From contig PLCN01000022.1 of NCBI GenBank assembly GCA_003134785.1, positions 124,001 through 188,000 of the forward strand: a stretch of DNA of 64,000 nucleotides, in the 5' to 3' direction. The translations under genes were made by a program, and so were the position numbers. Source of the stretch: Spartobacteria bacterium (GTDB lineage: Bacteria; Verrucomicrobiota; Verrucomicrobiia; Chthoniobacterales; UBA10450). The notes beneath the pieces are model-generated. The model was given only the letters and a program-made list of their open reading frames with translations. It searched no databases and had not been told where the DNA came from. Shown here piece after piece: positions 1 through 64,000 of the stretch (within the stretch, counting starts at the first letter, position 1; every line of letters starts with the position of its first letter).

Positions 1-318
1 CTGGTCCCCCTCGAAAATGCGAGCACACAGGTTCTGATAACTGTTAGAGGAATTTTGCCAGCCTACATTGTAGCCGTGAACAAAGAAGGTGACGTGAGGT
101 TGATCTTCGTGTTCCGATGAATCGATCAGTGGAAATTGATCGGCCGCTGCGACGAGGAGGGTCTGAAATTGACTGGGAGTGATACGCTGCCACGCGATGG
201 TCCCGTCGTTCGCCAAAGCATCCGCTACCCAATAGGTGACCGGCCCGCGATCGGTGCTGCTCGGCTGGCCGTTTCTGAGCGCTCGGTCTGAGATTCTCCA
301 AAACTTTGGCTGGTTCAT
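1..318 (-). CDS. Alpha/beta hydrolase (DUF900-like), 3' end outside window
   Basis: The minus-strand frame from the ATG at 318-316 stays open for 106 codons to the window edge, so only the N-terminal part is present. It contains VTFFVHGYNVGW at about residues 80-91. The HGYN-type oxyanion-hole strand is typical of alpha/beta hydrolases of the DUF900/esterase kind, just before the expected nucleophile elbow. GGAG lies 7 nt upstream of this ATG and fits a ribosome site. A longer frame starting at 424 in another register has no recognisable sequence and is read as a shadow. Substrate unknown; the catalytic Ser-Asp-His would lie beyond base 1. Confidence 0.72.
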   Translation of the reverse strand, partial: MNQPKFWRISDRALRNGQPSSTDRGPVTYWVADALANDGTIAWQRITPSQFQTLLVAAADQFPLIDSSEHEDQPHVTFFVHGYNVGWQNSSNSYQNLCARIFEGDQ

Positions 319-556
319 TTATGTGCTCCAGGGCGAGAGGAACGAGCTGCTCGTTAGCGTTATTTTTTTGGGTTAGGACGTCTGACTGCAGAGGTAGAAT
401 TTTGTAATGTTCAAAGGTCTTCATCTGCGTACTACGGAGCCTTTACTTCGAAGTTCTCGAAAAAATTTAAACAACCTACCTGGCGCGACACCGCAGCTCG
501 CTTTCTCCAAGACAACTGACCGTTGAGCGGTTGGTGTGCTTGGCCGAGAGTTGGAA

Positions 557-1096
557 ATGACAACATGCGAGCCACAGGCGGTCCTAGCCTATTGGCTCGT
601 ACCGGCGAAACCACCGCGGAGCTTTTTCACTTCGACGATTGCCGAGCTCGCAGCGCGATATGGTGCGCCAGTCTTCGAGCCACACGTAACGGTTTACGCG
701 AGCAGGAAAGGAGAGGAAAATCCGGAAGAGACCTTGAGCAGCGCTCTCGCGAGATGCGAACCGTTTCGACTTTCCGTTCGCGACATTCAGTGTTCCGACG
801 AGTTTACCAAAACGGTGTTTGTGCGGTTCGAGGCGAGCGCACAGCTCTTGGCGCTAAGTCGCGCGTTTCAACGAACGTCGACTTCGCATGATGAATGCCA
901 ACTTAATCCGCATCTCAGCCTGATTTACAAAGAGATGACGCCCGCGACGAGAGTTGGGGTCGCAGCTTCGATAAAGTTGCCTTTTACCGAAGTGCTGTTC
1001 GATTCGGCGAAGGCCGTTGTCTGCCCGACACCTATCCGATCGCGCGAGGATGTGGAGGCGTGGCGCGTCGTGGCGACCCAGAGGCTGGCCCAATGA
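557..1096 (+). CDS. 2H phosphoesterase / cyclic phosphodiesterase-like protein
   Basis: A 179-aa protein with the two H-x-[ST] motifs of the 2H phosphoesterase superfamily: HVT at residue 43 and HLS at residue 119, about 75 residues apart as in plant and yeast cyclic phosphodiesterases. Such enzymes open 2',3'-cyclic phosphates or ADP-ribose cyclic phosphates. Its stop overlaps the rtcB start (ATGA at 1093-1096), so the two are probably translationally coupled and act in one RNA end-healing and ligation pathway. A GTG at 536 would add seven residues; the ATG at 557 follows GAGAG. Family is solid; the exact substrate is inferred. Confidence 0.82.
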   Translation: MTTCEPQAVLAYWLVPAKPPRSFFTSTIAELAARYGAPVFEPHVTVYASRKGEENPEETLSSALARCEPFRLSVRDIQCSDEFTKTVFVRFEASAQLLALSRAFQRTSTSHDECQLNPHLSLIYKEMTPATRVGVAASIKLPFTEVLFDSAKAVVCPTPIRSREDVEAWRVVATQRLAQ

Positions 1097-2133
1097 AGAC
1101 GAAGATTTTTGGCGAGCACGATGAGTCGACCATCGCGCAAATTGATCGGTGTGTGGCGGCGGGCGGCGAGCGCGGGGTCTTGTGCGCGGATGGTCACAAG
1201 GGGTATGCGCAGCCGATCGGAGGTGTCGTGGCTTACAAAGACAAGATCTCGCTTTCGGGAGTTGGGTTCGATATTGCGTGCGGGAATCTTGCCATCCGCA
1301 CGGACGCGATGCGTTCGCAAATCGCGCCGGCGATGGAAGAGATCATGGACGAGGTGGTGCGGGACATTTCTTTCGGCATCGGGAGGACGAGCAAGACGCG
1401 GATCGACCATGAGCTGTTTGATGATCCGGCGTGGAGCTTGCGGCCATTGGCGGAGCTGAAGCAAAGTGCGGCGGCGCAACTCGGCACGGTCGGAGGCGGC
1501 AATCATTATGTGGATATTTTTGCGGACGAGGCGGACCGCATTTGGGTCGGCGTGCATTTTGGATCGAGAGGACTCGGACATAAGACGGCCACTTATTTTC
1601 TGAAGGAGGCGGGAGGCAAGGATGGAATGGATGTGCCGCCTACGGTGGTTTTGGATGCGTCGGCGCTCGGGGAGAATTATGTCGCGGCAATGACGTTGGT
1701 AGGACGTTACGCGTACGCAGGTCGTGAGGCGGTGGCGCGGCATGTGGTGCGCGGGATCTTGCGGGCGCAAGTCGTCGAGGAAATTCACAACCATCACAAC
1801 TTCGCCTGGCGGGAGGACCATGAGGGCGAGCGATATTGGGTCGTTCGAAAAGGCGCGACGCCGGCGTTTCCTGGTCAGAAAGGTTTTATCGGCGGGAGCA
1901 TGGGCGATGACGCTGTCATTGTCGAAGGCGTCGATTCGTCGATCTCGCGCGACGCGCTTTTTTCTACGGTTCATGGCGCGGGACGAATCATGTCGCGCAC
2001 AGCCGCGAAAGGGCGATTCGTAAAGATCGAAGGCAAACGTGTTCGAACCGACGGTCTCGTTAGGCATGACGAGATGATGGGGTGGATTGCCGATAAAGGC
2101 GTTGTCTTGCGTGGCGGTAGTGTCCTAATTTGA
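1093..2133 (+). CDS. rtcB: RtcB-type RNA ligase, 5' portion, 3' end cut off by a transposon
   Basis: RtcB joins 2',3'-cyclic-phosphate or 3'-phosphate RNA ends to 5'-OH ends using GTP and Mn2+. Expected ligand residues are visible: D60 and C63 in GVGFDIACGN, H138 in GGGNHY, H155 in VGVHFGSRG, histidines in IHNHHNF (231-236), and the guanylylated histidine motif HGAGR at 294. The frame is normal to codon 341, then enters the transposon repeat at 2116 and stops after five foreign residues. The remaining 48 codons lie at 6295-6441. The residual 346-aa product lacks the C-terminal segment, including the DPYKD end whose lysine in the archaeal enzyme contacts the guanine, so it is probably inactive. 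Coupled to the upstream 2H phosphoesterase by an ATGA overlap. Confidence 0.93.
   Translation: MKTKIFGEHDESTIAQIDRCVAAGGERGVLCADGHKGYAQPIGGVVAYKDKISLSGVGFDIACGNLAIRTDAMRSQIAPAMEEIMDEVVRDISFGIGRTSKTRIDHELFDDPAWSLRPLAELKQSAAAQLGTVGGGNHYVDIFADEADRIWVGVHFGSRGLGHKTATYFLKEAGGKDGMDVPPTVVLDASALGENYVAAMTLVGRYAYAGREAVARHVVRGILRAQVVEEIHNHHNFAWREDHEGERYWVVRKGATPAFPGQKGFIGGSMGDDAVIVEGVDSSISRDALFSTVHGAGRIMSRTAAKGRFVKIEGKRVRTDGLVRHDEMMGWIADKGVVLRGGSVLI
2108..2115. repeat. Target-site duplication, left copy
   Basis: TGCGTGGC immediately precedes the left inverted repeat and is repeated directly after the right one at 6287-6294. An 8-bp duplication suits IS1-family transposition. Confidence 0.93.
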
Positions 2134-2135
2134 AA
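2116..2135 (+). repeat. Left terminal inverted repeat (IRL)
   Basis: Reads ggtagtgtcctaatttgaaa. Its reverse complement matches 6267-6286 with one mismatch and 5829-5848 with one different mismatch. Confidence 0.95.
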
Positions 2136-2176
2136 TAATTTCTTTTTTGTTCAAGGCGGTCTATCTTCTCAGACGG

Positions 2177-2368
2177 ATGAAGATCATGGTCTATCTGAAG
2201 TATGAGCGTGGCGACGAAGATCGCGACCCCTCTAGCACATTCTCTGAATATGACGCGCTACAGGCGTCAGTGAAGGACGGGTTTCTCCGAGTAGTCGAAA
2301 GGGTTGGCCAGCGAATCGTTCACGTCTCGCTAGATCAAATTGCGATGTGGACAGAAGAGGAAAAATAA
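2177..2368 (+). CDS. Small hypothetical protein (transposon passenger)
   Basis: A 63-aa acidic frame starting MKIMVYLKYERGDED and ending DQIAMWTEEEK, the first gene inside the left end of the transposon. I do not recognise the family. A start at 2147 would add ten residues, but the ATG at 2177 follows GACGG and gives a more normal N-terminus. It may be a small regulatory or passenger protein; coding status is moderately likely from composition and position. Confidence 0.45.
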   Translation: MKIMVYLKYERGDEDRDPSSTFSEYDALQASVKDGFLRVVERVGQRIVHVSLDQIAMWTEEEK

Positions 2369-2382
2369 AAGGAATTTAGCCG

Positions 2383-3291
2383 CTAAACTGCGGCGTCAAA
2401 CTCCAATTCTGATTCAGGAATCCCCGTCCCGGTAGAGGACTGGTAATACTTCACGCCCTCCTTCTCGCCCGCATAGCCGATTATCGTAACCGGCTTGTCG
2501 TGGTCTTTATTTCGCCAGATCGCCTGTTTTGGATATTCCGACCGAACAATTTTCTTTTTCCAGAGCTTGAGCGTGTCCAACAGGAGATCAAAGTCAGAAT
2601 CCGACATTCCAACAGGGATGGGCGCGTCGCCTATGTCCAGCGGAATTGGAAGGTAGCGAAGATTCGATGTCATTGGTGGAGATGATTGACTAAAGGCATT
2701 TGCAAGCGACCTGTATGGGGGCTTCGCAAGTTCAGCAGCAGAATTTGGTAGAATCTCGTCGTCATTTTGTTGCGTAATTTTATCAGAGTCGAGCAGCTTT
2801 GCAAACGCAATTGTATCCAAATATTGATCGATAAGAGCTTTTCCAGCCGGCTCAGTAAAATGGAGCTCGAAAACCAAATAATCATGAATGGCTCCCTCGG
2901 ATGCTCCATCCGCACCGAATTTTTGCCATAGTTTTGCGTGAATGCTGGGTAGAAGAGCAGCTTGCTTAATAAGCTGATCGCGATTCGGTGCGGATGGATT
3001 CAAAAGCGTAACTGCCAACTCGGTTAATTTAACCTTCCGCGTGTGGCCGCTGCCTTCAGCGTCAAAAAGCCCGTATTTCCTCATTGCGGAGATCGCTAGG
3101 GGGCCGGTGCTGCTCTTTGCGCCAAATCCCAAGTCTGTAATCGCACGAGATACTAAGACAGATTGTCGGCGATCATGCTCCCAGAACGTCTTTGCTAGTT
3201 CAAGGGCCTTGCTCAAACCGATTGATGGATAATTTGGGCTTCGCTCCCGCTGCTTCGTTCCTGGGGAATTTTGGGTCGTTTTATCAGCCAT
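2383..3291 (-). CDS. Winged-helix-like hypothetical protein (DUF5343-like), transposon passenger
   Basis: A 302-aa soluble protein from the ATG at 3291. Residues ~25-100 (YPSIGLSKALELAKTFWEHD, then MRKYGLFDAEG and VKLTELAVTLL) have the layout of a two-copy winged-helix DNA-binding region, resembling DUF5343-type proteins as far as I recall the family. The middle (~110-160) is helical and the C-terminus (~240-302) looks like a small separate domain. It is transcribed away from the RNA locus at 3370-3670 and could regulate the element; that role is inferred. An alternative start at 3351 adds 20 residues with no obvious ribosome site. Confidence 0.62.
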   Translation of the reverse strand: MADKTTQNSPGTKQRERSPNYPSIGLSKALELAKTFWEHDRRQSVLVSRAITDLGFGAKSSTGPLAISAMRKYGLFDAEGSGHTRKVKLTELAVTLLNPSAPNRDQLIKQAALLPSIHAKLWQKFGADGASEGAIHDYLVFELHFTEPAGKALIDQYLDTIAFAKLLDSDKITQQNDDEILPNSAAELAKPPYRSLANAFSQSSPPMTSNLRYLPIPLDIGDAPIPVGMSDSDFDLLLDTLKLWKKKIVRSEYPKQAIWRNKDHDKPVTIIGYAGEKEGVKYYQSSTGTGIPESELEFDAAV

Positions 3292-3369
3292 AGGACAGAA
3301 ATTAGACCAATATTCGAGCCTGTCTAGATAAAAGTTTATATAAAACTCCAAGCTTTACATAAAAGTGAG

Positions 3370-3400
3370 TTGACAGTCCTATCAGATCATTCGATATTAT
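3370..3400 (+). promoter_or_regulatory. Sigma-70-like promoter for the structured RNA / tRNA-like locus
   Basis: A perfect TTGACA at 3370-3375 is followed by TATTAT at 3395-3400 (19-bp spacer) or GATATT at 3393-3398 (17-bp spacer). No plus-strand protein frame begins downstream until 3948. The expected transcript would start near 3407 and run through the hairpins and the tRNA-like sequence. Confidence 0.6.
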
Positions 3401-3406
3401 AGTCGA

Positions 3407-3597
3407 AGGATTGATTAAGGGTGATGATCAGAAGACATGCGTGCCCCGTGGTTGCGATGCGCCGGACGGCGGGGCGTGGTAGGCCGGGAGAGTAAATCCT
3501 TTGGGAAGAGGCCCATTCTCTCCCGGCCAACAGGCGCTAAAAGAGGGGCGAAACGTCCAATCCGTTCGCGCCCTCCAGTCACACTTAAAGTCAATTT
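3407..3597 (+). ncRNA. Putative structured non-coding RNA with three successive hairpins
   Basis: Three stems lie in tandem between the promoter and the tRNA-like sequence: GCCCCG...CGGGGC near 3442-3476; a perfect 11-bp stem ggccgggagag (3482-3492) with ctctcccggcc (3518-3528), enclosing a smaller TGGG/CCCA stem; and AGGGGCGAA paired with TTCGCGCCCT near 3543-3574 with one bulged base. No plausible protein is encoded. I do not recognise the RNA class. It may be the leader of the tRNA-like gene or an independent RNA of the transposon. Exact ends are not determined. Confidence 0.5.
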
Positions 3598-3670
3598 GGG
3601 GCCGTAGGTTTAACGGTAGAACCAGCAGGATTTACACCGGCAAGTGCGGGTCCAACTCCCGTCGGCTCCA
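3598..3670 (+). tRNA. tRNA-like gene, apparent anticodon UUA (ochre-reading), inside transposon
   Basis: A 73-nt cloverleaf can be drawn. The acceptor GGGGCCG pairs with CGGCTCC (3663-3669) and the discriminator is A3670. The D arm is GGTTT/GAACC around a canonical AACGGTA loop. The anticodon arm is GCAGG-ATTTACA-CCGGC with one A/G mismatch, a 4-nt variable loop follows, and the T arm is GCGGG-TCCAACT-CCCGT. The loop places TTA at 34-36, which would read UAA. C at 37 and C at 55 are unusual, so it may be a tRNA mimic or a decaying gene. CCA is not encoded beyond the acceptor. Confidence 0.55.
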
Positions 3671-3673
3671 TCT

Positions 3674-3693
3674 GACTTTCTGTGCTACATAAT
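3674..3693 (-). repeat. 20-bp repeat, third copy, inverted
   Basis: Reverse complement reads attatgtagcacagaaagtc, matching the two direct copies at 3880 and 3913 in 17 of 20 positions or nearly so (core TGTAGCACA.AAAGTC). It lies 3 bp after the tRNA-like gene and just past the stop of the RHH-like gene, so that gene is bracketed by inverted copies. Confidence 0.75.
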
Positions 3694-3699
3694 CTCATA

Positions 3700-3924
3700 T
3701 CACGCTGCATCAATCAATGTCTTTCTCACCCAAACCGGCAATTTGTTTCCGGCTCGTTTTGCCGCTGCCTCAAATCGACGGAGTTCATCCTGGGAAACGC
3801 GAGCACGGAGAACGTGTTCCTTAGCGGCCCCAGCCGGCAGTTTTGGGCGACCGAGGATTACGGTTTTTCTAGATTTTCTTTTCTGTAGCACAAAAAGTCT
3901 TGACCTAATATATTTCTGTAGCAC
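3700..3924 (-). CDS. Ribbon-helix-helix-like DNA-binding protein (MobC/antitoxin type)
   Basis: A 74-aa basic protein. The core GRPKLPAGAAKEHVLRARVS, then DELRRFEAAAKRAGN and LPVWVRKTLIDAA, has the strand-helix-helix layout of ribbon-helix-helix repressors and MobC-like relaxosome proteins. The start is GTG at 3924; a second in-frame GTG at 3891 would give 63 residues. It is divergent from the transposase, and the 20-bp repeats lie across the shared promoter. A role as repressor of the transposase is therefore likely but inferred. Confidence 0.62.
   Translation of the reverse strand: MLQKYIRSRLFVLQKRKSRKTVILGRPKLPAGAAKEHVLRARVSQDELRRFEAAAKRAGNKLPVWVRKTLIDAA
3880..3899 (+). repeat. 20-bp direct repeat copy 1, possible operator
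   Basis: tttctgtagcacaaaaagtc, ending exactly where the putative -35 TTGACC (3900-3905) of the transposase begins. Spaced 33 bp (about three helical turns) from copy 2. Confidence 0.75.
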
Positions 3925-3927
3925 AAT
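3900..3927 (+). promoter_or_regulatory. Putative transposase promoter overlapped by operators
   Basis: TTGACC at 3900-3905, a 16-bp spacer, then CACAAT at 3922-3927 inside repeat copy 2. The transposase ATG follows at 3948. A repressor on the repeats would cover both promoter boxes. Confidence 0.45.
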
Positions 3928-3932
3928 AAGTC
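3913..3932 (+). repeat. 20-bp direct repeat copy 2, possible operator
   Basis: tttctgtagcacaataagtc, 19/20 identical to copy 1 at 3880-3899. Confidence 0.75.
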
Positions 3933-3947
3933 GAGAAAAGAAATCTT

Positions 3948-4772
3948 ATGGCAAACATCCTCAGCAAAGAAAAACAGATCGCGGTGATTAGTGCACTGGC
4001 AGAGGGAAATTCAATCCGATCAATCGAGCGCATGACGGAAATCCATCGCGATACGATCATGCGCCTTGGTGTGCGCGTCGGCGAAACCTGCCACCAAATC
4101 CTCGATCAGAAAATGCGTGGATTGAATTGCTCTCGCATTGAGATTGATGAGTTGTGGGGATTCATCGGCAAGAAAAAGTTTCATGCTAATCGCGCAGATC
4201 GCGCTGAGGGACTTGGGGACGTTTGGACTTTCCTGAGCATTGACCCCGTTACAAAAATCATTCCTTCCTACGTTGTGGGAAAGCGCGACCGATATCATGC
4301 AACGGTGTTCTTGGAAGATTTGGCATCACGTCTCAACAATCGGATTCAGCTTTCGAGTGATGCAATGAACGCATATCCCGATTCAGTCGAACGAGCGTTT
4401 GGCGCTGACATTGATTACGGACAGATCGTAAAGGAGTATTCATCCCCGACCGTGGAAGACCAGCGTAAGTACAGCCCCGCGACGCTGAGCGCCGTGTACA
4501 AGACCGCGATTGTCGGCGACCCGAATCCTGACTTGGTTTGCACGTCGTACATCGAAAGGGCGAACCTCACGATGCGGACACATTGCAAACGTCTCGCTCG
4601 TCTCACGCTGGCGTTCTCGAAAAAACTCCACAACTTCAAGGCCGCAATCGCGCTCAACGTCGCGTATTACAATCTTGTGAAAACCCACGGCACGCTCCGT
4701 TGCACGCCCGCAATGGCCGCTGGCGTCGAGAGCAGTGCGTGGACGATTGCCGATCTAGTCGATGCCTCCTAA
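3948..4772 (+). CDS. IS1-family-like DDE transposase
   Basis: A 274-aa single-frame transposase. Residues ~8-45 form a helix-turn-helix (LAEGNSIRSIERMTEIHRDT). Likely DDE residues are D67 in IDELWGFIGKK, D138 in LSSDAMNAYPDSV and E203 in YIERANLTMR, followed by the basic LARLTLAFSKKLHN segment seen in IS1-type enzymes. Unlike classical IS1 there is no separate InsA zinc-finger frame and no frameshift. It would act on the 20-bp ends at 2116 and 6267. Its last codons overlap the start of the next gene (ATG at 4762), implying coupled translation. Confidence 0.9.
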   Translation: MANILSKEKQIAVISALAEGNSIRSIERMTEIHRDTIMRLGVRVGETCHQILDQKMRGLNCSRIEIDELWGFIGKKKFHANRADRAEGLGDVWTFLSIDPVTKIIPSYVVGKRDRYHATVFLEDLASRLNNRIQLSSDAMNAYPDSVERAFGADIDYGQIVKEYSSPTVEDQRKYSPATLSAVYKTAIVGDPNPDLVCTSYIERANLTMRTHCKRLARLTLAFSKKLHNFKAAIALNVAYYNLVKTHGTLRCTPAMAAGVESSAWTIADLVDAS

Positions 4773-5076
4773 GAACGTCCAGAGCCTACAGAGTGCGATC
4801 AAAGCGATGCATGGATGCGGTTCGCGATATGTAGAATCTGTCCCGGTGCATGAAGTGTTTCATGGACAGACTGCGTGGCAAGGAACGGTCGAAGTTTTCG
4901 AGTTGATCGGCCACGTGAAAGCGAAGCGGGCATACACGTGGCAATATGACGAAGGCAAGGACACAAAAACGATCTCTGTTCTTGAAATTCCACCTGTAAA
5001 CTCTCCTCAAAGTGCTGTGAGAGTGGCAATTGCATCCAAAGGGAAAAATTCGTACGAAAGGGACAAAAATGCTTGA
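4762..5076 (+). CDS. Hypothetical protein coupled to transposase
   Basis: A 104-aa protein whose ATG lies 11 bp inside the transposase gene. Features seen: YVESVPVHEVFHGQTAWQG, GHVKAKRAYTW, then SVLEIPPVNSPQSAVRVAI. I recall similar ~100-aa proteins of unknown function in proteobacterial genomes, often near mobile DNA, but cannot name a domain. The overlap suggests co-expression with the transposase; a role as transposition accessory or an independent passenger is equally possible. Confidence 0.65.
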   Translation: MPPKNVQSLQSAIKAMHGCGSRYVESVPVHEVFHGQTAWQGTVEVFELIGHVKAKRAYTWQYDEGKDTKTISVLEIPPVNSPQSAVRVAIASKGKNSYERDKNA

Positions 5077-5143
5077 ACAAGGCGTACGCAATGCTAGTCT
5101 AATGCTTACCTTTAACCGCTACGCCAGTAGGCTGGCACACTCT

Positions 5144-5180
5144 AAACCCCTGAGTCGCTTCGGCGGCTTGGGGGTTTTTG
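5144..5180 (+). terminator. Rho-independent terminator after the transposase operon
   Basis: Stem AACCCC / GGGGTT plus AGTCGC / GCGGCT closed by a TTCG tetraloop, followed by a T-rich run on the plus strand. It lies between the transposase operon and the NYN gene, separating their transcription. Confidence 0.85.
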
Positions 5181-5189
5181 TTTTGCCCC

Positions 5190-5828
5190 ATGAAAGTAGC
5201 AATATTGATTGACGGAGAGTGGTTCAGAATTGCTCTATCCGAACGGCTCGGAGCGGCCCTGAAACCGCATGGCGTAACCGCAGAAGTCGTCCATAAGAAC
5301 GCGCTGCTTGCTGTTCAAAAAGGAGAGTCCGTTACTCGAATCTTTTATTACGATTCCGTGCCGCACGTGGGGAAAACCAGAAATCCAATTAGCAAGAAAT
5401 CTGTTCCCTGCATTAGCCCAGAGAAGGTTGACGCGCGCCATCGCTTTTTCCACGAACTTGGACAGATGCCGCTGATTGCGCTCAGGCGCGGGGTCGTCAA
5501 GCCCAGAGGATGGGTACTGCGAATGGCCTACGTTAAAGAAATGCTAAAGGGCGGCAAGGCACGGCCGTTAACCGCCGATGATGTTACCCTCTCGATGACA
5601 CAAAAAGGGGTTGATATGCGTATCGGGATTGATGTCGCCACATTGTCCCTCAAGAGGCAGGTGGATCGAATAATCCTGATTTCTGGCGATCTGGATATGA
5701 TTCCGGCTATGAAATTGGCAAGACGTGAAGGTGTTCAGGTGGCAATGGTCCAATTAGATAGAAGAAAAATTTCAACTGAACTCGTCGAGGATGCTGATTT
5801 TATTCGCACCATCACTCCGATTCTCTGA
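5190..5828 (+). CDS. NYN-domain (PIN-like, DUF88/LabA-type) putative ribonuclease
   Basis: A 212-aa protein starting MKVAILIDGEWF. The NYN/PIN-like acidic residues appear in order: D8 in the first strand, D142/D148 in KGVDMRIGIDVATLS, and D167/D169 in LISGDLDMIPA. DUF88/NYN proteins are metal-dependent RNA nucleases or regulators; RNA targets here are unknown. The ATG at 5190 lies just after the terminator, leaving no clear promoter in between, so it may depend on read-through or on the terminator region. Its TGA directly touches the internal inverted repeat at 5829, marking it as an original passenger of the element. Confidence 0.85.
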   Translation: MKVAILIDGEWFRIALSERLGAALKPHGVTAEVVHKNALLAVQKGESVTRIFYYDSVPHVGKTRNPISKKSVPCISPEKVDARHRFFHELGQMPLIALRRGVVKPRGWVLRMAYVKEMLKGGKARPLTADDVTLSMTQKGVDMRIGIDVATLSLKRQVDRIILISGDLDMIPAMKLARREGVQVAMVQLDRRKISTELVEDADFIRTITPIL

Positions 5829-5848
5829 TTTCAAATTAAGACACTACC
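5829..5848 (-). repeat. Internal second copy of the right inverted repeat
   Basis: tttcaaattaagacactacc; its reverse complement matches IRL 2116-2135 in 19 of 20 positions, as well as the outermost IRR does. It begins at the base after the NYN stop codon, so a shorter element 2116-5848 is structurally complete. Confidence 0.92.
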
Positions 5849-5930
5849 TGTTTTGTCCCTCTTTCCCTGGCAGCGAGTCAAAATGATTACGACTTTAGCT
5901 ACGACTTTCTGACTGCCTCTCGCCTGAATC

Positions 5931-6257
5931 GTGGCTAAGGTCTTTAAATTCCGAAGTCGGTTTGTCGATTTTTTGGTCTATGTCACGTTCGATATGGATG
6001 CTTACCGCCGAGGCGAAATCCCTAGCAATCAGCCAACCGTGCTTTGCGATGGGAAGCCTACAGATGTAATTCTTCCCGCTTACAAAGCATGGATGCACTC
6101 CGTCATGTCGGAGATAGCAAAGCGGATCGACGAAGAAATTGTGTACTCTCTGCCCATTACGCTTGAGCCGAATCGCAATACCCCAGCGAGCAATTCTGAG
6201 GTTTGGATATACTATCCAGATGGCAACTATGAGCGTGCCAAAGAACCGCCGAATTGA
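5931..6257 (+). CDS. Hypothetical protein in the outer module of the transposon
   Basis: A 108-aa frame from GTG at 5931 (or 87 aa from ATG 5994), with sequence such as VYVTFDMDAYRRGEIPSNQP and VWIYYPDGNYERAKEPPN. No family recognised. It is the only frame of sensible composition between the internal repeat (5848) and the outermost repeat (6267), and it ends 10 bp before that repeat, like the NYN gene before its own. No strong ribosome site precedes either start. Confidence 0.45.
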   Translation: MAKVFKFRSRFVDFLVYVTFDMDAYRRGEIPSNQPTVLCDGKPTDVILPAYKAWMHSVMSEIAKRIDEEIVYSLPITLEPNRNTPASNSEVWIYYPDGNYERAKEPPN

Positions 6258-6266
6258 ATCGAGCGC

Positions 6267-6286
6267 TTTCAAATTAGGACACGACC
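6267..6286 (-). repeat. Right terminal inverted repeat (IRR)
   Basis: tttcaaattaggacacgacc, inverted match to IRL with one mismatch, followed directly by the TGCGTGGC duplication. Confidence 0.95.
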
Positions 6287-6294
6287 TGCGTGGC
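6287..6294. repeat. Target-site duplication, right copy
   Basis: TGCGTGGC, identical to 2108-2115. Confidence 0.93.
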
Positions 6295-6441
6295 GGCGAT
6301 CTCGACGAAGCGCCACAAGCTTATCGGCGATTGCCGGATGTGCTCGACGCACATGCGGGGACAATCCGGATTTTGCACACCCTGACGCCGCTGGGTGTGG
6401 CGATGGCGGGACGCAACGTCGTGGACCCGTACAAAGACTGA
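6295..6441 (+). pseudogene. rtcB: 3' fragment of rtcB severed by the transposon
   Basis: Encodes GDLDEAPQAYRRLPDVLDAH, then AGTIRILHTLTPLGVAMAG and DPYKD-stop, which is the usual RtcB C-terminus. In phase with the 5' part once 2116-6294 is removed (codon 341 is followed directly by this fragment). No start codon or promoter of its own is evident. Confidence 0.93.
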
Positions 6442-6504
6442 CTGTAGCGGCGGTCTATGACCGCCGGGCTTTGGGATTTCGGCGGTCATAGACCGCCGCT
6501 GCAG
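6442..6504. repeat. Palindromic intergenic repeat, family A (copy 1)
   Basis: Arms ctgtagcggcggtctatgac... and its inverse around a 14-bp spacer; starts at the base after the rtcB stop. The same arms recur at 48778, 49809 and 61564. Confidence 0.9.
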
Positions 6505-6548
6505 GATTTGCTGCTCGACGCCGCAGCGTGGAGATTGCTCACGCGACC

Positions 6549-8402
6549 ATGAATCCTATCGTCGGCATCGATCTCGGGACAACCAACTCGCTCATCGGCG
6601 TGATGGACGCCGGATTTCCGATCCTCATCGCGGATGAAAATGGGGCACGGCTGACTCCATCGGTCGTTAGTTTTCAGAGCGACAGCAGACCGCTCGTCGG
6701 ACAGGCGGCTTCGCGCGGCCGCGTGCTAAAGCCAGCTCAGACAATTTATTCGATTAAGCGCTTCATGGGCCTGCGCGGTGATGAACTGCAAGACGGTGAT
6801 GCGGATGTTTCCTACGCGATCGAACGGCGGAGCGAGCAGCCGGTTCGTGTGGTGGCAAGCGACCGCCGCTATTCTCCCGAAGAAGTTTCCGCATTGATTT
6901 TGCAGAAATTGAAGGCGGATGCAGAAACGGCGCTTGGACATTCGGTTTCGAGAGCGGTGATCACGGTGCCGGCGTATTTCAATGACGCACAGCGCAGCGC
7001 GACGAAACGCGCGGGCGAGCTGGCGGGGTTTACGGTCGAGCGCATCGTTAACGAGCCTACGGCGGCCGCGCTGGCCTACGGGCTCGACAAATTGCAGAGT
7101 CGATCGAAGATCGCGGTCTACGATCTGGGCGGCGGCACCTTCGATATCTCCATTTTGGAATTGAACAATGGCGTTTTCGAGGTGCTGGCGACGAACGGCA
7201 ATACGCGACTCGGCGGCGACGACATCGATCGAGCTTTGCTCGAGTCGATTTCGGATCTCGGCCGTAACGCAGCCACAGGCGAGGCCGGGCATTCAAACCG
7301 GCTGCAACGGACGCGAAGCGACGGCCAGGCTTTCAGACCGGAAAGATCAGCACGACTCGCAGAAGCTCTGATCTCGGCGAAACATCGGCTCTCCACGGAA
7401 GAAACCGCTTCGATTGATCTTCCATTCTTCGAAGACGAGAAAAGCCTGCACCTCGATCTGGCGCGAGAAGAACTGGAGAGAATTGCGCTGCCGGTCATCG
7501 AGCGGACGCGGGCGCATTGCCTGCGGTCGCTGGCGGACGCGAAGCTGACGCCGGCTGACCTTGATGAAGTTGTCCTCGTTGGCGGGGTCACCCGAATGCC
7601 GCTGGTGAGAAAATTCGTAGGCGAAATTTTCGGGCGCGAACCGAACACTTCGCAAAATCCGGATGAAGCGGTGGCGATCGGCGCGACGATCCAGGCGGGT
7701 ATTTTGTCTGGCGCGGTGCGTGATGTGGTCCTGCTCGATGTCACGCCGCTGTCGTTAGGCATCGAGACCTTTGGTGGATTGATGAACGTGATCATTCCGC
7801 GCAACTCGACGATTCCGATTAAGGCCGGCGAGATGTTTACCACGGCGGTGAACAATCAGAGATTGATGTCGATCAAGGTGCTCCAGGGCGAGCGCGAAAT
7901 GGCGCGCGACAACTGGCCCCTCGGAAACTTCGAGATTGAATTCGAGCCCGCGCCGAAAGGTGCCGCTCGCGTGGGCGTGCAATTCGAGATCGACGCGAAT
8001 GGCATTCTGCACGTGCTGGCGCGCGACACCAAGACCGGCGCGGAAAAAACGGTGGAAATCAACAGCGCGGTCGACGTCTCGGACGAAGCGGTGGAGGCAA
8101 TGATTTCCGAATCGCTCGATCACGCTTTCGACGACATGAGCGAGCGCGTGTGGACGGAATCGAAGTTGAAAGCGGAGGAAATGCTCGCGGCGGTGGATGT
8201 CGCGTTTGAACGGGTGGGCGATTCGATTGACCCAACTGAAAAGGAAACAATTCTCAGCGCCGCGGAGAAACTCAGGGAAGCATTAGCCACGACCGACACG
8301 CGGAAACTGCAAGCCGCCAACGCCGCGCTGGACGACGCGACTCAAGGACTCGCCGCCGCAGTTGTGGAAAGAGCGATGCAGGCGGCAACGTCACGGAGTT
8401 GA
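6549..8402 (+). CDS. Hsp70-family chaperone (HscA/DnaK-like)
   Basis: A 617-aa cytoplasmic ATP-dependent chaperone. Actin-fold signatures: IGIDLGTTNS-type motif at residues 5-14 (GIDLGTTNS), VITVPAYFNDAQRSATKRAG (~140), VYDLGGGTFDISILE (~198) and VLVGGVTRMPLV (~340). The substrate-binding half contains DVTPLSLGIE. Length and the shortened lid suit HscA-like Hsp70 rather than housekeeping DnaK, but no iron-sulfur partner genes lie nearby. A ~30-residue variable stretch (NAATGEAGHSNRLQRTRSDG, ~244-263) sits where DnaK has a conserved segment. ATG at 6549 preferred over GTG at 6528. Its 3' end overlaps the convergent TPR gene by 12 bp. Confidence 0.9.
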   Translation: MNPIVGIDLGTTNSLIGVMDAGFPILIADENGARLTPSVVSFQSDSRPLVGQAASRGRVLKPAQTIYSIKRFMGLRGDELQDGDADVSYAIERRSEQPVRVVASDRRYSPEEVSALILQKLKADAETALGHSVSRAVITVPAYFNDAQRSATKRAGELAGFTVERIVNEPTAAALAYGLDKLQSRSKIAVYDLGGGTFDISILELNNGVFEVLATNGNTRLGGDDIDRALLESISDLGRNAATGEAGHSNRLQRTRSDGQAFRPERSARLAEALISAKHRLSTEETASIDLPFFEDEKSLHLDLAREELERIALPVIERTRAHCLRSLADAKLTPADLDEVVLVGGVTRMPLVRKFVGEIFGREPNTSQNPDEAVAIGATIQAGILSGAVRDVVLLDVTPLSLGIETFGGLMNVIIPRNSTIPIKAGEMFTTAVNNQRLMSIKVLQGEREMARDNWPLGNFEIEFEPAPKGAARVGVQFEIDANGILHVLARDTKTGAEKTVEINSAVDVSDEAVEAMISESLDHAFDDMSERVWTESKLKAEEMLAAVDVAFERVGDSIDPTEKETILSAAEKLREALATTDTRKLQAANAALDDATQGLAAAVVERAMQAATSRS

Positions 8403-10214
8403 TTTCGGCGAAGGAGTTGGAGACGCCGTGGCGGCAGCGCTCGGAGTTGTTGCGCTGGTCTTCGCAATGGCTTCTTCGAGGAGCTTTTTTTCCTCCGGGA
8501 AAATCGGACCTGCTTGCGCAGCCGCGATGTATTCCTGCGCAGCCGCGATCTGGTTTTCATCGAGGAATAAAATAGCTGCATAAACGGCGGCATGCGGATC
8601 GTGAACACCCTCGGCCGGAAGTTTCTTCACGATTTCGATTCCCTCCGCCGTGCGGCCGAGCCCGTAGAGCGAGAAGGCGTAGGTCATCGCCGCGTTGATT
8701 TCCGTCGGCGCCCGATCGTAGGCTTCTTTCGCGACGCGATGACCCTCGGCCGGATTCTGATCGACCAGAAGCGCGAGGCGCGCGTAATCGGCCGCGACGC
8801 CGACTTCGTTAGGCGAACTCTCATGCAAACGCTGAGCGGTGCGATAAAGATTGAGCAGATCGTTGTTTGCGCGATAGATCCGAAAGAGCGCGTCGAGCGC
8901 TTCCCGGCGCGTGGGCGCGTTCTTCGACACGCGCTGCCAAAGTTGTTCGGCTTCGACGGTGAAGTTCCATTTCATGGCCAGCCGAGCCAGTTGAATTTCG
9001 CGATCGGGCTGATCGTTCGCGGCACGCTCCGCGGAATGCCAGAGCGAAAAGAACTCGGCGTCGGCCGCGGACTGGCGCGTTTGCTTCGAACTGTAAGCCT
9101 GGTAGGCGAGGCGAAGATATTCCGACTCCCCCCACGAGCCGCTGCGGGTCCAGCGTTTTAGACGCGACCAGTTCTTTCCGTCGATAAAGGCTTCCGCGAT
9201 CGCGATCGCGGGCGGAGGATTCGAGGTCAACTCCGCGGGGAGTTTCTCCGTCCATTTGAGCACCTCGGCCGCGAGGCCATTCGTGTTCATCCATTCCATC
9301 AAGAGCGCGAGGTCCGCGGGATTGCGGGCTGCAACCGGTTTCACTTTTTCGAGGAGTGCGAAGAATTTTTTCTCGTCCAATTTCCGATAAAATTCGAGAC
9401 AAAGAAGATAATCGGAGAAGGTGACCTGCGGGCTCATTTGCAAGTCCTGCGCGAGGGTATCGGCTCGCTCGAGCTCGTTTCGTTGCACCGCATCGCTGAG
9501 TAAAGCGCGAAGCGAACCGGCGCGAAATCCCGGCACCTTGCTCAACCGTTCCAAGGCGGTGCGCGACTCGGCGATTTTCTCCGGATCGTCCGAGCGCATC
9601 CGGAGGACCGCGAGGTTGAATTGGTAAAGATCGTTGCCCGGCTCCTGTTTCACGGCGGCGGCAAAATGTTGTTCGACCTCCGCATCGCTCCCCTGCGCGC
9701 GCGCGAGCCATCCGGCGACGACGTGATAAGCCGCGCGATCGCGGTCCGCAAGCGAAACATGTTCGAGCGCCTTGCGCGCCGTATCGAGCTGGCCAAAACG
9801 AAGCGCGGCGGAAGCGAGATTAAGCTGACTGTCGAGATTCTCGGGTTGAAGGCGGGCAATCTGCGCGCGCCAGGCGACGGTCTCCGGCCGATTTTGTTTC
9901 TCACTCGCTTCCGCCAGTAGGTAAAAGGCCGCGAGAGAATCGGGATGCCTTTGCAAGACGTCGTGGGCGGCGCGCGTGGCTCCATCGAAATCCTGTTTCT
10001 CGAGCAATGAGGACGCGCGTTTCAAAAGACGTGTTTCATGCCAGCTGCTGTAAGTGCGCGGCCCGTAAGTCAGAAGAAACAGACCCACCCCGAGCCCGAG
10101 CAACAACGCGCCGGCGCAGATGGCTATCCGTGTCGGCGTAAGAACGCCGCTTCCGTCGCGGATACTTTTCGCCCGCCGTCTGCGTCGCACTCGTCGAAGG
10201 TCTTGTTGTGACAT
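8391..10214 (-). CDS. Membrane-anchored TPR protein
   Basis: A 607-aa protein with a basic N-terminus (RRVRRRRRAK), one membrane helix at ~30-50, and a long helical TPR-type solenoid; the last ~30 residues are a Ser/Thr/Pro/Ala-rich tail. It has the same order and many shared segments with the 14730-16433 protein (for example ...LLLLxxLE(F/I)xRxLxxxxF and ...AYxFSLYxxGxxxxGxxxxxxLP), so the two are paralogues. Probably faces the periplasm; precise function unknown. Confidence 0.85.
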   Translation of the reverse strand: MSQQDLRRVRRRRRAKSIRDGSGVLTPTRIAICAGALLLGLGVGLFLLTYGPRTYSSWHETRLLKRASSLLEKQDFDGATRAAHDVLQRHPDSLAAFYLLAEASEKQNRPETVAWRAQIARLQPENLDSQLNLASAALRFGQLDTARKALEHVSLADRDRAAYHVVAGWLARAQGSDAEVEQHFAAAVKQEPGNDLYQFNLAVLRMRSDDPEKIAESRTALERLSKVPGFRAGSLRALLSDAVQRNELERADTLAQDLQMSPQVTFSDYLLCLEFYRKLDEKKFFALLEKVKPVAARNPADLALLMEWMNTNGLAAEVLKWTEKLPAELTSNPPPAIAIAEAFIDGKNWSRLKRWTRSGSWGESEYLRLAYQAYSSKQTRQSAADAEFFSLWHSAERAANDQPDREIQLARLAMKWNFTVEAEQLWQRVSKNAPTRREALDALFRIYRANNDLLNLYRTAQRLHESSPNEVGVAADYARLALLVDQNPAEGHRVAKEAYDRAPTEINAAMTYAFSLYGLGRTAEGIEIVKKLPAEGVHDPHAAVYAAILFLDENQIAAAQEYIAAAQAGPIFPEEKKLLEEAIAKTSATTPSAAATASPTPSPKSTP

Positions 10215-10285
10215 CGCCGGATTTCTATCCTTGCAGCAGGCGCGAATGCAAATGCGCGCGCGGATCGCCGTCGAAACCGGCGCGC

Positions 10286-11695
10286 TTAGGCTTGCGCCGC
10301 GCTTTCCGTTTTCTTCACGACCGGAACGTCATCGACGGCATCGGCCACTTTCTCGCGCAGACGACGTCCCCAAACATATCGGGCCAGAAGAACTTTCAGC
10401 GTCGCCGTGAGAGGCACGGCCAGGATCGGCCCGAGAAGTCCGCCAATCAGCAGGCCCCAGATGAAAATGGAAACGATCACGGTCATCGGGTGCAAACCGA
10501 CGGAATTGCCGACGATGCGCGGGGCAATGAAAATCGCCTCGAGATTCTGCACGATCAAAAAAACGCCGGTAACGATGAGCGGGTGCGTCCAATCTCCCCA
10601 TTGCGCCGCGGCGAGGAGCACGGCTGGGACCCAGCAAAGAATGATGCCGATGTAGGGAATCATCGTCAAAACGATGACGAGCACGCCGACGAGCGGGGCG
10701 AAATTCAACCCGATGCAAAAAAGAGCAGTGCCGATAAGGCAACCGTCGATCAGGCAAACCAAAAGCTGGCCGCGGAAGTAGGCAATGATGTAATTGTTGA
10801 TCTGCGAAAGAACCGCCGCCACTTCGTCTTTCAACGGAGAGTTCCGCAGCGGGAGGTATTCTCGCCAGCGCCGCTCGATTGCCGGACTTTCCTTGAGCAG
10901 GAAAAATAAATAAATCGGCACCATGACGAGACTGAGCAGGAAACCGGTGACGCCGAGAAATCCGCCGATGCTTTGTTTGAGCAGCACCCAGATTTTCTCG
11001 CTCAGATAAGGCAATTGCCGCTCCAGATTTGGAAGTTGCTTCTGGACCCATTCCTGAATCCGCGCGCGATCGGCCGAGCTAAACGTGGAGGCCGTGTTCG
11101 CGTTCGAGATCGTTGGGGTGGTAGGAGCTGGCGAAACGGAAGGACTCGGCGTGGCCACAGCCACTTCGGGCGATGGCCGAACTGTCGGAGTAACCTTCGG
11201 CGCCCCGGTTGGCGTCGGTGAAGCCAGGAACCAGTTGATCAAACCGGTGGCGGTCGAGCCGGCCTTGTCCTTCTTCGTGCTCGGCGAATTCCCTCCGAAG
11301 GTGTGATCGTACTTAAAGATGAGATCGACAACCTGATCGCGCGCTTTCAGCGTGTATTGCGGCAGCTCGCGGGTGACGCTGGCGGCCTGCATGGAAACGA
11401 TCGGCACAAGCCACGCGATCAACGCGCCGATGGAGAGAACGGCGATCGCGAAAAGTGCTAACACGGCCTTGGTCCGCCCCATGCCGTGCTCGGTCATTTT
11501 TGTAACGACCGGGTCGAGGAGGTAAGCAAGAATCGCGGCGATCGCGACCGGAATCAGAATCGGCTGGATATATGAGACCAGATTGGCCGCCATCCAGATG
11601 ACCGAGCCCACGATGGCCACGAGCAAGACGACAAAAAAAGCGGACAGCGCCGCCCACATCATTTTGCGCTGCCAGAGGGTGGGATATTTTGTCAT
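10286..11695 (-). CDS. AI-2E family transporter (PerM-like permease)
   Basis: A 469-aa multi-pass membrane protein. Two N-terminal helices (~12-65), a helix at ~80-105, then the characteristic C-terminal block with IDGCLIGTALFCIGLNFA, VLTMIPYIGIILCWVPAVL, NLEAIFIAPRIVGNSVGLHP and WGLLIGGLLGPILAVPLTA. Family members are efflux or signal-molecule permeases of unclear substrate. Odd feature: a low-complexity Pro/Thr/Ser-rich linker of about 50 residues (~155-205) in the loop before the helix at ~240. Located between two TPR genes on the same strand. Confidence 0.9.
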   Translation of the reverse strand: MTKYPTLWQRKMMWAALSAFFVVLLVAIVGSVIWMAANLVSYIQPILIPVAIAAILAYLLDPVVTKMTEHGMGRTKAVLALFAIAVLSIGALIAWLVPIVSMQAASVTRELPQYTLKARDQVVDLIFKYDHTFGGNSPSTKKDKAGSTATGLINWFLASPTPTGAPKVTPTVRPSPEVAVATPSPSVSPAPTTPTISNANTASTFSSADRARIQEWVQKQLPNLERQLPYLSEKIWVLLKQSIGGFLGVTGFLLSLVMVPIYLFFLLKESPAIERRWREYLPLRNSPLKDEVAAVLSQINNYIIAYFRGQLLVCLIDGCLIGTALFCIGLNFAPLVGVLVIVLTMIPYIGIILCWVPAVLLAAAQWGDWTHPLIVTGVFLIVQNLEAIFIAPRIVGNSVGLHPMTVIVSIFIWGLLIGGLLGPILAVPLTATLKVLLARYVWGRRLREKVADAVDDVPVVKKTESAAQA

Positions 11696-11748
11696 TCGAT
11701 CAAGTGCGGTGGCGCACAGGCAAATGCGAGGTTGACCGCATTCCGAAT

Positions 11749-13596
11749 TTAGTCGATTCGATTAATTTTCGACGGTGGCCCTTTGCTGATGGTGGTCTTG
11801 GTCTTTTCGATCTTCTCCGCGAGCAATTTATTCTCTGGGCTCAAGGCGGCCGCCTTCTGCCAGAAATCGAGCGCCTGCGGGACCCGGTTCAGTTTCGAAT
11901 AAGTATCGCCGATGTGCTCGAAAACGATCGGATCGTCGCGCGTGAGGTTCTGTGCGGCCCGCAACAATTCGCTCAACGCGACATCGTATTTGGCTTTGCG
12001 ATAATGAACCCAGCCGAGGCTGTCGAGATACGCGCCATTGTTGGGGTCGAGCTGGAGCGCGCGACCGATCATGTCTTCGGCTTCATCGAGATGCATGTTG
12101 TGCTCGGCCCACATGAAACCGACGTAGTTATAAGCCTCGGCCGCATTCGCGGGATCGAGCGAGATTGATTTCCGGAAAAGATCGGCCGCCTTGTCGTAAA
12201 GTCCGGCTTGGTCCGAAGCCGCGCCGTAATCAAAATAAAAACGCGCGGTCAGAACTTCCTCACTGGTGGACTGCGCCTCATTCAAAGCCTCTTCAAAAGT
12301 GGTGACAGCTTCCTGGGGATGCTTGGCTTCCCGAAGGGCGAGAGCCAGGAAGTAGGTAAACTCAGGCGCGCTGGAAAAACGCTGCCGCGCTTCAATGAGA
12401 ATCCTAACCGCGCGTTCGCTTTCCTTCAACGGACCGATGAGCAACTCCGCCAGACGCAGATAGGTGTTTGGACGGGACGGATTGATCAACAGACTCTGTT
12501 CATAATTCTCCGCGGCTTTCGCGAAGATCGCCTTGGCTTGATCAAGCTGATTCGCCCGGGCGAGTCCCCGCCCCTCATCGTCCTGGAGCTGCGCGAGCAA
12601 ATCGTACGGCTGATATTTTTCCGGATGCTGCTGGATGATTTCCTGCAGCATCTCGATGGCTTTTCCGCGCTGGTTGGTCAGCACGAAGCCCGAGGCGAGT
12701 TTTTCGCGCGCATTCGAGTCGTCCGGCTGCAAATCGAGCACCCTCAGATAGAGTGGAATCGCTTCCTGGATTTGTTGCGAGGCCGCGTAGTAATCCGCGA
12801 CATCCTTGAGCACCGCGGAATCGTCCCCGGCATACTCGACCGCTTTCTTGAAAAGTTCGTTGACCCGCTTGATATCCTCCGGCTTCGGTTCGAGCTCGGG
12901 TTTGAAAACCATCGAGGCATAGAGCTTTCCGAGTTTGGTCCAGAACGCGGCATCGTCACTCTTGACCTTGGCGGCGCGCTCAAGGGTTTCGAGGGCTGGC
13001 TTCGTTTGACCCGCGGCCAGTTCCGTTTCGTAAAGGCGCTGATACGCGTCGAAATTTTGTGGATCGAGCGCGATCGCCTGGTTCGCGTACTTCAAGGCCT
13101 GGTCCGTTTTCTTGAGATACTGCGCGTAGATAAAAGAAAGCTGGAGGTAGGGCGCGGGCTCTTTCGGTTTCGCCTTGATCGCGTCCTTCAAGATATCGAT
13201 CGCGCGCGGAAAATCTTCCTGGCGGCTGAGAAGGGCCGCCACGCGCATCGCCAGTTCGGCCTGACCAGGATCGAAGTTGAGCACGCGTTCATAAGCCGCG
13301 AGCGCGTTGTCCATTTCGGCATTTTCTTCCAGCCGCGCGCCCTCCACGAAATCGGCCAGCGCATCGGCCTTCCTCACATTCTCCGGTTGGAGAGCGAGAT
13401 CCTTCGCGGGCACGCGCGTGAACGAATCATCCTGGCCCGACGTTTTCTTTTCCAGAGCCGTCTTGAGCGCGAGATCAGTCGGCGGCGGTGCTGGGAGAGA
13501 AGGGCGTGCCCCTGCCGTTTGGATCAGGCAAGACACCAGCCCGCACACAAGAGGATGCCGGAAAGATGCGCGGCGCCAGTTCTTCCCAACAATCAT
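11749..13596 (-). CDS. Exported TPR-repeat protein
   Basis: A 615-aa protein from the ATG at 13596, with a likely signal peptide (RHPLVCGLVSCLIQTAGA) followed by a Pro-rich linker and at least ten TPR units, for example ALAAYERVLNFDPGQAELAM and AYNYVGFMWAEHNMHLDEAE. TPR solenoids mediate protein contacts; similar proteins are common in outer-membrane or periplasmic scaffolds. An ATG-equivalent at 13632 would extend it by 12 residues without a signal-like start. A long open frame on the opposite strand here (12208-13653) is a codon-bias shadow. Confidence 0.88.
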   Translation of the reverse strand: MIVGKNWRRASFRHPLVCGLVSCLIQTAGARPSLPAPPPTDLALKTALEKKTSGQDDSFTRVPAKDLALQPENVRKADALADFVEGARLEENAEMDNALAAYERVLNFDPGQAELAMRVAALLSRQEDFPRAIDILKDAIKAKPKEPAPYLQLSFIYAQYLKKTDQALKYANQAIALDPQNFDAYQRLYETELAAGQTKPALETLERAAKVKSDDAAFWTKLGKLYASMVFKPELEPKPEDIKRVNELFKKAVEYAGDDSAVLKDVADYYAASQQIQEAIPLYLRVLDLQPDDSNAREKLASGFVLTNQRGKAIEMLQEIIQQHPEKYQPYDLLAQLQDDEGRGLARANQLDQAKAIFAKAAENYEQSLLINPSRPNTYLRLAELLIGPLKESERAVRILIEARQRFSSAPEFTYFLALALREAKHPQEAVTTFEEALNEAQSTSEEVLTARFYFDYGAASDQAGLYDKAADLFRKSISLDPANAAEAYNYVGFMWAEHNMHLDEAEDMIGRALQLDPNNGAYLDSLGWVHYRKAKYDVALSELLRAAQNLTRDDPIVFEHIGDTYSKLNRVPQALDFWQKAAALSPENKLLAEKIEKTKTTISKGPPSKINRID

Positions 13597-13681
13597 TTCC
13601 GAAAATGTAGCGGCGACGGGAGCAGCGCGCAAACGAACAGCACCCTGGCCTAACGACTCAAACGAAACGCGGACGCCGCGA

Positions 13682-13786
13682 TTACGATTTGTAACGCAAA
13701 CGTTTCTTATGGCGATTCTCCTTCATGCGCTTGCGGCGCTTGTGTTTGGAGATCTTCGCTTTCCGACGTTTTTTCAGGGAGCCCAT
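13682..13786 (-). CDS. AURKAIP1/COX24-type small basic ribosome-associated protein
   Basis: A 34-residue gene: MGSLKKRRKAKISKHKRRKR, then MKENRHKKRLRYKS and TAA. Its Lys/Arg-rich pattern matches the bacterial AURKAIP1/COX24 domain family (related to mitochondrial mS38), known from Bacteroidota and Verrucomicrobiota as tiny proteins of about 30-40 residues. It probably binds rRNA in the small subunit. Sits alone between the peroxiredoxin and TPR genes, on the same strand as both. Confidence 0.85.
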   Translation of the reverse strand: MGSLKKRRKAKISKHKRRKRMKENRHKKRLRYKS

Positions 13787-13865
13787 AGAGGTTTGATCAG
13801 CATGCCGGTTTCCCGGAGCGCAATGCAAGCATCGGATGCGGGTGTCTGCAACCGACTTCTTTCTT

Positions 13866-14354
13866 TCACTCCCCGGCCTTGCTCAGCGCCTCGCGCAAAA
13901 TCGCGACGTGATCCTCCGGCTTAACCTTGCGGAAAATCGCCGAAATCCGCCCGGCGCCATCGATGACGAACGTGCTCCGTTCGGCGCCCATATATTTTTT
14001 CCCATACATGCTCTTCTCCACCCAGACGCCGTAGGCCTCGACGATCTTTTTGTCGACGTCGGAGAACAACGGAAACGGGAGCTGGTATTTCTTGATGAAC
14101 TTCTCGTGGCTTGCCCCCGAATCGACGCTGACCCCGAAGATGTTCGCGCGTGCCCCAAGCTCACCCCAATCATCTCGCAAGCCGCATGCCTGAACGGTGC
14201 ATCCGGGCGTGTCATCTTTCGGATAAAAATAGAGAACGACCCCGGAACCACGGAAATCTTTGAGGGAAACTTCCTGCCCAGTCCCAAATTTCCCGCCGAT
14301 CACCTGAGCCCGAAACTCCGGCGCGCGATCCCCCACTCTTAGCTGAACTGCCAT
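13866..14354 (-). CDS. bcp: Thioredoxin-dependent peroxiredoxin (BCP/PrxQ)
   Basis: A 162-aa cytoplasmic peroxidase that reduces H2O2 and organic hydroperoxides. The thioredoxin-fold start (VGDRAPEFRA), the peroxidatic motif DDTPGCTVQACGLRD with C52 and the resolving C57 five residues later, and GVSVDSGASHEKF are all typical of the BCP/PrxQ class with an atypical two-Cys pair. Full length. The next feature on this strand upstream is tRNA-Pro. Confidence 0.95.
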   Translation of the reverse strand: MAVQLRVGDRAPEFRAQVIGGKFGTGQEVSLKDFRGSGVVLYFYPKDDTPGCTVQACGLRDDWGELGARANIFGVSVDSGASHEKFIKKYQLPFPLFSDVDKKIVEAYGVWVEKSMYGKKYMGAERSTFVIDGAGRISAIFRKVKPEDHVAILREALSKAGE

Positions 14355-14439
14355 GTCGCGAAACTAGCGTGCGCAATCCGACATGGTCGAGCGCAATTAA
14401 GGAATGACGTGTGTTCTCCCTCTAACCGGTGAACGGAGA

Positions 14440-14513
14440 TCGGGCTGGCGGGATTCGAACCCGCGGCCTCCTGCACCCGAGGCAGGCGCTCTACCAAGCT
14501 GAGCCACAGCCCG
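14440..14513 (-). tRNA. tRNA-Pro (anticodon CGG)
   Basis: A complete cloverleaf on the minus strand: acceptor CGGGCTG/CAGCCCG, D arm GCTCAGCTTGGTAGAGC, anticodon loop CTCGGGT in CCTGC/GCAGG stems, and T arm GCGGG-TTCGAAT-CCCGC with canonical TTCGA. Discriminator A at 14440; CCA not encoded. Confidence 0.96.
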
Positions 14514-14729
14514 CACTGACTGCCGAGATTTTGGTCCAACCGCGGCGAGCGATCTATTTCGCGTATTTTGGCCGCAGTGGCAAGGCGAATACGTGCTGGT
14601 CGTGTGCTGAACACCGCCGAAGGCGGGGCCTAGCTTCTGCTTGTATTCCTGAGTCTGAGAGGTGTCGCTAATCGGCGATCGACCCCTGCCTAAATTGACT
14701 TCAAGAACGCCGTACCTAAGATCAACCAA

Positions 14730-16433
14730 TTGGAAATCCAATCCGCAAAAAGAGAACGCACGTTCATCAAGCTGGTTGTCGGGGGACTTGTCGGTTTGGT
14801 CCTTTTCGTTGCGCTCGCGATTGCAGGCGTGCGTTTTTTTCATCGCTGGCAGGAACGCCACCTCGTCCGAGTCGCCGCCGCCTATCTCAGCGGTGGCGAT
14901 ATGAAAGCGGCCGCCCTCAGCGCGCGCCGGGCGTTCCAGATGAATCCGGCTAACGCAGATGCCGCCCGTCTTATTGCTCAGATTTCCGACCGCGTCGGAG
15001 ACCGCGCGGCCGTGGATTGGTGGCGTCAAGTTGTCGAACTCCAGCCGCACAATACCGAAGACGCGTTGGGGCTCGTCCGTTCGGCCTTGCGCGTTAATGA
15101 TCTCGTTACCGCGGAGAAGACGCTCGCCTCGCTGGATGAAGCGGCAAAGGAAACCGCTGGATATCACGCGGCCTCCGGTCGTCTCGCGGAGATCAAGAAG
15201 AATTCAGCCGAGGCGGAACGTCATTGGGCGAAAGCCAATGAGATCGCGCCGGACAATACGGCCTATCAATTCCAACTCGCGCTGATTCGTCTGGGCTCAA
15301 AAGATCCCACGAAGCGAGAGGCCGCTCAACAAACGCTCGAACGACTGCGGGCCGATCCCAAGCAGCGCACCAGCGCCACGCGCACTCTGATCCTCGATGG
15401 AGTTGCGCACCACGCCGAGGTAAAACGAATGCAACTTCTGGCCAGCGAGCTGCAGAATTATCCGGAAGCCACCCTCACGGACCGGTTGCTTTATCTCGAA
15501 ATTCTTCGCCAACTCCACGATCCCGGCTTCGACAAATACCTACAGAAACTGGAGAAAGAAGCTGCTTCCAATCCGACAGATCTCGCGAGTCTGCTTTCCT
15601 GGATGAGCGGCAACGAAACCGCAGCCGCGGGGATAGAATTTTCGAAAACTTTACCGCCGGAATCGTTGGGAAAATGGCCCGTGCCGCCCGCGCTTGCCGC
15701 TCTTTATTCCAGCTCCAAGGATTGGTCCGGATTGGAACAAATGACGAAAACGACGGACTGGCAGCCGTACGATTTTCTCCGCCGCGCTTTTCTCGCTCGC
15801 GCGTTGCGCGAGCAGGACAAGAAATTCCCTTCGGAGCAGGAGTGGATCGCTGCGCAAAAGGAGGCTTCCGCCCAAACACAGTCACTGCTGATGCTGGCGC
15901 GTACCACGGTTGTGTGGGGATGGGAGAACGAAACCGTCGATCTGCTTTGGATCCTGGCCAAAAGCGACGAGACAAAGCTCGAGGCGCTGCAGACCCTCTA
16001 TCAACACTACTTAAAGCAGGGTGACACGTCCGGTCTCTACCGCACGCTCATTCGGCTGGTCGAAGTGGTGCCAAATGATCTGATTTTGCAAAACAATTTG
16101 GCCCAAGTCTCCCTGCTCCTCGGAGTTGACCTGGAGCGCGCCCGAAAAATTGCGGCAGACCTCGCGGGCAAGGAGCCTTCGAGTGCATCGTACACCTCGA
16201 CCTACGCTTTCTCTCTTTACGCCAAGGGCGACGTGAAAGGTGCGCTGCAAGCACTGGATAAACTGACCCCGGATCAACTGCGAGATCCATCATTGGCAAT
16301 ATACTACGGCGTCGTTCTCGCCGCCGCGGGCCAGAAAGAAAAAGCGCACGAATATCTTCGACGGGCGAGCGAAGCGAAACTCCTTCCCGAGGAGAAAGCC
16401 TTGGTCGTTAAAGCGGAGAGCACTCTGAAATAA
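14730..16433 (+). CDS. Membrane-anchored TPR protein, paralogue of the 8391-10214 gene
   Basis: A 567-aa protein with a short basic start, a membrane helix at ~13-36 (LVVGGLVGLVLFVALAIAGV) and a TPR-like solenoid to the end. Shared landmarks with the 607-aa TPR protein include paired 'Y(Q)FQLAL/YQFNLAV..R' and 'YAFSLY..G' segments at matching positions. The only reasonable start is TTG at 14730; in-frame TAA at 14691 limits extension. It lacks the Ser/Pro tail of its paralogue. Confidence 0.82.
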   Translation: MEIQSAKRERTFIKLVVGGLVGLVLFVALAIAGVRFFHRWQERHLVRVAAAYLSGGDMKAAALSARRAFQMNPANADAARLIAQISDRVGDRAAVDWWRQVVELQPHNTEDALGLVRSALRVNDLVTAEKTLASLDEAAKETAGYHAASGRLAEIKKNSAEAERHWAKANEIAPDNTAYQFQLALIRLGSKDPTKREAAQQTLERLRADPKQRTSATRTLILDGVAHHAEVKRMQLLASELQNYPEATLTDRLLYLEILRQLHDPGFDKYLQKLEKEAASNPTDLASLLSWMSGNETAAAGIEFSKTLPPESLGKWPVPPALAALYSSSKDWSGLEQMTKTTDWQPYDFLRRAFLARALREQDKKFPSEQEWIAAQKEASAQTQSLLMLARTTVVWGWENETVDLLWILAKSDETKLEALQTLYQHYLKQGDTSGLYRTLIRLVEVVPNDLILQNNLAQVSLLLGVDLERARKIAADLAGKEPSSASYTSTYAFSLYAKGDVKGALQALDKLTPDQLRDPSLAIYYGVVLAAAGQKEKAHEYLRRASEAKLLPEEKALVVKAESTLK

Positions 16434-16531
16434 TCGGATTCAGCATTTCGCTGGTCCGAATGCTTGGCAGGCTACCGGGGCCCGTCGACTCTTTCGAGCG
16501 AACCGGGACAAGTCAGCCTGCACGAAAGCGA

Positions 16532-16561
16532 AGCGGCCGTCTCCTTTCGAAGACGGCCGCT
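16532..16561. terminator. Perfect hairpin between convergent genes, possible bidirectional terminator
   Basis: agcggccgtct pairs perfectly with agacggccgct (11 bp) around CCTTTCGA. It lies between convergent genes but lacks a clear T-run on either side, so it could instead be a solitary repeat-family hairpin. Confidence 0.45.
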
Positions 16562-16589
16562 CCAATTTCAAACAAGCAAGAAACCAACC

Positions 16590-17198
16590 TTAAGCGATCG
16601 GCGCAGTCTTCTGCGCCATGCGGCGGCGACGAAGAATCTGCGTGCACGAGACAGCTGCAATCAAACCAACAATCGGAAAGAACGCGCTCATTTCTGGAAC
16701 CGCGGTCACAGAAGCACTCGCAGGCGCTGACACATTCGGACCCGCAGAGACGGTGGCGAACTGCACCGTCGGGACAGAGACGAAGTCTTCATCGAAAGCT
16801 GCGGCAATGGCGCCGCCGGTGGGCTGCGCTTGCGTCGTGGAAGAGGCGACCGAGAAAGACGCGTCTGGCGCGGCGCTGCTCGCCGAGACTTGGGGCTGCG
16901 CCGAAGCCGACTCGATTGCACTATCCAGGGCGGCAGCCGGCGCCGTGCTGGCTTCAGCGACGGTTACACTTGGAGCGCTCTGAAACAAAACTTGAGTCGA
17001 GGTGTCGGTTCCGGTCGCGGCTTCGATTCCGCGCGCCGAATTCGTGTAGGCCGATGAAGGCAGATCCTTGGGTGCCAGAGCGCTGCTGGTATTCGATTGC
17101 ACCGTGATGACATTCGCCCAAGCGGAACAGGCGGTTACCGTGGCGATGCAACTGAGCGTGCGAAGCGTATTCGCGAGGAAGAGATTTGATCTTTTCAT
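16590..17198 (-). CDS. Exported protein with variant PEP-CTERM-like sorting tail
   Basis: A 202-aa protein: a signal peptide at ~1-28 (cleavage near CSAWA), a long Ala/Ser/Thr/Val-rich low-complexity body, and a C-terminal tripartite tail of AVPEMSAFFPIVGLIAAVS, a hydrophobic helix, and RRRR. This PEP-helix-Arg cluster layout fits exosortase-sorted surface proteins, with PEM in place of PEP-type residues. Sorting to the cell surface is inferred. No exosortase gene is in the window. Confidence 0.72.
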   Translation of the reverse strand: MKRSNLFLANTLRTLSCIATVTACSAWANVITVQSNTSSALAPKDLPSSAYTNSARGIEAATGTDTSTQVLFQSAPSVTVAEASTAPAAALDSAIESASAQPQVSASSAAPDASFSVASSTTQAQPTGGAIAAAFDEDFVSVPTVQFATVSAGPNVSAPASASVTAVPEMSAFFPIVGLIAAVSCTQILRRRRMAQKTAPIA

Positions 17199-17773
17199 TG
17201 GTTTTTCTTGGCGATTTTGATTGCGATTAAGACCGGGCTTTATTGTTCGTTGATTCGACCGGTCTCCTAATGTTTTCCATAATTGTCATAATTGAGTCGC
17301 AACGTCAATAATTATTTTCATACCCTCCGCTAAGAAATTTCTATCAGCCCCCGAGTCCCGAGGCAATAAAATCTTTAAAAAACTTTAGGCGGTCATCAGA
17401 AGATCGCCGAACCGGCGGGACCAAGCCTGATGCACAGAGGTTTTTGGACCGCGAGGATGCCCATCAATCCTCTGCGAGCACCCAGCGGCGAAGCTGCCGG
17501 TTCGGCGCAACGCGCCGATGGCCCCGCCTGGGAGTTTGGAGGAACCTTTAATTCTCGAGTTGGGCGTCTGATCGCAGCAGCCCAATATCAAGGCGCCGCT
17601 CACGAGCGGCGCAAAATTCATCCTCCGAATGTGAGATCGCGGGAATGTTTATCGACCGCGTGCGGCGGCGCACCGACTCCCTCCCGTGGTAAATAGTGTG
17701 GGAAGAAGATCCGGAGGGCTATACGGAACAGTTAACGCCTAGTCGATCTCTTCCTGGCACGCTGTCTTAGCCG
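17199..17773. other. Non-coding stretch with inverted repeats
   Basis: No credible gene. It contains an inverted pair GCCGAACCGGC (17406-17416) / GCCGGTTCGGC (17496-17506) and a perfect hairpin GCGCCGCT-CACG-AGCGGCGC (17593-17612), the same arms as 61739-61759. The part next to 17198 is A+T-rich and probably carries the promoter of the minus-strand exported protein. Confidence 0.6.
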
Positions 17774-17963
17774 ATGTTCTGACCCGATCGCAATTCGAGG
17801 CGTGCGTTTACCTTGGTCGAGCTACTCGTGGCGATCAGCCTCATCGGCTTGGTCGCCGGCAGTTCCATCTATGCAATCCTCGATTCAAACCGCTTTGCTG
17901 CAATCGCATCGCGGAGATGACCCGGCTTGCCACGCACTCCATCCGAGCGCGCAGGATAGTGAG
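17774..17963 (+). pseudogene. Decayed prepilin-like gene fragment
   Basis: From 17792 one frame reads NSRRAFTLVELLVAISLIGL, then VAGSSIYAILDSNRF. This is a textbook prepilin N-terminus with the FTLVE methylation/cleavage site and hydrophobic helix. An in-frame TGA follows the only nearby ATG (17774, two codons later), and the frame stops at 17918-17920. The adjacent frame continues with RIAEMTRLATHSIRARRIV, suggesting a frameshift. The rest is lost where the oppositely oriented operon end begins. Confidence 0.75.
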
Positions 17964-17991
17964 GCGTGATATGACTTCCGTTGATCTGCTC

Positions 17992-18561
17992 TCAGAGATT
18001 GCGCCAGGTAAATTGACTGCGTTGAAACGCTGCCTGCAGCTCTTTGAAATCCACGGCGCGGCTGACAAACTGAAAGCGCATTTGTTCGTTGCCGCGATTT
18101 AGAAACATCACCGACCGCTGGTAGCTTTCGCCGTAGAAAGTGTAGGAAACTATCACGAGGAATGTTTCTTTTCGCGCGATCAAGACTGGATTCTTCTCTT
18201 GCGATACCAAAGTGACGTTCGTGCTCCCCTCGGGCGCGGAAGCGATGACCTCGGCCGATAGCTTTTTCATTGTCTCATCGTCGAAGACGGCAGGGACGCT
18301 CAGGTCAACCTTTGTGATCGTTCCCTCGGCTTGCGGCTTGCCGGGAGGATGAAGCGTGAGCCTGTTTGTGTTGCCGGAATACCCCCAGCCAGCGGGTGGG
18401 CCGTAGGTGATTTCCTTTCTACTGCCATCCGCGAAAGCGAGAAACTTTATTTTAGCGCCATCCACCCAGGACTCACAAGCCTTCGGTGTCAGCTGCAAAT
18501 CAGCGCGGGCCGACGCGGCGAAAAGCGCGCCAAACAATAGGAGCCTCAGAGAAGGGACCAT
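17992..18561 (-). CDS. Exported hypothetical protein, end of pilin operon
   Basis: A 189-aa protein from the ATG at 18561, with a signal peptide (SLRLLLFGALFAASARA). The mature part has DGSRKEITYGPPAGWGY and YTFYGESYQRSVMFLNRGN; no family recognised. Its start overlaps the end of the PilX-like gene by 16 bp, so it is translated with the pilin operon and may be a periplasmic accessory of that system. A longer frame from 18675 lies wholly in the upstream gene and lacks a signal-like start. Confidence 0.7.
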   Translation of the reverse strand: MVPSLRLLLFGALFAASARADLQLTPKACESWVDGAKIKFLAFADGSRKEITYGPPAGWGYSGNTNRLTLHPPGKPQAEGTITKVDLSVPAVFDDETMKKLSAEVIASAPEGSTNVTLVSQEKNPVLIARKETFLVIVSYTFYGESYQRSVMFLNRGNEQMRFQFVSRAVDFKELQAAFQRSQFTWRNL

Positions 18562-20447
18562 TTGCCTTTGACGTAGCTGTAAAGCATGATCGAACCTGGG
18601 GGTGGTTTCGTCTTGAAGTTGCTGTCGAAGTACCATTGACGATCTGGAGGGACATACACACTCCCTTTTCCCCACTCGCCGATGGATTGCTTGCTCTGGT
18701 AAAGTTCAACCATCGAGCCGTAGTAGGTGAATTTCTTGCCCGTCCAGTCCTCCAGAAAGCGCGGGAAGTTTTCGGCGCCACCACTGTAAGAGCCATCGCC
18801 TCCAACTGGAGCCGTCGGAACAATACCAGAAACAATTGCCGCGTTAACCGTGGTGTGCGAAGCGACCGGCACAGTGCCGGAGGCCGCATCGCTCCAGCTG
18901 TTCGAAAGGATGTTAACGGCATCGGCCAGAATCGAAACCGGGGCACGCGTGTAACCCGCCACCTGCGGCGTAACTGCATCAACCGGATTTCCAGAATCCG
19001 ATGGAGGACTCCCGCCTGTATTGAAATCCCCCTGGATATAAACAGGATTGTTACTGGCGATGGTCAATCCCGTCGTAGGAATTTTGCTTCCATTCTTAAT
19101 GCGAATTCCTCGCCTCGCTCCGGAACTGTAGCTGGCATCGTAAATATAAATGATGGGGTTGGGGAATGCGGATTGATACGCCGTGCCGCTTGCGTTGAGA
19201 ATCTTACTGATGTCGAGCGTCGCGAGTTTGATACTGGCGCCTTCACGGTTGTCCTGGATCGTTTGATTCGTGGTAATCGCGCTATTGAACATGTTGTAGA
19301 GCGAACCGCTGTTGACAACGTTTATCGTTCCGTCGTAGACGTTGCTGCCGTTTACGACTACGAAGTGAGGCGTACCGATGTTGTATGTATTATCTGCGTT
19401 AATTCTGATGACGACGGCGGCCTGGTCCCAATAACGCGCGGTTGCCAGTGGATCAGGAAAACCGGCGCTAGGCGGCTCGATCAGTTCGCGATAGCTGTCG
19501 TTGTTCGGATTTGCATCCGCCGTGTTAAAGAGTTGGGTTGAATCCAATCCGAATGGCTGCTTGGCGTCGTCGTGGGCCGGTGGCAGGTTCGAAGGGTAAT
19601 TGGGCGCGGTCGGGGTTTCGGGATGTTGCCCGTCGCCGGGCTTGAACCCCGCGGTGGGATTCGCGGCGGTTGGCGCGAACCAGTCTGAACCGTACGTTAC
19701 TTTATCGGCGAAAGTGAGCGTACTGTGGCCAGTGTAGAGATCAGAATTGGTATGGACCCAGCCCGTAACGGTAAAGAGCGGCCCTGGGTGAATCTCAAGG
19801 GGATCGACGTAGAAGATAGCAAAGTTCCAGGGCGACAGCTGTTGCTTCTGAAACACACGGCGGACTTTCGCAACGACGTGGCCGATTGGCCCCAGCGCCG
19901 GCAGCGTCACGTCAGCCGACGCAATGTAGGAAAAACTTGCAGAGGTTGTGTTGAGGGTTCCTGTTTGTGCTAGTCCTAGTTCGGGCTTCGGAGTCGCATT
20001 GGCAGAGGGCGGCGCGGTCCATTCGGGGGTGACTGCTATTACTTTGTAATTGGAGATTGTGTAACTGGCATCATAATCAGTCGGCGAAGCGGGTGGCTCG
20101 TCATTCTGGGGATCGACTATCGTTCCCCGTTTTGCGAAGTTGGCGACAGCCGGGAGATTCAATTGCGCTGCCGTCGGTAGCGGCAGGATAGTAGATGCAA
20201 ACGCGCTGCTGGACAGTGCAACCGTGGGTTGGGCGCGACAGATCGTTCTCCAATTGGCAAATAGGATGTCAATGCAACTGTCCCCAACAGCGAGTGCGTT
20301 TTCCTGGGTGTTGCTGCGCACCACGTGCCGGTTAACAGTCCAGGTATATTCGGCAGCTACTGCGACGATAACCATGAGTGTCCCCAAAACCGAAATTACA
20401 ACAACGAGCGAGCTGCCGGATCGTTTACGAAGATGGATCATTTTCAT
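18546..20447 (-). CDS. PilX-like type IV pilus assembly/minor pilin protein
   Basis: A 633-aa protein with a short basic N-terminus and one helix (SGSSLVVVISVLGTLMVIVA, ~11-30), as in PilX N-terminal proteins that lack a classical Glu5. The large exported domain has many Asn/Thr/Ser-rich beta segments (for example VTGWVHTNSDLYTGHSTLTF). The start overlaps the PilW-like gene end by 4 bp (ATGA). It is much longer than ordinary minor pilins, suggesting an adhesin-like tip subunit; that is inferred. Confidence 0.72.
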   Translation of the reverse strand: MKMIHLRKRSGSSLVVVISVLGTLMVIVAVAAEYTWTVNRHVVRSNTQENALAVGDSCIDILFANWRTICRAQPTVALSSSAFASTILPLPTAAQLNLPAVANFAKRGTIVDPQNDEPPASPTDYDASYTISNYKVIAVTPEWTAPPSANATPKPELGLAQTGTLNTTSASFSYIASADVTLPALGPIGHVVAKVRRVFQKQQLSPWNFAIFYVDPLEIHPGPLFTVTGWVHTNSDLYTGHSTLTFADKVTYGSDWFAPTAANPTAGFKPGDGQHPETPTAPNYPSNLPPAHDDAKQPFGLDSTQLFNTADANPNNDSYRELIEPPSAGFPDPLATARYWDQAAVVIRINADNTYNIGTPHFVVVNGSNVYDGTINVVNSGSLYNMFNSAITTNQTIQDNREGASIKLATLDISKILNASGTAYQSAFPNPIIYIYDASYSSGARRGIRIKNGSKIPTTGLTIASNNPVYIQGDFNTGGSPPSDSGNPVDAVTPQVAGYTRAPVSILADAVNILSNSWSDAASGTVPVASHTTVNAAIVSGIVPTAPVGGDGSYSGGAENFPRFLEDWTGKKFTYYGSMVELYQSKQSIGEWGKGSVYVPPDRQWYFDSNFKTKPPPGSIMLYSYVKGKWSLL

Positions 20448-21343
20448 TGGTAGGTAGTAAGCCGTGTTCTCATAGGGACCTGTCCATTGAGCAGGATATT
20501 GGCTGATTTGAAGCCGCGATTGCTGTAGCTAAGGTCGGAGGTGGAAAGATCAATCGCTGCTACGAACCGATAGTACAAGGCGCCTGCTGGTGTGGTGGGA
20601 GTGCTGAATGGTGTGGGATTGGTAATATCAGTGACCATGGTGCGAGTACCCAGCCGGTGCCACGTCAGCGAGTTATTTGCGACGGCATACCAACACCGAT
20701 CGGCAATGAAGCAAACAACATCTCCGATGCCACTGCCCGTACCTTGAATTTGCACCGGCAACTTCGTCCCAGCAGGCGAAGGAGCGGGCGAGGGAGCCGG
20801 AGACGGTGCAGGCATGTTAGCGAGCGTAATCGTTAAGTTGGACCAGGATCCACTTACCGCCGTGATGTCACCTTCAATCTGATGGGTCGGAATGACCAGT
20901 CGTTGGTTCACCGAGGGCCAGGGGGATGTACTGCTTGGCAACGCAACTCGGACAAAATTTTGACTCCCTGGAAGCGCCGCAGTGTCCGCAATGATCTCGA
21001 GCGGGCCCATGGCCCATTGCTGGAAGGCAATTCCCGCGGCTGGTCCTCCTGCCGCCCCCGTGGTAAGAGCAGGCGTTCCAAATGCATCTAAAACCACGTT
21101 TCCATTTGCATCGACATCAACAAGATAGGGTAACGATATCGAGGAGTGCAGGTCCTGGATCATTTGCAACATGGCGACTCGCGCCTGCTGATGCGCGAAG
21201 TTAACGGCCGTGTTTTTCGCGCCCAGGATAGTGCCGATGTTTAAGAGCGAATAGATGATAAGGCCTAACACGCCTATCAGCCCGCTCGTGACCATCACTT
21301 CAATCAGGGTCAAGCCGCGCCGCGATTGAATATGAATTTTCAT
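20444..21343 (-). CDS. PilW-like minor prepilin
   Basis: A 299-aa protein with the prepilin motif RRGLTLIEVMVTSGLIGVLG at residues 8-27 (cleavage after G10, E at +5). A Pro/Ala/Ser tandem (three copies of PAPS-type units, ~178-192) separates two beta-rich parts. It overlaps both neighbours by 4 bp, a compact operon arrangement with the PilV-like gene upstream and the PilX-like gene downstream. Probable role: initiation or tip complex of a type IV pilus or type II pseudopilus. Confidence 0.82.
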   Translation of the reverse strand: MKIHIQSRRGLTLIEVMVTSGLIGVLGLIIYSLLNIGTILGAKNTAVNFAHQQARVAMLQMIQDLHSSISLPYLVDVDANGNVVLDAFGTPALTTGAAGGPAAGIAFQQWAMGPLEIIADTAALPGSQNFVRVALPSSTSPWPSVNQRLVIPTHQIEGDITAVSGSWSNLTITLANMPAPSPAPSPAPSPAGTKLPVQIQGTGSGIGDVVCFIADRCWYAVANNSLTWHRLGTRTMVTDITNPTPFSTPTTPAGALYYRFVAAIDLSTSDLSYSNRGFKSANILLNGQVPMRTRLTTYQ

Positions 21344-21873
21344 ATGTCGGACGTGCGGATTGTGCTCATCGAAAATGAGTAGGATCGATTAAGAAAGGTG
21401 TACGTGACTGTGACCACGGCCTTATACATGTAGACAGTTGTAGAGCCAGGGTTCAGGTCGGTCACAGAGGTCGTCATTGTACCTTGAACAATCACAATTT
21501 TGTTATTCGCGAGATCTTTGTATTGATACACAACCACGTTATTCTGCGTCAGCGGCCCGCCTCGGGTTGAGTCGAGCACCAATTCGGGGGGGATCTGCGG
21601 CGTCCCATCGTTATTTGTTTTCTGCGGATTGAAGGGTCCGTCCGATTGAATCAAATCGATCTGATTCATCACGGCCGCGCAGACGCCGGTCGAATTACGG
21701 CTCATGGCCGCGATGGAATTGAACTTGGTTAGCGCTCCCAGAGTGGAAGCGACGCCGATTCCAACCAGGGTTATGCTGACCACAGCCTCAACCAAGGTGA
21801 AGCCTCCTGAACGCGATTTTGCAGCGATCCTGCGTCGATTATTGAAAATCACAACAAACCTAGAAGCACTCAA
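21340..21873 (-). CDS. PilV-like minor prepilin
   Basis: A 177-aa protein with the prepilin site SGGFTLVEAVVSITLVGIGV at ~23-42 (G/F cleavage, Glu5). The mature domain is short and beta-rich (VVVYQYKDLANNKIVIVQG). Typical size and order (V, W, X) for a minor pilin cluster. Its ATGA overlap with the next gene implies coupled translation. The 132 bp to the major pilin gene upstream contain no gene and could hold a separate promoter or a processing site. Confidence 0.82.
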   Translation of the reverse strand: MSASRFVVIFNNRRRIAAKSRSGGFTLVEAVVSITLVGIGVASTLGALTKFNSIAAMSRNSTGVCAAVMNQIDLIQSDGPFNPQKTNNDGTPQIPPELVLDSTRGGPLTQNNVVVYQYKDLANNKIVIVQGTMTTSVTDLNPGSTTVYMYKAVVTVTYTFLNRSYSFSMSTIRTSDI

Positions 21874-22005
21874 TATGCCATGTCCGCCTTTTCTTCACCG
21901 ATCCTCGGATTGGTAGGGCAATATTCGGCCTGTCCTTCCCGCACGCCCGAGCCTTCGACGCGGTAGATTTGCCGGCGACAAACCTCGCGCTCGCAGTCAG
22001 CCGAC

Positions 22006-22404
22006 TTAATTATACGGTGACCAAAAGGCGACATCGGTCACATCGGACAGCGCGGTCTTGGTCGCGGACGGAACAGCCGGAATATCATCGACCGCTTGCG
22101 GGCCGTAGGTATTGCCCAGGATATCCCTGCCCGTCAGGTAAAGATTGGTGCCTTTCTTCAAGTAATTCGTCCAGTCGGCCACGGCGACCGGATCGTTTGT
22201 CTTCTTGTTGTTTTCGATCGCGTACATGTCGCAGGCATTATCGATCAAGCGCAGATCGTTGAGAACGCGGCTGGCTTGCGAACGCTTCCGGGCACGGAGA
22301 AATCCGGGAACGGCGATCGCCGCGAGCAAAGCGATAATCGCCACGACGATCATGATTTCGACAAGGGTAAAGGCCTCGTTAGGCCGATTCCGGAGAAATT
22401 TCAT
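22006..22404 (-). CDS. Major type IV pilin / GspG-like pseudopilin
   Basis: A 132-aa protein. The prepilin motif NEAFTLVEIMIVVAIIALLA at 9-28 is cleaved before F; the conserved AVPGFLRARKRSQ segment follows, and the C-terminal domain is short (LNDLRLIDNACDMYAIENNK). It is the first gene of the minus-strand pilin set and presumably the most abundant subunit. No assembly ATPase, PilC/GspF or prepilin peptidase is in this window, so the machinery must be encoded elsewhere. Confidence 0.88.
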   Translation of the reverse strand: MKFLRNRPNEAFTLVEIMIVVAIIALLAAIAVPGFLRARKRSQASRVLNDLRLIDNACDMYAIENNKKTNDPVAVADWTNYLKKGTNLYLTGRDILGNTYGPQAVDDIPAVPSATKTALSDVTDVAFWSPYN

Positions 22405-22648
22405 GCAAAGTTCCCAAGCAAATCACGTGCCTGTGTCCCCACGCTGTCCCAGGCATGCTCCCAGTGTCAAAAGGGTTGTGCGGTAACAAATCGGTTGACA
22501 GCGACTTGCGCCAATCGCAAAGTCACAATTCTCTTTTTTTCCGCCGATGCTCGTCTCAAACATCATCCCATCAGTCGTTTCAGGCAGCACGCCGGCCATT
22601 CTTCAGTTCCCGACGGAAGCCAGCCGCGCCGTCCGTTCCTTGCGAAAT

Positions 22649-22873
22649 ATGACCTCTCAACTCCTGCAGGATGCCGCTAAAGTGATCCCGAATCAGCAAC
22701 TGCTGATCAACGTCGTCTCCCGTCGTGTGCGCCAGCTGGGCTTGGGCCATCGTCCGCTCGTCGAAGCCACGCCGCGTTCTTCGCTGACTGATATCGCTCT
22801 CCGAGAGATCATCGCGGGCAAGCTCACTTACGAGTTGGCCCCGGAGAAACCTGCCGCCGACGGCGCCGCTTAG
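22649..22873 (+). CDS. rpoZ: RNA polymerase omega subunit
   Basis: A 74-aa protein starting MTSQLLQDAAKVIPNQQLLI, with the conserved core VVSRRVRQLGLGHRPLVE and DIALREIIAGKLTYE seen in verrucomicrobial omega subunits. Omega helps fold and assemble the beta' subunit. ATG at 22649 is chosen because all similarity starts there; a start at 22547 would add 34 unrelated residues. Followed directly by palindromic repeat B1 and then smpB on the same strand. Confidence 0.9.
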   Translation: MTSQLLQDAAKVIPNQQLLINVVSRRVRQLGLGHRPLVEATPRSSLTDIALREIIAGKLTYELAPEKPAADGAA

Positions 22874-22943
22874 CGTGGCACAGGCATCCGGCCTGTGATT
22901 TTCCCTCCTTATATTTCTTCACAGGCAAGATGCCTGTGCCACG
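22874..22943. repeat. Palindromic intergenic repeat, family B (copy 1)
   Basis: Arms cgtggcacaggcatc... and ...gatgcctgtgccacg around an A+T-rich centre; begins at the base after the rpoZ stop. Related copies at 23415 and 58342. Confidence 0.88.
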
Positions 22944-22951
22944 TTTAGCTC

Positions 22952-23413
22952 ATGGCGACCGAGACGATCCTCAATCGTAAAGCGCTCCGCGATTTTCACA
23001 TCCTTGAGCGGTACGAAGCCGGCATCGAGCTGAAAGGCAGCGAGGTCAAATCGATCCGCGCCGGTAAGGCGAACATCAGCGACGCCTTCGTCCGCATCGA
23101 GAAGGGCCAGGCCTTTCTTTATAACGCCGACATCCAGCCGTATGAACGCGCGAGCCACGAAATCCCTGCGGCAAAACGCGTGCGCAGGCTGCTCTTGCAC
23201 AAGCAGGAAATCGAGAAGCTCTACGGCCTCACGGCCATCGCAGGCCGCACGCTGGTGGTGCTGAGTTTATATTGGAAAAATGGAAAGCTGAAATCGGAGA
23301 TCGGCGTGGCGCAAGGCAAAGTCGCGCACGACAAACGCGCCGATCTCAAGAAGCGCGCGACTGACCGCGAGACTGAACGCGAAGTGGCGCGATTCAATCG
23401 CAAGCACGGGTAG
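22952..23413 (+). CDS. smpB: SsrA-binding protein
   Basis: A 153-aa OB-fold protein that delivers tmRNA to stalled ribosomes. Diagnostic parts are present: NRKALRDFHILERYEAGIEL near the start, GSEVKSIRAGKANISDAF (~33-50), and the basic C-terminal tail DKRADLKKRATDRETEREVA with R-rich end. Full length. Sits between family-B repeats; rpoZ lies upstream. No tmRNA gene was seen in this window. Confidence 0.97.
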   Translation: MATETILNRKALRDFHILERYEAGIELKGSEVKSIRAGKANISDAFVRIEKGQAFLYNADIQPYERASHEIPAAKRVRRLLLHKQEIEKLYGLTAIAGRTLVVLSLYWKNGKLKSEIGVAQGKVAHDKRADLKKRATDRETEREVARFNRKHG

Positions 23414-23414
23414 C

Positions 23415-23525
23415 CGTAGCACAGGCATCTTTGCCTGTGGGGCTAACGAGCGTCTCGCCCGTTTTCGAAAGTTGTTGAATAGACAAGATGCCTGTTCGCC
23501 CCACAGGCAAGATGCCTGTGCTACG
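23415..23525. repeat. Palindromic intergenic repeat, family B (copy 2)
   Basis: Outer arms cgtagcacaggcatctttgc... and ...gcaagatgcctgtgctacg, with an extra inner half copy (caagatgcctgt). Lies directly after the smpB stop. Confidence 0.88.
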
Positions 23526-23536
23526 TTATCGACCGC

Positions 23537-24754
23537 ATGTCTCGCCAACGATCACCGCTCTTTGTCCTCTTCCTCACGGTCTTTATCGATCTCGTGGGCT
23601 TCGGCATCATCATTCCGATCCTGCCGCTTTATGCGGAACATTTTCACGCCACGCCGATCGCCATTGGCTGGCTCACGGGCATTTACTCGGGCATGCAGAT
23701 CATCTTCACGCCCATCCTCGGAAAGCTGTCCGATCGGTTCGGCCGGCGCCCTGTCTTGATGGTGAGCATCGCGGGAACGGCGGTCGGATTCGCTCTCATG
23801 GGTCTGGCGAATGCACTGCCGCTGCTCTTCGTCGCGCGAATACTCGCTGGCATCACGGGCGGAAACATTTCCATCCCGCAAGCCTACATCGCGGATGTGA
23901 CCGCTCCCGAACAGCGTTCTCGCGCGATGGGATTGATTGGCGCTGCGTTCGGTCTCGGTTTCACTTTTGGACCGCTCATCGGTGGAGTTATGAGCCGCAT
24001 TTCCTATAGTGCACCGTTCTTCTTTGCCGCAGGCCTGGCCGTCGCAAACGCCGTTCTGGTTTATTTGATTTTGCCGGAGAGCCTGTCGCACGAGCACCGC
24101 GTGAAGCCCCACGAAGACGCGCCCGTCGCCGAAGTCTTTCGGCATGGACGGGGATGGATGTTTGCTATCGTGGTGGCGACCTACTTTTTTCTTATCGCCG
24201 GCTTTGCGATCATGACCACGCTCTTTGCTCTCTTCACCGAGAAGCGCTTCGGTTACGACGCGCGTGCAAATGGCTATCTCTTTGGCTTCATCGGCATCCT
24301 CACCGTGGTCGTGCAGGGCGGACTGATCGGGAGATTGGTCAAGATATTTGGAGAGGTGACGCTTGCGCGCGTCGGCCTGCTCTTGACGGCGGCTTCCCTG
24401 GCCTTGTTGCCGGTCAGCAGCAATCTGACCATCCTGTTAGTCGCGTGCGCCGGTCTTTCTTTCGGCAGTGGTTTCGCGAGTCCACCTTTGAGCGGCCTGG
24501 CCTCGCAAATGATCGATCGCAGTTGGCAGGGGCGCGCGCTCGGAGTCATGCAATCGGCCGGAAGCGCCGGGCGTCTTCTTGGTCCGCTGCTGGGCGGCTG
24601 GTTATTGATGCTCGATTTGAAAAAACCGATCGCCGAATACGGCCACACGCCTTTCTTCGTCGGTGCGCTTCTCTGTTTCATCGCAGCCGTCCTGGCATTT
24701 TGTTTAAAGAAACCGGCGGACGATCGATCGCTCCAAAATGTTCCAGCCCTGTAG
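23537..24754 (+). CDS. MFS transporter, TetA-like drug exporter
   Basis: A 405-aa inner-membrane protein with twelve predicted helices. The N-terminal pattern FLTVFIDLVGFGIIIPILPL and the loop 2-3 motif GKLSDRFGRRPVL are typical of the TetA/Bcr drug:H+ antiporters. A second signature GFVLGPLIGG-type segment (LGFTFGPLIGGVMS) is at ~134-147. Drug specificity cannot be read from sequence. The TAG stop lies within the CTGTAG border of repeat D1. Confidence 0.9.
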   Translation: MSRQRSPLFVLFLTVFIDLVGFGIIIPILPLYAEHFHATPIAIGWLTGIYSGMQIIFTPILGKLSDRFGRRPVLMVSIAGTAVGFALMGLANALPLLFVARILAGITGGNISIPQAYIADVTAPEQRSRAMGLIGAAFGLGFTFGPLIGGVMSRISYSAPFFFAAGLAVANAVLVYLILPESLSHEHRVKPHEDAPVAEVFRHGRGWMFAIVVATYFFLIAGFAIMTTLFALFTEKRFGYDARANGYLFGFIGILTVVVQGGLIGRLVKIFGEVTLARVGLLLTAASLALLPVSSNLTILLVACAGLSFGSGFASPPLSGLASQMIDRSWQGRALGVMQSAGSAGRLLGPLLGGWLLMLDLKKPIAEYGHTPFFVGALLCFIAAVLAFCLKKPADDRSLQNVPAL

Positions 24755-24868
24755 CCGCCGCCCTGCCTCCTGCGCGCCAAAGCGCTTCGGCGGCGGCGCG
24801 TGGGCGGCGTGGGTTTCGGAGAAACGCCGCGCTAGTCTCTCGCGCTTCGCATAGGGAAGCGGCTATAG
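24748..24868. repeat. Palindromic intergenic repeat, family D (copy 1)
   Basis: Starts ccctgtagccgc and ends gaagcggctatag, with G+C-rich inner inverted segments. Its first TAG is the stop codon of the upstream transporter. Related copy at 53346-53429. Confidence 0.75.
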
Positions 24869-24902
24869 AGCCGCCATCACAGATCGATCCGAATCACATG
24901 CG

Positions 24903-25937
24903 ATGAAGCGTTCGCTTGTTCTTACTCTCGGTGGCTTGGCGCTGGCGGGATGCCTGATTTCACGGGCAACGCGCCGAACCTGTTCGTTCTCGAAAAAAGT
25001 CGTTCTGATCACAGGTGGATCGCGCGGTCTTGGCTTGGTTCTCGCGCGGCAACTCTGCGCCGAGGGCGCTCGCGTGGCGCTGCTCGCACGCGACCCAGAT
25101 GAACTGGCACGAGCACGCGACGAGTTGGTGGGACGCGGCGGCAAAGTGATCACGATCTCCTGCGACCTGCTCGATCGCCCGCAAATCGAATCCGCCGTGC
25201 AGGAGGTCGTGGATCATTTCGGCGGCCTCGACGTTTTGATCAACAATGCGGGCATCATCGAAGTCGGCCCGATCGAGCACATGCAACGCGAAGATTTCGA
25301 GCGCGCGATGAATCTCCATTTCTGGGCGCCCTACAATCTAATCATGAAAGCGATCCCGCATCTGCGGCGGCGCGGCGAAGGACGCATCGTCAACATCGCT
25401 TCCATTGGCGGAAAGGTCGCAGTGCCTCATCTCGCGCCCTATTGCGCGAGCAAGTTCGCGCTCGTCGGCTTGTCCGATGCGCTCCGAACGGAGTTGGCAC
25501 GCGACAACATCCATGTCACGACCGTCACGCCTGGAATGATGCGGACCGGCTCGCACGTGAATGCGAAATTCAAGGGCGATCACCGCGCTGAATACACCTG
25601 GTTCGCGATCTCGGCGGCACTGCCATTGGTTTCCCTCAAAGCCGAACGCGCCGCCGCGAAAATAATTTCCGCATGCCGGCGTGGATCGCCTTCCCTGACG
25701 ATTCCGCTTTCGACCCGCGCGATGGTTGTCGGCAACGCGTTGTTTCCGAACGTTACTGGAAGCGCGATGAAGGTAGCCAACTCGTTTCTGCCACCACCGG
25801 GCGATCCGGAAGGCGATTCATTGCGCTCAGGTTGGGAAAGCCGTTCCGAACGATCGATGCCGCGATGGCTCGCCCGCTTTGCTGATCGCGCCACCGCGCA
25901 GAACAATGAAAGGCGCGGCGCCGCTGGCGGTCAGTAG
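24903..25937 (+). CDS. Short-chain dehydrogenase/reductase
   Basis: A 344-aa SDR. A lipoprotein- or membrane-like N-terminus (LVLTLGGLALAGC) precedes the Rossmann fold: TGGSRGLG at 37-44 binds NAD(P), NNAG at 114-117, and catalytic S167, Y180 and K184 (YCASK). The ~90 residues beyond the core include a Ser/Arg-rich end. Substrate unknown. C17 resembles a lipobox cysteine (LALAGC), which would make it membrane-tethered; that is unusual and inferred. Confidence 0.9.
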   Translation: MKRSLVLTLGGLALAGCLISRATRRTCSFSKKVVLITGGSRGLGLVLARQLCAEGARVALLARDPDELARARDELVGRGGKVITISCDLLDRPQIESAVQEVVDHFGGLDVLINNAGIIEVGPIEHMQREDFERAMNLHFWAPYNLIMKAIPHLRRRGEGRIVNIASIGGKVAVPHLAPYCASKFALVGLSDALRTELARDNIHVTTVTPGMMRTGSHVNAKFKGDHRAEYTWFAISAALPLVSLKAERAAAKIISACRRGSPSLTIPLSTRAMVVGNALFPNVTGSAMKVANSFLPPPGDPEGDSLRSGWESRSERSMPRWLARFADRATAQNNERRGAAGGQ

Positions 25938-25961
25938 AGTCTCGCCCTGCCAGAGTTCCGG

Positions 25962-26504
25962 ATGAGCACGAAACGGCTCTTCGTTAGCATCGAGCTTCCG
26001 CACTCCCTAGCTCAACATCTCGCAGAGTTAAACCCAAGCCTGCGCGGCGTCCGCTGGCTCGCGCCCGAACAGATGCATCTGACGCTCAGCTTTCTCGGCA
26101 ACGTTTCTAACGAAGTCGAAGAAGCCCTCAAGAAAAATCTGAATGCGATCGAGTGGAAAGCGTTCTTCCTTCCCATTTGCGGTTTCGGGACGTTTCCCGG
26201 AAAAGGCGAGCCGAATATTCTTTGGATCGGAGTCGGCACCGGGCATCCCCATCTTTTTCAACTGCACAAACGGGTGCAGGAAGCCGCGCTCCGAGCGGGA
26301 CTCGAGCCCGATCTGCGATCGTTCCATCCGCATATCACCATCGCGCGTTGTCGCGACGTTTCCGCGGAATCAATCCGGCCTTTTCTCCGCACGCACGCCG
26401 CGTTCGATGCTGGAATGATTCACGTAGAATCTTTCTGCCTCAATTCCAGCGCGCTCACACCGAGCGGGTCGATTTACACCTGTGAACTTTCAGTGCGCGC
26501 GTAA
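25962..26504 (+). CDS. thpR: RNA 2',3'-cyclic phosphodiesterase
   Basis: A 180-aa LigT/ThpR 2H phosphoesterase. Both catalytic motifs are visible: HLTLSFLG at H39 and HITIARC at H124, with the starting strand KRLFVSIELP. It hydrolyses 2',3'-cyclic ends to 2'-phosphates. This is the second 2H phosphoesterase in the window, after the cyclic-phosphodiesterase-like gene at 557. Followed 12 bp later by palindromic repeat C1. Confidence 0.93.
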   Translation: MSTKRLFVSIELPHSLAQHLAELNPSLRGVRWLAPEQMHLTLSFLGNVSNEVEEALKKNLNAIEWKAFFLPICGFGTFPGKGEPNILWIGVGTGHPHLFQLHKRVQEAALRAGLEPDLRSFHPHITIARCRDVSAESIRPFLRTHAAFDAGMIHVESFCLNSSALTPSGSIYTCELSVRA

Positions 26505-26515
26505 CGACCGCCGTT

Positions 26516-26653
26516 CCTGGGGAGCGCAGGCTGCCAGCCTGCAGTTGCCGGCAGCTTCTCTTGCGAAGCAACTATTCTTCTGGTCCAGCAACTCGAACGA
26601 GCCGTCTCGGCAGGCTGCCGAGACCAGCAGGCTGGCAGCCTGCGCTCCCCAGG
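26516..26653. repeat. Palindromic intergenic repeat, family C (copy 1)
   Basis: Outer arms cctggggagcgcaggctgcc... and ...ggcagcctgcgctccccagg, with inner inverted segments. Interrupts the 3' end of the cysteine-synthase-like gene. Sister copy at 39940-40080. Confidence 0.9.
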
Positions 26654-27243
26654 AATAGGATTCGCTTACCGGCCCAAAGACCCTTTGTCACCTTCAACGA
26701 AGCGGCCGTCCCCACGCAGTGCACGAAGGCATCGATCTCCCCCTTCGTTTGACTCCAGATCTCTTCGCCTAACGAGTAATAGCCCGCGATGCTGTCCTGG
26801 TTGTTGAGTTGGTCGATCCAATAGGTGTGAGGCTCCTGGCTCAACCCACGGGCGGCCTCGATCATGTCCAGGATCAGTTTCCTGGTGGTGAGGCCTCCTT
26901 CGCTTCGGACGAGCGTCAGCTCCGCGCCCAGCGCGGCCATGTGATCCCGCTTCTCCTGGCTGAACGCATCGGAGGTAACGATCCGGATTCGGTAGCCTTT
27001 GGCGGCGCAGACCAAGGCCAGCGAGGCGCCCGTGCTGCCACCAGTATATTCAACGACGGTATCTCCGGGTTTCAATCGACCGTCCTCCTCTGCCCGCGCA
27101 ATCACAGCCTGCGCCATCCGGTCCTTCATGCTGCCGGTTGGGTTCTCCCACTCGAGCTTCACGAAGATGTCCGCACAATTGGGTGGAACGACCTAGCGAA
27201 GTCGAATCATCGATGTGTTTCCAATCGCTTGGAGAATGTCCAT
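26572..27243 (-). pseudogene. Broken cysteine synthase-like (PLP fold-type II) gene
   Basis: The remnant reads MDILQAIGNTSMIRLR-stop-VVPPNCADIFVKLEWENPTG, then SMKDRMAQAVIARAE, VVEYTGGSTGASLAL and GAELTLVRSEGG. The PLP lysine (SMKDR) and the phosphate loop (TGGSTG) are there. Codon 17 is TAG (27195-27193), most simply a changed Lys/Glu codon, so translation could only restart at the GTG at 27162. Past AASLKVTKGLW the family sequence stops and the frame runs into repeat C1, so about the last third (~100 aa) is missing. Non-functional in all likelihood. Confidence 0.85.
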
Positions 27244-27296
27244 GGGTCTAGCGCGTTCGTTTCGAACTATAGTTAAAGCGCAACGATTCGCGATCG

Positions 27297-28115
27297 TCAG
27301 CTTTCGACGGTGACAATGTGTGCCTGAATCTTCCCGTCCACCGCACCCGCACCGAAACGTTGAGCGATCGTTTCCGCCGCGATGTCAGTTGCTTCGCCGA
27401 GCCGAGACACGCCGCGCGCCTCGATCTCGTTCCTTAGTGGTGTCCCCTGGCAGTAGGCGATCGCCGGTATCTGGCTCGATTCGGCCCAACTGCGCGCTGG
27501 CAGCGTTGTGATTTGGGGTGGCGTAATGAACCCACCGTTCGCAAGATCTCGCTCGATGCTCGAATGGTCGTAGTAGCTGTAAGGCGTGCGGGCGAGGAAG
27601 CGAGGCGGGTCCTCGGGAAATAGCGAAGCGAGTGCCGTCGTCACTGTGTCAGCGAATTCGTTTTCTTCGATCCGATCCCACACATTGAAAATGAAGACGC
27701 CTCCGGACCTGAGGACGCGACGCGCCTCAGAAAACGCTTTCGACTTTTCGGGAAAGAACATGACTCCAAATTGGCAGACAACGGCATCGAACGTTCCGTC
27801 GCGAAAGGGCAGTTGCATGGCATCAGCCTGACGCCACTCCACCGGGCGCGTGGTGCCAATCGCGGAAGCCAGGTCGAGCATTGGCTGATTGAGATCCGTG
27901 GCGATGATAGAGGCGCTTTCGGGTAGGACGGATGCCAGTTTGCGAGTCACGACGCCCGTCCCGGCTGCGATCTCGAGTATCCGAGTAAGGGACCTGGAAG
28001 CTAGCCGATTCGCCAAGTCCAGCGCGTATGGTTCAAAGATAAGCGGAACGAGAAAGGTCTCGTAAAGCTGCGGAATTGAGCCAGTGAAAACGTCGTCGGT
28101 GCCGGGATTACTCAT
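27297..28115 (-). CDS. Class I SAM-dependent methyltransferase
   Basis: A 272-aa UbiE/Methyltransf_11-type protein. Motif I is LEIAAGTGVVTRKL (~47-60), motif II has ATDLNQPMLDLA, then QADAMQLPFRDGTFDAVVCQ and LRSGGVFIFNVWD (post-I to III). It would transfer methyl groups to a small molecule; substrate unknown. Stands alone, with 120 bp to the DUF2442 gene upstream on the same strand. Confidence 0.9.
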   Translation of the reverse strand: MSNPGTDDVFTGSIPQLYETFLVPLIFEPYALDLANRLASRSLTRILEIAAGTGVVTRKLASVLPESASIIATDLNQPMLDLASAIGTTRPVEWRQADAMQLPFRDGTFDAVVCQFGVMFFPEKSKAFSEARRVLRSGGVFIFNVWDRIEENEFADTVTTALASLFPEDPPRFLARTPYSYYDHSSIERDLANGGFITPPQITTLPARSWAESSQIPAIAYCQGTPLRNEIEARGVSRLGEATDIAAETIAQRFGAGAVDGKIQAHIVTVES

Positions 28116-28235
28116 AGCCGTCGCTTGTGCTTGGAAGTCACCGCGTTCTAACGAGAAAGAGCTTGGCTACTCCGAATGTGCTCGCGAGCGGGCTGCATTG
28201 CTAGTTAGACCCAAACTCCTCGCCCGAGGACCAGC

Positions 28236-28487
28236 CTACGAAGACTGTTTTCGATTTTGCCCGAAATCGCCTTGGGCCAGGCCTCGAAACGAAAGATCTT
28301 CATCTAGCTCGGGCCAATGTAAACCGAAGGGGGAAATCTCGATGTTATTCAGTTGCTTCGCCGATCCTTTCGCCAGCCTTGGGTTGTCCGCGATGGCAAA
28401 TCGAATCTCAGCTCCGCTTTCCATCGAGACGATGACAAAGCCGTCGCGGAAGCAGACCGAGCGAGCTGTGTCATTTAATGTGTTCAT
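28236..28487 (-). CDS. DUF2442 protein, partner of the DUF4160 gene
   Basis: An 83-aa protein with the DUF2442 pattern: VCFRDGFVIVSMESGAEIRF, then PRLAKGSAKQLNNIEISPFG and a C-terminal LDEDLSFRGLAQG. Such proteins are widely encoded beside DUF4160 proteins, in an arrangement like toxin-antitoxin modules. Here the start overlaps the DUF4160 gene end by 17 bp, so the two are co-translated. Biochemical roles of the pair are not established as far as I know. Confidence 0.85.
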   Translation of the reverse strand: MNTLNDTARSVCFRDGFVIVSMESGAEIRFAIADNPRLAKGSAKQLNNIEISPFGLHWPELDEDLSFRGLAQGDFGQNRKQSS

Positions 28488-28704
28488 GCCACTTCCTGAT
28501 TATAAGTTGCTTGTTCTCCTCGGCAAGCTGTTGAGCTTTAGATAATTGATTCACCTTCAATCCTTGCGATTCGCGCAAGGCAATTTCCTTTTCGACCTCG
28601 AAGACGGCTTCCCCGCTACCGTAACGCACATGCACGTGAATCGGTCGGTGATCGTTGCTGTAAAAGAAAAAGCGGTATCCATCTTTCTCGAAAACCGTCG
28701 GCAT
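28471..28704 (-). CDS. DUF4160 protein (toxin-antitoxin-like partner)
   Basis: A 77-aa protein: MPTVFEKDGYRFFFYSNDHR, then PIHVHVRYGSGEAVFEVE and a helical C-terminus LAEENKQLIIRKWHEHIK. The FYSNDH-P-H-HV pattern defines DUF4160. Upstream member of a two-gene unit with DUF2442. Which partner would be toxic, if any, is unknown. Confidence 0.88.
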   Translation of the reverse strand: MPTVFEKDGYRFFFYSNDHRPIHVHVRYGSGEAVFEVEKEIALRESQGLKVNQLSKAQQLAEENKQLIIRKWHEHIK

Positions 28705-28811
28705 TGAATCAGATTCTACGAAACCCGAGCCCGTGGCGAGACTGAACGCGCCAGCCCGCTAGGCAAAACGTCAGGAGCTATGGAATCTCAAGTGCCGGGA
28801 TCAGCGCGCTG

Positions 28812-28930
28812 CTAAAGCTCTCGACTGGATAAGGGCGCGGCTACTTCTTCGAGCGACTTTCTCTCGGCATCGACGCCGATCCAGGCTTCGACGATCGCGC
28901 CGACAATCCAGGCAGGCGATGCGCCTGTCC
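28812..28930 (-). pseudogene. C-terminal remnant of an MFS transporter
   Basis: A minus-strand frame reads IVGAIVEAWIGVDAERKSLE, then EVAAPLSSREL-stop, against ILGAVVEAWIGVDAERKSLE then HVATPLSCKL-stop of the intact MFS transporter at 32059-33486. Only this tail remains; no transmembrane body is present upstream. The DNA similarity ends near 28930. Confidence 0.85.
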
Positions 28931-29022
28931 AACAAACGGCGAAAAGAGGTTCGCGCCGGCTCGCAGGGCTTGAATCCCGATTGTTCTTGCTGGCGCGGAA
29001 CCAAACACGTATCTCTAGTTGA

Positions 29023-32000
29023 ATGTTCCCCGACCGGAAAGGGTTGAGTGCTATAACTAGTGCTCTCCTGATAGCCTGCGCAGCGTCTTCGGTGATCCCG
29101 GGTAAGGCGCTCGCGGCGGCCTACGGTGTGAATCTTCTTGTTAATGGCAATGCCGAAGCTGGCCCCGCCTCGCTGACCGGAACGCCGGTGCCCGTGCCGG
29201 GGTGGACCGTGAGCAGCGCCTTTACGGTGGTGCCTTATGGAGCGGCGGGCGGATTCCCCACGGCGAGCCAGGGACCACCGGATGGGATGAACCAGTTCTT
29301 CGCGGGCGGCAACGCAGCTACGAGCACGGCGACGCAAGACATTGATGTCTCAGACAACGCTGCCGACATCGACGCCGGAAATGTGGTTTGCGACTTCTCC
29401 GCCTGGCTCGGCGGCATGGCCGACCAGGAGGATAACGCGATGATGACGGTGATCTTTAACGCCGCCGATATGACCCAGATCACCAGCCCCACCATCGGTC
29501 CGGTGACAGCGGCTGATCGTTCCTCTCAAACGAAATTGCTTCTTCGCGGTGACAGTATCGATGTTCCGCAAAACACACGCTCCATTAGAGTGAACCTCGC
29601 CATGCAGCGCGACCCGACGGATACCTTCAATAACGGATACGCCGATAGCCTCAGCGTTATCTTGCGCGGTCCGGCAATGGTCACCACCACTGCGGATTCG
29701 GGGCCCGGCAGTCTTCGCGAAGGCATCACAAATGGCAGCGTTGTCATCACCTTCGATCCGAAGGTCTTTGGTGAACCCCACGGCCCGCAAACCATTACGC
29801 TGCAATCTGCGTTGCCGTCGATAGCGGGAACGCAATCCATCATCGGACCCGGGGCAAACCTCTTGGCCGTAAGCCGTTCGAGTGATAGTGGCGCTGCCAA
29901 GTTCCCAATCTTCAGCATCGGAAGTCCCGAAGGCCTTTTCCTTTCCTCAGTGAGTATCCGCGGACTCACGATGACCAACGGAGATGTGTCCAGCAGTGTG
30001 AGCGGAGCCGGTGGGGCCATTTCGGTTTCTTATGGCAACCTGGTCCTAGAAGGTTGCGTGTTGACCGGCAGCAAGGCTGATGATTACGGCGCGCTTTGGT
30101 CAGTCAATGCAACGGTCCTGCTCGACGGCTGTACTATTTCCAATAATACAGCGAGCCGTGTCGGCGCGATCGGCAATGAGGCTAAGTTTGGCGGCACGTC
30201 CACGATGACGATCACCAACTGCACGATCAGTGGAAATACCACTTCCGACCCAGATTCAGCCATGGGCCCCGAGGTCCTGCGCAACCAATCGGATGCCGCC
30301 GATGCAACGGCAATGATGAAGCTGGATTCTACGACCATCAACGGCAACACCGGCGGTTTCCGTCAGGTCACATCGGGCGATGACACGAAAGCAATCATCA
30401 GCCTTCAGAACAACATTATCGCCTCGACCGGAGCAAACTTTACCGTCAATGCTGGCGGCACCTACGTCTCGCAGGGTTATAACCTAAGCAACAAGAGCGA
30501 CTCTGCCGTCCTCAATCAAACTGGGGACCGAAATAACACGAACCCGATGCTCGGCCAGCTGCAAGACAATGGCGGCTCCGTTCCGACGCACGCATTGCTG
30601 GCGGGTAGTCCGGCGATCGATAAGGGAAAAACCAGCCTGACGACGGATCAGCGAGGGTTTCCCCGTCCGTTCGATGATCCGGCGTCGCCGAGTGGAGGCG
30701 GCAACGACACCGACATCGGTGCGTACGAATTCGGCAGCAGTCCGAAAGCACTTGGCAACATCTCCACGCGGCTACAGGTGGACTCCGGCGATAATGTGCT
30801 GATCGCTGGATTCATCGTGTCTGGAACGCAGCCGAAGAAGGTGATCATTCGCGGGATCGGCCCATCACTGCCGTTGGCGGGGCATCTGGATGACCCGACG
30901 CTGGAGCTGCGTGACTCGAGCGGAGCGCTCCTCGATTCAAATGACGATTGGGTGAACTCGCCTGACAAGCAGGCGATCATCGACAGCACCATCCCGCCGA
31001 CGAATGATCTGGAATCGGCGATCGTAGCGACGCTACCAGCTAACGGATCGAGTTACACGGCCGTCGTCCGAGGGAAGAATGGAGGAACTGGGATCGGCGT
31101 TGTGGAGGTTTATGATCTCGACGCCGCGGCGGATTCGAAACTGGCGAACATTTCCACACGCGGATTCGTTTCTACCGGCGACAACGTGATGGTCGCGGGA
31201 ACGATCACCGTGGGTTCGACGCCGCAGAAGGTTATTATCCGAGCGATCGGTCCTTCGTTATCGGTACCGGGCAAGCTGGCGGACCCAACTCTCGAACTGC
31301 GGGATGCAAACGGCGAATTGATCGACGCGAACGACAACTGGGGTGACAGCCCGAACAAACAGGCCATCCTCGATAGCACCATCCCGCCGAAGGATCCGCT
31401 CGAATCGGCGATTGTAGCGACGTTACCGCCAGGTAATTTCAATTACACCGCAATCGTGCGCGGCGCCGGGAATGGCAGCAGCGCAGTCTCGACTTCGGAG
31501 GCAGTCTCGCCGAGCGTTAGCCGAACCCAGTTTGGGTCTGGTAATACCTTGGAAATTCAGCGGGTCCAGTTCGCCCGCATTCCGATCGGCGGTAGTTTCC
31601 AGCTCATCGTCCGGCGCCCGACTTCCATCGTGAGCGGCCAGCCGGGCGACAGGGCCGCGCTCGAAGACAGCATCACCGTTCCTTGGAACGCGACCGCCGA
31701 TGAGATCAAGGCGGCCATCATGGCGTCATCTAAGTTTTACAAGTACGATCAGAATAATAATCTCACCGCCGGGCCGGCCGGATTCCACACTCTGTTTGAT
31801 AGTGGCAGCGGGCTTGGCATCACCGGGAACGAAGGCTTTCGCCGCGAGCCAGTGATCACAGGCAGCGTCACCGATTTCACGATTCAATTCGGCACGCTTA
31901 CGACCGGAGTCGTCGGGACCAGAAACACTTGGATAAGAGGGCTCCCGCTTGTCCAGGTTGACGATAGCTCGATCGTTTACGACAACTTCGGCATCGCCGT

Positions 32001-32025
32001 AGTAGAAGTTTATGCGCTGCACTAG
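29023..32025 (+). CDS. Large secreted surface protein: beta-helix plus tandem C-terminal domains
   Basis: A 1000-aa protein with a signal peptide (~10-32). Order: N-terminal jelly-roll-like domain (NLLVNGNAEAG, ~38-215), a right-handed beta-helix opened by a CSLREG-like GPGSLREGITNG (~226-570) and closed by the choice-of-anchor-Q-type DNGGSVPTHALLAGSPAIDK ...DIGAYEFG, then two copies of an NISTR..GDNV domain starting near 578 and 708. The second copy is split by ~170 residues (819-989) before its last strand GIAVVEVYAL. This looks like an adhesin or polysaccharide-binding protein. The terminal tandem domain is, in my experience, typical of soil Verrucomicrobiota. Confidence 0.85.
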   Translation: MFPDRKGLSAITSALLIACAASSVIPGKALAAAYGVNLLVNGNAEAGPASLTGTPVPVPGWTVSSAFTVVPYGAAGGFPTASQGPPDGMNQFFAGGNAATSTATQDIDVSDNAADIDAGNVVCDFSAWLGGMADQEDNAMMTVIFNAADMTQITSPTIGPVTAADRSSQTKLLLRGDSIDVPQNTRSIRVNLAMQRDPTDTFNNGYADSLSVILRGPAMVTTTADSGPGSLREGITNGSVVITFDPKVFGEPHGPQTITLQSALPSIAGTQSIIGPGANLLAVSRSSDSGAAKFPIFSIGSPEGLFLSSVSIRGLTMTNGDVSSSVSGAGGAISVSYGNLVLEGCVLTGSKADDYGALWSVNATVLLDGCTISNNTASRVGAIGNEAKFGGTSTMTITNCTISGNTTSDPDSAMGPEVLRNQSDAADATAMMKLDSTTINGNTGGFRQVTSGDDTKAIISLQNNIIASTGANFTVNAGGTYVSQGYNLSNKSDSAVLNQTGDRNNTNPMLGQLQDNGGSVPTHALLAGSPAIDKGKTSLTTDQRGFPRPFDDPASPSGGGNDTDIGAYEFGSSPKALGNISTRLQVDSGDNVLIAGFIVSGTQPKKVIIRGIGPSLPLAGHLDDPTLELRDSSGALLDSNDDWVNSPDKQAIIDSTIPPTNDLESAIVATLPANGSSYTAVVRGKNGGTGIGVVEVYDLDAAADSKLANISTRGFVSTGDNVMVAGTITVGSTPQKVIIRAIGPSLSVPGKLADPTLELRDANGELIDANDNWGDSPNKQAILDSTIPPKDPLESAIVATLPPGNFNYTAIVRGAGNGSSAVSTSEAVSPSVSRTQFGSGNTLEIQRVQFARIPIGGSFQLIVRRPTSIVSGQPGDRAALEDSITVPWNATADEIKAAIMASSKFYKYDQNNNLTAGPAGFHTLFDSGSGLGITGNEGFRREPVITGSVTDFTIQFGTLTTGVVGTRNTWIRGLPLVQVDDSSIVYDNFGIAVVEVYALH

Positions 32026-32058
32026 TTAGTAAAAAACGCCTCGATCGGCGATCGCGGC

Positions 32059-33486
32059 TTACAGCTTGCAGGATAAGGGCGTGGCGACGTGCTCGAGGGA
32101 TTTTCGTTCGGCGTCGACGCCGATCCAGGCTTCGACGACGGCGCCGAGAATCATGAGGGCGGCGCCGACGAGGTAGCCGATCAGCAACGCTGTTTTCGAT
32201 CCGGTGCCGATAATCCAGCCGAACAGGACGGGCGCGCCCACGCCGCCGGCGAGGGTTCCGAAAGCGTAGAAGATCGCGATAGCGAGGGCGCGAATCTCAA
32301 GCGGGAAGATTTCGCTTACGGTCAAATAGGCCGAGCTGGCCGCGGCGGAGGCGACGAAAAAGATGATCATCCACGCGATCGTCTGGGTTTGCGCGGTGAG
32401 CAGGCCGGCGTGGAAGAGCCAGCCGGTGATGGCGAGGAGAATGCCGGAGAGCGCGTAGGTTGCGGTGATCATTTTCCGGCGGCCGATGGTATCGAAGAGA
32501 TGGCCGATGACGACCGGGCCGAGCACGTTGCCGAGCGCGAACGGGAGCAGATAGACGCCGACATTTTGCGCGGGGACATCGTAGAACCGCATCAGGACCA
32601 GACCGTAGGTAAAGAAAATGGCGTTGTAGAAAAATGCCTGCGTCAGCATGAGGACGAAGCCGAGAATCGAACGCCGGCGATGTTCGTGAACGATGGTGTC
32701 CCAAATCTGCCGCCAGGGTGTGTGGGTGCGGGTACGCACTCGCGTTGGAGGCGCATCATGCGGAAGCAGCGCATGCGCGGGCATTGTCCGTTCCACGTCG
32801 TCGAGGATCCGCTCCGCTTCCGCCGCGCGACCATGGATGAGAAGCCAGCGGGGACTTTCCGGAATCCAGCGGCGAAAGAAAATGACGACGAGACCGAGAG
32901 CCGCGCCGATGCCAAAGGCGAGACGCCAGCCGAGCCAGAGCGGGAGATAACGCGTATCGAGAAGAACTAGCGTCGCCCCCGATCCCATCGCGGCGCCGAT
33001 CCAATAGGAACCGTTGATCATCAAATCGACCCGGCCTCGAACCCGCGCCGGGATCAGCTCGTCGATCGCCGAATTGATCGCCGCGTATTCCCCGCCGATG
33101 CCGGCTCCCGTCAGTGCGCGAAAAAATGCGTAGCTCGCAAAGCTCCACGAAAATGCGGTAAGTGCCGTCGCCAGTAGATAGACGGCGACCGTGATGAAGA
33201 ACAATTTCTTGCGCCCGAGCCGGTCGGTTCCGTATCCGAAGAGCAGCGCGCCGATCACCGCGCCGGCCAGATAAAATGTAGCGCTCGCACCGACCTGCGC
33301 ATCGCTCAAGCCGAGCGTCTCGCGATGAGTGAGAATGCCGGCAAGCGAACCGGCCAGGGTCACTTCAAGGCCATCGAGAATCCAGGTCGCTCCGAGCGAG
33401 ATGACGATCAGCCAGTGCCAGCGGCTCCAGGGCAATCGATCCAGCCGCGCGGGAACGTGCGATTCGATCCATTGGCCGGTTGGCAT
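32059..33486 (-). CDS. MFS transporter, sugar/metabolite:H+ symporter type
   Basis: A 475-aa, twelve-helix permease of the sugar-porter or aromatic-acid type. It has LFGYGTDRLGRKKLFF (loop 2-3 motif), RALTGAGIGGEYAAINSAID, RWIPESPRWLL after helix 6, and GHLFDTIGRRKMI in loop 8-9. The substrate is uncertain. A diverged copy of its last ~35 codons survives at 28812-28930, on the far side of the 1000-aa surface-protein gene. Confidence 0.92.
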   Translation of the reverse strand: MPTGQWIESHVPARLDRLPWSRWHWLIVISLGATWILDGLEVTLAGSLAGILTHRETLGLSDAQVGASATFYLAGAVIGALLFGYGTDRLGRKKLFFITVAVYLLATALTAFSWSFASYAFFRALTGAGIGGEYAAINSAIDELIPARVRGRVDLMINGSYWIGAAMGSGATLVLLDTRYLPLWLGWRLAFGIGAALGLVVIFFRRWIPESPRWLLIHGRAAEAERILDDVERTMPAHALLPHDAPPTRVRTRTHTPWRQIWDTIVHEHRRRSILGFVLMLTQAFFYNAIFFTYGLVLMRFYDVPAQNVGVYLLPFALGNVLGPVVIGHLFDTIGRRKMITATYALSGILLAITGWLFHAGLLTAQTQTIAWMIIFFVASAAASSAYLTVSEIFPLEIRALAIAIFYAFGTLAGGVGAPVLFGWIIGTGSKTALLIGYLVGAALMILGAVVEAWIGVDAERKSLEHVATPLSCKL

Positions 33487-33503
33487 TGGCGTCAGCTCGT
33501 TTC

Positions 33504-35624
33504 TTACTTAGGCGCCTGCGGGCCGGCGCCTAATCCCGGATCAAGCTGTCGGGCCTTTTCCAAATGGACGGCGGCTTCCTCTTCCCGGTTCATGCGTTGC
33601 AGCGCCTTGCCCAGATTGTTGTGAGCGGCCGCGTAGTTTGGATTGATTTCCAAAGCTCGGTAGTAGTGAGACAGAGCTTCTTCCAGCTTTCCGAGCTGAA
33701 CCAGAACATTACCCAGGTTATTGTGCGCCGCTGCGTGGTTCGGATTGAGTTCCAACACTTGGTTGAACTGATCGACGGCTTCTTCAATGCGGCCGGCGTA
33801 GAGAAAGGCGTTACCTAAGTTGTAATGCGCCTCAGCCGACTTCGGATTGAGTTCTACTACTCGATGGAACCTTTCGACGGCCTCATCCAACCGGCCTATC
33901 TCAGCTAGCGCTTTACCCAGATTAGTGAGGATGGTGGCATCATCGGGATCCAGTTCCGCCGCTGTCCGATAATGCGCAATGCTATCGTCGAACCGGCCCG
34001 TGCGAAAAAGCACGGCCGCTAGCTGGTTGTGCACTGCGGCATTTGCAGGTTCCAGCTCGAGAGCTTTCTTCAAATGAGCGATCGCCTCTTCGCGCCGGCC
34101 GGCGGACAGGAGAATCGTGGCCAGGTTTGAATAGGCCGCGGCCAGGCGCGGTTCGATTTCCAACGCTTTCTTATAGGCACTCGTCGCTTCGTCGGTTCGT
34201 CCCGTGCGCAAGAGCGCGTTGCCCAGATTGTAATATGCTTCGGCAAATTGAGGATTGAGCTCCAAGGCTTTCTGGTAATCGGCAATGCCTTCATCCACCC
34301 GGCCGGTTTGGACCAGACGCATGCCCAAATTGTTGTAAGCCATCCAGCTCTCCGGATTTTCTGAAATCGTGGCCTGCCAAAGGGTGTCGAGATCGGTGTA
34401 GACGGCACATTGCTGCCAGGTTTTCGCGCCGAGCGAGAGCAGAAGTGCGCCGCAAAATATTTGGGCGAATAAGCGCGCGTGTTTCGAGAGCGCATGAAGT
34501 CCAGTCGTTAGGCCAGCAGCGATCAAACCAATGGGTCCTATGCTGGCAAGGTATTGGTAGTGATCCGCCACAAACGAATAACGGAACGTGTAGAGCATGA
34601 TGAATCCGAGCATCGGACTCAGCGTTGCGACGAAAAAAATCGCGGCTACCTCCGGGCCTCGACCTAACTTCCGCCGCGCGAAATAAATGATCGCGCCTAG
34701 GAGAGCTAGCGCAGCCGGCCAATAAAAATCTGCCAGATTACCTACCGGCACGGTCCAACGTGGATAGTCGAAGGCGAGGTGAGCCGGCCACAAAAGTTTG
34801 CCGGCATAAAACCAAAGGGCGCGGCTCGCCACCAAAATCCGCTCTGACAGGTCGAGCGCAAAAAGTTGCCCCTGGGTTCCTTGATGGTAGCGCTCCCACC
34901 ATATCGTGACCAAGCCCATGCCAAGACCTAGCGCCACAAACGGCACGATCTGCGCGAGGCGACGCCAACCGATCCGCTTCTCCTTCAACCACAAAATCAA
35001 AAGTAACGCAGCGGGTAGGGTGCAAGCCGTTGTCTTGCTGAAAAGCGCGAGAGTGTAGAAGACCAATGCCAGCGCGTAAGCTCTCCATTTTCGTGACGAG
35101 TCTGCTTCCACGAAGTTGGTCCAGCAGAGCAGCGCGAGGAGAAAGAAGAAGGCCATCAACACGTTCTTGCGTTCGGTAATCCATGCGACCGATTCCACCT
35201 GGACCGGATGCACGGCGAAGATCGCCGCCGCCAGCCAGGCGCCGGGCACGCGCAGAACACGGAGCAAGCGCCAGAGAAGCAGTGCATTTGCTGCGTGCAG
35301 TAGGATGTTGACCCAGTGATAACCTGCGGGGTTCAGGCCCCAGAGCGCGTGCTCGAAACGAAAAGTGGTGTAGACGAGCGGGAAGTATTGCGAAGGCGAA
35401 TCGAGAGAGAACCAAATGCGCCTCAATCCGTCCGGCGCGGTGAGCAGCTTGTTTCCAGTGACATAGATGTCGTCATCCCAGATGTAGCCGGCCTGCCACG
35501 TTTTTTGGTAGACGAGAATGGTCGCGGCGATCAGGAGCACTCCCCAAAGCCATTCGCGCCAGCGATTGCCGGGAGCGACAACCAATTCCTTTGCGTTGCG
35601 CGCCTTCTTGTTAGGCCGGCTCAT
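33504..35624 (-). CDS. TMTC-like GT-C membrane protein with C-terminal TPR repeats
   Basis: A 706-aa protein from ATG 35624. About ten membrane helices occupy residues ~25-390. The first periplasmic loop has GYIWDDDIYVTGN, the acidic GT-C catalytic pattern, and LHAANALLLWRLLR and AVHPVQVESVAWITERKN match the TMTC/DUF1736 family. Nine or so canonical TPRs follow (~410-690; AEAYYNLGNALLRTGRTDEA type). Such proteins O-mannosylate or glycosylate exported proteins in eukaryotes; the bacterial role is inferred. Overlaps the upstream gene end by 14 bp. Confidence 0.88.
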   Translation of the reverse strand: MSRPNKKARNAKELVVAPGNRWREWLWGVLLIAATILVYQKTWQAGYIWDDDIYVTGNKLLTAPDGLRRIWFSLDSPSQYFPLVYTTFRFEHALWGLNPAGYHWVNILLHAANALLLWRLLRVLRVPGAWLAAAIFAVHPVQVESVAWITERKNVLMAFFFLLALLCWTNFVEADSSRKWRAYALALVFYTLALFSKTTACTLPAALLLILWLKEKRIGWRRLAQIVPFVALGLGMGLVTIWWERYHQGTQGQLFALDLSERILVASRALWFYAGKLLWPAHLAFDYPRWTVPVGNLADFYWPAALALLGAIIYFARRKLGRGPEVAAIFFVATLSPMLGFIMLYTFRYSFVADHYQYLASIGPIGLIAAGLTTGLHALSKHARLFAQIFCGALLLSLGAKTWQQCAVYTDLDTLWQATISENPESWMAYNNLGMRLVQTGRVDEGIADYQKALELNPQFAEAYYNLGNALLRTGRTDEATSAYKKALEIEPRLAAAYSNLATILLSAGRREEAIAHLKKALELEPANAAVHNQLAAVLFRTGRFDDSIAHYRTAAELDPDDATILTNLGKALAEIGRLDEAVERFHRVVELNPKSAEAHYNLGNAFLYAGRIEEAVDQFNQVLELNPNHAAAHNNLGNVLVQLGKLEEALSHYYRALEINPNYAAAHNNLGKALQRMNREEEAAVHLEKARQLDPGLGAGPQAPK

Positions 35625-36927
35625 ACACCGCGCTCGGTGCGAGAATCGCGTCACGCATTCCATGGAGGAGTTTTTTGTCCGCTGGAACGATTGTGGCCAG
35701 CGCCCCGCGCAAGGTGACCTTCACGTTCTCCACGAAAAAATAGGGGCAGAGCCGGACGCGGCCGTGCATGGTCTTGATCCCTTCGGTCGCGTTGTCCCAG
35801 TAGCGATGATCGATCAGACGCGCTTTGTGAAAGCGTTGCATGATTCGAGGCAACGTCGCGAAAGTCGCGAGCGCTTGTTCGATCTCGCGCTCCCATTCCG
35901 CCTGCGGAACATCAGAACCGACGACGACTCCGCGGCTCCCCCACCCCAGCGGCGAAAATCCGCTTACCTTGATCAGGAGATCGCGCTCCTTTTGGCTGAG
36001 CTTTCCGGCTTCGCGCCAATCGCTGATCTCGAGACGCGGAATCACGGCGTGCTGTGGCAACGGCGTCGGATCGAGCGGCCAGGTGTAGGGAATCGCCTCC
36101 TGCAATTTCAAAAAATATTTCTCTCCGAGTTCGCGCCGCCAGAATTCGCGGAGCGGCCGCATCCAAAAAAGCGCGAACCACATTTTCTCCTCGAGATACG
36201 GCTTGAACGGCGGCGTGATCCGGACCGCGCCATCCTTCGCTGCGTTCATTAGTCCGGAGACACGCGGGAGATTTGGAAGATCGAACATTTCAAAAAAGCG
36301 GTAAACATTCCGGCCCGCGGTTGGTTCGTACGTTTCGGCGTCGACCACGCGCCACTCGAATTCGGGATGTTTCTGGTTGAGCTGGGCCGCCACCCAATTC
36401 ATTTCCGGACGGTAGGTGGACGATTCCTCCGAGATCACGATGTCGCCGCCCTCGGGCAACATGCTGCGAAAGCCATCGAGCATCCCTTCGGCACCGCCGA
36501 GCACTTCGTGGCCAACCGCGGCGTAGGTTTGATTGAGCCATGCAGTCAAACCGATTCCTCCCGGAACGGAATCGATCTCGGCGATGGTGTAACCCGTCTC
36601 GGTTAGAATCAGATCAGGCCGAATGACCAGCGGCAAATCGTCGCGGAATTGTTTCTGGCGTGAGAACTCAATCAGCTCGGCGGGCTTCCCGGCGTCCAGA
36701 TACGCGGCGATCCACGCCGGTTGTTTGCCTTTGACGCTGCGCTGGTAAAGCTCGTTGCACGCGCGCTGGAAAACGAAGAGCCGATGACCAAGCTGCTCGA
36801 TTTCTTTCGCGAACGCGGCATCAATCGGAAAAGGATCGGGCGAAAGGTGAAAATCCTTTTCCGCAAACAGGCCCTCCTTCGGGAAGGCGGCCCGGATCGA
36901 GGCGAATTGGTCGGTGTTGGCGTGCAT
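35611..36927 (-). CDS. Hypothetical ATP-grasp-like protein
   Basis: A 438-aa soluble protein. VIRPDLILTETGYTIAEIDS, then VPGGIGLTAWLNQTY, resembles the substrate-binding half of circularly permuted ATP-grasp or glutathionylspermidine-synthase-like enzymes, and SGFSPLGWGSRGVVVG could be an ATP-binding glycine-rich loop. Assignment to that superfamily is tentative. Overlap with the downstream TMTC-like gene suggests an operon. The inverted heptamer arrays lie immediately upstream (36960-37113). Confidence 0.55.
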   Translation of the reverse strand: MHANTDQFASIRAAFPKEGLFAEKDFHLSPDPFPIDAAFAKEIEQLGHRLFVFQRACNELYQRSVKGKQPAWIAAYLDAGKPAELIEFSRQKQFRDDLPLVIRPDLILTETGYTIAEIDSVPGGIGLTAWLNQTYAAVGHEVLGGAEGMLDGFRSMLPEGGDIVISEESSTYRPEMNWVAAQLNQKHPEFEWRVVDAETYEPTAGRNVYRFFEMFDLPNLPRVSGLMNAAKDGAVRITPPFKPYLEEKMWFALFWMRPLREFWRRELGEKYFLKLQEAIPYTWPLDPTPLPQHAVIPRLEISDWREAGKLSQKERDLLIKVSGFSPLGWGSRGVVVGSDVPQAEWEREIEQALATFATLPRIMQRFHKARLIDHRYWDNATEGIKTMHGRVRLCPYFFVENVKVTLRGALATIVPADKKLLHGMRDAILAPSAVYEPA

Positions 36928-36959
36928 TGACAGGTGTTGGGAAGAGGCGCTGCGCGCCT

Positions 36960-37113
36960 AACGTCCAACGTCCAACGTCCAACGTCCAACGTCCAACGTT
37001 CAACTCAGAGGCCATCGATGCAGGCGTCGCCTGGGATAAATGCTCAGCGATGTGTTGTCCTCTCTTCAATTGGACGTTGGACGTTGAGCGTTGGACGTTG
37101 GACGTTGGACGTT
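36960..37113. repeat. Two inverted arrays of a 7-bp tandem repeat
   Basis: Six units of aacgtcc (36960-37001, last unit aacgttc), a ~70-bp spacer, then six units of ggacgtt (37072-37113, third unit gagcgtt), the reverse complement. The arms could fold into a ~42-bp hairpin between ruvA and the ATP-grasp-like gene. Confidence 0.92.
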
Positions 37114-37132
37114 CCGCCGCAGGCGGCGGCTC

Positions 37133-37747
37133 TCATCTCCCCGCCGCCATTCTCTTCAGCGCCAGCTTCACCAGCTCTTCCGCGGTCTTGATGTCGCCCT
37201 CTTTCTCCTGCAATTCACGCACGGTTTTATGCGCATCGATCTGTTTGTATCCCAGCGCGATCAGCGCCAGCACCGCTTCATTCGCCTGGCTTTGCTCCGC
37301 GGTAGGCGCGTGCGCCGCGCTGGCCGCTTCCCACGCCGCGACCACGCCGAGCTTGTCTTTCAACTCCAGGACAATTCGCTCCGCCGTCTTTTTCCCGAGG
37401 CCGCTGATTTTTGAAAGCGATGTGATATCGGCGTTCACGACCGCGTTTTTGAAATTGCTCACGGTCATCCCGCTCAAAACCGCCAGCGCGAGTTTCGGAC
37501 CGATCCCGCTGACGTGATTGACGAGAAGGCGAAAAAGATCGCGCTCAGCTCCGGTCATGAAGCCGTAAAGAATGTGTGCGTCTTCGCGGACGTGCAGGTG
37601 GGTGAGGATCTGCACCTGTTGGCCGGCGGCGGGCAGCTTGTCGTAACTCGAAAGCGGGATGAATACTTCGTAACCGACACCGCCCACATTCACGATCGCT
37701 TGCGTGGGCAGGGCGGAGGCGAGGGTGCCGTCGAGAAAAGTGATCAT
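37133..37747 (-). CDS. ruvA: Holliday junction branch migration protein RuvA
   Basis: A 204-aa protein from MITFLDGTLA. OB-fold domain ~1-63 (VGYEVFIPLSSYDKLPAAGQ), HhH motifs VSGIGPKLALAVLSG (~76-90) and ISGLGKKTAERIVLEL (~110-125), and the C-terminal RuvB-contacting helix bundle (ALIALGYKQIDA). It forms tetramers on Holliday junctions. Full length. ruvB and ruvC are not in the window. The start at 37756 would add three residues. Confidence 0.96.
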   Translation of the reverse strand: MITFLDGTLASALPTQAIVNVGGVGYEVFIPLSSYDKLPAAGQQVQILTHLHVREDAHILYGFMTGAERDLFRLLVNHVSGIGPKLALAVLSGMTVSNFKNAVVNADITSLSKISGLGKKTAERIVLELKDKLGVVAAWEAASAAHAPTAEQSQANEAVLALIALGYKQIDAHKTVRELQEKEGDIKTAEELVKLALKRMAAGR

Positions 37748-37799
37748 CCGTCGCAATCCCTACCAGACCGACTCTAAACTGCAACCGTCGCAGCGCGCC

Positions 37800-39302
37800 T
37801 CACTGGGACTGTTTCAGAATCAGGGTCAGATCGGTCGGCCGGCCTTTCACGATGGTGAAGCCGCGCGCCCGGTATGTTTTCCAAGTCGGATCAATCTTGG
37901 CGGAGAACGCCTCGGCGAATGGAGTGGGCACGATGATGAACCGAGGGCCAGGGAAATGCATAAATTTTTCCACCATGTCCGGATTGACTCCGCGAAAAAA
38001 CCCGTGAACGCGGCTGCGGAAATACCAGACGACGCTCGGTTCCGCGTAATCGACGTTTGCAAAATCCATTTCCGGGAGAAGATCGTTACGAGACATTTTA
38101 TAGAGTTGGACGGTCGGAAACGTGCGCGCCAGCACCGGGAAAAGGAAAAGCGTGACACCCACGGAAAGGATTGCAGCGGCCGTCGCCGTGCAGGGGGCGA
38201 AACGAGGGGAACCGCGCAGACTGAAAAGATGCCGTGCCAGCAGGAGCGAGAGCAGCGGAAAGGCCGGCAGGGTGTAATGCGGAAGTTTCGTTTTCACCAG
38301 GGTCATTATGACGAAAACTATAAGCGTCCCAGAGATCAGATAGGTGTCGATTGCGTCGCGTTGACGCCAGAGATGTTTGGTCAATCCCGGCAACTTGATC
38401 GACCACGGGAAAAAACTGAGAAAGACCATGACGAAATAAAACGGCAAGGTCGCGAGATAAGTGTTCATCGAGTTGGCGCCGTGGCCTTCCATGACATTGA
38501 AGCTGCGGTCTACCACGTGGCGTCCAATGCCGACGCGAAAAAATTCGCCATTCGTACGGATGAGCGCGGGGATACCCCAGGTGCAGACGATCGCGAATGT
38601 GCCCAGCATTCCAGTGACAAACCAAAACCGGCGAGTGAGCGGCAGATCGGGCACAAAGAATTTTGTGCTCACCACTGTCAGGAGCGGGATCCACCCGAGC
38701 GGGCCTTTGGCCAGGAATGCAAACCCGAGCGCGATGTAGAACGCGAGCCGCCAATATTTCCGATGCCGCTCGTTCGTCGGCCCCGAGGGCGCGCTTAACG
38801 AGTCGGAGATCAATTCAAATCCCGCCCAATGCGCGCCGGTGACGAAGAAAACCAGCCACATATCGGCCACCGCTGCCTTGGCGTGAACGAATGTTTGCAG
38901 ACATAGGGTGAAGATGATCGCCGCCCACCAGCCGACGCGTTCGCCCCCGAGCCGGCGACCCCACGCGAAAAGCAGCAGTGCGGTCAAAGCCGCCGCGACG
39001 CCCGAGGGGAAGCGCGCTCCCAATTCATTTTCCCCGAAAACGCTGTAGCTCGCTATCTGCGCCCAATAAATAAACGGCGGTTTGTCGAAGCGGAATTTAT
39101 CGTTGAAGTAGGGAATGACGTAATCGCCGCGCTCCCGCATCTCGCGCGCGGCCTCGGCAAAGCGCGGTTCATCGCGGTCCACCAGCGGCAAACTCCAGGT
39201 GCCGGAGACGTGCACGAGCAGGCTGCCGAAAAAGACCAAGGCGAAATTGCGGATTGCGAGTGACAGAGCGGAGATTGAAAGATAGGGACGGGTGAAACAC
39301 AA
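37800..39302 (-). CDS. ArnT-like lipid-linked glycosyltransferase (GT83)
   Basis: A ~500-aa GT-C membrane enzyme with LPLVDRDEPRFAEAAREM in the first periplasmic loop (the acidic catalytic pair), FDKPPFIYWAQ (~73-83), and about eleven membrane helices. The C-terminal soluble end is short. Members move sugars from polyprenyl carriers onto lipid A or proteins. The TTG at 39302 is the farthest start; the true one may be further in. Divergent from and overlapping the PAP2 gene at 39292. Confidence 0.88.
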   Translation of the reverse strand: MCFTRPYLSISALSLAIRNFALVFFGSLLVHVSGTWSLPLVDRDEPRFAEAAREMRERGDYVIPYFNDKFRFDKPPFIYWAQIASYSVFGENELGARFPSGVAAALTALLLFAWGRRLGGERVGWWAAIIFTLCLQTFVHAKAAVADMWLVFFVTGAHWAGFELISDSLSAPSGPTNERHRKYWRLAFYIALGFAFLAKGPLGWIPLLTVVSTKFFVPDLPLTRRFWFVTGMLGTFAIVCTWGIPALIRTNGEFFRVGIGRHVVDRSFNVMEGHGANSMNTYLATLPFYFVMVFLSFFPWSIKLPGLTKHLWRQRDAIDTYLISGTLIVFVIMTLVKTKLPHYTLPAFPLLSLLLARHLFSLRGSPRFAPCTATAAAILSVGVTLFLFPVLARTFPTVQLYKMSRNDLLPEMDFANVDYAEPSVVWYFRSRVHGFFRGVNPDMVEKFMHFPGPRFIIVPTPFAEAFSAKIDPTWKTYRARGFTIVKGRPTDLTLILKQSQ

Positions 39303-39921
39303 ACGGGAAATTCAAACGATCGGCACCTCTCGTTGGTGGTACGTGGTCTTCTTCGGCGCCGCTCTCCTGCTCCTGGCGAGCTTTTATTTCGATGGCGCCA
39401 CGCAGGTTTGGATCGCACAACATCAAAATACAGGCGTGCGAAACTTCATGCGCGGAGTGAGCCGCCTCGGCGACTGGCCCGCGCACGTTGCGCTGGGACT
39501 CGCGGCGCTGGTGCTCGCGTATTGGCGCCGGAGCAAAAAGTGGATGCGCATCTTTGCCGCGATGATCCTGGCTTGCGCTCTCGCCGGCGCCGCCGCGCGC
39601 GTGATCAAGATATCCACGGGTCGCGCGCGGCCGAGCGTCCAAACGGAAGCCGAGTGGACTGGCCCGCGCTTCAGCCCGCGCTACAACGCTTTTCCGTCAG
39701 GTCACACCGCGGCTTCGACTGCGTTTTTCGCGACGCTCGTTTTGGCCAGCTGGCGGATCGGTCTCGGGTTTCTCGTGATCCCGCTGCTGATCGCCTTTTC
39801 GCGAATGTATATCGCGGCGCATTATCTCTCCGATGTCGTCTGCGCTTCGTTGATCGGACTGCTGGCCGCATACTTGATCGCGTGTTGGATGCTCCGAAAT
39901 CCGCAATCCGAGATAAATTAG
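39292..39921 (+). CDS. PAP2-family phosphatase
   Basis: A 209-aa membrane protein with the full PAP2 signature: KISTGRARP (Kx6RP, ~106-114), FPSGH (~134-138) and SRMYIAAHYLSDV (SRx5Hx3D, ~170-182), between five to six helices. It probably dephosphorylates undecaprenyl diphosphate or other lipid phosphates, which fits its pairing with a lipid-linked glycosyltransferase. GTG start; overlaps the divergent ArnT-like gene by 11 bp. Confidence 0.92.
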   Translation: MKHKREIQTIGTSRWWYVVFFGAALLLLASFYFDGATQVWIAQHQNTGVRNFMRGVSRLGDWPAHVALGLAALVLAYWRRSKKWMRIFAAMILACALAGAAARVIKISTGRARPSVQTEAEWTGPRFSPRYNAFPSGHTAASTAFFATLVLASWRIGLGFLVIPLLIAFSRMYIAAHYLSDVVCASLIGLLAAYLIACWMLRNPQSEIN

Positions 39922-39939
39922 ACGGGCGGATTCGAAGCT

Positions 39940-40080
39940 CTGGGAGCGCAGGCTGCTAGCCTGCAGTTGCAGGCAGCCTGCCGGCAACATCTGATAACGC
40001 GGTTACGCTCAGCGCCGATCACTCCAAACACGTCTCGGCAAGCTGCCGAGACGGACAGGCTGGCAGCCTGTGCTCCCCAG
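39940..40080. repeat. Palindromic intergenic repeat, family C (copy 2)
   Basis: Outer arms ctgggagcgcaggctgct... and ...tggcagcctgtgctccccag, with inner inverted segments ctcggcaagctgccgag. Lies between convergent PAP2 and RND genes. Confidence 0.9.
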
Positions 40081-40097
40081 AAAAATTGTGACGCGCA

Positions 40098-43000
40098 TCA
40101 ACTCGCGACGCGCTCTTTGCCGCGCTCGGAGAAGCGTTGGATCACGTAATACGTCACGGGAATGAGGAAGATCGCGATCAAGGTTGCGGCCAGCATTCCG
40201 CCAATCACCGTCGTGCCCATCACTCGCCGCGCCACCGCGCCTGAACCCGACGCGCGCCAGAGCGGCACGCATCCGAGGATGAATGCGAACGATGTCATCA
40301 GAATCGGCCGGAGGCGCAGGCGCGCGCCTTCCAGCGTAGCGTCGAGCAACGGCTTCCCGCGCTCGTATTCGAGCTTCGCGAACTCGACGATGAGAATCGC
40401 GTTCTTGGCCGCGAGACCGATCAACATCACAAGCCCAATCTGCGCATAAACGTTGTTCTCCATCCCGCGCGCCCACAAAGCCGCGAACGCGCCGAAGACC
40501 GCGATCGGCGTGCCTAACAAGACGCTGAACGGCAGCGACCAGCTTTCGTAGAGCGCGGCGAGAATAAGAAAAACAAACAGGAGCGACATGCCGAAGACCA
40601 CCATTGGCGAGACACCTTCCTGCGCTTTCTTTTCCTGGAACGACATCGCCGCGTAGTCGTAGCCCATCTCCGGCGGCATCGTTTGCGCGAAGGTTTCCTC
40701 GAGCGCTTTCATCGCCTGGATGGAGCTGAATCCGGCCGCGGCGCTCGCGTTGATCTGCGCGGCGCGGTAGAGATTGAACCGCATGGTGAATTCCGGTCCG
40801 GCGCGCGGCTGAACGTTCGTGACGGAGCTCAGTGGCACCATGTCGCTGTTCGCATTGCGCACAAAGAAAAGCCCGACGTTCTCCGCGCGCGTGCGGTATT
40901 CGCCTTCCGCCTGGACAAAGACCTGCCATTGGCGTCCGAAGCGGTTGAAGTAATTGACGAAAAAGCCGCCCATGAATGTCTGGAGCGTCTGTCCGACTTC
41001 CAAAAGATCGACGCCTTGCTTGAGAACTTTGTCGCGATCGACGTCGATAAAAACCTGCGGCACTGAAGGCAGAAAGGTCGTGGTAGCAGAAGCGATCTCC
41101 GGCCGCTTGCGAACGGCTTCGAGGAATTTGTTCAAGTTATCCCCGAGGAAACTGACTTCGCGACCGGCGCGATCCTCGAGCATGAAAGTGACACCGCCGG
41201 ACGTGCCGATGCCCGGGATCGATGGCGGCGGGAATGCGAACCCGATGCCTTCGGGAATGGCGGCCAAATTCTTGTTGATGCTCTGCTTGAGTGCGGCGTA
41301 TTGCTCCTCCGGTTTCTTGCGATCGCCCCAGGGCTCGAAGGTGATAAAAAAGAACGCGTTGTACGTGTTCTGCACGGTGCTGAGCAAACTGAATCCGAGC
41401 ACGCTCGTGACATGTTTCACGCCGGGCGTTTTCAGAAGCACCTCTTCCACTTTCCGCGCCGCGTCGCCGGTGCGTTGCATCGATGCCGCATACGGCAACG
41501 CCAACGATCCGTAAAGATACCCCTGGTCCTCTTCCGGAAGGAAACCGGAAGATAAACGGGAACCGAAGAGACCGGCCGCGATCGCGAAAATCAAGAGGAG
41601 GGCGAGGCTCCTTCCGCTCTTCCGAATCGCGAGCCGCGAGGTGCTGACGTAACGCTCGGTCGTTCGGCCAAACACGTTGTTGAATTTTGCGAAGAACCAG
41701 CCGAGCGGACCCCGCGCTTCTTTTGTCGGACGCAACAGCATGGCGGAAAGCGCGGGGCTAAGAGTGAGCGCGTTGAACGCCGACAAGATCACCGAGATCG
41801 CGATCGTGAGCGCGAATTGTTGATAAAGCCGGCCCGTGATTCCCGGAATGAATGCAGTCGGCACGAAGACGGCCGAGAGCACCAACGCGATGCCGATGAC
41901 CGGCCCCGACACTTCTTCCATCGCGCGCAGCGTTGCATCGCGCGGCGACATGCCTTCGTCGATGTGATGCTGGCACGCTTCGACTACCACGATCGCGTCA
42001 TCCACGACCAGGCCGATCGCGAGCACGAGGCCGAAGAGCGCCAGCGTGTTGATCGTGAAACCGAAAAGCGGGAAGACCATGAAGGTGCCGATGAGCGAAA
42101 CTGGCACGGCGCAAAGCGGGATGAGCGTCGCGCGCCAGCCTTGGAGAAAGACGAAGACGACAAGAATGACGAGCGCGAGCGCCTCGATCAGCGTGAAGAT
42201 GATCTCTTCCATTCCGGCGGTGACGGCCTGGGTGGTGTCGAGTGAGATCGCGTAGTTCATGTCGGACGGGAACTGCTTCGAAACGCGCGCCATCACCGCC
42301 TTCACTCCGCTCGCGGCTTCGAGTGCGTTGGTGCCGGGAAGCTGGTAAAGCGCGAGAATCGCCGAGGGCTTGCCATCCAGGCGACCCGCGAGCGTGTAGG
42401 TTTGTGCGCCCAGCTCGATGCGCGCAACCTCCTTCAGCCGCAAGAGCGAGCCATCAGGATTCGCGCGGATCACAATCTCGCCGAATTCCTCGCTGGAAGT
42501 GAGGCGGCCCGGTGAACGAACGGTGTAGGTGAACTCCTGCCCAGGCGGCGCCGGTTCACCGCCGATCTGGCCCGAAGGATTCACGGTGTTCTGCGCGCGC
42601 AACGCGGTGATAATGTCGGGAACGGTGACGCTCAGCTTCGCGAGCTGGTCCGGCTTCACCCAAAGCCGCATCGCGTACTGGCCGGCCCCGAACACCTGCA
42701 CATTCGAGATGCCAGGCACGCGCGTGAGCTGGTCGATCAGGTTGATGTTCGCGTAGTTCGCGAGAAAAATATTGTCGTAGGTTCCTTTCGGTGAGTTCAG
42801 CGCCACGAGCATGAGCGGAGCGGTCGTTGACTTCTGCACGGTCACGCCCGCGTTGACGACATCCGTCGGCAGTTGCGAGGTCGCCTGGGAAACGCGGAGC
42901 TGCGAAAGGATCTGGTCGGTATTTGGATCGGTGGTGATGTCGAAATTGATCGTCATGCGGATCGAACCGTTCGCATTGACCGACTGAATGTAGTTGCTCT

Positions 43001-43217
43001 TATCGACGCCGCTCATCTGCTGCTCGATCGGCGTCGCCACGGATTGCTCGATGGTCTGCGCGTCCGCGCCGGTGTAATTGGCGCGCACCTGGATCTCTGG
43101 CGGGACGATGCTCGGATACTGCGCGATCGGCAGTTGGATCATCGCAACGCCGCCGACAATCGTCATCAGGATCGCGATGACGATCGCGACGATGGGCCGA
43201 TTGATGAAGAACTTCGA
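40098..43217 (-). CDS. RND multidrug efflux pump, inner-membrane subunit (AcrB/HAE1 type)
   Basis: A 1039-aa transporter from MSKFFINRPIVAIVIAILMT. HAE1 marks: QNTVNPSGQIGGEP in the porter loop, the proton-relay helix LVLAIGLVVDDAIVVVEA with two aspartates (~402-419), GFLPEEDQGYL, and the C-terminal LIGLAAKNAILIVEFAK. A start at 43361 lies in another gene's tail and adds unrelated residues. Works as a trimer with the adaptor encoded 13 bp upstream and an outer-membrane channel encoded elsewhere. Confidence 0.95.
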   Translation of the reverse strand, partial: SKFFINRPIVAIVIAILMTIVGGVAMIQLPIAQYPSIVPPEIQVRANYTGADAQTIEQSVATPIEQQMSGVDKSNYIQSVNANGSIRMTINFDITTDPNTDQILSQLRVSQATSQLPTDVVNAGVTVQKSTTAPLMLVALNSPKGTYDNIFLANYANINLIDQLTRVPGISNVQVFGAGQYAMRLWVKPDQLAKLSVTVPDIITALRAQNTVNPSGQIGGEPAPPGQEFTYTVRSPGRLTSSEEFGEIVIRANPDGSLLRLKEVARIELGAQTYTLAGRLDGKPSAILALYQLPGTNALEAASGVKAVMARVSKQFPSDMNYAISLDTTQAVTAGMEEIIFTLIEALALVILVVFVFLQGWRATLIPLCAVPVSLIGTFMVFPLFGFTINTLALFGLVLAIGLVVDDAIVVVEACQHHIDEGMSPRDATLRAMEEVSGPVIGIALVLSAVFVPTAFIPGITGRLYQQFALTIAISVILSAFNALTLSPALSAMLLRPTKEARGPLGWFFAKFNNVFGRTTERYVSTSRLAIRKSGRSLALLLIFAIAAGLFGSRLSSGFLPEEDQGYLYGSLALPYAASMQRTGDAARKVEEVLLKTPGVKHVTSVLGFSLLSTVQNTYNAFFFITFEPWGDRKKPEEQYAALKQSINKNLAAIPEGIGFAFPPPSIPGIGTSGGVTFMLEDRAGREVSFLGDNLNKFLEAVRKRPEIASATTTFLPSVPQVFIDVDRDKVLKQGVDLLEVGQTLQTFMGGFFVNYFNRFGRQWQVFVQAEGEYRTRAENVGLFFVRNANSDMVPLSSVTNVQPRAGPEFTMRFNLYRAAQINASAAAGFSSIQAMKALEETFAQTMPPEMGYDYAAMSFQEKKAQEGVSPMVVFGMSLLFVFLILAALYESWSLPFSVLLGTPIAVFGAFAALWARGMENNVYAQIGLVMLIGLAAKNAILIVEFAKLEYERGKPLLDATLEGARLRLRPILMTSFAFILGCVPLWRASGSGAVARRVMGTTVIGGMLAATLIAIFLIPVTYYVIQRFSERGKERVAS

Positions 43218-43230
43218 CATCAGCGGCGCG

Positions 43231-44427
43231 CTATTTGGTTCCTGCCGCGGGGACAGCCGCCGGAGGTTGCCACGGCTTCGGCGAAACGAGCGCGCCCTCT
43301 CGCGCTTTCTGCACGCCTTCCACCACGATGCGATCGCCGGCATGCAGGCCTTCTTCCACAATCCACATTTGTCCGATGCGACGGCCGACTTTCACCGGCT
43401 GAATATGCGCCTTGTTGTCCGGACCAATGACCGCGACCTGATAGGTGCCTTGCAGCTCGGTCACCGCGCGTTGCGGCACGAGCAGCGCGCCTTTCTTTAC
43501 GTCGGTTCGCACGCTGATGCGGGCGAATTGGCCAGGGCGAAGAATATTTCCGGGATTAGGAAAGATCGCCGCGATGCGCACGGAGCCGGTGCGAATGTCC
43601 ACTTGGTTCTCCGCCGCGAAAAGTTCTCCCTTGTGCGAGAAGTGTGAGCCATCCGAGAGGATAAGTTCGAACTCGAGCTGCTTCTCATGTTCCGCACGTT
43701 GCGCAGGATCGGCATAACGCTGCGAGTACGCGGTGTAACGCTGATCGCTGACGGTGAAGTAAGCTTTGATCGGATCGACCGTGGCCACAGTCGTGAGCGC
43801 GCCCGTGCTCGGGCCGACCAGATCGCCGACCTGCGTTTTCGCCAATCCCGCAATGCCATCGATGGGCGATGTGATCGCGGTGAATTCGCGATTCAACTGC
43901 GCTTGCTCGACGGCCGCGCGTTGCGCTTCCACCTGCGCCTTGGCTGCCGCCGCCGCTTGCACGGTGTTATCGCGTTCCAGCTCGCTGATCGCTTTCGTTT
44001 TGAAGAGCTCGAGGTTCCGCGCGGCCGCCAGATCCGCCTGGCGCTGCGATGCCTCCGCTTGCGCGAGCGCCGCTTTCGCCTGGGCTAGTGCTGCATCGAA
44101 AGGGCGCGGATCGATTTGGAAGAGCAGGTCGCCTTTCTTTACCGCCGTGCCTTCCTTGTAATTCTGCGACGTAAGATAACCTTGCACGCGCGCCTGGATG
44201 CTGGCGTTCACGGATCCATCGAGCGTGCCGACGAATTCATCGAAGATCGGCACGTCCTCTTGTTTCACACCGGTCACCAAAACTTCCGGCGCCGCTGGCG
44301 AACCGGATGGTTTGCGCGAGCAGGCGGAGAACATTGACGCCAGGGAGAGCAACAGGACTAGAAACGCAACGCACCCGTTCACATGGCGCAAGAATTTCTC
44401 TGGCCGGAAAATGCTGGATCGCAACAT
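43231..44427 (-). CDS. RND efflux periplasmic adaptor (membrane fusion protein)
   Basis: A 398-aa lipoprotein-like adaptor: lipobox-type LASMFSAC at ~30-37, lipoyl/barrel-sandwich strands (ASIQARVQGYLTSQNYKEGT), an alpha hairpin (~95-155, ALAQAKAALAQAEASQRQAD), ITSPIDGIAGLAKTQVGDLV, and the beta-barrel and proximal domain. It bridges the pump to a TolC-like channel. Operon with the downstream pump gene; about 120 bp separate its start from tRNA-Ser. Confidence 0.94.
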   Translation of the reverse strand: MLRSSIFRPEKFLRHVNGCVAFLVLLLSLASMFSACSRKPSGSPAAPEVLVTGVKQEDVPIFDEFVGTLDGSVNASIQARVQGYLTSQNYKEGTAVKKGDLLFQIDPRPFDAALAQAKAALAQAEASQRQADLAAARNLELFKTKAISELERDNTVQAAAAAKAQVEAQRAAVEQAQLNREFTAITSPIDGIAGLAKTQVGDLVGPSTGALTTVATVDPIKAYFTVSDQRYTAYSQRYADPAQRAEHEKQLEFELILSDGSHFSHKGELFAAENQVDIRTGSVRIAAIFPNPGNILRPGQFARISVRTDVKKGALLVPQRAVTELQGTYQVAVIGPDNKAHIQPVKVGRRIGQMWIVEEGLHAGDRIVVEGVQKAREGALVSPKPWQPPAAVPAAGTK

Positions 44428-44556
44428 CGCAGCACAATACGCAGAGCGACCTCGTTGTGAATCCGTGAAATGGATTCACGGGTTCCCAGGCGATCAGCAG
44501 TCGTGGTCGAGAGCGAGCAGGTCCGTAGCCGAAACAGGCAGTGTTCCAAAATGCGG

Positions 44557-44641
44557 CGGAGGGGGTGGGATTCGAACCCACGAGGGCTTTCGCCCTGCCG
44601 GTTTTCAAGACCGGAGCCATCAACCGCTCGACCACCCCTCC
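44557..44641 (-). tRNA. tRNA-Ser (anticodon UGA)
   Basis: An 85-nt class II tRNA on the minus strand: acceptor GGAGGGG/CCCCTCC, anticodon loop CTTGAAA giving TGA, long variable arm AGGGCGAAAGCCCT, and T arm GTGGG-TTCGAAT-CCCAC. Discriminator G at 44557; CCA not encoded. Confidence 0.96.
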
Positions 44642-44757
44642 GGCTTCGCGATCCGCGAGAATTGTGCCACCCGTTGTCGGTTGAGCAAGCTTGGCGCTCG
44701 GTGAGATCCAACGAAAGCCCGGCTCGACAACGTAATATGTTCATGTGAACTTACGCG

Positions 44758-45897
44758 ATGCCGGAGCTGCGAAAGAAGGCCAGGAAGAAGTTCGTCCCGA
44801 TCATCGAAGAAGCGCCACCGCCATCGCCGGCAATTCACGGGCGCAGCGCTTCCTGGAACCCGGCCAACCGTTTCGAAAAGCTCCACATCGATCTCGGCGA
44901 TATCGATGTCGTCCAAATCGATCCAACGGATGAGGAGGAAAAGCCGCGACGCGAAACGCAATTTTTTCGCGACGGAACGAAAACGATCATCGCGCGAAAC
45001 GACAGCCCCGATGTGGGCTTCGAGACAAGCGTGAATCCGTACCGCGGTTGCGAGCATGGCTGCATTTATTGCTTCGCGCGGCCGACTCACGAATATCTCG
45101 GTCTCTCCGCCGGCCTGGATTTTGAGAGCAAGATCATGGTCAAGACCGACGCGCCAAAATTGCTGGAGGCCGAATTGTCCTCGCCGAAATGGAAACCACA
45201 GGTGCTCGTCATGAGTGGAGTGACCGATCCGTATCAACCGATCGAACGAAAGCTGCGCATCACGCGCGGCTGTCTCGAGGTGCTGGCGAAGTTTCGCAAT
45301 CCGGTTGCGATCATTACGAAGAACCGCCTCGTGACCCGCGATGTCGATCTGCTCGGCGAGCTGGCAGGTCACAACGCCGCAGCCGTGAATGTATCCGTGA
45401 CTTCGCTCGATCCGAACATGCAACGCGTGCTCGAGCCGCGCACCTCATCGCCCGCGGCGCGGCTCGAAGCGGTGGCCACGTTACACGCCGCCGGAATTCC
45501 CGTCGGAGTGATGGTCGCGCCGATCATTCCCGGTCTGACCGATCACGAAGTGCCGAAAATCCTGGAGGCCTGCGCGAAAGCAGGTGCGCAATTTGCCGCT
45601 TACACAATCGTGCGCTTGCCGTGGGCGATTGCGCCGCTTTTCGAACATTGGCTCGACGAGCATTTCCCCGAGAAGAAACAAAAGGTATTGCAGCGCATTC
45701 GGGATATTCGCGGCGGAACGAAATTGAACGACGCGCGCTGGGGCGCGCGAACAAAGGGTGAAGGAATTTTTGCCGAACAGATCCGAGCGATGTTCAAAGT
45801 TTCCTGTCGCCGCGCCGGGATCGGCGGACGGCCAGCACTCTCGACGGCTGCATTCCGGCGATCGCGCGAGCAGCTCGATCTCTTCCCTAAAAACTAA
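44758..45897 (+). CDS. Radical SAM protein of the PA0069 family
   Basis: A 379-aa protein with the [4Fe-4S] motif GCEHGCIYC (C98, C102, C105), NPYRGCEHG and PTHEYLGLSAGLDFE, and the later MVAPIIPGLTDHE strand, matching spore-photoproduct-lyase-like proteins of the PA0069 type. Reaction unknown. An N-terminal Lys/Glu/Pro-rich extension of ~40 residues precedes the barrel. Divergent from tRNA-Ser. Confidence 0.92.
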   Translation: MPELRKKARKKFVPIIEEAPPPSPAIHGRSASWNPANRFEKLHIDLGDIDVVQIDPTDEEEKPRRETQFFRDGTKTIIARNDSPDVGFETSVNPYRGCEHGCIYCFARPTHEYLGLSAGLDFESKIMVKTDAPKLLEAELSSPKWKPQVLVMSGVTDPYQPIERKLRITRGCLEVLAKFRNPVAIITKNRLVTRDVDLLGELAGHNAAAVNVSVTSLDPNMQRVLEPRTSSPAARLEAVATLHAAGIPVGVMVAPIIPGLTDHEVPKILEACAKAGAQFAAYTIVRLPWAIAPLFEHWLDEHFPEKKQKVLQRIRDIRGGTKLNDARWGARTKGEGIFAEQIRAMFKVSCRRAGIGGRPALSTAAFRRSREQLDLFPKN

Positions 45898-46205
45898 AGG
45901 GAAGGCCTCCGTGCCGTTCAACTTTTGCGACGCCACGAATGGCGACCCTCTAAAATCAGCGCGCGGCCTCATGATCGGTACCAGCAGCAAGCCGCGCTTT
46001 CGAAAACCCGAACTTCAAGTTCACGCCGCGGCGAGCACGGAAGCCGTGCGCGTGTGCAATGGCTGAGGTCGTGGCCATTCCGAAAAGCGCGAGCAGGGAT
46101 CAGGATTGCGGGCGAAGACAATGAAAAACGCTCCGCGCGGCCGCGAGATCACAGTTGCGGTTGGGCGCGCGATCTCGCAGCTTGGCTCTGAGACGAAAAC
46201 AAAAC
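45898..46205. other. Intergenic region without a recognised gene
   Basis: About 300 bp between two plus-strand genes. I see no RNA gene, terminator with a T-run, or convincing frame; only a short hairpin cacgg..ccgtg near 46036-46048. Confidence 0.5.
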
Positions 46206-46748
46206 GTGAACATAGAAACTCTCCATATCGGAATGAAAGTGCGCCATCCGCAATATGGCGTTGGTGTCGTTAGGTCGCTCACCGAACACACGGCTGAAAT
46301 CGCTTTTGACGACGCGCCGCGTACGGTTGCTCCCGCTTCCAGTGACCTGGAACCGGCAGAAGCGACCGCGAGTCTGACCGAGTTGCAGGTCCCGCTCGCG
46401 AACCTCATTCGCGATACCGCACATGCCGTGGTGGAAGCGTTGGGGTTGGAGCAGAAAGATGTGGTCGTCGAAGGCCTGGCAAATCGCTGGCAGCGCGGAA
46501 CGCTGGTGATGCAATCGGCCGACACCTCACTTCAACCGAAGGAAGTGCCACTCGAAACTTTTTTTCACAAGATCGTGATGATCCGGAACAACCTCCGCGT
46601 GCTCGAACAAAAGGTGAATTCGAGCGATAAGCTGAGCGACGCCGACAAGTTCGACCTGCAGCAATACATCACGCGCTGCTACGGCTCTCTCACAACTTTC
46701 AATATCCTGTTCAAGAACAAGGACGACCAATTCAGAACAGGCGCGTAA
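46206..46748 (+). CDS. Hypothetical protein with CarD/UvrD-tail-like N-terminus
   Basis: A 180-aa protein from GTG 46206 (the next methionine is ten residues on). The N-terminus MKVRHPQYGVGVVRSLTEHT resembles the small Tudor-like module found at the C-terminus of UvrD/PcrA helicases and in CarD-like proteins. The rest is helical (LETFFHKIVMIRNNLRVLEQ) and unrecognised. A role in nucleic-acid or polymerase binding is possible but only inferred. A start at 46155 would add 17 Arg-rich residues with no ribosome site. Confidence 0.7.
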   Translation: MNIETLHIGMKVRHPQYGVGVVRSLTEHTAEIAFDDAPRTVAPASSDLEPAEATASLTELQVPLANLIRDTAHAVVEALGLEQKDVVVEGLANRWQRGTLVMQSADTSLQPKEVPLETFFHKIVMIRNNLRVLEQKVNSSDKLSDADKFDLQQYITRCYGSLTTFNILFKNKDDQFRTGA

Positions 46749-46780
46749 AGCTAGCCAAAGCCAAACAAGTCGACCAAGAA

Positions 46781-46922
46781 GCGGCGGTCTCCAGTCCGCC
46801 GGCCCATTAGAGACGATTCTCGGAGATGTCGGACCCTTCTCTGCGAACCGGCGCAAAAGACAGACAGCCGGAGGCCTCGGAGAGGCATCCTACCTCAGCG
46901 TCGGCGGACTGGAGACCGCCGC
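46781..46922. repeat. Palindromic intergenic repeat, family A variant
   Basis: Outer arms gcggcggtctccagtccgcc... and ...ggcggactggagaccgccgc. It extends into the threonine dehydratase-like gene, encoding that gene's last residues. Confidence 0.88.
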
Positions 46923-47882
46923 TCCTTGAAGACAACCCAGCCAAGACGTCATCTGCTCGGAAGTAAGATTTCCGCCGCAAAGCACGATGGCAACGGTCTG
47001 ATTCGCCAAGCGATCCTGATTTTCGAGAATTGCAGCGAGACCAGCGGCGCCTGACGGTTCCAGCACGAGGCCGAGATGTTGGTGGGCCAGGCGCATCGCC
47101 TCAATCAGACTCGCGTCCTTTACCAGAATTCCGTCATCAACCACGCCCTCCATATCGCGAACACATTCCGCAATGGGGATCCGCACGCCGATTCCGTCGG
47201 CGATGGTCGAGATCGCATCAAAGCTGACTACGTCTTTCCGTCGCCACGATTCCAGCGTCGCCGGCGCGCCCGCTGACTGAACAGCGACGATCCGAATCTC
47301 CGGACGGGCAGCTTTTAGATAGCGGCCGACTCCGCAAGTCAGCGCGCCATTGCCGAGCGGAAGAAGCACGGCGTCGATCGGATCTTTCCAATTCGCCAGC
47401 TCCAATCCGATCGTGCGCGCGCCCTCACCGGTTTCCACATCGAAGCCATCTTCGACCATCCGGACACCAGTCGCGTGAGCCACACGCTTCGCTTCAATCT
47501 TCGTTTCGCCGAAGTCTTCGCCATGAAGTACCACGGTCGCACCCAGCATTCGCATGCGCTCCAGCTTGAATGGGTTCGCGTTCACGCTCGCGTAAACGGT
47601 AAGATCCATCTCGCGCCGGCCGCACGCGTAGGCCATCGCCTGCCCAAAATTTCCGGCGCTCGCTGTGATCAATTTCGTGCCGCGCGAAAACTTGGAGGTC
47701 AGATATTCAGCACCACGCCCCTTGAACGACCGGATCGCATTGGCCGTCTCCACTTTGACAACGATCTTTGTTCCAAGCAGTCGCGACAAAGAATCGGCGT
47801 AATACTGCGGCGTGTTCAGAAAAACGGGATCGATCAACCGCGACGCCTCCCGAATGTTTTCGATCTTCAGACGATGCGGCAT
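46890..47882 (-). CDS. Threonine/serine dehydratase-like PLP enzyme
   Basis: A 330-aa fold-type II PLP enzyme: PLP lysine K54 in IRSFKGRGAEY, the substrate loop SAGNFGQA (~75-82), the phosphate-binding LPLGNGALTCG and VLCGGNLTSEQ near the end. It would deaminate threonine or serine to 2-oxo acids, or racemise related amino acids; no ACT domain is present. The C-terminal tail (QGAAVSSPPTLR) is encoded by the palindromic repeat at 46902-46922. Confidence 0.88.
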   Translation of the reverse strand: MPHRLKIENIREASRLIDPVFLNTPQYYADSLSRLLGTKIVVKVETANAIRSFKGRGAEYLTSKFSRGTKLITASAGNFGQAMAYACGRREMDLTVYASVNANPFKLERMRMLGATVVLHGEDFGETKIEAKRVAHATGVRMVEDGFDVETGEGARTIGLELANWKDPIDAVLLPLGNGALTCGVGRYLKAARPEIRIVAVQSAGAPATLESWRRKDVVSFDAISTIADGIGVRIPIAECVRDMEGVVDDGILVKDASLIEAMRLAHQHLGLVLEPSGAAGLAAILENQDRLANQTVAIVLCGGNLTSEQMTSWLGCLQGAAVSSPPTLR

Positions 47883-47897
47883 GTTCGCGGAGATTTT

Positions 47898-48761
47898 TTA
47901 TCCGGTCGTTCCGACGATAATGAGGACCGCGCCCAGGGCGCAGGCTATCCCGATGCCTTGCACGAAGCCAAGCCGCTCACCCAGGGCCACGCGCGCGAGG
48001 ATCACCGTCGCTGCGGGATAAAGTGAGGTCAGGGTAACGACAATGCTCAGCGGTCCCACGCGGGCTGCGAGCATGTAGAAAGCGTTAGCCAGCATATCAA
48101 GCGCGCCGCCCGCAACCGCCGTGGTTGTGGCTCGCGCGCTCATTCGCACGGTTCGGCCGGTCGCAAGCGCGATAAACCCAAACAGCGCCAGGGTTGTGAT
48201 TCTCGCAGCAATGAGCGGCCACATTCCGGCGCCGCTCGTCGTGCGTGCCAGCGAGAGAAAAAAAATCCCGACGCCGACACCAGCGAGCAACGCCAGTGAT
48301 ACGCCAGGCGGGAATGAGCGCTTCGCGCTTGGCTGATCTTCGGCCTCGTCTGGCTTCCGCGGCTGACTGACCAAGGCGATCGCGACAAATGCCAGTGCTA
48401 TTCCGCCGATGGTTAACGGCCGAAAACGTTCACCCATAGCGAACCCGAAGAACACCGGAATCATCGCAGCGCACACCGCTGTGATCGGAGCGACGACCGC
48501 CATCGTTCCAACGGCCAGCGCGCGATAAAGCAACGCGACGCCGACGCCGCCACTGAGACCGGCGACGATTCCCCAGAGCCAATCGCGCGATGAAAGCGTC
48601 GCGGCCGGCAGGAATGGCAGCGCCAACAGAACCAGCACGAGCCCGACGAATTGCGACACGAGGACAGTAGCGATCGCATTTGCCCGGCGCGCCGTGAGTC
48701 CGCCGAAGAAATCCGCGGAGCCGTAGAGCACGGCCGAGATCAACGCGAGGAGTTCAGTCAT
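47898..48761 (-). CDS. EamA/DMT-family transporter
   Basis: A 287-aa protein with ten predicted membrane helices in two EamA halves (start ISAVLYGSADFFGGLTARRA; second half ALLAGVGVGIFFLSLARTTS; end VTLTSLYPAATVILARVALG). Family members export amino acids or metabolites. It is 15 bp upstream of the dehydratase-like gene on the same strand, so the two may form an amino-acid-related operon; that is inferred. Confidence 0.9.
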   Translation of the reverse strand: MTELLALISAVLYGSADFFGGLTARRANAIATVLVSQFVGLVLVLLALPFLPAATLSSRDWLWGIVAGLSGGVGVALLYRALAVGTMAVVAPITAVCAAMIPVFFGFAMGERFRPLTIGGIALAFVAIALVSQPRKPDEAEDQPSAKRSFPPGVSLALLAGVGVGIFFLSLARTTSGAGMWPLIAARITTLALFGFIALATGRTVRMSARATTTAVAGGALDMLANAFYMLAARVGPLSIVVTLTSLYPAATVILARVALGERLGFVQGIGIACALGAVLIIVGTTG

Positions 48762-48777
48762 GCGCGTTGACGCCTTG

Positions 48778-48852
48778 CTGTAGCGGCGGTCTATGACCGC
48801 CGAACGCGTCGCGGAATTGAAAGCTCTCGGCGGTCATAGACCGCCGCTACAG
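48778..48852. repeat. Palindromic intergenic repeat, family A (copy 2)
   Basis: Arms ctgtagcggcggtctatgac... and its inverse around a 25-bp spacer. On the minus strand its CTGTAG supplies the TAG stop of the LigD-type polymerase gene. Confidence 0.92.
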
Positions 48853-49764
48853 GTCCCACTTCTTCGGCATTTTTTGTTTGAGCGTTTCGACCGGCTCAAA
48901 CAGGTCCCCGGACTTTTCCACGCGCTGTAAAACGCGGTCCGAGGTGAAAACGAGCAGCTTGGCGTTTTTCTTTTTCAGAGTCGTCTCGACTTCTTCCCAA
49001 GTGACCGGCGTTGAAACGGTGGGCTGCTCCTTCGCTCGCAATGAGTAGACGTTGATCGTCGTTTTGTGTTCGTCGTTCTGACTCCAATCCACGAACACTT
49101 TCCCAGTCCGCAATGCTTTCGCCATTTTCGAGATAACCAATTTCGAATGTTCCCGCTCCAGATTTTCCGCGAGCGCGCGAGATAACGCTTTCGTTTTGTC
49201 GAAGGTCACGGCGGTGTTGAGCGGCACATAAACCTGCAGACCTTTCGAGCCGGATGTCTTGGCCCAGCTCTTGAGCTTCATGCTGGCCAGCAAATCGCGC
49301 AGCCAAAGTCCCACCTGGCAGCATTGGACGATGTCGGCCGGCGCGCCCGGATCGAGATCGAAGACCATCATCGTCGGTCGCGCGACATCTTTCTTGCGCG
49401 CGAGCGAGGTGTGCAATTCGATGTCGGCGAGATTGGCCGCCCAGACCAGCGTGGGCAAATCCTGGGCGAGGCAATAATTCATATCGCGCTGATTGCCTTC
49501 ACTCCAAACTTTCGCCGTCTTCACCCAGGACGGTCGATGCGCCGGACAATTCTTTTCGTAGAAGAACGGCTGATCCACGCCGTTGGGATAACGCTTCATG
49601 GTCAGCGGCCGGTCTTTCACATGCGGGAGCAGAACCGGCGCGATGCGAATGTAATAATCGATCACCTGCCCTTTTGTGAAACCGGCCTTTGGATAAAGGA
49701 CCTTGTTCAAATTCGAGACCGCCAATTTCCGGCCCTCGACGATCAATTCGGCTTTATCGCTCAT
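48847..49764 (-). CDS. Stand-alone LigD-type DNA polymerase/primase domain protein
   Basis: A 305-aa archaeo-eukaryotic-primase-fold polymerase as in the NHEJ protein LigD. N-terminus LIVEGRKLAVSNLNKVLYP, catalytic D136/D138 in MVFDLDPG, H118 in IELHTSLARK, nucleotide motif SGSKGLQVYVPL (~169-180), and VFVDWSQND for the third acid (~225). It fills gaps at broken ends, including with ribonucleotides. No ligase or Ku gene is adjacent here, so partners must lie elsewhere or it acts alone. Stop codon provided by repeat A2. Confidence 0.92.
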   Translation of the reverse strand: MSDKAELIVEGRKLAVSNLNKVLYPKAGFTKGQVIDYYIRIAPVLLPHVKDRPLTMKRYPNGVDQPFFYEKNCPAHRPSWVKTAKVWSEGNQRDMNYCLAQDLPTLVWAANLADIELHTSLARKKDVARPTMMVFDLDPGAPADIVQCCQVGLWLRDLLASMKLKSWAKTSGSKGLQVYVPLNTAVTFDKTKALSRALAENLEREHSKLVISKMAKALRTGKVFVDWSQNDEHKTTINVYSLRAKEQPTVSTPVTWEEVETTLKKKNAKLLVFTSDRVLQRVEKSGDLFEPVETLKQKMPKKWDL

Positions 49765-49808
49765 GGTGTTAATTCTGTATCGTCCGAAACGGTGCGACTG
49801 CTTTGATC

Positions 49809-49894
49809 ATCCCCTGTAGCGGCGGTCTATGACCGCCGAACGCGCCAAATGCAATACCACCATTCGGCGGTCATAGACCGCCGCTACAGGGGAT
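49809..49894. repeat. Palindromic intergenic repeat, family A (copy 3)
   Basis: Arms atcccctgtagcggcggtct... and its inverse ending acaggggat. It touches the first base of the lpxK stop codon (49894-49896). Confidence 0.92.
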
Positions 49895-51084
49895 CATGCA
49901 AAGAACCTTTCGGGCGACAACATTGGCTGCGGCTTGCAGATGCGGGCGACGCAATGTTCCCAGCTCTCATGGCCGCTCAGGATCTCGATCTCGACCCGCA
50001 GAAAATAGATCGGCACGTCGGTTTTCGTCAGGCGCGGAAAACGCACGGCGTCTTTTTCGGTGGTGACGATCATCTCGAGATCGCGGCGGATGCAGCGATT
50101 GATGAAGCTCTGCAACTCCGCCTCGCTGTAGCGGTGATGATCGGTGTAACGCTTGGAAAGCTCGATCCGCGCGCCGAGCTTGAGCAAGCCTTCTTCGAAA
50201 CTTTCCGGCGCCGCGATTCCACAAAGCGATCCGATGTAGGTATCGCGCAACTGCTCCAAGGGGACCAGTTCGCCGGTCAGCACATTTTGCAAATGGAGCG
50301 GTTGATGGGCGCATTCGATGATCTCAGCTGTCCGGTTGTAGCGCCGGATGCGTTCGATGAGTTTGTCGTTAGGCTCGCCCGTGCTCTTGGTGATGAAGAT
50401 GTAGCTGGCGCGCCGCAAATTTCGCGGCGGCTCGCGCAAGGTCCCGCGCGGCAACAAATGCTCGTTCCCGAACGGCGCCTGCCGATCGATCAGGACAATG
50501 TCGAGCCGGTGCTTCAGGTGCAGGTATTGCAAACCGTCATCGAGCAGGAGCGTGTCGGCTTTCAGCTCTTTGATCGCGAACAGGCCGCTCTTCACGCGGT
50601 CTTTGTCGACGAGAACGATGACGTCTTTCAGGTTGTTCGCGAGCATGTAGGGCTCGTCGCCGGCGGTCAGCGAATCAAGCAAGAGCGTTTTGCCGTCGGA
50701 GACGATGCGCGGCGGCAAAGGATCTTTCCGGCCGAAGCGCTGCCACCATTTTCTTGGAGCGCGGCGCGGCACGCTCTTGTAACCGCGGCTGAGAATGGCC
50801 ACGCGCCGGCCGCCGGCCCTCATGGCACGCGCAAATTTTTCCACGATCGGCGTCTTGCCCGTTCCGCCTACTGTCAGATTGCCGATGCTAATGACGAGAC
50901 AGCCGAGGGTGCGCTCACGCATGATGCGCTTCCGATAAAGAAAGAGACGCAGTTGCACGAGCCACTCGTAAACGAAGGAGAGCACGTAAAGCAGCGTCCG
51001 GAGCAGCGCGGCCCGCACGCCATGACGCCGTTCCAGAATGACGTCGATCGCGAACTGCTCGAGATTTTCAGCGCGAAGACCCAT
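49894..51084 (-). CDS. lpxK: Tetraacyldisaccharide 4'-kinase
   Basis: A 396-aa lipid A biosynthesis kinase. Near the N-terminus a membrane-binding helix ([20 protein letters not shown]) precedes the P-loop [12 protein letters not shown] (~69-79), then [39 protein letters not shown] and the late [10 protein letters not shown]. It phosphorylates the disaccharide-1-phosphate, showing the cell makes lipid A and an outer membrane. Slightly longer than usual (~330-350) mainly through the N-terminus. Overlaps thrB by 17 bp. Confidence 0.94.
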
Positions 51085-51964
51085 CGGGCGATTTTGGATT
51101 TCGGATTTCGGATTGCGGATTGCGGAAATTGAGAGAACGCGCGCCGCGATTGTCGGCGGATGTGATGATTGTCAGCGCGCCAGGGGAAGCCGCGGCAGCG
51201 AGCATCGCGCGGGAAACTTTTTCCGGCGAGCGAAGGGTGATGGCGCAGATGGTGGAACCGGATCCACTCAGGAATGCGCCGAGCGCGCCGGCGGATTCGG
51301 CGGCGGCGATCACTTTGTCGAGGAACGGAATCAATTTCTTTCGGAAAGGCTGATGCAAGCGATCGACGAAGGCGCCGCGCAGTTTTTCATATTCGCGCGA
51401 AGCGAACGCGGCGGTGATCACTGCGGCGTTCCGGCAATTTTCCACCGCGTGGCGCCGATCGACTTTGGCGGGCAGAAGACGGCGCGCTTCGTTCGTGGCG
51501 ATCTCGAAATCCGGAATCAGGAGCACGAAATGCAATTGCGCGGAAATGGTGAACGTTTGGCGCTTTCCGCCACCGACCACATTGAATCCACCGTAGAGCC
51601 CGGGCGCGGCGTTGTCGGGATGCCCTTCAAGTCGTGCGCAAATCTCGAAAACTTCCTGCCGCTGAAGCGGGCGATGGGTAAGCTCATTCAAAGCGTAAAC
51701 CGTCCCGAGCCGCACGGTGACGCTGCTCCCAAGACCTCGACATTGCGGAACCTCTCCCGTGATCGTTGAGCGAAACGAAAACGGTTTGCAGCGCGCACGC
51801 TCGAAAAATGCCTCCGCCGCTGAGCGCACCATTTCGATGGCCGCACTTCCGCGCCCGCGCGAAATCGTCACCTGATTATAAAGGCGAAGCGCCACCCCGA
51901 GACAGTCGAAGCCGGGTCCGAGATTTGACGTGCTCCCCGGAACTCGGACGGTGACCTGTTGCAT
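51068..51964 (-). CDS. thrB: Homoserine kinase (GHMP family)
   Basis: A 298-aa GHMP kinase from ATG 51964: VRVPGSTSNLGPGFDCLGVA at 7-26, the ATP loop RGLGSSVTVR (76-85), LEGHPDNAAPGLYGGF, and motif 3 GAFLSGSGSTICAI. It phosphorylates homoserine for threonine synthesis. ATG starts at 51997 and 52045 give longer, unlikely N-termini. Its 3' end runs into a short repeat-like NPQSEIRNPKS stretch (DNA near 51095-51125 is a tandem of 'ggatt' type units). Confidence 0.92.
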   Translation of the reverse strand: MQQVTVRVPGSTSNLGPGFDCLGVALRLYNQVTISRGRGSAAIEMVRSAAEAFFERARCKPFSFRSTITGEVPQCRGLGSSVTVRLGTVYALNELTHRPLQRQEVFEICARLEGHPDNAAPGLYGGFNVVGGGKRQTFTISAQLHFVLLIPDFEIATNEARRLLPAKVDRRHAVENCRNAAVITAAFASREYEKLRGAFVDRLHQPFRKKLIPFLDKVIAAAESAGALGAFLSGSGSTICAITLRSPEKVSRAMLAAAASPGALTIITSADNRGARSLNFRNPQSEIRNPKSPDGSSR

Positions 51965-52066
51965 GATGTGCGAGCCCAAGGCTGAGCGCGACGCCATTGT
52001 AACCTGCGCGGCCTGACGGGCAAGAGACGGACGCAGAACCGCCACGACAAGCGATTCACGTATGGA

Positions 52067-53008
52067 GTGGGCCCGGTGCCCTCGTTAGACCTCGTGAAAA
52101 TATCGGAATGGATCGATCCCACCCTTCATCGGGATTTCATTGCGGAGCAGACTGATTCTCTCCGCCTCTGCACGTGCCCGGATGGTTGGGTGGAACGCTT
52201 CGGCGTCGATGTGCTGATCTCGTACAAAACCGACGCGGCGCTGGAACGCCTCAAGACGGAGCTGTGTCTCTGGGCGCTCAACGTCGATTTCAAATTCCGG
52301 CGGGTCTTCGCGCGCTTTCTGCCGAAACAAAACGCGGATCGTGAAGCACCGCGTCTCATCCTGGGCGATCCTGACACCAATCTGCAAAGCACCGCGCTCG
52401 AGCGGACGCTGCGCTATGGGATCGATTTCGGAGCAGGATATTCCGTCGGGCTATTCATCGATCAACGCGAAAACCGCCAGTTCGTTCGAGACGCCGCGCC
52501 GCGGACTTTGCTGAACTGTTTTGCTTACACCTGCTCTTTTTCCGTGGCGGCGGCAACGGTCGGCGCCGCGACGGTCAGCATTGATCTTTCGAAAAAATCG
52601 CTAACCCGCGGCCGGGAAAATTTCGCGCTAAATTCGCTGCCGACCAACGATCACCGATTCATGGCAGACGACGTGATGGAAGTGCTGCCGCGCCTGGCCC
52701 GGAAGGGAGAAAAATTCGACGCGATCATTCTCGATCCGCCTACGTTCTCTCGGTCGCATCGGGGGAAGTCGTTTCAGGTCGAGCAGGATTTCGAGACCTT
52801 GCTTCTCGCGGCGCTGGAGGTGGCGGAGCGCGATGCAAAGATTCTTCTTTCGACCAATTGCACGACGTTGCGCGAACGCGCGCTCGAAGTCATGGCCCGG
52901 TTCGGCCTCAAGGCCACGCGGCGTGCCGGCAGTTTTCATCGGGCGGCTCCAATGCCCGACTTTCCGCCAGGCGTAGGAGCAGCCACGCTCTGGCTGACAT
53001 TGCGCTAG
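52067..53008 (+). CDS. Class I SAM-dependent rRNA methyltransferase-like protein (RlmI/RlmK type)
   Basis: A 313-aa protein. GVDVLISYKTDAALERLK-type N-terminus, then DFGAGYSVGLFIDQRENRQF, motif I NCFAYTCSFSVAAATVGA, SIDLSKKSLTRGRENF, and the catalytic-region motif ILDPPTFSRS with FQVEQDFETLL. This order matches 23S rRNA cytosine-5 methyltransferases of the RlmI/PF10672 kind, but the N-terminal PUA domain is missing. GTG start at 52067. Target base is inferred only by family. Confidence 0.85.
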   Translation: MGPVPSLDLVKISEWIDPTLHRDFIAEQTDSLRLCTCPDGWVERFGVDVLISYKTDAALERLKTELCLWALNVDFKFRRVFARFLPKQNADREAPRLILGDPDTNLQSTALERTLRYGIDFGAGYSVGLFIDQRENRQFVRDAAPRTLLNCFAYTCSFSVAAATVGAATVSIDLSKKSLTRGRENFALNSLPTNDHRFMADDVMEVLPRLARKGEKFDAIILDPPTFSRSHRGKSFQVEQDFETLLLAALEVAERDAKILLSTNCTTLRERALEVMARFGLKATRRAGSFHRAAPMPDFPPGVGAATLWLTLR

Positions 53009-53056
53009 CGAATTTCGAACACGCAAAACACCGTCGCCATGCGAAGTTGAGGTAAC

Positions 53057-53341
53057 ATGGACGAACAGTTTTCAGCCACGTCGGGCGATATCGCGGAGCG
53101 AGGCCTCCGCTACACCAAAGATCAATTCGAGCAGGTCCTCGAACAAACGGAAGAATACGTGCGCGAGAATCCGGCGCGATCGATCGCTTACGCGCTCATC
53201 GCCGGCTTCATCCTCAACCGTTTGCCGATCGGGCGCATTCTGGGCGGATTCGTGCGGCTGCTCATGATCGCGTTCAAGCCGGCGATTCTCGCCTATGGCG
53301 CGACCAAGCTTTATCGGGCGGCGCAGGGCAACGAAGAGTAG
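53057..53341 (+). CDS. DUF883-like small membrane protein
   Basis: A 94-aa protein: an amphipathic helical N-terminus (FEQVLEQTEEYVRENPARSI) with the 'VRENPARS' pattern of the ElaB/YqjD (DUF883) family, followed by hydrophobic segments (AYALIAGFILNRLPIG and GGFVRLLMIAFKPAILA). E. coli relatives bind ribosomes and the inner membrane in stationary phase. Function here is inferred. Confidence 0.72.
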   Translation: MDEQFSATSGDIAERGLRYTKDQFEQVLEQTEEYVRENPARSIAYALIAGFILNRLPIGRILGGFVRLLMIAFKPAILAYGATKLYRAAQGNEE

Positions 53342-53345
53342 CTTC

Positions 53346-53429
53346 CTGTAGCCGCTGCCCTGTGGGCAGCGCGAAGTCGACGTTGAAAGCGCTCGCGCGG
53401 ATTCGCTTCGCACAGCGAAGCGGCTACAG
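53346..53429. repeat. Palindromic intergenic repeat, family D (copy 2)
   Basis: Arms ctgtagccgctgccc... and ...gcgaagcggctacag, with inner cgcttcgc..gcgaag inverted bits. Lies just after the DUF883-like stop. Confidence 0.82.
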
Positions 53430-53449
53430 CAAGGCAAAAGGACGCGCGC

Positions 53450-53659
53450 TTATTTATCGAGGGTGAAGCCGACCTTAATCGTCACCTGCCAGTGATTGAT
53501 ATTGCCCTCCTCGATCTGCCCCCGCGTCTCGACGACTTCGAACCAGCGCATGTTACGAATGGTCTTTTGGGCGCGGGTCACGGCATTCCCTACCGCTTCT
53601 TCGATGCTGTTCGGTGACGAACCGACCAGCTCGATTTTTTTGTAAACGTGATCGCTCAT
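53450..53659 (-). CDS. Dodecin (flavin-binding)
   Basis: A 69-aa protein with the dodecin pattern: [20 protein letters not shown], then [20 protein letters not shown] with the flavin-stacking W, and the strand [14 protein letters not shown]. It assembles into a dodecamer that stores or buffers flavins. Start ATG at 53659, just upstream of the SGNH gene cluster. Confidence 0.95.
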
Positions 53660-53747
53660 GGCGCGATTCTCAGGCGCGCCGCTCGCGAAGACAAATCAAA
53701 TAACTTCGCAGTCGCGAGAGTGCGGAATTTCCTGGGCGATTCCGATT

Positions 53748-54806
53748 TCACTTCGCGATCGGCGCTTTGGCCCAGCCTTCGGACGCTTCGGTAAATTCCC
53801 GCGCCGCGAAACACCAGACCACGACTTTCTTTTTCGCCAGATAATCCGGATTTTTCAGACTGTGCCGGTAAAGACTGATGCGAACCGGCGTCGCGCCCGA
53901 TCCACGCGTGCCGATCAAATCGGGAGCGAAACCAAGCTCCTGCGCCAGCTGATCGACAAGCCCCGCGCGTTCCGCGAGAAAATCATGGAAGACGAGCGTG
54001 TGGCTGTCGCCAAGAAGAAGCAGCGGGCTGTTCGCGTCCGGCAGGACCGCGGCACCCGTCCCCTTCTCGCTCACGCTGCGAACCGGAATTTTTTCCGAAG
54101 CTGGCTTTGAGGAATCGCGAGGAAGAAGGCCTACGAGGTCGCCATCGATCTGCACTTCTTTCCATTCCGAGACGTACTCCTTTTGCGGCGGCGCGGCTGC
54201 CAGTTTTCCGCGGACGTTTTCCGCGATTGCTTGCGCCGCCAGAACGCACCCCAGACCCGACCAATGACTATCGGTCCTGCAAAAAACTCCGCCCCGTTTG
54301 TCGTCGCGATTCTGAATAAAGAGCGGCGTGAGATCGAGGACGTCGACTCCCGCTGCGCGCAGCTCTTCGTAAAAACGATGCAAAAGCGGAGCCGCGTCAT
54401 TAGTCCGAACGTCGAAGCCCGGAAGGATTTTTTCCGGATAAATCGCGGCCTTCGGCGGAACCGGCACCACCAGCAGATCGATCCCGCGCGCCTGCAGTTG
54501 TTTTTGAAAATCAACGATCGCCGGAATCGGATCAGCCAGGTCGGGTTTATGCGAGCGACTCACTTTCGGCGCCTCATCGCCCCAGAAACGGCCGAGCGAG
54601 AGCAATCGAAATTCAGCCGCGAAGAAGAGCCAGCCGTCGGCTTCGGCGCAGGCCGCGGCGTTTTTCTTTTCCGAGATCTGCACCTTGCCCGCGAGTTCAG
54701 CGCGCAACTTTTGTTGCGCTTCCGAAAGCGGAACTTGAACCGAAGTTTCCGCCGAGACGAACGCGGGGATGGAGCAAAGGAGAATGAGAGCTCGGAAAAA
54801 TTTCAT
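53748..54806 (-). CDS. SGNH/AlgX-like polysaccharide O-acetyltransferase component
   Basis: A 352-aa exported protein from ATG 54806 with a signal peptide (FRALILLCSIPAFVSAE). The SGNH hydrolase fold shows DSHWSGLG (His-Asp block, ~178) and LLLLGDSHTLVFHD (catalytic Ser) as in AlgX/AlgJ. It would move acetyl groups onto an exported polysaccharide with the MBOAT partner. The protein is divergent from the MBOAT gene at 54887, and the 80-bp gap likely holds both promoters. Confidence 0.85.
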   Translation of the reverse strand: MKFFRALILLCSIPAFVSAETSVQVPLSEAQQKLRAELAGKVQISEKKNAAACAEADGWLFFAAEFRLLSLGRFWGDEAPKVSRSHKPDLADPIPAIVDFQKQLQARGIDLLVVPVPPKAAIYPEKILPGFDVRTNDAAPLLHRFYEELRAAGVDVLDLTPLFIQNRDDKRGGVFCRTDSHWSGLGCVLAAQAIAENVRGKLAAAPPQKEYVSEWKEVQIDGDLVGLLPRDSSKPASEKIPVRSVSEKGTGAAVLPDANSPLLLLGDSHTLVFHDFLAERAGLVDQLAQELGFAPDLIGTRGSGATPVRISLYRHSLKNPDYLAKKKVVVWCFAAREFTEASEGWAKAPIAK

Positions 54807-54886
54807 GGAGTCGGTAGCGATAATACGCATTCTTTCAAACTGCGCCGTGCTGTTTTTATTGTCAGCCGGACTTCCCCGATACCAGC

Positions 54887-56362
54887 GTGGTTTTTAGCTC
54901 TCACATTTTTGTCTATTACTTCCTGCCGCTGGCGCTGCTGGGCTACTACCTGCTGGCCCGCGCGCCCCAGCGCTGGCGGAATGGCTGGCTCATCCTGACC
55001 GGCTACACTTTCTACGGCTGGGCCGAGCCGCGTTTCATGCCGCTCATGTTTTTGACGACCTTTGTCGATTGGCTGGTGAGCCTGATCATTGCGCACGACA
55101 CCTGGCGATTCTGGCGGGTCCTGCGCCAGCCGGTGAAACAATTGCCGCGCGGCAGTGCCAGAACGCGCACGCAGCGCCACGCGATCCTCGTTTCCATTCT
55201 CCTCAATCTCGCAACGCTCGGCTTCTTCAAATATTTCAACTTCGGCATCGAGAGCTGGAACTCCCTCGCCGCGGCGCTCGGACTTCATCACGGACAATTC
55301 GACACTTTCTTCCGCGTCGTCCTGCCGCTCGGGATCAGCTTCTACACTTTTCAGGCGCTCAGCTACACCATCGACGTTTACCGCGGCGAGGCCGAAGCGA
55401 TGTCGAACTTCGTCGATTTTTCCTGCTTCGTTTCCATGTTCCCGCACTTGGTCGCGGGCCCGATCCTGAAATTTTCCTTCCTCGCCGACCAACTCAAACA
55501 TCGCGTCTTGACCTCGGACAAATTCGCGCGCGGCGTCGCCTTCTTCATGCTCGGTCTCGCGAAAAAAATCCTGCTGGCGAATCCGTGCGGGAAAATCGCT
55601 GACACGGCTTTCAACGCAGGCTCCATCGGCACGCTCGACGCGTGGTTCGGCTCGGTCGGCTACGCGTTCCAAATTTATTTCGACTTCAGCGGTTACTCGG
55701 ACATGGCCATCGGACTCGGCCTCATGTTCGGTTTTGTCTTCGCGAAAAATTTCGATTCACCCTACCGCTCGGAATCGATCACAGATTTCTGGCGGCGCTG
55801 GCATATCTCGCTTTCGACCTGGCTGCGCGAATACCTCTACGTTCCGCTCGGCGGCAACCGTCGCAAGATCGGACGCGTTTATTTTAATCTGATCGTCACC
55901 ATGTTGCTCGGCGGGCTCTGGCATGGCGCGTCCTGGAATTTTCTCATCTGGGGCGGATTGCACGGCGGGATGCTCGCGTTTGAACGCAGCCAGGGCCGGC
56001 AAGGTTTCTATCACAATCTTCCGAGACCGCTACGGATCGCGATCACGTTTCTGATTGTATTGCTCGGCTGGGTTTTCTTCCGCGCCGCGGACTTGCCCCG
56101 GGCATTCGCCTATCTCGCGAGCATGTTCGGCCTCGGCCACGCCGAGCCCAGCGCCGTGTTGCTAGGGGGAATTCTCTACAAGCCTTATTACCTTCTCTCG
56201 ATTGGAATAGCCGCGCTGGTGGTCTGGGCGGGCAAACAGACCTGGGATTGGACCCAGCGCATGACGCTTCCGAAAACGGCCGTTTGTTTCGCGCTCGGCT
56301 GGCTCGCATTGGTCGTCCTGGCCACGCAGGAATACAACCCGTTTATCTATTTCATCTTTTAG
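54887..56362 (+). CDS. MBOAT O-acyltransferase (AlgI-like)
   Basis: A 491-aa multi-pass membrane protein: VSMFPHLVAGPILKFSFLAD (~187-206), FDFSGYSDMAIGLGLMFGF, and ITDFWRRWHISLSTWLREYL, followed by the catalytic His block GGLWHGASWNFLIWGG with H346. This is the AlgI/PatA layout for passing acetyl groups across the membrane. GTG start. Followed 9 bp later by the second SGNH gene, forming an operon. Confidence 0.94.
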   Translation: MVFSSHIFVYYFLPLALLGYYLLARAPQRWRNGWLILTGYTFYGWAEPRFMPLMFLTTFVDWLVSLIIAHDTWRFWRVLRQPVKQLPRGSARTRTQRHAILVSILLNLATLGFFKYFNFGIESWNSLAAALGLHHGQFDTFFRVVLPLGISFYTFQALSYTIDVYRGEAEAMSNFVDFSCFVSMFPHLVAGPILKFSFLADQLKHRVLTSDKFARGVAFFMLGLAKKILLANPCGKIADTAFNAGSIGTLDAWFGSVGYAFQIYFDFSGYSDMAIGLGLMFGFVFAKNFDSPYRSESITDFWRRWHISLSTWLREYLYVPLGGNRRKIGRVYFNLIVTMLLGGLWHGASWNFLIWGGLHGGMLAFERSQGRQGFYHNLPRPLRIAITFLIVLLGWVFFRAADLPRAFAYLASMFGLGHAEPSAVLLGGILYKPYYLLSIGIAALVVWAGKQTWDWTQRMTLPKTAVCFALGWLALVVLATQEYNPFIYFIF

Positions 56363-56371
56363 GAACCGAAC

Positions 56372-58126
56372 GTGGCCGAAGAAATTCCAGATCCAAGCGT
56401 CGGAGGCGAAGAACCGAGAAAGCCGACGCATTCGCTGCCGCGCTACAGCGAGCCGACGCCGGAAACGCACCGAAGACTTTCGCGCGAAGAGGAAGCGGAA
56501 CTTGCCCTCAAACACACGATCTACACGCCCGGCGCCCGCTCGCTCCTCATCGCCCTTTTTCTCCTGACCATCGTTTCGGTTCCCGCGATCCAATTCGCGG
56601 TTGAGATTCGTTCTCCGCGATCCTCCGGAGGGCTGGCGACTTTTGACCTCTACAAGGCCTATCCGGCGTGGACAAGAATCCGAGCGGTGCGAAGCGCGAC
56701 CGATCTTTGGCACCTCCTTCCCCGCGGAGCAGATCTAAAGGCGGCGGAGAAATCGATCGAAGCCGAGTCAGTGGTTTCAGCGTGGCTGCTGCCGCGCGTT
56801 CAACTCTTGCTCGCCAAAAAACTCCGTGCCGGTAACGAACAAGTATATCTCGGCCGCGACTCGTGGCTCTTCTATCGGCCCGACGTCGATTACATCACCG
56901 GCCCGCCATTTCTCGATCCGGCGCGAATGCGACACCGCGCGCACGCCGACCTCGTGCAACCCGATCCGGTCAAGGCCATCGTCGATTTCCGGAATCAACT
57001 CGCGGCGCGCGGGATTGATTTGATCGCGATGCCCGTGCCCATGAAGCCGGGGATCGACGCCGATAAGTTCTCCGCCCACGCGGAAGAGAGCGCGCCGCTC
57101 CACAATGCGTCGTTCCTTGAGTTCAAGGCCCGTTTGGAAAATGCGGGCGTCCGCGTTTTCGATCCGGGCCCTTTGTTAATCCAACGGAAGACCGGCCTGA
57201 GTGGCGTCCCACTTTACTTGCAAAGCGACACGCATTGGCGCCCGGAGACGATGGAGCTTGTGGCGGAAAATCTTGCCGCACTCATTCCGCCCTCCGCGCA
57301 AACACCGCGCGCGTCCTTTCAACTCGCGGCGAAAGAAGTCGACGGTTTCGGCGACATCGCGCGGATGTTGAGGTTGCCGCCGTCGCAGAATCTCTACCGC
57401 CCGGAAAAAGTAACGATCCACGAAGTCTTGTCCGGCAACGCGCTGTGGCGTTCGAGCAGCGACGCCGACATTCTGCTTCTCGGCGATAGCTTCTCGAACA
57501 TCTTCTCGCTCGATGCCCTGGGCTGGGGCGAATCCGCCGGATTCGCCGAACACCTCAGCCGCGCGCTCGGCGGCCGTCCGCTCGATTGCATCCTGCGTAA
57601 CAGCGACGCCGCGTATGCCACTCGCGAAATCCTGAGCCGCGATCTCGCGCGAGGGCGCGACCGGCTCACGGGAAAGAAGCTGGTGATCTGGGAATTTGCC
57701 GCGCGCGAACTGGCGTTTGGCGATTGGAAGATGATCGAGATGAAGCTTGGACAGCCGCCGCCCGCCCATTTCTTCGTGCCGAAGTCCGGCGAAGAAGTGG
57801 TCGTCAGCGGAACCATCGAAGCCATCTCGACGGTCCCGCGTCCCGGGACAGTTCCTTACAAGGACCACATTCTCGCTCTGCACCTGACTGACCTAACCGC
57901 GCAAGGTCGCAGCCTCGGTGACGACTCAGAGTCGCTCGTTTATCTCTGGAGCATGCGCGATAACGTCCTGACGCCCGCCGCGCGCCTGCGCCGCGGCGAC
58001 CATGTCACCTTGCGCCTCAAGCCCTGGACCGACGTCGCGGAGCAGAACGAAAAGATCAACCGCAGCGAAGTGGAAGATCCCGCCGTTCAACTGGAGGAAC
58101 CTTGCTGGGCAGAACTCGTAAATTGA
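56372..58126 (+). CDS. SGNH/AlgJ-like acetyltransferase with C-terminal extension
   Basis: A 584-aa protein from GTG 56372. A ~50-residue cytoplasmic start and one membrane helix (~56-75, LLIALFLLTIVSVPAIQFAV) precede the AlgJ/AlgX-type SGNH domain with QSDTHWRPETM (~284) and LLLGDSFSNIFSLD (Ser ~372). About 100 further residues (~480-584) form a beta-rich extension not typical of AlgJ. Along with the 53748 gene, the MBOAT transporter has two SGNH partners. Confidence 0.87.
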   Translation: MAEEIPDPSVGGEEPRKPTHSLPRYSEPTPETHRRLSREEEAELALKHTIYTPGARSLLIALFLLTIVSVPAIQFAVEIRSPRSSGGLATFDLYKAYPAWTRIRAVRSATDLWHLLPRGADLKAAEKSIEAESVVSAWLLPRVQLLLAKKLRAGNEQVYLGRDSWLFYRPDVDYITGPPFLDPARMRHRAHADLVQPDPVKAIVDFRNQLAARGIDLIAMPVPMKPGIDADKFSAHAEESAPLHNASFLEFKARLENAGVRVFDPGPLLIQRKTGLSGVPLYLQSDTHWRPETMELVAENLAALIPPSAQTPRASFQLAAKEVDGFGDIARMLRLPPSQNLYRPEKVTIHEVLSGNALWRSSSDADILLLGDSFSNIFSLDALGWGESAGFAEHLSRALGGRPLDCILRNSDAAYATREILSRDLARGRDRLTGKKLVIWEFAARELAFGDWKMIEMKLGQPPPAHFFVPKSGEEVVVSGTIEAISTVPRPGTVPYKDHILALHLTDLTAQGRSLGDDSESLVYLWSMRDNVLTPAARLRRGDHVTLRLKPWTDVAEQNEKINRSEVEDPAVQLEEPCWAELVN

Positions 58127-58521
58127 TTGTGGCTCGAGTGACTAGCGAATAAAGGAGGAGTCTAAGATTTTGTTCAACGGAAAACGCGCGAGCTGGTTAG
58201 GTCGCCGTCGCTCTCGAACATCAAGTTAGCTCAGGCGCCGATCTCTTAGGTCTGCTTTAACCGCAGGAAGAATGCGGGCAGACTTAAGCATGAATTCATA
58301 GCGTATCGGCGTTTTCGGCATCGGGCGAAACGCCCATTGAACCCCACAGGCAAGATGCCTGTGCTACACCGGCTCCTGGAGTTTGGCCTTGCCTGACGTG
58401 GGTTCGTTTGAGATTTTCGGCGCAATGCCTCTGCGTGCTTCAATAAATAAGAAAGCCCATGGAAGCCTCCTTATTCACAAAAGAATGCGCGTCCTACCCT
58501 AGCTAGGACTCTAGGAACCCT
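58127..58521. other. Intergenic region with a half-palindrome of repeat family B
   Basis: No gene seen. It contains one arm of family B (ccccacaggcaagatgcctg, 58342-58367) without its partner. A T-poor G+C-mixed background otherwise; nothing further recognised. Confidence 0.6.
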
Positions 58522-59184
58522 ATGGAACTTCACATCGCCAAGAACGGACAACACACTGGCCCTTATTCCGAGGAGCAAGTTCGTGAAATGCTGGGGAGCG
58601 GAGCCGTTTCTCCTACCGACCTGGCGTGGCACGAGGGCCTCGCAGGATGGATGCCTTTGGAATCAGTGCTTTCTCTGGGCGGCGCTCCGGCCGCCCCAAT
58701 ACCAGCTCCGCCGGCCGCAATTCCGGCAGCCGCAATTCAGGTCCAGATTCATGATCCGAACCTGGCTGGTCGCGGCACACGGTTAGGCGCCAAGCTTCTG
58801 GACACCTTGATTCTCTTCGTCTGCCTCATTCCGGGGTTCGTGGCTCTCGGGGTAGCAAACAAGAACGACACCATTACAGCCATAGGTGCTATCCTGCTCA
58901 TCCTGGCTGTTCTCGGATTGACCGCCACGCAATGGTACCTGCTTGGCACCCGTGGACAAACGATCGGCAAGAAGATTGTCGGGATCAAGATCGTGACCTT
59001 TGCCGACAATCAGAACCCGGGGTTTGTTAAGGCATGCCTGGTCCGCACCATTGTTATCGGGATGATCGCGGCGGTGCCGTATCTGGGTTTTCTATTCTCG
59101 ATTACCGACATTTGTTTCATCTTCCGGGATGACAGACGCTGTATTCACGACCTAATGGCTGAAACAAAAGTCGTGAACGTCTGA
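58522..59184 (+). CDS. GYF-RDD membrane protein
   Basis: A 220-aa protein. Residues ~1-48 form a GYF_2 domain (IAKNGQHTGPYSEEQVREML with W35 and GWMPLESV), followed by a Pro/Ala linker (~55-74) and an RDD domain with helices and the eponymous residues: LAGRGTRLGAKLLDTLILFV, then GTRGQTIGKKIVGIKIV. GYF_2-RDD proteins are common in Verrucomicrobiota and Planctomycetota; their function is unknown. Confidence 0.88.
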   Translation: MELHIAKNGQHTGPYSEEQVREMLGSGAVSPTDLAWHEGLAGWMPLESVLSLGGAPAAPIPAPPAAIPAAAIQVQIHDPNLAGRGTRLGAKLLDTLILFVCLIPGFVALGVANKNDTITAIGAILLILAVLGLTATQWYLLGTRGQTIGKKIVGIKIVTFADNQNPGFVKACLVRTIVIGMIAAVPYLGFLFSITDICFIFRDDRRCIHDLMAETKVVNV

Positions 59185-59323
59185 GCGACCGATGACAGTG
59201 GGAAACCAGGATTATTGCTCGAGGCTTCTCGTTTCCTTCGTCGCCTTGTTCTTATTCAACTAGGAGGTGCTCGCTCTTGCCACGCCCGGTTGACCTCGTT
59301 CTCGTTCCACACGAGTTTCGTCC

Positions 59324-59725
59324 ATGAACTACCGGCAATTCTTTGCCATCATTCTCCTGCTGATGGCCACGTTTGCCTGCCTGGTTTTGGCGGAGCCGCA
59401 GCCCACCGCCACGGCCGAGACGGGCACGGGACTGGAAGGAACTATTTCGGTCAACCCGGTTCACGGAGGTCCGGAGAGACTGGATCGTCCCAATTCGGGG
59501 CCGCTGGCGAACACTGACTTCATCGTGAAGAAGGACAATAACCCGATTGCATCTTTCAAGACTGACGATCAGGGTCGCTTTCGAATTTCGTTGTCACCAG
59601 GTCACTACGTCGTTTCGAGGAAGGAACCGGTGGGCAAAATTGGAAGGTATGGCCCTTTCGAAATCGATGTCGTCGCAGGCCAGGTGACAAAGGTGCAGTG
59701 GAACTGCGATACCGGCATGCGGTAA
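59324..59725 (+). CDS. Exported protein with prealbumin/SpaA-like fold
   Basis: A 133-aa protein with a signal peptide (FFAIILLLMATFACLVLA) and a mature beta-sandwich: GLEGTISVNPVHGGPE, FIVKKDNNPIASFKTDDQGR and FRISLSPGHYVVSRKEP. The 'T.D.G.F...L.PG.Y' pattern is that of carboxypeptidase-regulatory or SpaA-like domains. Probably periplasmic or surface-bound; role unknown. Confidence 0.75.
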   Translation: MNYRQFFAIILLLMATFACLVLAEPQPTATAETGTGLEGTISVNPVHGGPERLDRPNSGPLANTDFIVKKDNNPIASFKTDDQGRFRISLSPGHYVVSRKEPVGKIGRYGPFEIDVVAGQVTKVQWNCDTGMR

Positions 59726-59755
59726 CCGCGACAACCAGAAAGAAGAAGACCTCTT

Positions 59756-60034
59756 ATGTGTCGAAACATCAAAACTCTGCATAACTTCGCGCCGCCGGCC
59801 ACGGATGAAGAAATTCGCGCCTCCTCGCTTCAGTTTGTCCGCAAACTGAGTGGCTTCACCCGGCCTTCGAAAAGTAACGAACTGGCCTTCGATCGGGCCG
59901 TGGACCAGGTGACCCAGGTAGCACGAGAGCTACTCGGCTCTCTGGTGACGAACGCGCCGCCTCGCGATCGCGACATTGAAATCGCCAAAGCGCGCGCCAG
60001 GTCGCTTGTCCGTTTTCAATCTTCGGCCGCGTGA
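59756..60034 (+). CDS. DUF2277 family protein
   Basis: A 92-aa cytoplasmic protein with the DUF2277 hallmark start MCRNIKTLHNFAPPATDEEI, then ASSLQFVRKLSGFTRPS. The family is widespread and of unknown function. Short 30-bp gap to the exported protein upstream. Confidence 0.92.
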   Translation: MCRNIKTLHNFAPPATDEEIRASSLQFVRKLSGFTRPSKSNELAFDRAVDQVTQVARELLGSLVTNAPPRDRDIEIAKARARSLVRFQSSAA

Positions 60035-60088
60035 GCTAGCGTACGGCACCGCCCGGGTCAGTCAAGGAGCGGCTATCTAAGCGTGACG

Positions 60089-60526
60089 ATGACTATCCGC
60101 ACCGCGAACGTAACCGATGCGGATCAACTAGCCGCGTTAAGCGAGACGCTCGGTTATCCAGTAGAGTCTGAGGTAATAAGGCGCCGGCTCGAGCGCCTTC
60201 TGCCGAAGCCAGACCATGTTGTGTTCGTGGCGGAAACGAAGCCGAGTCTGGTAGCCGGGTGGATTCATGCCGCGGAGCATGACATTCTCGAAGTAGGATG
60301 CTTCTGCGAGATCCTGGGCTTGGTCGTAGCAGCCGACCGGCGCGGCGAAGGGATAGGCCGCAGTTTAGTGGAGCAGGTCGAGCACTGGGCCGCCGAGCGC
60401 GGACTGAACCGGGTCTCGGTGCGAAGTAATGTTGCTCGCACTGAATCCCACCCCTTTTATGAGCGATCAGGATACGTGCGGGTGAAAACTCAGCACGCCT
60501 ATCGGAAAGCATTGGATAACCTATGA
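60089..60526 (+). CDS. GNAT N-acetyltransferase
   Basis: A 145-aa GNAT protein: TIRTANVTDADQLAALSETL, acetyl-CoA loop RRGEGIGRSLVEQVEHWA (~90-107) and the conserved FYERSGYVRVKTQ. Substrate unknown. ATG 60089 is used (GTG 60083 is two codons upstream). Its TGA overlaps the DUF922 gene start (ATGA at 60523-60526), so both are co-translated. Confidence 0.9.
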   Translation: MTIRTANVTDADQLAALSETLGYPVESEVIRRRLERLLPKPDHVVFVAETKPSLVAGWIHAAEHDILEVGCFCEILGLVVAADRRGEGIGRSLVEQVEHWAAERGLNRVSVRSNVARTESHPFYERSGYVRVKTQHAYRKALDNL

Positions 60527-61296
60527 TATTCAGGCCTTGGTTTAAGTCCTTGAGAGAAGCTCTGGCGGGAACGAAACGGACCCGCGTAGTCATGGTTACC
60601 GCCTTCGCCTTTGCCTGGCTCCTGTGGGTTGGGCCGGCCATTTGCGAGCCGATAGCTTATGATACCCCGGAATGGCGGAAGGAGATAGCGCACGGCTGCC
60701 TTCCCTACCATCGGCTCGTCCGCGACGATTTCCCGATCGACGACAAGGCGCATTCCCGATACGCCATGTATACGACGGGATTCTTCCATTATCATTACAA
60801 GTATGTTTGCTCCGGGGAAGAACATCATGTTGTCGTTCGAATCACAGAGTGGAAGGTGAGATCCGGTTTCGACCGCAACAAATCATCGCGCAAGAGTTGG
60901 TTTAAGTTCGTGGAAAGGCTTCTGCCTCACGAGCAAGGCCACCTCGATCTTAATGAGCTTCATAGCCGGCGCGTGGCCCAAATGGAGCTCGGCGAGCTGC
61001 CCGCCGGCGAAGGTGAAACCTCGGCCCAGGCACTTAAGGATCTGCAAACCAAGCTGAAGGCGCTCTCGAATAGGACCTCAAAAGACGGCCAGGCAGAACA
61101 AGACGCATACGACACGGAAACTGCCCACGGCACGAATAAACCCAGGCAACTCGCGGCGACGGCTGCCATCCAGAAGCGCTTGAAGAAGGCTGGCATTACC
61201 TACGCCGCAGAGTCGAATGGCGATCAGATCGATGCGGCCTCGGAGCCAAAGACTCCTCTCGACGAAGCTGGCCGCGCGCTGAATAAGAACCGATGA
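60523..61296 (+). CDS. DUF922 metalloprotease-like exported protein
   Basis: A 257-aa protein with a membrane or signal helix (VVMVTAFAFAWLLWVGPAIC, ~22-41) and a DUF922-type core carrying the zinc-protease motif HEQGH (~136-140) in RLLPHEQGHLDLNELHSRRV. The C-terminal ~90 residues are charged and helical. Probably acts in the periplasm on unknown substrates. Confidence 0.85.
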   Translation: MIFRPWFKSLREALAGTKRTRVVMVTAFAFAWLLWVGPAICEPIAYDTPEWRKEIAHGCLPYHRLVRDDFPIDDKAHSRYAMYTTGFFHYHYKYVCSGEEHHVVVRITEWKVRSGFDRNKSSRKSWFKFVERLLPHEQGHLDLNELHSRRVAQMELGELPAGEGETSAQALKDLQTKLKALSNRTSKDGQAEQDAYDTETAHGTNKPRQLAATAAIQKRLKKAGITYAAESNGDQIDAASEPKTPLDEAGRALNKNR

Positions 61297-61330
61297 CAAA
61301 CGCCGCTCTAAACGGGTGGACTTTACTCTA

Positions 61331-61501
61331 ATGGATGACGGTGTGATCGACAACGAGGTTCCTGCAAAGGAACGCAAGCCCGCCGATAACGCCATCGTCT
61401 GTCCGGTCTGCGGTGCGGCGACGGTGCAGGAGAAGTGCAAAGTCCTCTGCAAAAGCGAAGTTTGCCGCGGCCGCGTCATCTATAACTGCGCGGAGTTCTA
61501 A
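61331..61501 (+). CDS. Small zinc-ribbon-like protein
   Basis: A 56-aa protein: MDDGVIDNEVPAKERKPADN, then CPVCGAATVQEKCKVLCKSE, then VCRGRVIYNCAEF. The cysteines (CxxC, then further Cys) could bind zinc. Sequence is intact and well composed. Start at ATG 61331; GTG 61316 is alternative. Function unknown. Confidence 0.8.
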   Translation: MDDGVIDNEVPAKERKPADNAIVCPVCGAATVQEKCKVLCKSEVCRGRVIYNCAEF

Positions 61502-61563
61502 AGATGTAGAGGCGCTTGGCACAAGCCTCTACATTGAAGAAAGTGACGGCGCGCTACCCGGAG

Positions 61564-61688
61564 CTGTAGCGGCGGTCTATGACCGCCGTGTTTCTTACAA
61601 GGAGCGGCGGTCTCCAGACCGCCGTGTTAGGTGTGGGCGGTTTGGAAAGCGCCCCTCCGTGGTTTCGGCGGTCATAGACCGCCGCTAC
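61564..61688. repeat. Palindromic intergenic repeat, family A (copy 4, nested)
   Basis: Outer arms gctgtagcggcggtctatga... and its inverse enclose a smaller palindrome gcggcggtctccagaccgcc near 61604-61624, which is the A-variant arm seen at 46781. Confidence 0.92.
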
Positions 61689-61693
61689 ATGAG

Positions 61694-63916
61694 CTACTTG
61701 GGAGGCGCGACTTCGGTGGGCGCAGTCTTATCGAGACCGCGCCGCTTTAAGAGCGGCGCTACATCAGGATCGCCGCCGGTGAAGTCGCGGAAGAGCTTCA
61801 AGGCGTCGTCGCTGCCGCCGCGCGAAAGGAGCGTCTTGCGGAAGTGATCGCCGTTCTCGCGCTTCAAGCCGCCATGCTGCTTGAACCATTCCACGCTATC
61901 GGCATCGAGCACTTCACTCCAGAGATAGGAGTAGTAGCCCGCGGAGTAACCACCGGAAAAAGCGTGAGAGAAGTAGGTGGAGCGATAGCGCGGCGGCACG
62001 GGCGGGTAATCTACTCCGGCTTTCTTGAGTGCGGCGGCTTCGAAGCCAAGGGTATCAGTCGGCACTTGGTCGGGCTTAAGTTGATGCCAGGACTGGTCGA
62101 GTAACGATGCAGCCAGGTACTCGGTGGTTTTGAAGCCCTGGTTGAACTTGTCCGCCGCCAACATCTTGTCGAGCAGCTCGATCGGCATCGGCTCACCGGT
62201 CTTGTAATGCTTGGCGTAGTTCTTCACGATCTCCGGCCAGGTCGCCCACATCTCGTTTACTTGCGAAGGGTACTCGACGAAATCACGCGGCACGCTCGTC
62301 CCACTGAAGCGCGGATATTTCACGTTCGAGAACATGCCGTGCAAGGCATGACCGAACTCATGAAAAGCTGTCCTGACTTCATCATAGGTCAGCAAGGTAG
62401 GCTCGCCCGCGGGAGGCTTGGGGATGTTAAGATGATTAGCTACGACCGGCTTGGTGCCGAGAAGTGCGCTTTGCGGCACGTATTGGTTCATCCAGGCGCC
62501 GCCGCGTTTCGAGGGGCGCGCATAGTAATCGCCGATGAAAAGTGCGAGCGGTTTGCCATCCGCATCGGACACTTCCCAAATGCGGACATCGGGCAGGTAG
62601 ACGGGAAGGTCCTTGCGCTCCTTGAAGGTAAGTCCGTAGAGTTTGCCGGCGGCAAAGAAGACGCCGTCCGTGATGACATGGTTCAACTCGAAGTAAGGCT
62701 TCAGCTGCGACTCGTCGAAGGCATAGCGCGCCTTGCGCACCTTCTCGGAGTAGAAATCCCAGTCGCACGCGGCGAGTTGGAAACCGCCTTTCTCCTGGTC
62801 GATGATCGCTTGCATGTCCGCGCCTTCGCGTTTTGCATTCGCCACCGCCGCCGGGGCGAGGTCAGCGAGGAGTTTGTTCACCGTGGGAACATCCTTCGCG
62901 GTCTGGTCCTCAAGCTGATAAGCGGCATGGTTCGCGTAACCAAGGAGCGTCGCGCGCTCGGCCCGCAATTTCGCGATGCGGTTGACCACTTCCTTGTTGT
63001 CCCACTCGCCGCCGTGACTGTTCCGGGCCAGGGAGGTTTGCATGATCTTCTCACGGAGCGCGCGATTCTGAAGGGTAGCGAGCGAAGGCTGCCCGCTCGT
63101 ATTCAATAACCGGATTACAAACTTGCCTTCCTTGCCATCAGCCTTAGCGGCGGCAGCCGCGGCCGCGATCTCGTTATCCGATAACCCAGCCAAATCGGCA
63201 CGGTTCTCCACCACCATCGAGCTGGCATTCTTCTCCTTGAGGACGTTTTGTTCGAAGGTGGTTTGAAGGGTGGCCAGCTCGGCATTCATCGCTTTCAGCT
63301 TGGTCTTATCGGCGTCCGAGAGTTTGGCGCCCGCGCGCACGAAATCCTTGTAGTAACGCTCGAGCAGCCATTTCGACTCGGGATCGAGATTGCTCTTATC
63401 GCGATCGTTGTAGAGCGCTTCGACGCGCGCGAAGAGAGCACCATTGAGATGGATCGCATCGGAGTGCGCGGAAAACTTGGGCGCCATTTCTTTCTCGATC
63501 TTCTGGAGAGCGGGATTGGTATTCGCGCCCGCGAAATTCGAAAAGATCCGGCGGGCGCGGCCCAGGAGCTGGCCTGATTTCTCGAGGGCGACGATCGTGT
63601 TCTCGAAGGTAGGCTTGTCGGTTTGCTTCGCGATAGCGTCGGCTTCCTTTTCTTCCTCGGCGATCCCCTGCTCGAGCGCCGGCTGGAAATGCTCGTCCTT
63701 GATCTTATCGAAAGGCGGAAGCTGATAGGGCAGCGTGCTTTCCGTGAGAAGCGGATTGCTCGTGGTAGGTTGATCTTTCACTTTCTTGATCTCGGCCGGC
63801 GACGGCGAAGCAGGCATCACGGCGTGGCAGAGCGGAACGGTGACGCATCCGAGGCTGAAGAGCAACGTGGCGACGCAAATGGCGCGGTGAGAGATAGAGT
63901 GAATGAAGTTTTGCAT
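61694..63916 (-). CDS. M3-family oligopeptidase (Dcp/OpdA-like), exported
   Basis: A 740-aa zinc oligopeptidase from ATG 63916 with a signal peptide (HRAICVATLLFSLGCVTVPL). The M3 motif AFHEFGHALHG (HExxH) is near residue ~519, preceded by PPAGEPTLLTYDEVRTAFHE and followed by EYPSQVNEMW, the usual third-ligand region. Degrades short peptides in the periplasm. The C-terminal end (VAPLLKRRGLDK) is encoded over hairpin 61739-61759, an intergenic-type repeat, so the last ~25 residues are foreign to the family. Confidence 0.92.
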   Translation of the reverse strand: MQNFIHSISHRAICVATLLFSLGCVTVPLCHAVMPASPSPAEIKKVKDQPTTSNPLLTESTLPYQLPPFDKIKDEHFQPALEQGIAEEEKEADAIAKQTDKPTFENTIVALEKSGQLLGRARRIFSNFAGANTNPALQKIEKEMAPKFSAHSDAIHLNGALFARVEALYNDRDKSNLDPESKWLLERYYKDFVRAGAKLSDADKTKLKAMNAELATLQTTFEQNVLKEKNASSMVVENRADLAGLSDNEIAAAAAAAKADGKEGKFVIRLLNTSGQPSLATLQNRALREKIMQTSLARNSHGGEWDNKEVVNRIAKLRAERATLLGYANHAAYQLEDQTAKDVPTVNKLLADLAPAAVANAKREGADMQAIIDQEKGGFQLAACDWDFYSEKVRKARYAFDESQLKPYFELNHVITDGVFFAAGKLYGLTFKERKDLPVYLPDVRIWEVSDADGKPLALFIGDYYARPSKRGGAWMNQYVPQSALLGTKPVVANHLNIPKPPAGEPTLLTYDEVRTAFHEFGHALHGMFSNVKYPRFSGTSVPRDFVEYPSQVNEMWATWPEIVKNYAKHYKTGEPMPIELLDKMLAADKFNQGFKTTEYLAASLLDQSWHQLKPDQVPTDTLGFEAAALKKAGVDYPPVPPRYRSTYFSHAFSGGYSAGYYSYLWSEVLDADSVEWFKQHGGLKRENGDHFRKTLLSRGGSDDALKLFRDFTGGDPDVAPLLKRRGLDKTAPTEVAPPK
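61739..61759. repeat. Family E hairpin inside the 3' end of the M3 peptidase gene
   Basis: GCGCCGCT (61739-61746), loop TTAAG, AGCGGCGC (61752-61759): the same arms as the hairpin at 17593-17612. It is read as codons for the peptidase tail. Confidence 0.8.
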
Positions 63917-64000
63917 AAATGGAGAAGTCGCAGCTCCGTCCCGCGGAGCGATTAGGCGAAAGGCACTAAACAATTTACTCGCAGTAACGCAAGCGACTGT

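Follow-up and report, generated by a model that had tools for sequence, protein, structure and literature searches.

An IS1-like cargo transposon inserted into rtcB of a Spartobacteria-like genome, with a tRNA-like gene upstream of its transposase

Insertion of an IS1-like element into rtcB

The window (the whole 64,000-nucleotide stretch of DNA that was analysed) holds an rtcB gene in two widely separated parts, which raises the question of what kind of element lies between them and what it carries. We observe that a transposon of 4171 bp (2116-6286), with one IS1-type transposase inside, is inserted into rtcB and truncates it. Its terminal inverted repeats of 20 bp each were located by repeat search and are identical at 19 of 20 positions (left end GGTAGTGTCCTAATTTGAAA, 2116-2135, + strand, with matching ends in relatives; right end 6267-6286, - strand), and they are bordered by an exact 8-bp target-site duplication, TGCGTGGC, at 2108-2115 and 6287-6294. 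The 5' part of rtcB runs from 1093 to 2133 on the + strand (Pfam RtcB, 7.8e-56), with host DNA up to 2115, and its translation now stops five codons inside the element (...VVLRGGSVLI), with the loss of the last 43 codons. The 3' part (GDLDEAPQAY...DPYKD) lies at 6295-6441 on the same strand, and joining 1093-2115 to 6295-6441 restores a single frame of 389 codons with the junction VVLRGGDLDEAPQAY. An earlier note on this DNA had described an rtcB split by a passenger-carrying IS1-like transposon of about 4.2 kb, with near-identical 20-bp ends, an exact duplication and an in-frame rejoining (VVLRG + GDLDEAPQAY); the ends, the duplication and the uninterrupted empty site obtained by excision in silico all agree with that description. 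Solved structures of archaeal RtcB match the 3' fragment (GDLDEAPQAY...GVAM) at their C-terminus, so that a natural end of rtcB at codon 346 is a poor alternative. The note's further claim that the RNA-repair operon is broken stands for this copy of rtcB, which has lost its end, but not for the cyclic phosphodiesterase/2'-5' RNA ligase-like host gene upstream of it, which is intact (536-1096, +; Pfam CPDase, 4.4e-8; 2_5_RNA_ligase2, 5.3e-7).

The host and most of the relatives discussed below are metagenome-assembled genomes or viral contigs, with borders read from assemblies; the host genome is Spartobacteria-like, 4.39 Mb in 25 contigs and 97% complete. In a search of this genome for the ends (up to 3 mismatches) and the transposase, as the note had proposed, the ends were found at this site and in one degenerate copy on another contig, and the transposase in one copy besides a homologue of 37% identity. 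With the ends confined to this site and the transposase in single copy, a repeat-driven misassembly is unlikely.

By its transposase, ends and duplication, the element is IS1-family-like and carries passengers. The transposase (274 aa, 3948-4772, +) passes the cut-off of the Pfam model DDE_Tnp_IS1 (PF03400; 1.9e-8, 35.1 bits against 24.1) and misses the stricter one of the NCBIfam IS1 model (4.3e-16, 59.4 bits against 100), so that only the first of the two models bears out the IS1 assignment of the earlier note. Like IS1 elements, the transposon has an IS1-type DDE transposase, terminal inverted repeats of about 20 bp that begin with GG(T), and a target duplication of 8 bp, within the 8-10 bp of the family, in the window and in at least 25 relatives. 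It differs from them in a transposase encoded by a single frame of 274 codons, where classical IS1 has two overlapping frames with a programmed frameshift, in a length of mostly 2.2-4.4 kb with cargo, and in a conserved partner gene and a tRNA-like gene.

Gene content of the element and its family

With respect to gene content, the several passengers claimed for the element are indeed present between its ends. From left to right, these begin with a small ORF of 73 aa (2147-2368, +; taken from the ORF list, with no match in Pfam or PADLOC) and a protein of 304 aa (2383-3297, -), for which a Pfam search gave no match and which is 47% identical to its counterpart in the relative L038, its C-terminal part being found in L055 as well. 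A strong hairpin (3479-3531, +) and the tRNA-like gene (3598-3670, +) follow, and directly 3' of the latter lies an inverted copy of an operator-like motif (3674-3692, by repeat search). The next gene, of 74 aa, encodes a ribbon-helix-helix, NikA-like regulator (3700-3924, -; Pfam NikA-like, 9.8e-4, under the cut-off); it is divergent from the transposase gene and has homologues at the equivalent place in relatives. Two 20-bp direct repeats, TTTCTGTAGCACAAxAAGTC, were found by repeat search around the transposase promoter (3880-3932; promoter elements TTGACC at 3900 and CACAAT at 3927). These repeats are probably operators of the ribbon-helix-helix regulator, which would repress the transposase promoter through their TGTRGCACA motif.

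Downstream, the start of a partner gene of 104 aa (4762-5076, +) overlaps the transposase stop. It is followed by a hairpin with a T-run that resembles an intrinsic terminator (5144-5177, +), by a cargo gene for a NYN-domain, LabA-like nuclease (5190-5828, +; Pfam NYN, 2.1e-11; PADLOC NYN, 3.4e-7), by a second, inner copy of the right-end repeat (5829-5848, -; repeat search) and, between this copy and the outer one, by a cargo ORF of 108 aa (5931-6257, +). Since no duplication adjoins the inner copy, it was the outer end that served in the present insertion, and the 438-bp tail may have been acquired through its position between two right ends. This inner end and the tRNA-like gene go beyond what the earlier note had listed.

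The transposon has relatives in other Verrucomicrobiota and in viral contigs, at least 25 of which could be bounded to the base by similar ends and exact 8-bp duplications around variable cargo. The ends fall into two subgroups, GGTAGTGTCCTAATTTGAAA and GGTAGTGGCTCAGTTTGAAA. Transposases of 55-80% identity occur within the host's order and class, and remoter ones on plasmids of other phyla; three additional family- and order-wide searches covered 12, 11 and 7 genomes, and in the viral contigs a scan with the single protein gave no match while alignments gave many. The cargo of the relatives includes a DNA methylase (L040), a SocA_Panacea antitoxin (L055), an HTH-peptidase M78 protein (L047), a P63C protein (L049) and other HTH proteins. 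Insertion sequences that carry passengers are known as transporter IS. The present elements resemble these in having one transposase and, within their ends, genes that play no part in transposition (the NYN and 304-aa proteins here; the methylase, SocA_Panacea, P63C and HTH-M78 proteins in relatives), and are unlike them in that a non-coding tRNA-like gene belongs to the recurrent core.

The partner gene of about 100 aa after the transposase is conserved, as seen from 43 tblastn hits and from an alignment. Its product is modelled as an alpha-beta4-alpha fold (pLDDT 88.6); Pfam and PDB-sequence searches returned no relative and Foldseek no match in the PDB under an E value of 0.001, and the model suggests that the fold may be new. 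Judged from sequence comparison, the conserved core of the family comprises the hairpin and tRNA-like gene, often the ribbon-helix-helix regulator, the transposase and the partner gene, the rest being exchangeable cargo. The element in the window is complete and apparently belongs to a family of IS1-like cargo transposons in Verrucomicrobiota that had not been recognised or described before; a literature search, with most subscription papers and preprints outside its scope, found no description of such elements.

The tRNA-like gene and its place upstream of the transposase

The tRNA-like gene is the most unusual component of the element. ARAGORN reports a tRNA-Stop(tta) at 3597-3672, the Rfam tRNA model RF00005 gives 39.1 bits (cut-off 29), and the minimum-energy fold is a cloverleaf, with an energy that by itself is unexceptional (z = -1.5). 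The acceptor and T arms have 7 and 5 pairs, G3:U70 and A73 are present, and CCA is not encoded. Across an alignment of 12 copies (R1), pairing is seen in 98.8% of acceptor cells and 95% of T-stem cells, double changes occur at 15 of the 21 pairs, and the covariation of 0.427 exceeds that of shuffled alignments (0.187; 0 of 500 reach the observed value) and of slid controls (at most 0.16). This covariation shows selection on the fold of the RNA that the gene specifies. As a genome-wide detector R1 was dropped, ordinary tRNA-Lys genes scoring about 64 bits. A tmRNA was also rejected: the cloverleaf is contiguous, not split around a tag stretch, and ARAGORN reports no tmRNA.

While pairs 4-7 covary, G3:U70 is kept in 11 of the 12 modelled copies; A73 is found in all 12, and the two occur together in 11. 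Alanyl-tRNA synthetase ignores the anticodon and recognises its tRNAs mainly by G3:U70, a pair that the three tRNA-Ala genes of the host carry as well. At the level of sequence, both a tRNA fold and synthetase identity elements are therefore present. Other backbones, Gln/Glu-like and Leu-like, are found in related transposons.

The position of the gene recurs across the family. Among 58 covariance-model matches at loci with a transposase (including a few duplicates that are overlapping copies of one viral contig, e.g., L166/L237 and L280-L282), 35 lie on the strand of the transposase and within 450 bp upstream of it, where 1.3 are expected by chance; these 35 start 95-380 bp before the transposase start. 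ARAGORN alone finds a tRNA in 21 of 141 upstream stretches of viral contigs, compared to 3 of 398 control stretches. The gene also lies within copies with exact duplications (L038, L039, L040, L043, L088, L089, L090, L094 and L101). When 96 transposases are placed on a tree, copies with one type of tRNA group together (16 changes against 28.3 when shuffled): Ala-like copies fall mainly in the window's clade, most Gln/Glu-like ones in a clade next to it and Leu-like ones elsewhere. Many related transposons have no tRNA. In the host genome, a decayed element adjoins a normal tRNA-Cys.

Among published systems, allo-tRNAs and other irregular soil tRNAs (Mukai et al. 2017, reviewed in PMC7609411) come closest. 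According to the excerpted text of the review, they derive from soil metagenomes, include G3:U70 variants and are charged independently of the anticodon, in all of which they resemble the present case, and one irregular class may be associated with transposable elements, the closest published lead that the search gave. Their acceptor/T arms are described there as 8/4 or 9/3, whereas ours are 7/5, so the tRNA-like gene is not an allo-tRNA; the same excerpts mention no family of IS1-like transposons in which a tRNA sits at a set place upstream. IStrons, in which a group I intron is combined with an insertion sequence (PMC4227781), likewise carry a functional RNA as a regular part, but here this RNA is tRNA-like and not a ribozyme, and there is no evidence of splicing.

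Stop anticodons and the possible role of the RNA

The anticodon loops of the family follow the pattern [U/C/A][U/C]ACA, and UUA predominates among the anticodons, CUA and UCA being found in some relatives; all three would read stop codons. In the window the anticodon is UUA in a 7-nt loop, AUUUACA, although an 8-nt loop is possible as well. By the best 7-nt loop, UUA is likewise found in L038, L041, L043, L088, L089, L096, L101, L166, L170, L218, L275 and L280 and CUA in L130, L173 and L256; depending on the register, UCA occurs in L090 and CUA in L091 and L219. Unambiguous UUA is seen in the Leu-like copies L275 and L280, which have a long variable arm and a fully canonical loop, CUUUAAA. Exceptions are AUA in L039 and the sense anticodon UAC in L224, and further sense anticodons sit on unusual backbones (L327 UCC, L357 GCU, L382 AGU, L459 UGC). 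A change from UUA to CUA or UCA is a transition, the commonest kind of mutation, so such cases by themselves are weak evidence.

We consider it an even call that these elements form an IS1-like cargo family with a chargeable, nonsense-suppressor-like tRNA in its core. Synthetases for Ala-like and Leu-like backbones do not read the anticodon, and it is this, together with the recurrence of a stop anticodon on different backbones, that favours suppression. Charging would most likely be by a synthetase of this kind, and G3:U70 with A73 points to alanine in the window copy; the UUA anticodon would then compete weakly with the release factor at UAA codons. Somewhat more tentatively, and with a little less than an even chance of holding, we propose that a widespread transposon family keeps a chargeable stop-anticodon tRNA in its core, recruited repeatedly from different tRNA species, and manipulates stop reading in its hosts. 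Insertion sequences are usually viewed as a transposase and its ends, to which cargo may be added. If their standing core can include a tRNA-like RNA, kept in place and shape and with stop anticodons on several backbones, this would link transposition with translation, and natural suppressor tRNAs would gain a mobile home.

The genes of the elements themselves give little indication of such suppression. Transposase stop codons reveal neither avoidance nor need of it (TAA or TAG in 13 of 29 transposases with a tRNA and 49 of 104 without), stop-codon avoidance was not seen in the elements' own genes, and a search for readthrough targets, in which all frames were translated with X for the cognate stop and compared across loci, gave thousands of antisense and intergenic alignments that amount to noise. 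The imperfect anticodon arm with its unusual C37, the better folding of several copies with an 8-nt loop, the copies with sense anticodons, the T-loop and the tRNA-less relatives also weigh against a suppressor.

A serious rival, possible if on balance doubtful, is that the tRNA-shaped RNA does not decode but serves the transposon otherwise, for instance by directing RNase P/RNase Z processing ahead of the transposase mRNA, or by regulation through pairing of its anticodon loop with the upstream hairpin; a stop anticodon would then be tolerated because it does little harm. The anticodon arm is consistent with such a role, its stem having a mismatch or bulge in many copies around a conserved loop, as is the T-loop, which reads TCC in many copies with different backbones, the window's included, against TTC in 48 of 49 host tRNAs. 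A cluster of hairpins lies upstream of the gene, and in the window the hairpin loop at 3492-3500 could pair perfectly, through 9 nt, with the anticodon arm (3627-3635); in L041 an upstream hairpin loop and the anticodon arm match in this way over 8 nt (p about 0.01-0.02). This complementarity is significant only in these two copies, however, and at chance level in most others, and a non-decoding RNA would not need the conserved G3:U70 and A73, nor does it fit the fully canonical anticodon loops of the Leu-like copies.

More improbable are tRNAs with an expanded, 8-nt loop and the anticodon (U/C)UAC, derived from tRNA-Val(UAC) arms and acting in +1 frameshifting or in Val-to-Ala misreading. Folding is better with 8 nt in L039, L043, L046, L170, L176 and L186, position 37 would then be A in most copies, and the loop of the host tRNA-Val(UAC), GGTTTACACCC, resembles that of the element, GGATTTACACC, while L224 has a canonical UAC loop. 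Because the 8-nt loop is equal or better in many copies and resembles that of tRNA-Val(UAC), the 7-nt register is not fixed for every copy. Against a general 8-nt register, the Leu-like copies, L218 and L256 lack UAC yet retain stop anticodons, position 33 would become C or A in L091, L130, L173 and L039, and no shift is visible in the transposase, which is encoded in one open frame.

Finally, we disfavour as very improbable the idea that captured host or phage tRNA genes decay as passive cargo with no function for the transposon: the variety of backbones and anticodons, the many relatives with no tRNA and the tRNA-Cys beside the decayed element would fit it, but the place and strand of the gene are fixed, its covariation is strong, and a comparison of the window with L038 gives 94.5% identity for the tRNA and 77.3% for the transposase DNA.

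Remnant of a second element in the host genome

The genome that carries the element in rtcB also holds the remnant of a second, decayed element (L054:9279-9707, contig C10:259278-259707), consisting of a single degenerate element end, a normal tRNA-Cys(GCA), a partner gene that is 46% identical, and a transposase tail reduced to the last 14 codons. The host encodes a further tRNA-Cys besides the one within this remnant.

Hairpins and palindromic repeats

Upstream of the tRNA-like gene, we observe hairpin structure (window 3479-3531) with counterparts at homologous places in three loci with related transposases (L038, L039 and L041), several of these hairpins containing T-loop-like sequences (TCCAATC, TTCCAAC). 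Together with the tRNA-like end, they may form one longer RNA. Separately, the palindrome GCGGTCTATGACCGC occurs in paired, inverted orientation at window 6450-6496, 48786-48844, 49822-49881 and 61572-61682, with 8 exact matches versus 0.2 expected (with up to 2 mismatches), and these pairs are an extragenic palindromic repeat. One copy lies directly 3' of rtcB.

Related elements and transposases

L041 and L042 hold almost identical elements that share a flank, and the genomes they come from (G109 and G159) are classified in different genera; either the insertion is orthologous or one of the two bins is contaminated. In a further locus, L043 (G193:C99), the transposase is broken by an in-frame TAG and is possibly a pseudogene; the same element carries a UUA tRNA-like gene, and the TAG could be of interest for readthrough. 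The Brevundimonas jumbo phage vB_BpoS-Gurke encodes a transposase that is 34% identical (ON529850.1:174800-175669), which is without annotation.

What the first reader, a model, noticed from the sequence alone, without database searches (positions are those of the whole stretch)
3370..3670. Promoter, three hairpins and a tRNA-like fold: candidate new RNA of a transposon
TTGACA..TATTAT drives a 260-nt region with no protein frame but three consecutive stems and a terminal cloverleaf. It sits between passenger genes and next to the transposase. It resembles no RNA class I know, and tmRNA is excluded because the 5' and 3' tRNA halves are contiguous.
Basis: partly seen in the sequence, partly recalled or inferred. 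Interest (0 to 1): 0.82.

Follow-up and report, generated by a model that had tools for sequence, protein, structure and literature searches.

The report
Transposon carrying a stop-codon-reading tRNA
A jumping DNA element in soil bacteria carries its own odd tRNA whose anticodon matches the stop codon UAA and whose stem bears the signal for alanine, so the element may be able to make its host read through stop signals.

Summary
The RNA is real, but its 3' domain is not of an unknown class. Window 3598-3670 is an irregular tRNA: 7-bp acceptor stem, 5-bp T-stem, anticodon UUA (reads the UAA stop codon). It has G3:U70 and A73, the alanine identity set, which among 40 host tRNAs tested only the three tRNA-Ala share. 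It scores 39.1 bits against Rfam tRNA (cut-off 29). A leader with three hairpins precedes it; no Rfam family matches the leader. The RNA lies inside a 4,171-bp IS1-family transposon (2116-6286) that split the host's rtcB; seven congeners have the empty site.

Related IS1 elements in Verrucomicrobia, Planctomycetes, Chloroflexi and viral contigs carry the same RNA 100-460 nt from the transposase. Anticodons among 24: UUA 17, CUA 3, others 4. Stem pairs covary while pair 3:70 stays G:U. Other elements carry Leu- or Ser-type tRNAs, again mostly with UUA. In about ten elements the 3' flank shares its repressor-like box with the transposase promoter.

Best explanation: a regulated, transposon-borne ochre suppressor tRNA charged with alanine. 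Decoding and charging are inferred, not shown. Closest known: allo-tRNAs, already suspected of transposon links.

The parts
2108..2115 (.). left copy of the 8-bp target duplication TGCGTGGC
2116..2136 (+). left terminal inverted repeat GGTAGTGTCCTAATTTGAAAT
2147..2368 (+). 73-aa ORF, cargo; no homologue in the compared elements
2383..3351 (-). 322-aa protein, divergent from the RNA; homologues in 9 other element loci; no Pfam hit
3370..3398 (+). promoter-like TTGACA-17-GATATT of the RNA
   Evidence: consensus match only; strong consensus promoters sit just upstream of the homologous RNA in L099 and L124 (seen in the sequences)
3440..3478 (+). leader hairpin 1
3482..3528 (+). leader hairpin 2; stem sequence identical in G002, loop differs
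3543..3575 (+). leader hairpin 3; stem differs in sequence but pairs in G002 round an invariant loop ACGUCCAAUCCGU
3598..3670 (+). irregular tRNA: acceptor 3598-3604/3663-3669 with G3:U70, A73 at 3670, T-arm 3646-3662
3632..3634 (+). anticodon TTA (UUA, ochre) in loop ATTTACA (3630-3636)
3681..3689 (.). box TGTGCTACA just behind the tRNA, inverted copy of the boxes at the transposase promoter
3700..3924 (-). small ribbon-helix-helix-like protein, convergent with the RNA; weak NikA-like Pfam match below cut-off
3884..3892 (.). box TGTAGCACA, upstream copy at the transposase promoter
3917..3925 (.). box TGTAGCACA, second copy, overlapping the transposase promoter (TTGACC 3900, CACAAT to 3927)
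3948..4772 (+). IS1-family transposase, 274 aa
   Evidence: PF03400 35.1 bits (cut-off 24.1); NF033558 59.4 bits, below its curated cut-off of 100
4762..5076 (+). ORF2, 104 aa, start overlaps the transposase stop; found at 43 of 62 transposase loci; predicted alpha-beta4-alpha fold, no Pfam or PDB relative
5178..5828 (+). NYN-domain cargo protein
5828..5848 (-). inner, one-mismatch copy of the terminal repeat
6267..6286 (-). right terminal inverted repeat
6287..6294 (.). right copy of the 8-bp target duplication TGCGTGGC

Best explanation
The element is an IS1-family transposon whose regulatory core, beside the transposase, holds a convergent pair: an irregular tRNA gene and a small ribbon-helix-helix repressor. 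The tRNA is transcribed from its own promoter behind a hairpin leader, trimmed like other tRNAs and given CCA. It is charged with alanine through G3:U70, because AlaRS does not read the anticodon. It then delivers alanine at UAA stop codons, so it works as a nonsense (ochre) suppressor. The repressor binds a box at the tRNA's 3' end and two boxes at the transposase promoter, so that tRNA output and transposase are set together, and temporary read-through of host stop codons accompanies derepression of the element. SHOWN: the transposon, its insertion, the tRNA fold with covariation, the stop anticodon, the alanine identity set, the recurrent place next to the transposase, the shared boxes. INFERRED: transcription, processing, charging, decoding of UAA, repressor binding, and benefit to the element.
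For: Ochre anticodon in 17 of 24 alanine-type sequences and amber (CUA) in 3 more. Stop anticodon UUA again on other bodies: Leu- and Ser-like tandem tRNAs in L094/L103 with well-paired anticodon stems and a Ser-like tRNA in L122. All of these bodies belong to synthetases known not to read the anticodon (AlaRS, LeuRS, SerRS: established knowledge). G3:U70 in 10 of 10 while acceptor pairs 4, 5 and 6 covary; in this host G3:U70 occurs only in tRNA-Ala (3 of 40 tRNAs tested). U33 kept in nearly all. Strict scan: 18 loci with an odd tRNA within 97-645 nt of the transposase start, against one ordinary tRNA in 249.5 kb of the same loci further out. Alanine-type tRNA spread over the whole transposase tree, 25 of 57 loci plus 5 with other odd tRNAs. 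Operator-like box shared by the tRNA 3' flank and the transposase promoter, with its sequence changing in step between elements. Suppressor-like natural tRNAs with G3:U70 and 9/3 or 8/4 stems do insert alanine or serine in E. coli (review PMC7609411).
Against: Position 37 is C rather than a purine, U55 of the T-loop is C in the window, the anticodon stem holds an internal mismatch in most members, half the members lack a regular D-arm: decoding may be weak. Two members have AUA and two UUC, which read no stop codon. No gene of the element contains a UAA or UAG that needs suppression and the element's own stop codons neither avoid nor favour UAA when the tRNA is present. Some irregular allo-tRNA-like RNAs failed to work in translation or to be charged in E. 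coli. About half of the related elements lack the tRNA.
Confidence: 0.5

Rival explanations
1. A tRNA mimic that does not decode: it is charged or bound by AlaRS, EF-Tu or the ribosome with UAA in the A site, and acts as a decoy or sensor that couples the element's activity to translation, like a regulatory RNA rather than a suppressor.
For: C37, mismatched anticodon stem, lost D-arms; conserved loop core UNUACA beyond the anticodon triplet; AUA and UUC variants; no UAA to be suppressed in the element; some irregular allo-like tRNAs were inactive in E. coli.
Against: Stop anticodons recur on well-formed Leu- and Ser-type bodies with paired stems, which is what suppression predicts.
Confidence: 0.33
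2. Toxin-antitoxin-like maintenance pair: the suppressor tRNA is harmful, and the convergent repressor gene (protein, and a transcript antisense to the tRNA) holds it down, so loss of the element is punished.
For: The tRNA and the ribbon-helix-helix gene stay convergent in most elements and also where the pair is flipped relative to the transposase (L108, L087: read, not tested further); the hairpin before the tRNA is followed by a T-run on the opposite strand in several elements, so it could end the repressor transcript beyond the tRNA; a toxin-antitoxin link was already proposed for irregular allo-tRNAs.
Against: Repressor is kept without the tRNA in several elements (L071, L082, L085); no direct evidence of toxicity.
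Confidence: 0.3
3. The tRNA fold is only a processing or stability device for a leader small RNA: RNase P cuts at 3598 and frees the hairpin leader.
For: Leader hairpins are strong and hairpin 3 is kept as a structure between two elements.
Against: The leader is the variable part; several members have only one hairpin and the tRNA (L099, L124). The anticodon and alanine identity would not need to be conserved.
Confidence: 0.07
4. Guide or bridge RNA of the transposase.
For: RNA next to the transposase, as in IS110 or IS200/605-type systems (general knowledge).
Against: About half of the related elements work without it; DDE transposase with ordinary inverted repeats and 8-bp duplications; conservation centres on tRNA features.
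Confidence: 0.03
5. A captured host tRNA that is decaying.
For: Low score compared with host tRNAs (39 bits against 48-78) and irregular arms.
Against: Compensatory changes and an invariant G3:U70; the RNA is conserved better than the neighbouring genes between the window and G043.
Confidence: 0.03

Closest known systems
Allo-tRNAs and irregular tRNAs of Acidobacteria and soil metagenomes (Mukai et al. 2017, read through the review PMC7609411)
   Same: Irregular bacterial tRNAs with synthetase identity that ignores the anticodon, anticodons that include ochre, some with G3:U70; [quoted passage not shown] Two loci found here (L113, L122) look like 9/3 allo-tRNAs beside IS1-type transposases.
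   Different: The window RNA has a 7/5 acceptor branch, no long variable arm, alanine rather than serine identity, mostly ochre or amber anticodon, and a defined place in a transposon with known ends.
Nonsense suppressor tRNAs (laboratory supB/supC-type; phage suppressor tRNAs)
   Same: Stop-codon anticodon on a tRNA body.
   Different: Here the tRNA is carried by an insertion element, has C37 and irregular arms, and there is no recoded gene in the element.
tmRNA
   Same: Alanine identity G3:U70 and a tRNA-like end.
   Different: No split acceptor halves round an mRNA domain; an anticodon arm with a stop anticodon is present.
IS1 family of insertion sequences
   Same: DDE transposase of the IS1 family, GGT-type terminal repeats, 8-bp duplication.
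   Different: Carries a tRNA gene, a convergent ribbon-helix-helix gene, ORF2 and variable cargo; the transposase is a single ORF.

Membership tests
tRNA (Rfam RF00005) | score above the curated cut-off of 29 bits | tested here: met
   39.1 bits, (relative L075 27.4 bits)
tRNA (Rfam RF00005) | 7-bp acceptor and 5-bp T-stem that covary | tested here: met
tRNA (Rfam RF00005) | canonical loop residues (U55, purine 37, G18G19) | tested here: not met
   C55 and C37 in the window; the GG of the D-loop is present in the window and lost in G043
nonsense suppressor tRNA | anticodon complementary to a stop codon | tested here: met
   UUA; 20 of 24 alanine-type relatives UUA or CUA
nonsense suppressor tRNA | identity for a synthetase present in the host | tested here: met
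   G1:C72, G2:C71, G3:U70, G4:C69 and A73 as in the host's three tRNA-Ala
nonsense suppressor tRNA | inserts an amino acid at a stop codon | not testable with these tools
   needs an in vivo or in vitro assay
allo-tRNA | 12-bp branch in 8/4 or 9/3 form | tested here: not met
   window 7/5; L113 fits 9/3 in the scan, L122 judged by eye
allo-tRNA | serine identity with long variable arm | tested here: not met
   short variable loop, G3:U70, A73
tmRNA | two half-tRNA ends round an mRNA-like domain with a tag ORF | tested here: not met
   ARAGORN finds no tmRNA in the window; contiguous cloverleaf
IS1 family | IS1-type DDE transposase | tested here: met
   PF03400 above cut-off; NF033558 E = 4.3e-16 but below its equivalog cut-off
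IS1 family | terminal inverted repeats starting GGT and 8-9-bp target duplication | tested here: met
   window TGCGTGGC, G002 GGATATCG, G007 AAAAAAAT; G043 7 of 8

The most novel reading that the evidence does not exclude
A widespread transposon lineage carries a mobile recoding module: a tRNA that makes its host read UAA (and in some members UAG) as alanine, wired to the same repressor as the transposase, so that termination in the host is changed when the element wakes. Independent replacement by Leu- and Ser-type tRNAs with the same anticodon would mean that reading a stop codon, not the amino acid, is what the element needs.
Probability: 0.35. Interest if true: 0.92.

Novelty: new variant of a known kind. 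Interest (0 to 1): 0.78.

Why it matters
Irregular and allo-type tRNAs have been known from soil bacteria since 2017 without a proven role; a link to transposable elements was only suggested. This finding gives them a defined home: a transposon with mapped ends, a recurrent neighbour gene, a shared operator-like box and a recurrent stop anticodon. That makes the question what they do directly testable. If the tRNA works, insertion elements would be able to carry regulated suppression of stop codons between bacteria.

Tried and rejected
(1) Pairing of the anticodon loop with the RNA's own leader (8-nt matches in the window and G043 looked striking): not above shuffles across 20 members. (2) A recoded gene in the element with in-frame UAA or UAG: none consistent in transposase, ORF2, repressor or the upstream HTH genes; single stops look like decay (two searches gave only alternative-frame noise). 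(3) Avoidance or preference of UAA as the element's own stop: no difference with and without the tRNA. (4) A conserved leader peptide: frames differ between elements by inspection; not pursued. (5) Transposase-ORF2 read-through fusion: ORF2 is in another frame, and the stops are UAA or UGA irrespective of the anticodon. (6) Val(UAC) reading of the loop shifted by one: loses U33 in the CUA and AUA members and breaks the closing GG/CC pairs, so the ochre register is preferred; in members with a 9-nt loop the register is less certain (by inspection of the sequences; ARAGORN calls L079 tRNA-Val). (7) Homologues in phage and plasmid collections by DNA: none. (8) ORF2 as an RNA-binding dsRBD-like protein: predicted fold alpha-beta4-alpha, no PDB match at E <= 0.001. 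(9) Self T-box, bridge-RNA and tmRNA readings: not supported.

Full report
OBSERVATION. The region folds better than any of 200 shuffles (z -3.64). ARAGORN names the cloverleaf tRNA-Stop with anticodon TTA. The Rfam tRNA model gives 39.1 bits, over its cut-off of 29, when a short stretch or the whole genome is searched; the fast scan of the window had dropped it. No Rfam family matches the leader.

THE ELEMENT. The region lies inside a transposon of 4,171 bp, 2116-6286, with inverted repeats GGTAGTGTCCTAATTTGAAA and an 8-bp duplication TGCGTGGC. A second, one-mismatch copy of the repeat ends at 5848. The element sits in the host's rtcB: with element and one duplication left out, an intact 400-codon frame appears, and seven genomes of the same genus have the uninterrupted site. 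Its transposase is of the IS1 family. The same core (RNA, convergent small ribbon-helix-helix gene, transposase, overlapping ORF2) was found with clear ends in G002 (duplication GGATATCG), G007 (AAAAAAAT) and G043/G074.

THE RNA FAMILY. Homologues came first from relatives by DNA, then by a covariance model, then from loci found by the transposase in 84,980 species genomes and in viral contigs. An alanine-type tRNA is present at 25 of 57 transposase loci placed on a tree, spread over deep branches; 5 more carry another odd tRNA. The count is a lower bound, because some contigs end nearby and my search is imperfect, and it rests partly on weak model scores (L126, L101, L097: E 0.13-0.24) supported by position, G3:U70 and loop. 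Carriers include Verrucomicrobia MAGs, a Planctomycetota MAG (L101), a Chloroflexi MAG (L099) and IMG/VR contigs. A strict scan that does not use the model finds 18 loci with odd tRNAs 97-645 nt from the transposase start, but only one tRNA, an ordinary one, in 249.5 kb of the same loci further away.

STRUCTURE. On ten regular members 96.4% of cells are paired, seven of 14 pairs have changes on both sides, covariation score 0.357 against 0.124 in shuffles and at most 0.121 in slid controls. Pair 3:70 is G:U in all ten, while pairs 4, 5 and 6 change in a compensatory way; in the opposite strand this would be an A:C mismatch, so the plus strand is the RNA. By my reading of the sequences, the anticodon stem also covaries (G43-type C-G against G-C), but it keeps one internal mismatch in most members. 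Eleven further members have lost the regular D-arm. In the leader, hairpin 3 keeps its shape with a different stem sequence in G002.

ANTICODON AND IDENTITY. Anticodon by member, alanine type, near-duplicates counted once: UUA 17, CUA 3, AUA 2, UUC 2 (read). The loop core is UNUACA. Other bodies: two Myxococcales loci have two tandem long-arm tRNAs, Leu-like (CUUUAAA) and Ser-like (CUUUACA), both UUA. L122 has a Ser-like one with AUUUACA, L113 a 9/3 Ser-like one with UAU. L118, L119 and the second tRNA of L089 have UCC. L117 has an ordinary-looking tRNA-Thr at the same place. In the window's genome G3:U70 occurs in three of 40 tRNAs tested, all tRNA-Ala, with the same pairs 1, 2 and 4 and A73 as the transposon tRNA. 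AlaRS, LeuRS and SerRS are the synthetases that do not depend on the anticodon (established knowledge). Stop anticodons on exactly these bodies is what suppression predicts.

REGULATION. The small convergent gene has a weak NikA-like ribbon-helix-helix match and homologues at 25 loci. A box of about nine bases follows the tRNA directly and recurs at the transposase promoter. Its sequence differs between elements (TGTAGCACA, TGTAATACA, CGTATAC ...), but within an element the copies agree (shared match at or below p = 0.02 in nine of 17 loci). This ties the RNA to the transposon's own control rather than to random cargo. That the protein binds these boxes is inferred. In L108 and L087 the tRNA lies on the other strand relative to the transposase and, by inspection, is still convergent with the repressor gene.

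MECHANISM. I commit to a regulated, alanine-inserting ochre suppressor tRNA (0.5), with a non-decoding tRNA mimic as the main rival (0.33); the toxin-antitoxin reading overlaps with either, so the confidences of the rivals do not add up to one. What speaks against decoding: C37, C55, the mismatched stem, the D-arm losses and four members without a stop anticodon. The element has no gene that needs suppression and shows no change in its own stop-codon use. So if the tRNA suppresses, the target is in trans, most likely the host.

NOVELTY. [quoted passage not shown] The 2017 source paper itself was not available, so I cannot exclude that it describes more of the context. Searches of open papers for suppressor tRNAs in insertion sequences found nothing closer. 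I file this as a new variant of a known kind: an irregular suppressor-type tRNA, of a new structural and identity type, fixed in a defined transposon.

LIMITS. No expression data; most carriers are metagenome-assembled genomes; the anticodon register is less certain in members with a 9-nt loop; the tree is a quick one.

Noticed in passing
window 1060-2115 and 6295-6441: Host rtcB (RNA ligase) is split by the transposon; the two parts join to an intact 400-aa frame and seven congeners have the empty site. The host thus lacks this rtcB copy while carrying a transposon with an odd tRNA; probably coincidence.
   Followed up: yes
window 4762-5076; L102, L071, L082 and others: ORF2, about 100 aa, starts on the transposase stop codon at 43 of 62 loci; confident predicted alpha-beta4-alpha fold without Pfam or PDB relatives. 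Unknown accessory protein of these IS1 elements.
   Followed up: partly
L075 1213-1290, L102 3568-3644, L090 3569-3644, L079 3555-3631: In four elements the leader holds a second tRNA-like fold without D-arm, with loops CUCCAAA or UUCCAA; 7 of 21 predicted pairs have compensatory changes among four sequences; no Rfam match in L075 or L090.
   Followed up: partly
L094 2135-2315, L103 3556-3736: Myxococcales IS1-type elements with two tandem long-arm tRNAs (Leu-like and Ser-like), both anticodon UUA.
   Followed up: partly
L113 about 645 nt before the transposase; L122 before the repressor-like gene: 9/3-type Ser-like (allo-tRNA-like) genes beside IS1-type transposases in a Planctomycetota MAG (anticodon UAU) and an IMG/VR contig (UUA).
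   Followed up: partly
L118 3687-3773, L119 3649-3723, L089 about 810-915: tRNAs with anticodon UCC, Leu-like in L118 and L089, at the same place before IS1-type transposases: possible missense suppressors.
   Followed up: no
window 5828-5848: Inner copy of the terminal repeat: the last ~440 bp (with a 108-aa ORF at 5931-6257) look like an added end or a nested piece.
   Followed up: no
window 6446-6500: Perfect 21-nt inverted repeat with 13-nt loop just behind rtcB, perhaps a terminator.
   Followed up: no
window 5178-5828: NYN-domain protein as cargo of the transposon; no homologue in the other elements compared.
   Followed up: no

Follow-up and report, generated by a model that had tools for sequence, protein, structure and literature searches.

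The window, that is, the whole stretch of 64,000 nucleotides that was analysed, carries an IS1-type element inserted in the host gene rtcB. The parts of this element and the sequences flanking it are as follows:

1093-2115, + strand: interrupted host gene rtcB, 5' part (remainder from 6295)
2108-2115: target-site duplication (TSD), left copy TGCGTGGC, identical to 6287-6294
2116-2135, + strand: left terminal inverted repeat GGTAGTGTCCTAATTTGAAA, 0 mismatches to the family consensus
2147-2368, + strand: 73-aa ORF, possible left cargo, no family match
2383-3351, - strand: 322-aa ORF, left cargo; element L057 has a relative of it (45% identity) in the equivalent position
3597-3672, + strand: tRNA-like gene, anticodon loop ATTTACA, conserved in some relatives
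3700-3924, - strand: 74-aa ribbon-helix-helix protein, NikA-like by a weak match, conserved core in many relatives
3948-4772, + strand: IS1-type DDE transposase, 274 aa, Pfam DDE_Tnp_IS1 above cut-off
4762-5076, + strand: 104-aa conserved core protein, overlapping the transposase stop
5178-5828, + strand: predicted NYN-domain nuclease, right cargo (Pfam NYN; PADLOC NYN)
5829-5848, - strand: inner right end TTTCAAATTAAGACACTACC, now internal, without flanking TSD
5849-6266, + strand: extra outer segment, GC 0.486
5931-6257, + strand: 108-aa ORF in the outer segment, almost without homologues
6267-6286, - strand: outer right end TTTCAAATTAGGACACGACC, used in the last transposition
6287-6294: TSD, right copy TGCGTGGC

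The strongest new fact of this analysis is the exact 8-bp TSD TGCGTGGC that brackets 2116-6286, which was not part of the initial annotation. Removal of the element together with one TSD copy produced a continuous open RtcB frame of 389 aa, and this protein was intact in all congeners searched (7/7, 85-90% identity). Since the duplication surrounds 2116-6286 and the joined flanks restore rtcB, the last jump involved one unit of 4171 bp, for which the ends used were the left one, at 2116, and the outer of the two right ones, at 6286. The element is single-copy in its genome. The initial annotation had considered 2116-5848 to be already complete: this segment does have the anatomy of a complete element, but no target duplication was found to flank it and no copy bounded at 5848 was found elsewhere. 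Target duplications, looked for at both right ends, were thus restricted to the outer one.

A scan at three mismatches or fewer detected exactly three family-end sites in the window, at 2116-2135, 5829-5848 and 6267-6286. At the same threshold, 100 shuffles of the window gave 0 matches, on which ground a chance origin of the inner end, the reading that the initial annotation had set against its own, was rejected; the rest of the 4.4-Mb genome contained three weaker matches only, with 2-3 mismatches. The inner and outer right ends have the same direction and each agree with the family consensus at 19/20 positions. As had been claimed from the first reading, the inner repeat matches the left end as well as the outer one does: the pairing between 5828-5848 and 2116-2136 covers 21 nt (95%), and that between the outer end and the left end covers 20 nt (95%). 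The one-base variant of the inner end (GGTAGTGTCT...) was also found in L094, a TSD-bounded unit, and in L069 (TSD 7/8), and its occurrence at the ends of these two elements indicates that the inner end is a functional-type sequence. Position 4 of the end was variable in the TSD-bounded unit L073 as well, and the one-base variants of the inner and outer ends are both tolerated in the family. These comparisons support the assignment of the inner repeat as a genuine family end. Because both right ends agree with the consensus at 19/20 and no other right-end site exists in the window, the outer end can be taken as a true family end, unlike a weakly matching fortuitous alternative end. The inner right end, although real, was bypassed in the last jump and was carried inside the element as a passenger.

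The inner end is preceded by the tetranucleotide CTGA, which also stands before the right ends of L056, L061, L068, L174 and L166, whereas the outer end is devoid of it, a pattern that weakly favors the inner end as the former right end of the element. No NYN-tail remnants were found at the other right ends sharing CTGA.

The transposase scored 35.1 bits against Pfam PF03400 (cut-off 24.1) and 59.4 bits against the NCBIfam transpos_IS1 equivalog, below the curated cut-off of 100; it appears to be a divergent IS1-type relative, outside the NCBIfam IS1 equivalog. The right cargo lies tightly against the ends, in line with the initial annotation, which had both passenger genes stopping within 10 bp of an end: the stop codon of the NYN gene (5826-5828) directly adjoins the inner end, at a distance of 0 bp, and that of the 108-aa ORF is located 9 bp before the outer end. 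Another NYN gene, 53-55% identical to that of the window, was found in L144 (10905-11949) just downstream of a different IS1-type transposase remnant, so that NYN genes are associated with such elements more than once. None of the NYN relatives found was bounded by the ends described here.

A few further observations concern the interior of the element. The tRNA-like gene also occurs between the left cargo and the ribbon-helix-helix gene at the equivalent place in L057, L055 and L066; its anticodon is UUA (UAA-reading) or a related loop in several relatives, and compensating changes were seen in the acceptor stem while the loop TTTACAC/TATACAC was kept. It may serve as a suppressor, as a processing signal or in some other role. 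The overlap of the 104-aa gene with the transposase stop is found in nearly every family element, and the gene is retained in several transposase-less derivatives. Additionally, a strong terminator-like hairpin followed by a T run is located at 5125-5182, in the interval that separates the 104-aa gene from the NYN gene; its resemblance to Rfam entries is weak and below threshold.

The GC content of the outer segment (0.486) was compared with that of the element (0.494) and of the flanks (0.57), and by this measure the segment looks like mobile DNA rather than like this chromosome. Its 108-aa ORF had the best codon score of the six frames (0.127, the others reaching 0.026 or lower) and is probably a real gene, a status that stays at probable because homologues are almost absent: no close relative was detected in 213 genomes of the order, 387 from the phylum, plasmids and viral contigs. 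Likewise, no other copy of segment 5849-6266 was found in a search that included plasmids and viral contigs, nor any copy ending at 6286 with or without it. Regarding the claim that 5849-6266 is an added module using a second right end, the TSD around the outer unit speaks for it, but copies with and without the module, which would allow a comparison, were not encountered.

Elements of the IS1 family are characterized by target duplications of 8-9 bp and by inverted ends starting with GGT. Both features were found here, as an 8-bp TSD and GGTAGTGTCC ends in 27 units. These 27 units, all with an exact 8-bp TSD, ranged from 32 bp to 4.4 kb and a near full-length transposase was present in 9 of them, the cargo being exchangeable. 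The 20-bp ends were common to relatives in the same order (55-80% identity) and some viral contigs carried elements with the same ends; the reversed-pattern control of the end search gave near zero matches. The family core consists of the transposase and the 104-aa protein, a candidate core transposition partner, with the ribbon-helix-helix gene in most elements. Cargo on either side of this core differs among relatives, and their homology to the window element ends near the 3' end of the 104-aa gene, with different cargo beyond. From the translations, this cargo presumably includes AIPR-like, DNA-methylase-like and retropepsin-like proteins, a Panacea-like and small-protein pair, and others. 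In L128, which has no right cargo, the right end directly follows the 104-aa gene, and in complete relatives the right cargo often stops 0-12 bp from the right end. In L055, L101, L099 and L138, the terminal cargo often stops a few bases from the end or uses the TAG of the end as its stop.

In a relative, L064, two family elements follow one another head to tail; an identical 8-bp target separates the two and is present again behind the second, in the order left end at 3155, right-like end at 3581, CGGCCCGC, left end at 3590, right end at 4246, CGGCCCGC. The ends are the same as those of the window element, but L064 consists of two units adjacent at one 8-bp target and still has its two left ends, along with an inner right end that is degraded, while the window element is without a second left end and moved as a whole, as one unit. 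The window element, L064, L100 and L059 all have same-direction ends 350-440 bp apart, and the segments between these ends are unrelated save for the ends themselves.

The window element is an IS1-type cargo element, or 'transporter IS' (tIS), in the sense of the concept proposed for IS1 family cargo elements (PMC9330008). It shares with them a DDE_Tnp_IS1 transposase, short terminal inverted repeats starting with GGT, an 8-bp TSD and passengers located between the transposase and the ends; as expected of a tIS, passengers that are presumably dispensable for transposition are carried in one IS-type unit, different cargo being found on the same core. In contrast to these elements, it has conserved extra core genes (the 104-aa and ribbon-helix-helix genes, and sometimes the tRNA-like one) and a third, internal end. 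The second system to be compared is that of ISEcp1 units (family IS1380), which retain a bypassed right end internally and make use of a new one (PMC12589106). Here too, the element bypassed its own right end, gained adjacent genes and is surrounded by a TSD at the level of the larger unit. However, the transposase is of IS1 type instead of IS1380 type and the TSD is 8 bp long as against 5 bp in ISEcp1. Units of several sizes, as with an ISEcp1 donor, were not found, since one copy exists in the genome and none in relatives.

Any account of the origin of this structure has to start from its demonstrated parts, namely the three ends, the TSD of the outer unit, the target site that is intact and empty in relatives, and the existence of a family of such ends. 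We hold, with moderate confidence, that the structure was made by the joining of two family elements, A and the right part of B. A complete element A (2116-5848, with the NYN gene) would have come to lie inside or directly beside an element B; the left end of A would then have paired with the right end of B, and A would have moved into rtcB together with the right part of B, which spans 5849-6286 and holds the 108-aa ORF. Under these premises A would once have moved alone, the outer segment would come from a second family element, and both right ends may still be usable. The near perfection of the outer end and the head-to-tail pair of L064 argue for two family elements rather than for a fortuitous alternative end, and this pair at one target indicates that the required neighboring arrangement does occur. 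Complete relatives also have the same kind of right terminus as A, with a cargo gene that often stops close to the end. IS-mediated adjacent deletion (PMC11708052) could also bring the right part of a second element beside 5848. On the other side, neither a free copy of A ending at 5848 nor an uninterrupted B was found. Beside 5848 there was no trace of the TSD of A or of the left end of B, no site with five or fewer mismatches in 15 being present just 3' of it at the place where L064 has one. The case is also single, a comparable extra internal end having been found in 0 of the 26 other TSD-bounded units. The stepwise gene capture put forward in the initial annotation is therefore plausible as a single event, but it is neither demonstrated nor a habit of the family.

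Two other explanations keep some probability, since the searches gave no intermediate copy. It is possible, though unlikely, that capture proceeded as in ISEcp1, the left end having paired with a lone end-like sequence downstream in unrelated DNA and thereby added the 108-aa module. The structure is the same as that of an ISEcp1 unit, with one left end, a bypassed right end and an outer right end with TSD (PMC12589106), but the alternative ends of ISEcp1 are described as imperfect in that report, whereas the outer end of the window element is a near-perfect family end (19/20) and not a degenerate one. Furthermore, lone matches of such quality are practically absent by chance and the composition of the segment is unlike this chromosome. 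Slightly more doubtful is an order of events in which the outer end is the original one and the NYN gene was added internally with the inner end, for instance through insertion of another element's right part or through recombination with it. That relatives differ in their cargo at the site from the 104-aa gene to the right end would fit this order, as would the NYN gene of L144, whose location beside a different transposase remnant implies that NYN genes move between elements; the slightly better match between the inner and left ends, which extends to 21 nt, and the CTGA pattern at the right ends point the other way, and none of the other units offered a precedent for an internal insertion of this kind. 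An inner end that matches by chance, or that was produced by faulty assembly, is very improbable: the structure is found in one genome only, but the shuffles gave no match, the 21-nt match sits precisely at the stop of a gene, a placement also seen at other right ends, the segment is not a collapsed repeat but unique sequence, and the frames are intact throughout the element, with a clean TSD and an empty site.

Returning to the joining of two family elements, its extension into a general ratchet, by which IS1-type cargo transposons would gain whole terminal modules through pairing of one member's left end with the far right end of another each time two of them are close neighbors, must be regarded as a speculative proposal with a low probability. 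If it were true, a bypassed end kept inside would be a record of the order of events and, either right end being still usable, one element could move as two sizes. The gain of passenger genes by simple insertion sequences is mostly inferred after the fact. In the window element, the inner end is kept intact and the TSD proves that the outer end was used, which provides a natural construct for testing directly how an IS1-type element would gain genes by switching ends. A principle known from ISEcp1 is matched here in a different transposase family and in a little-studied bacterial group, with a weight that is limited because this is a single instance.

Among the smallest units, TSD-flanked remnants of 32-81 bp were observed in six loci, each consisting of a left end and a right end joined back to back:

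L072, 3532-3564: back-to-back end remnant
L094, 2716-2747: back-to-back end remnant
L093, 2967-3004: back-to-back end remnant
L073, 2498-2537: back-to-back end remnant
L176, 3392-3424: back-to-back end remnant
L169, 1544-1624: back-to-back end remnant

Such remnants resemble the footprints left when an element excises almost precisely, the interior having presumably been lost between short direct repeats within the ends.
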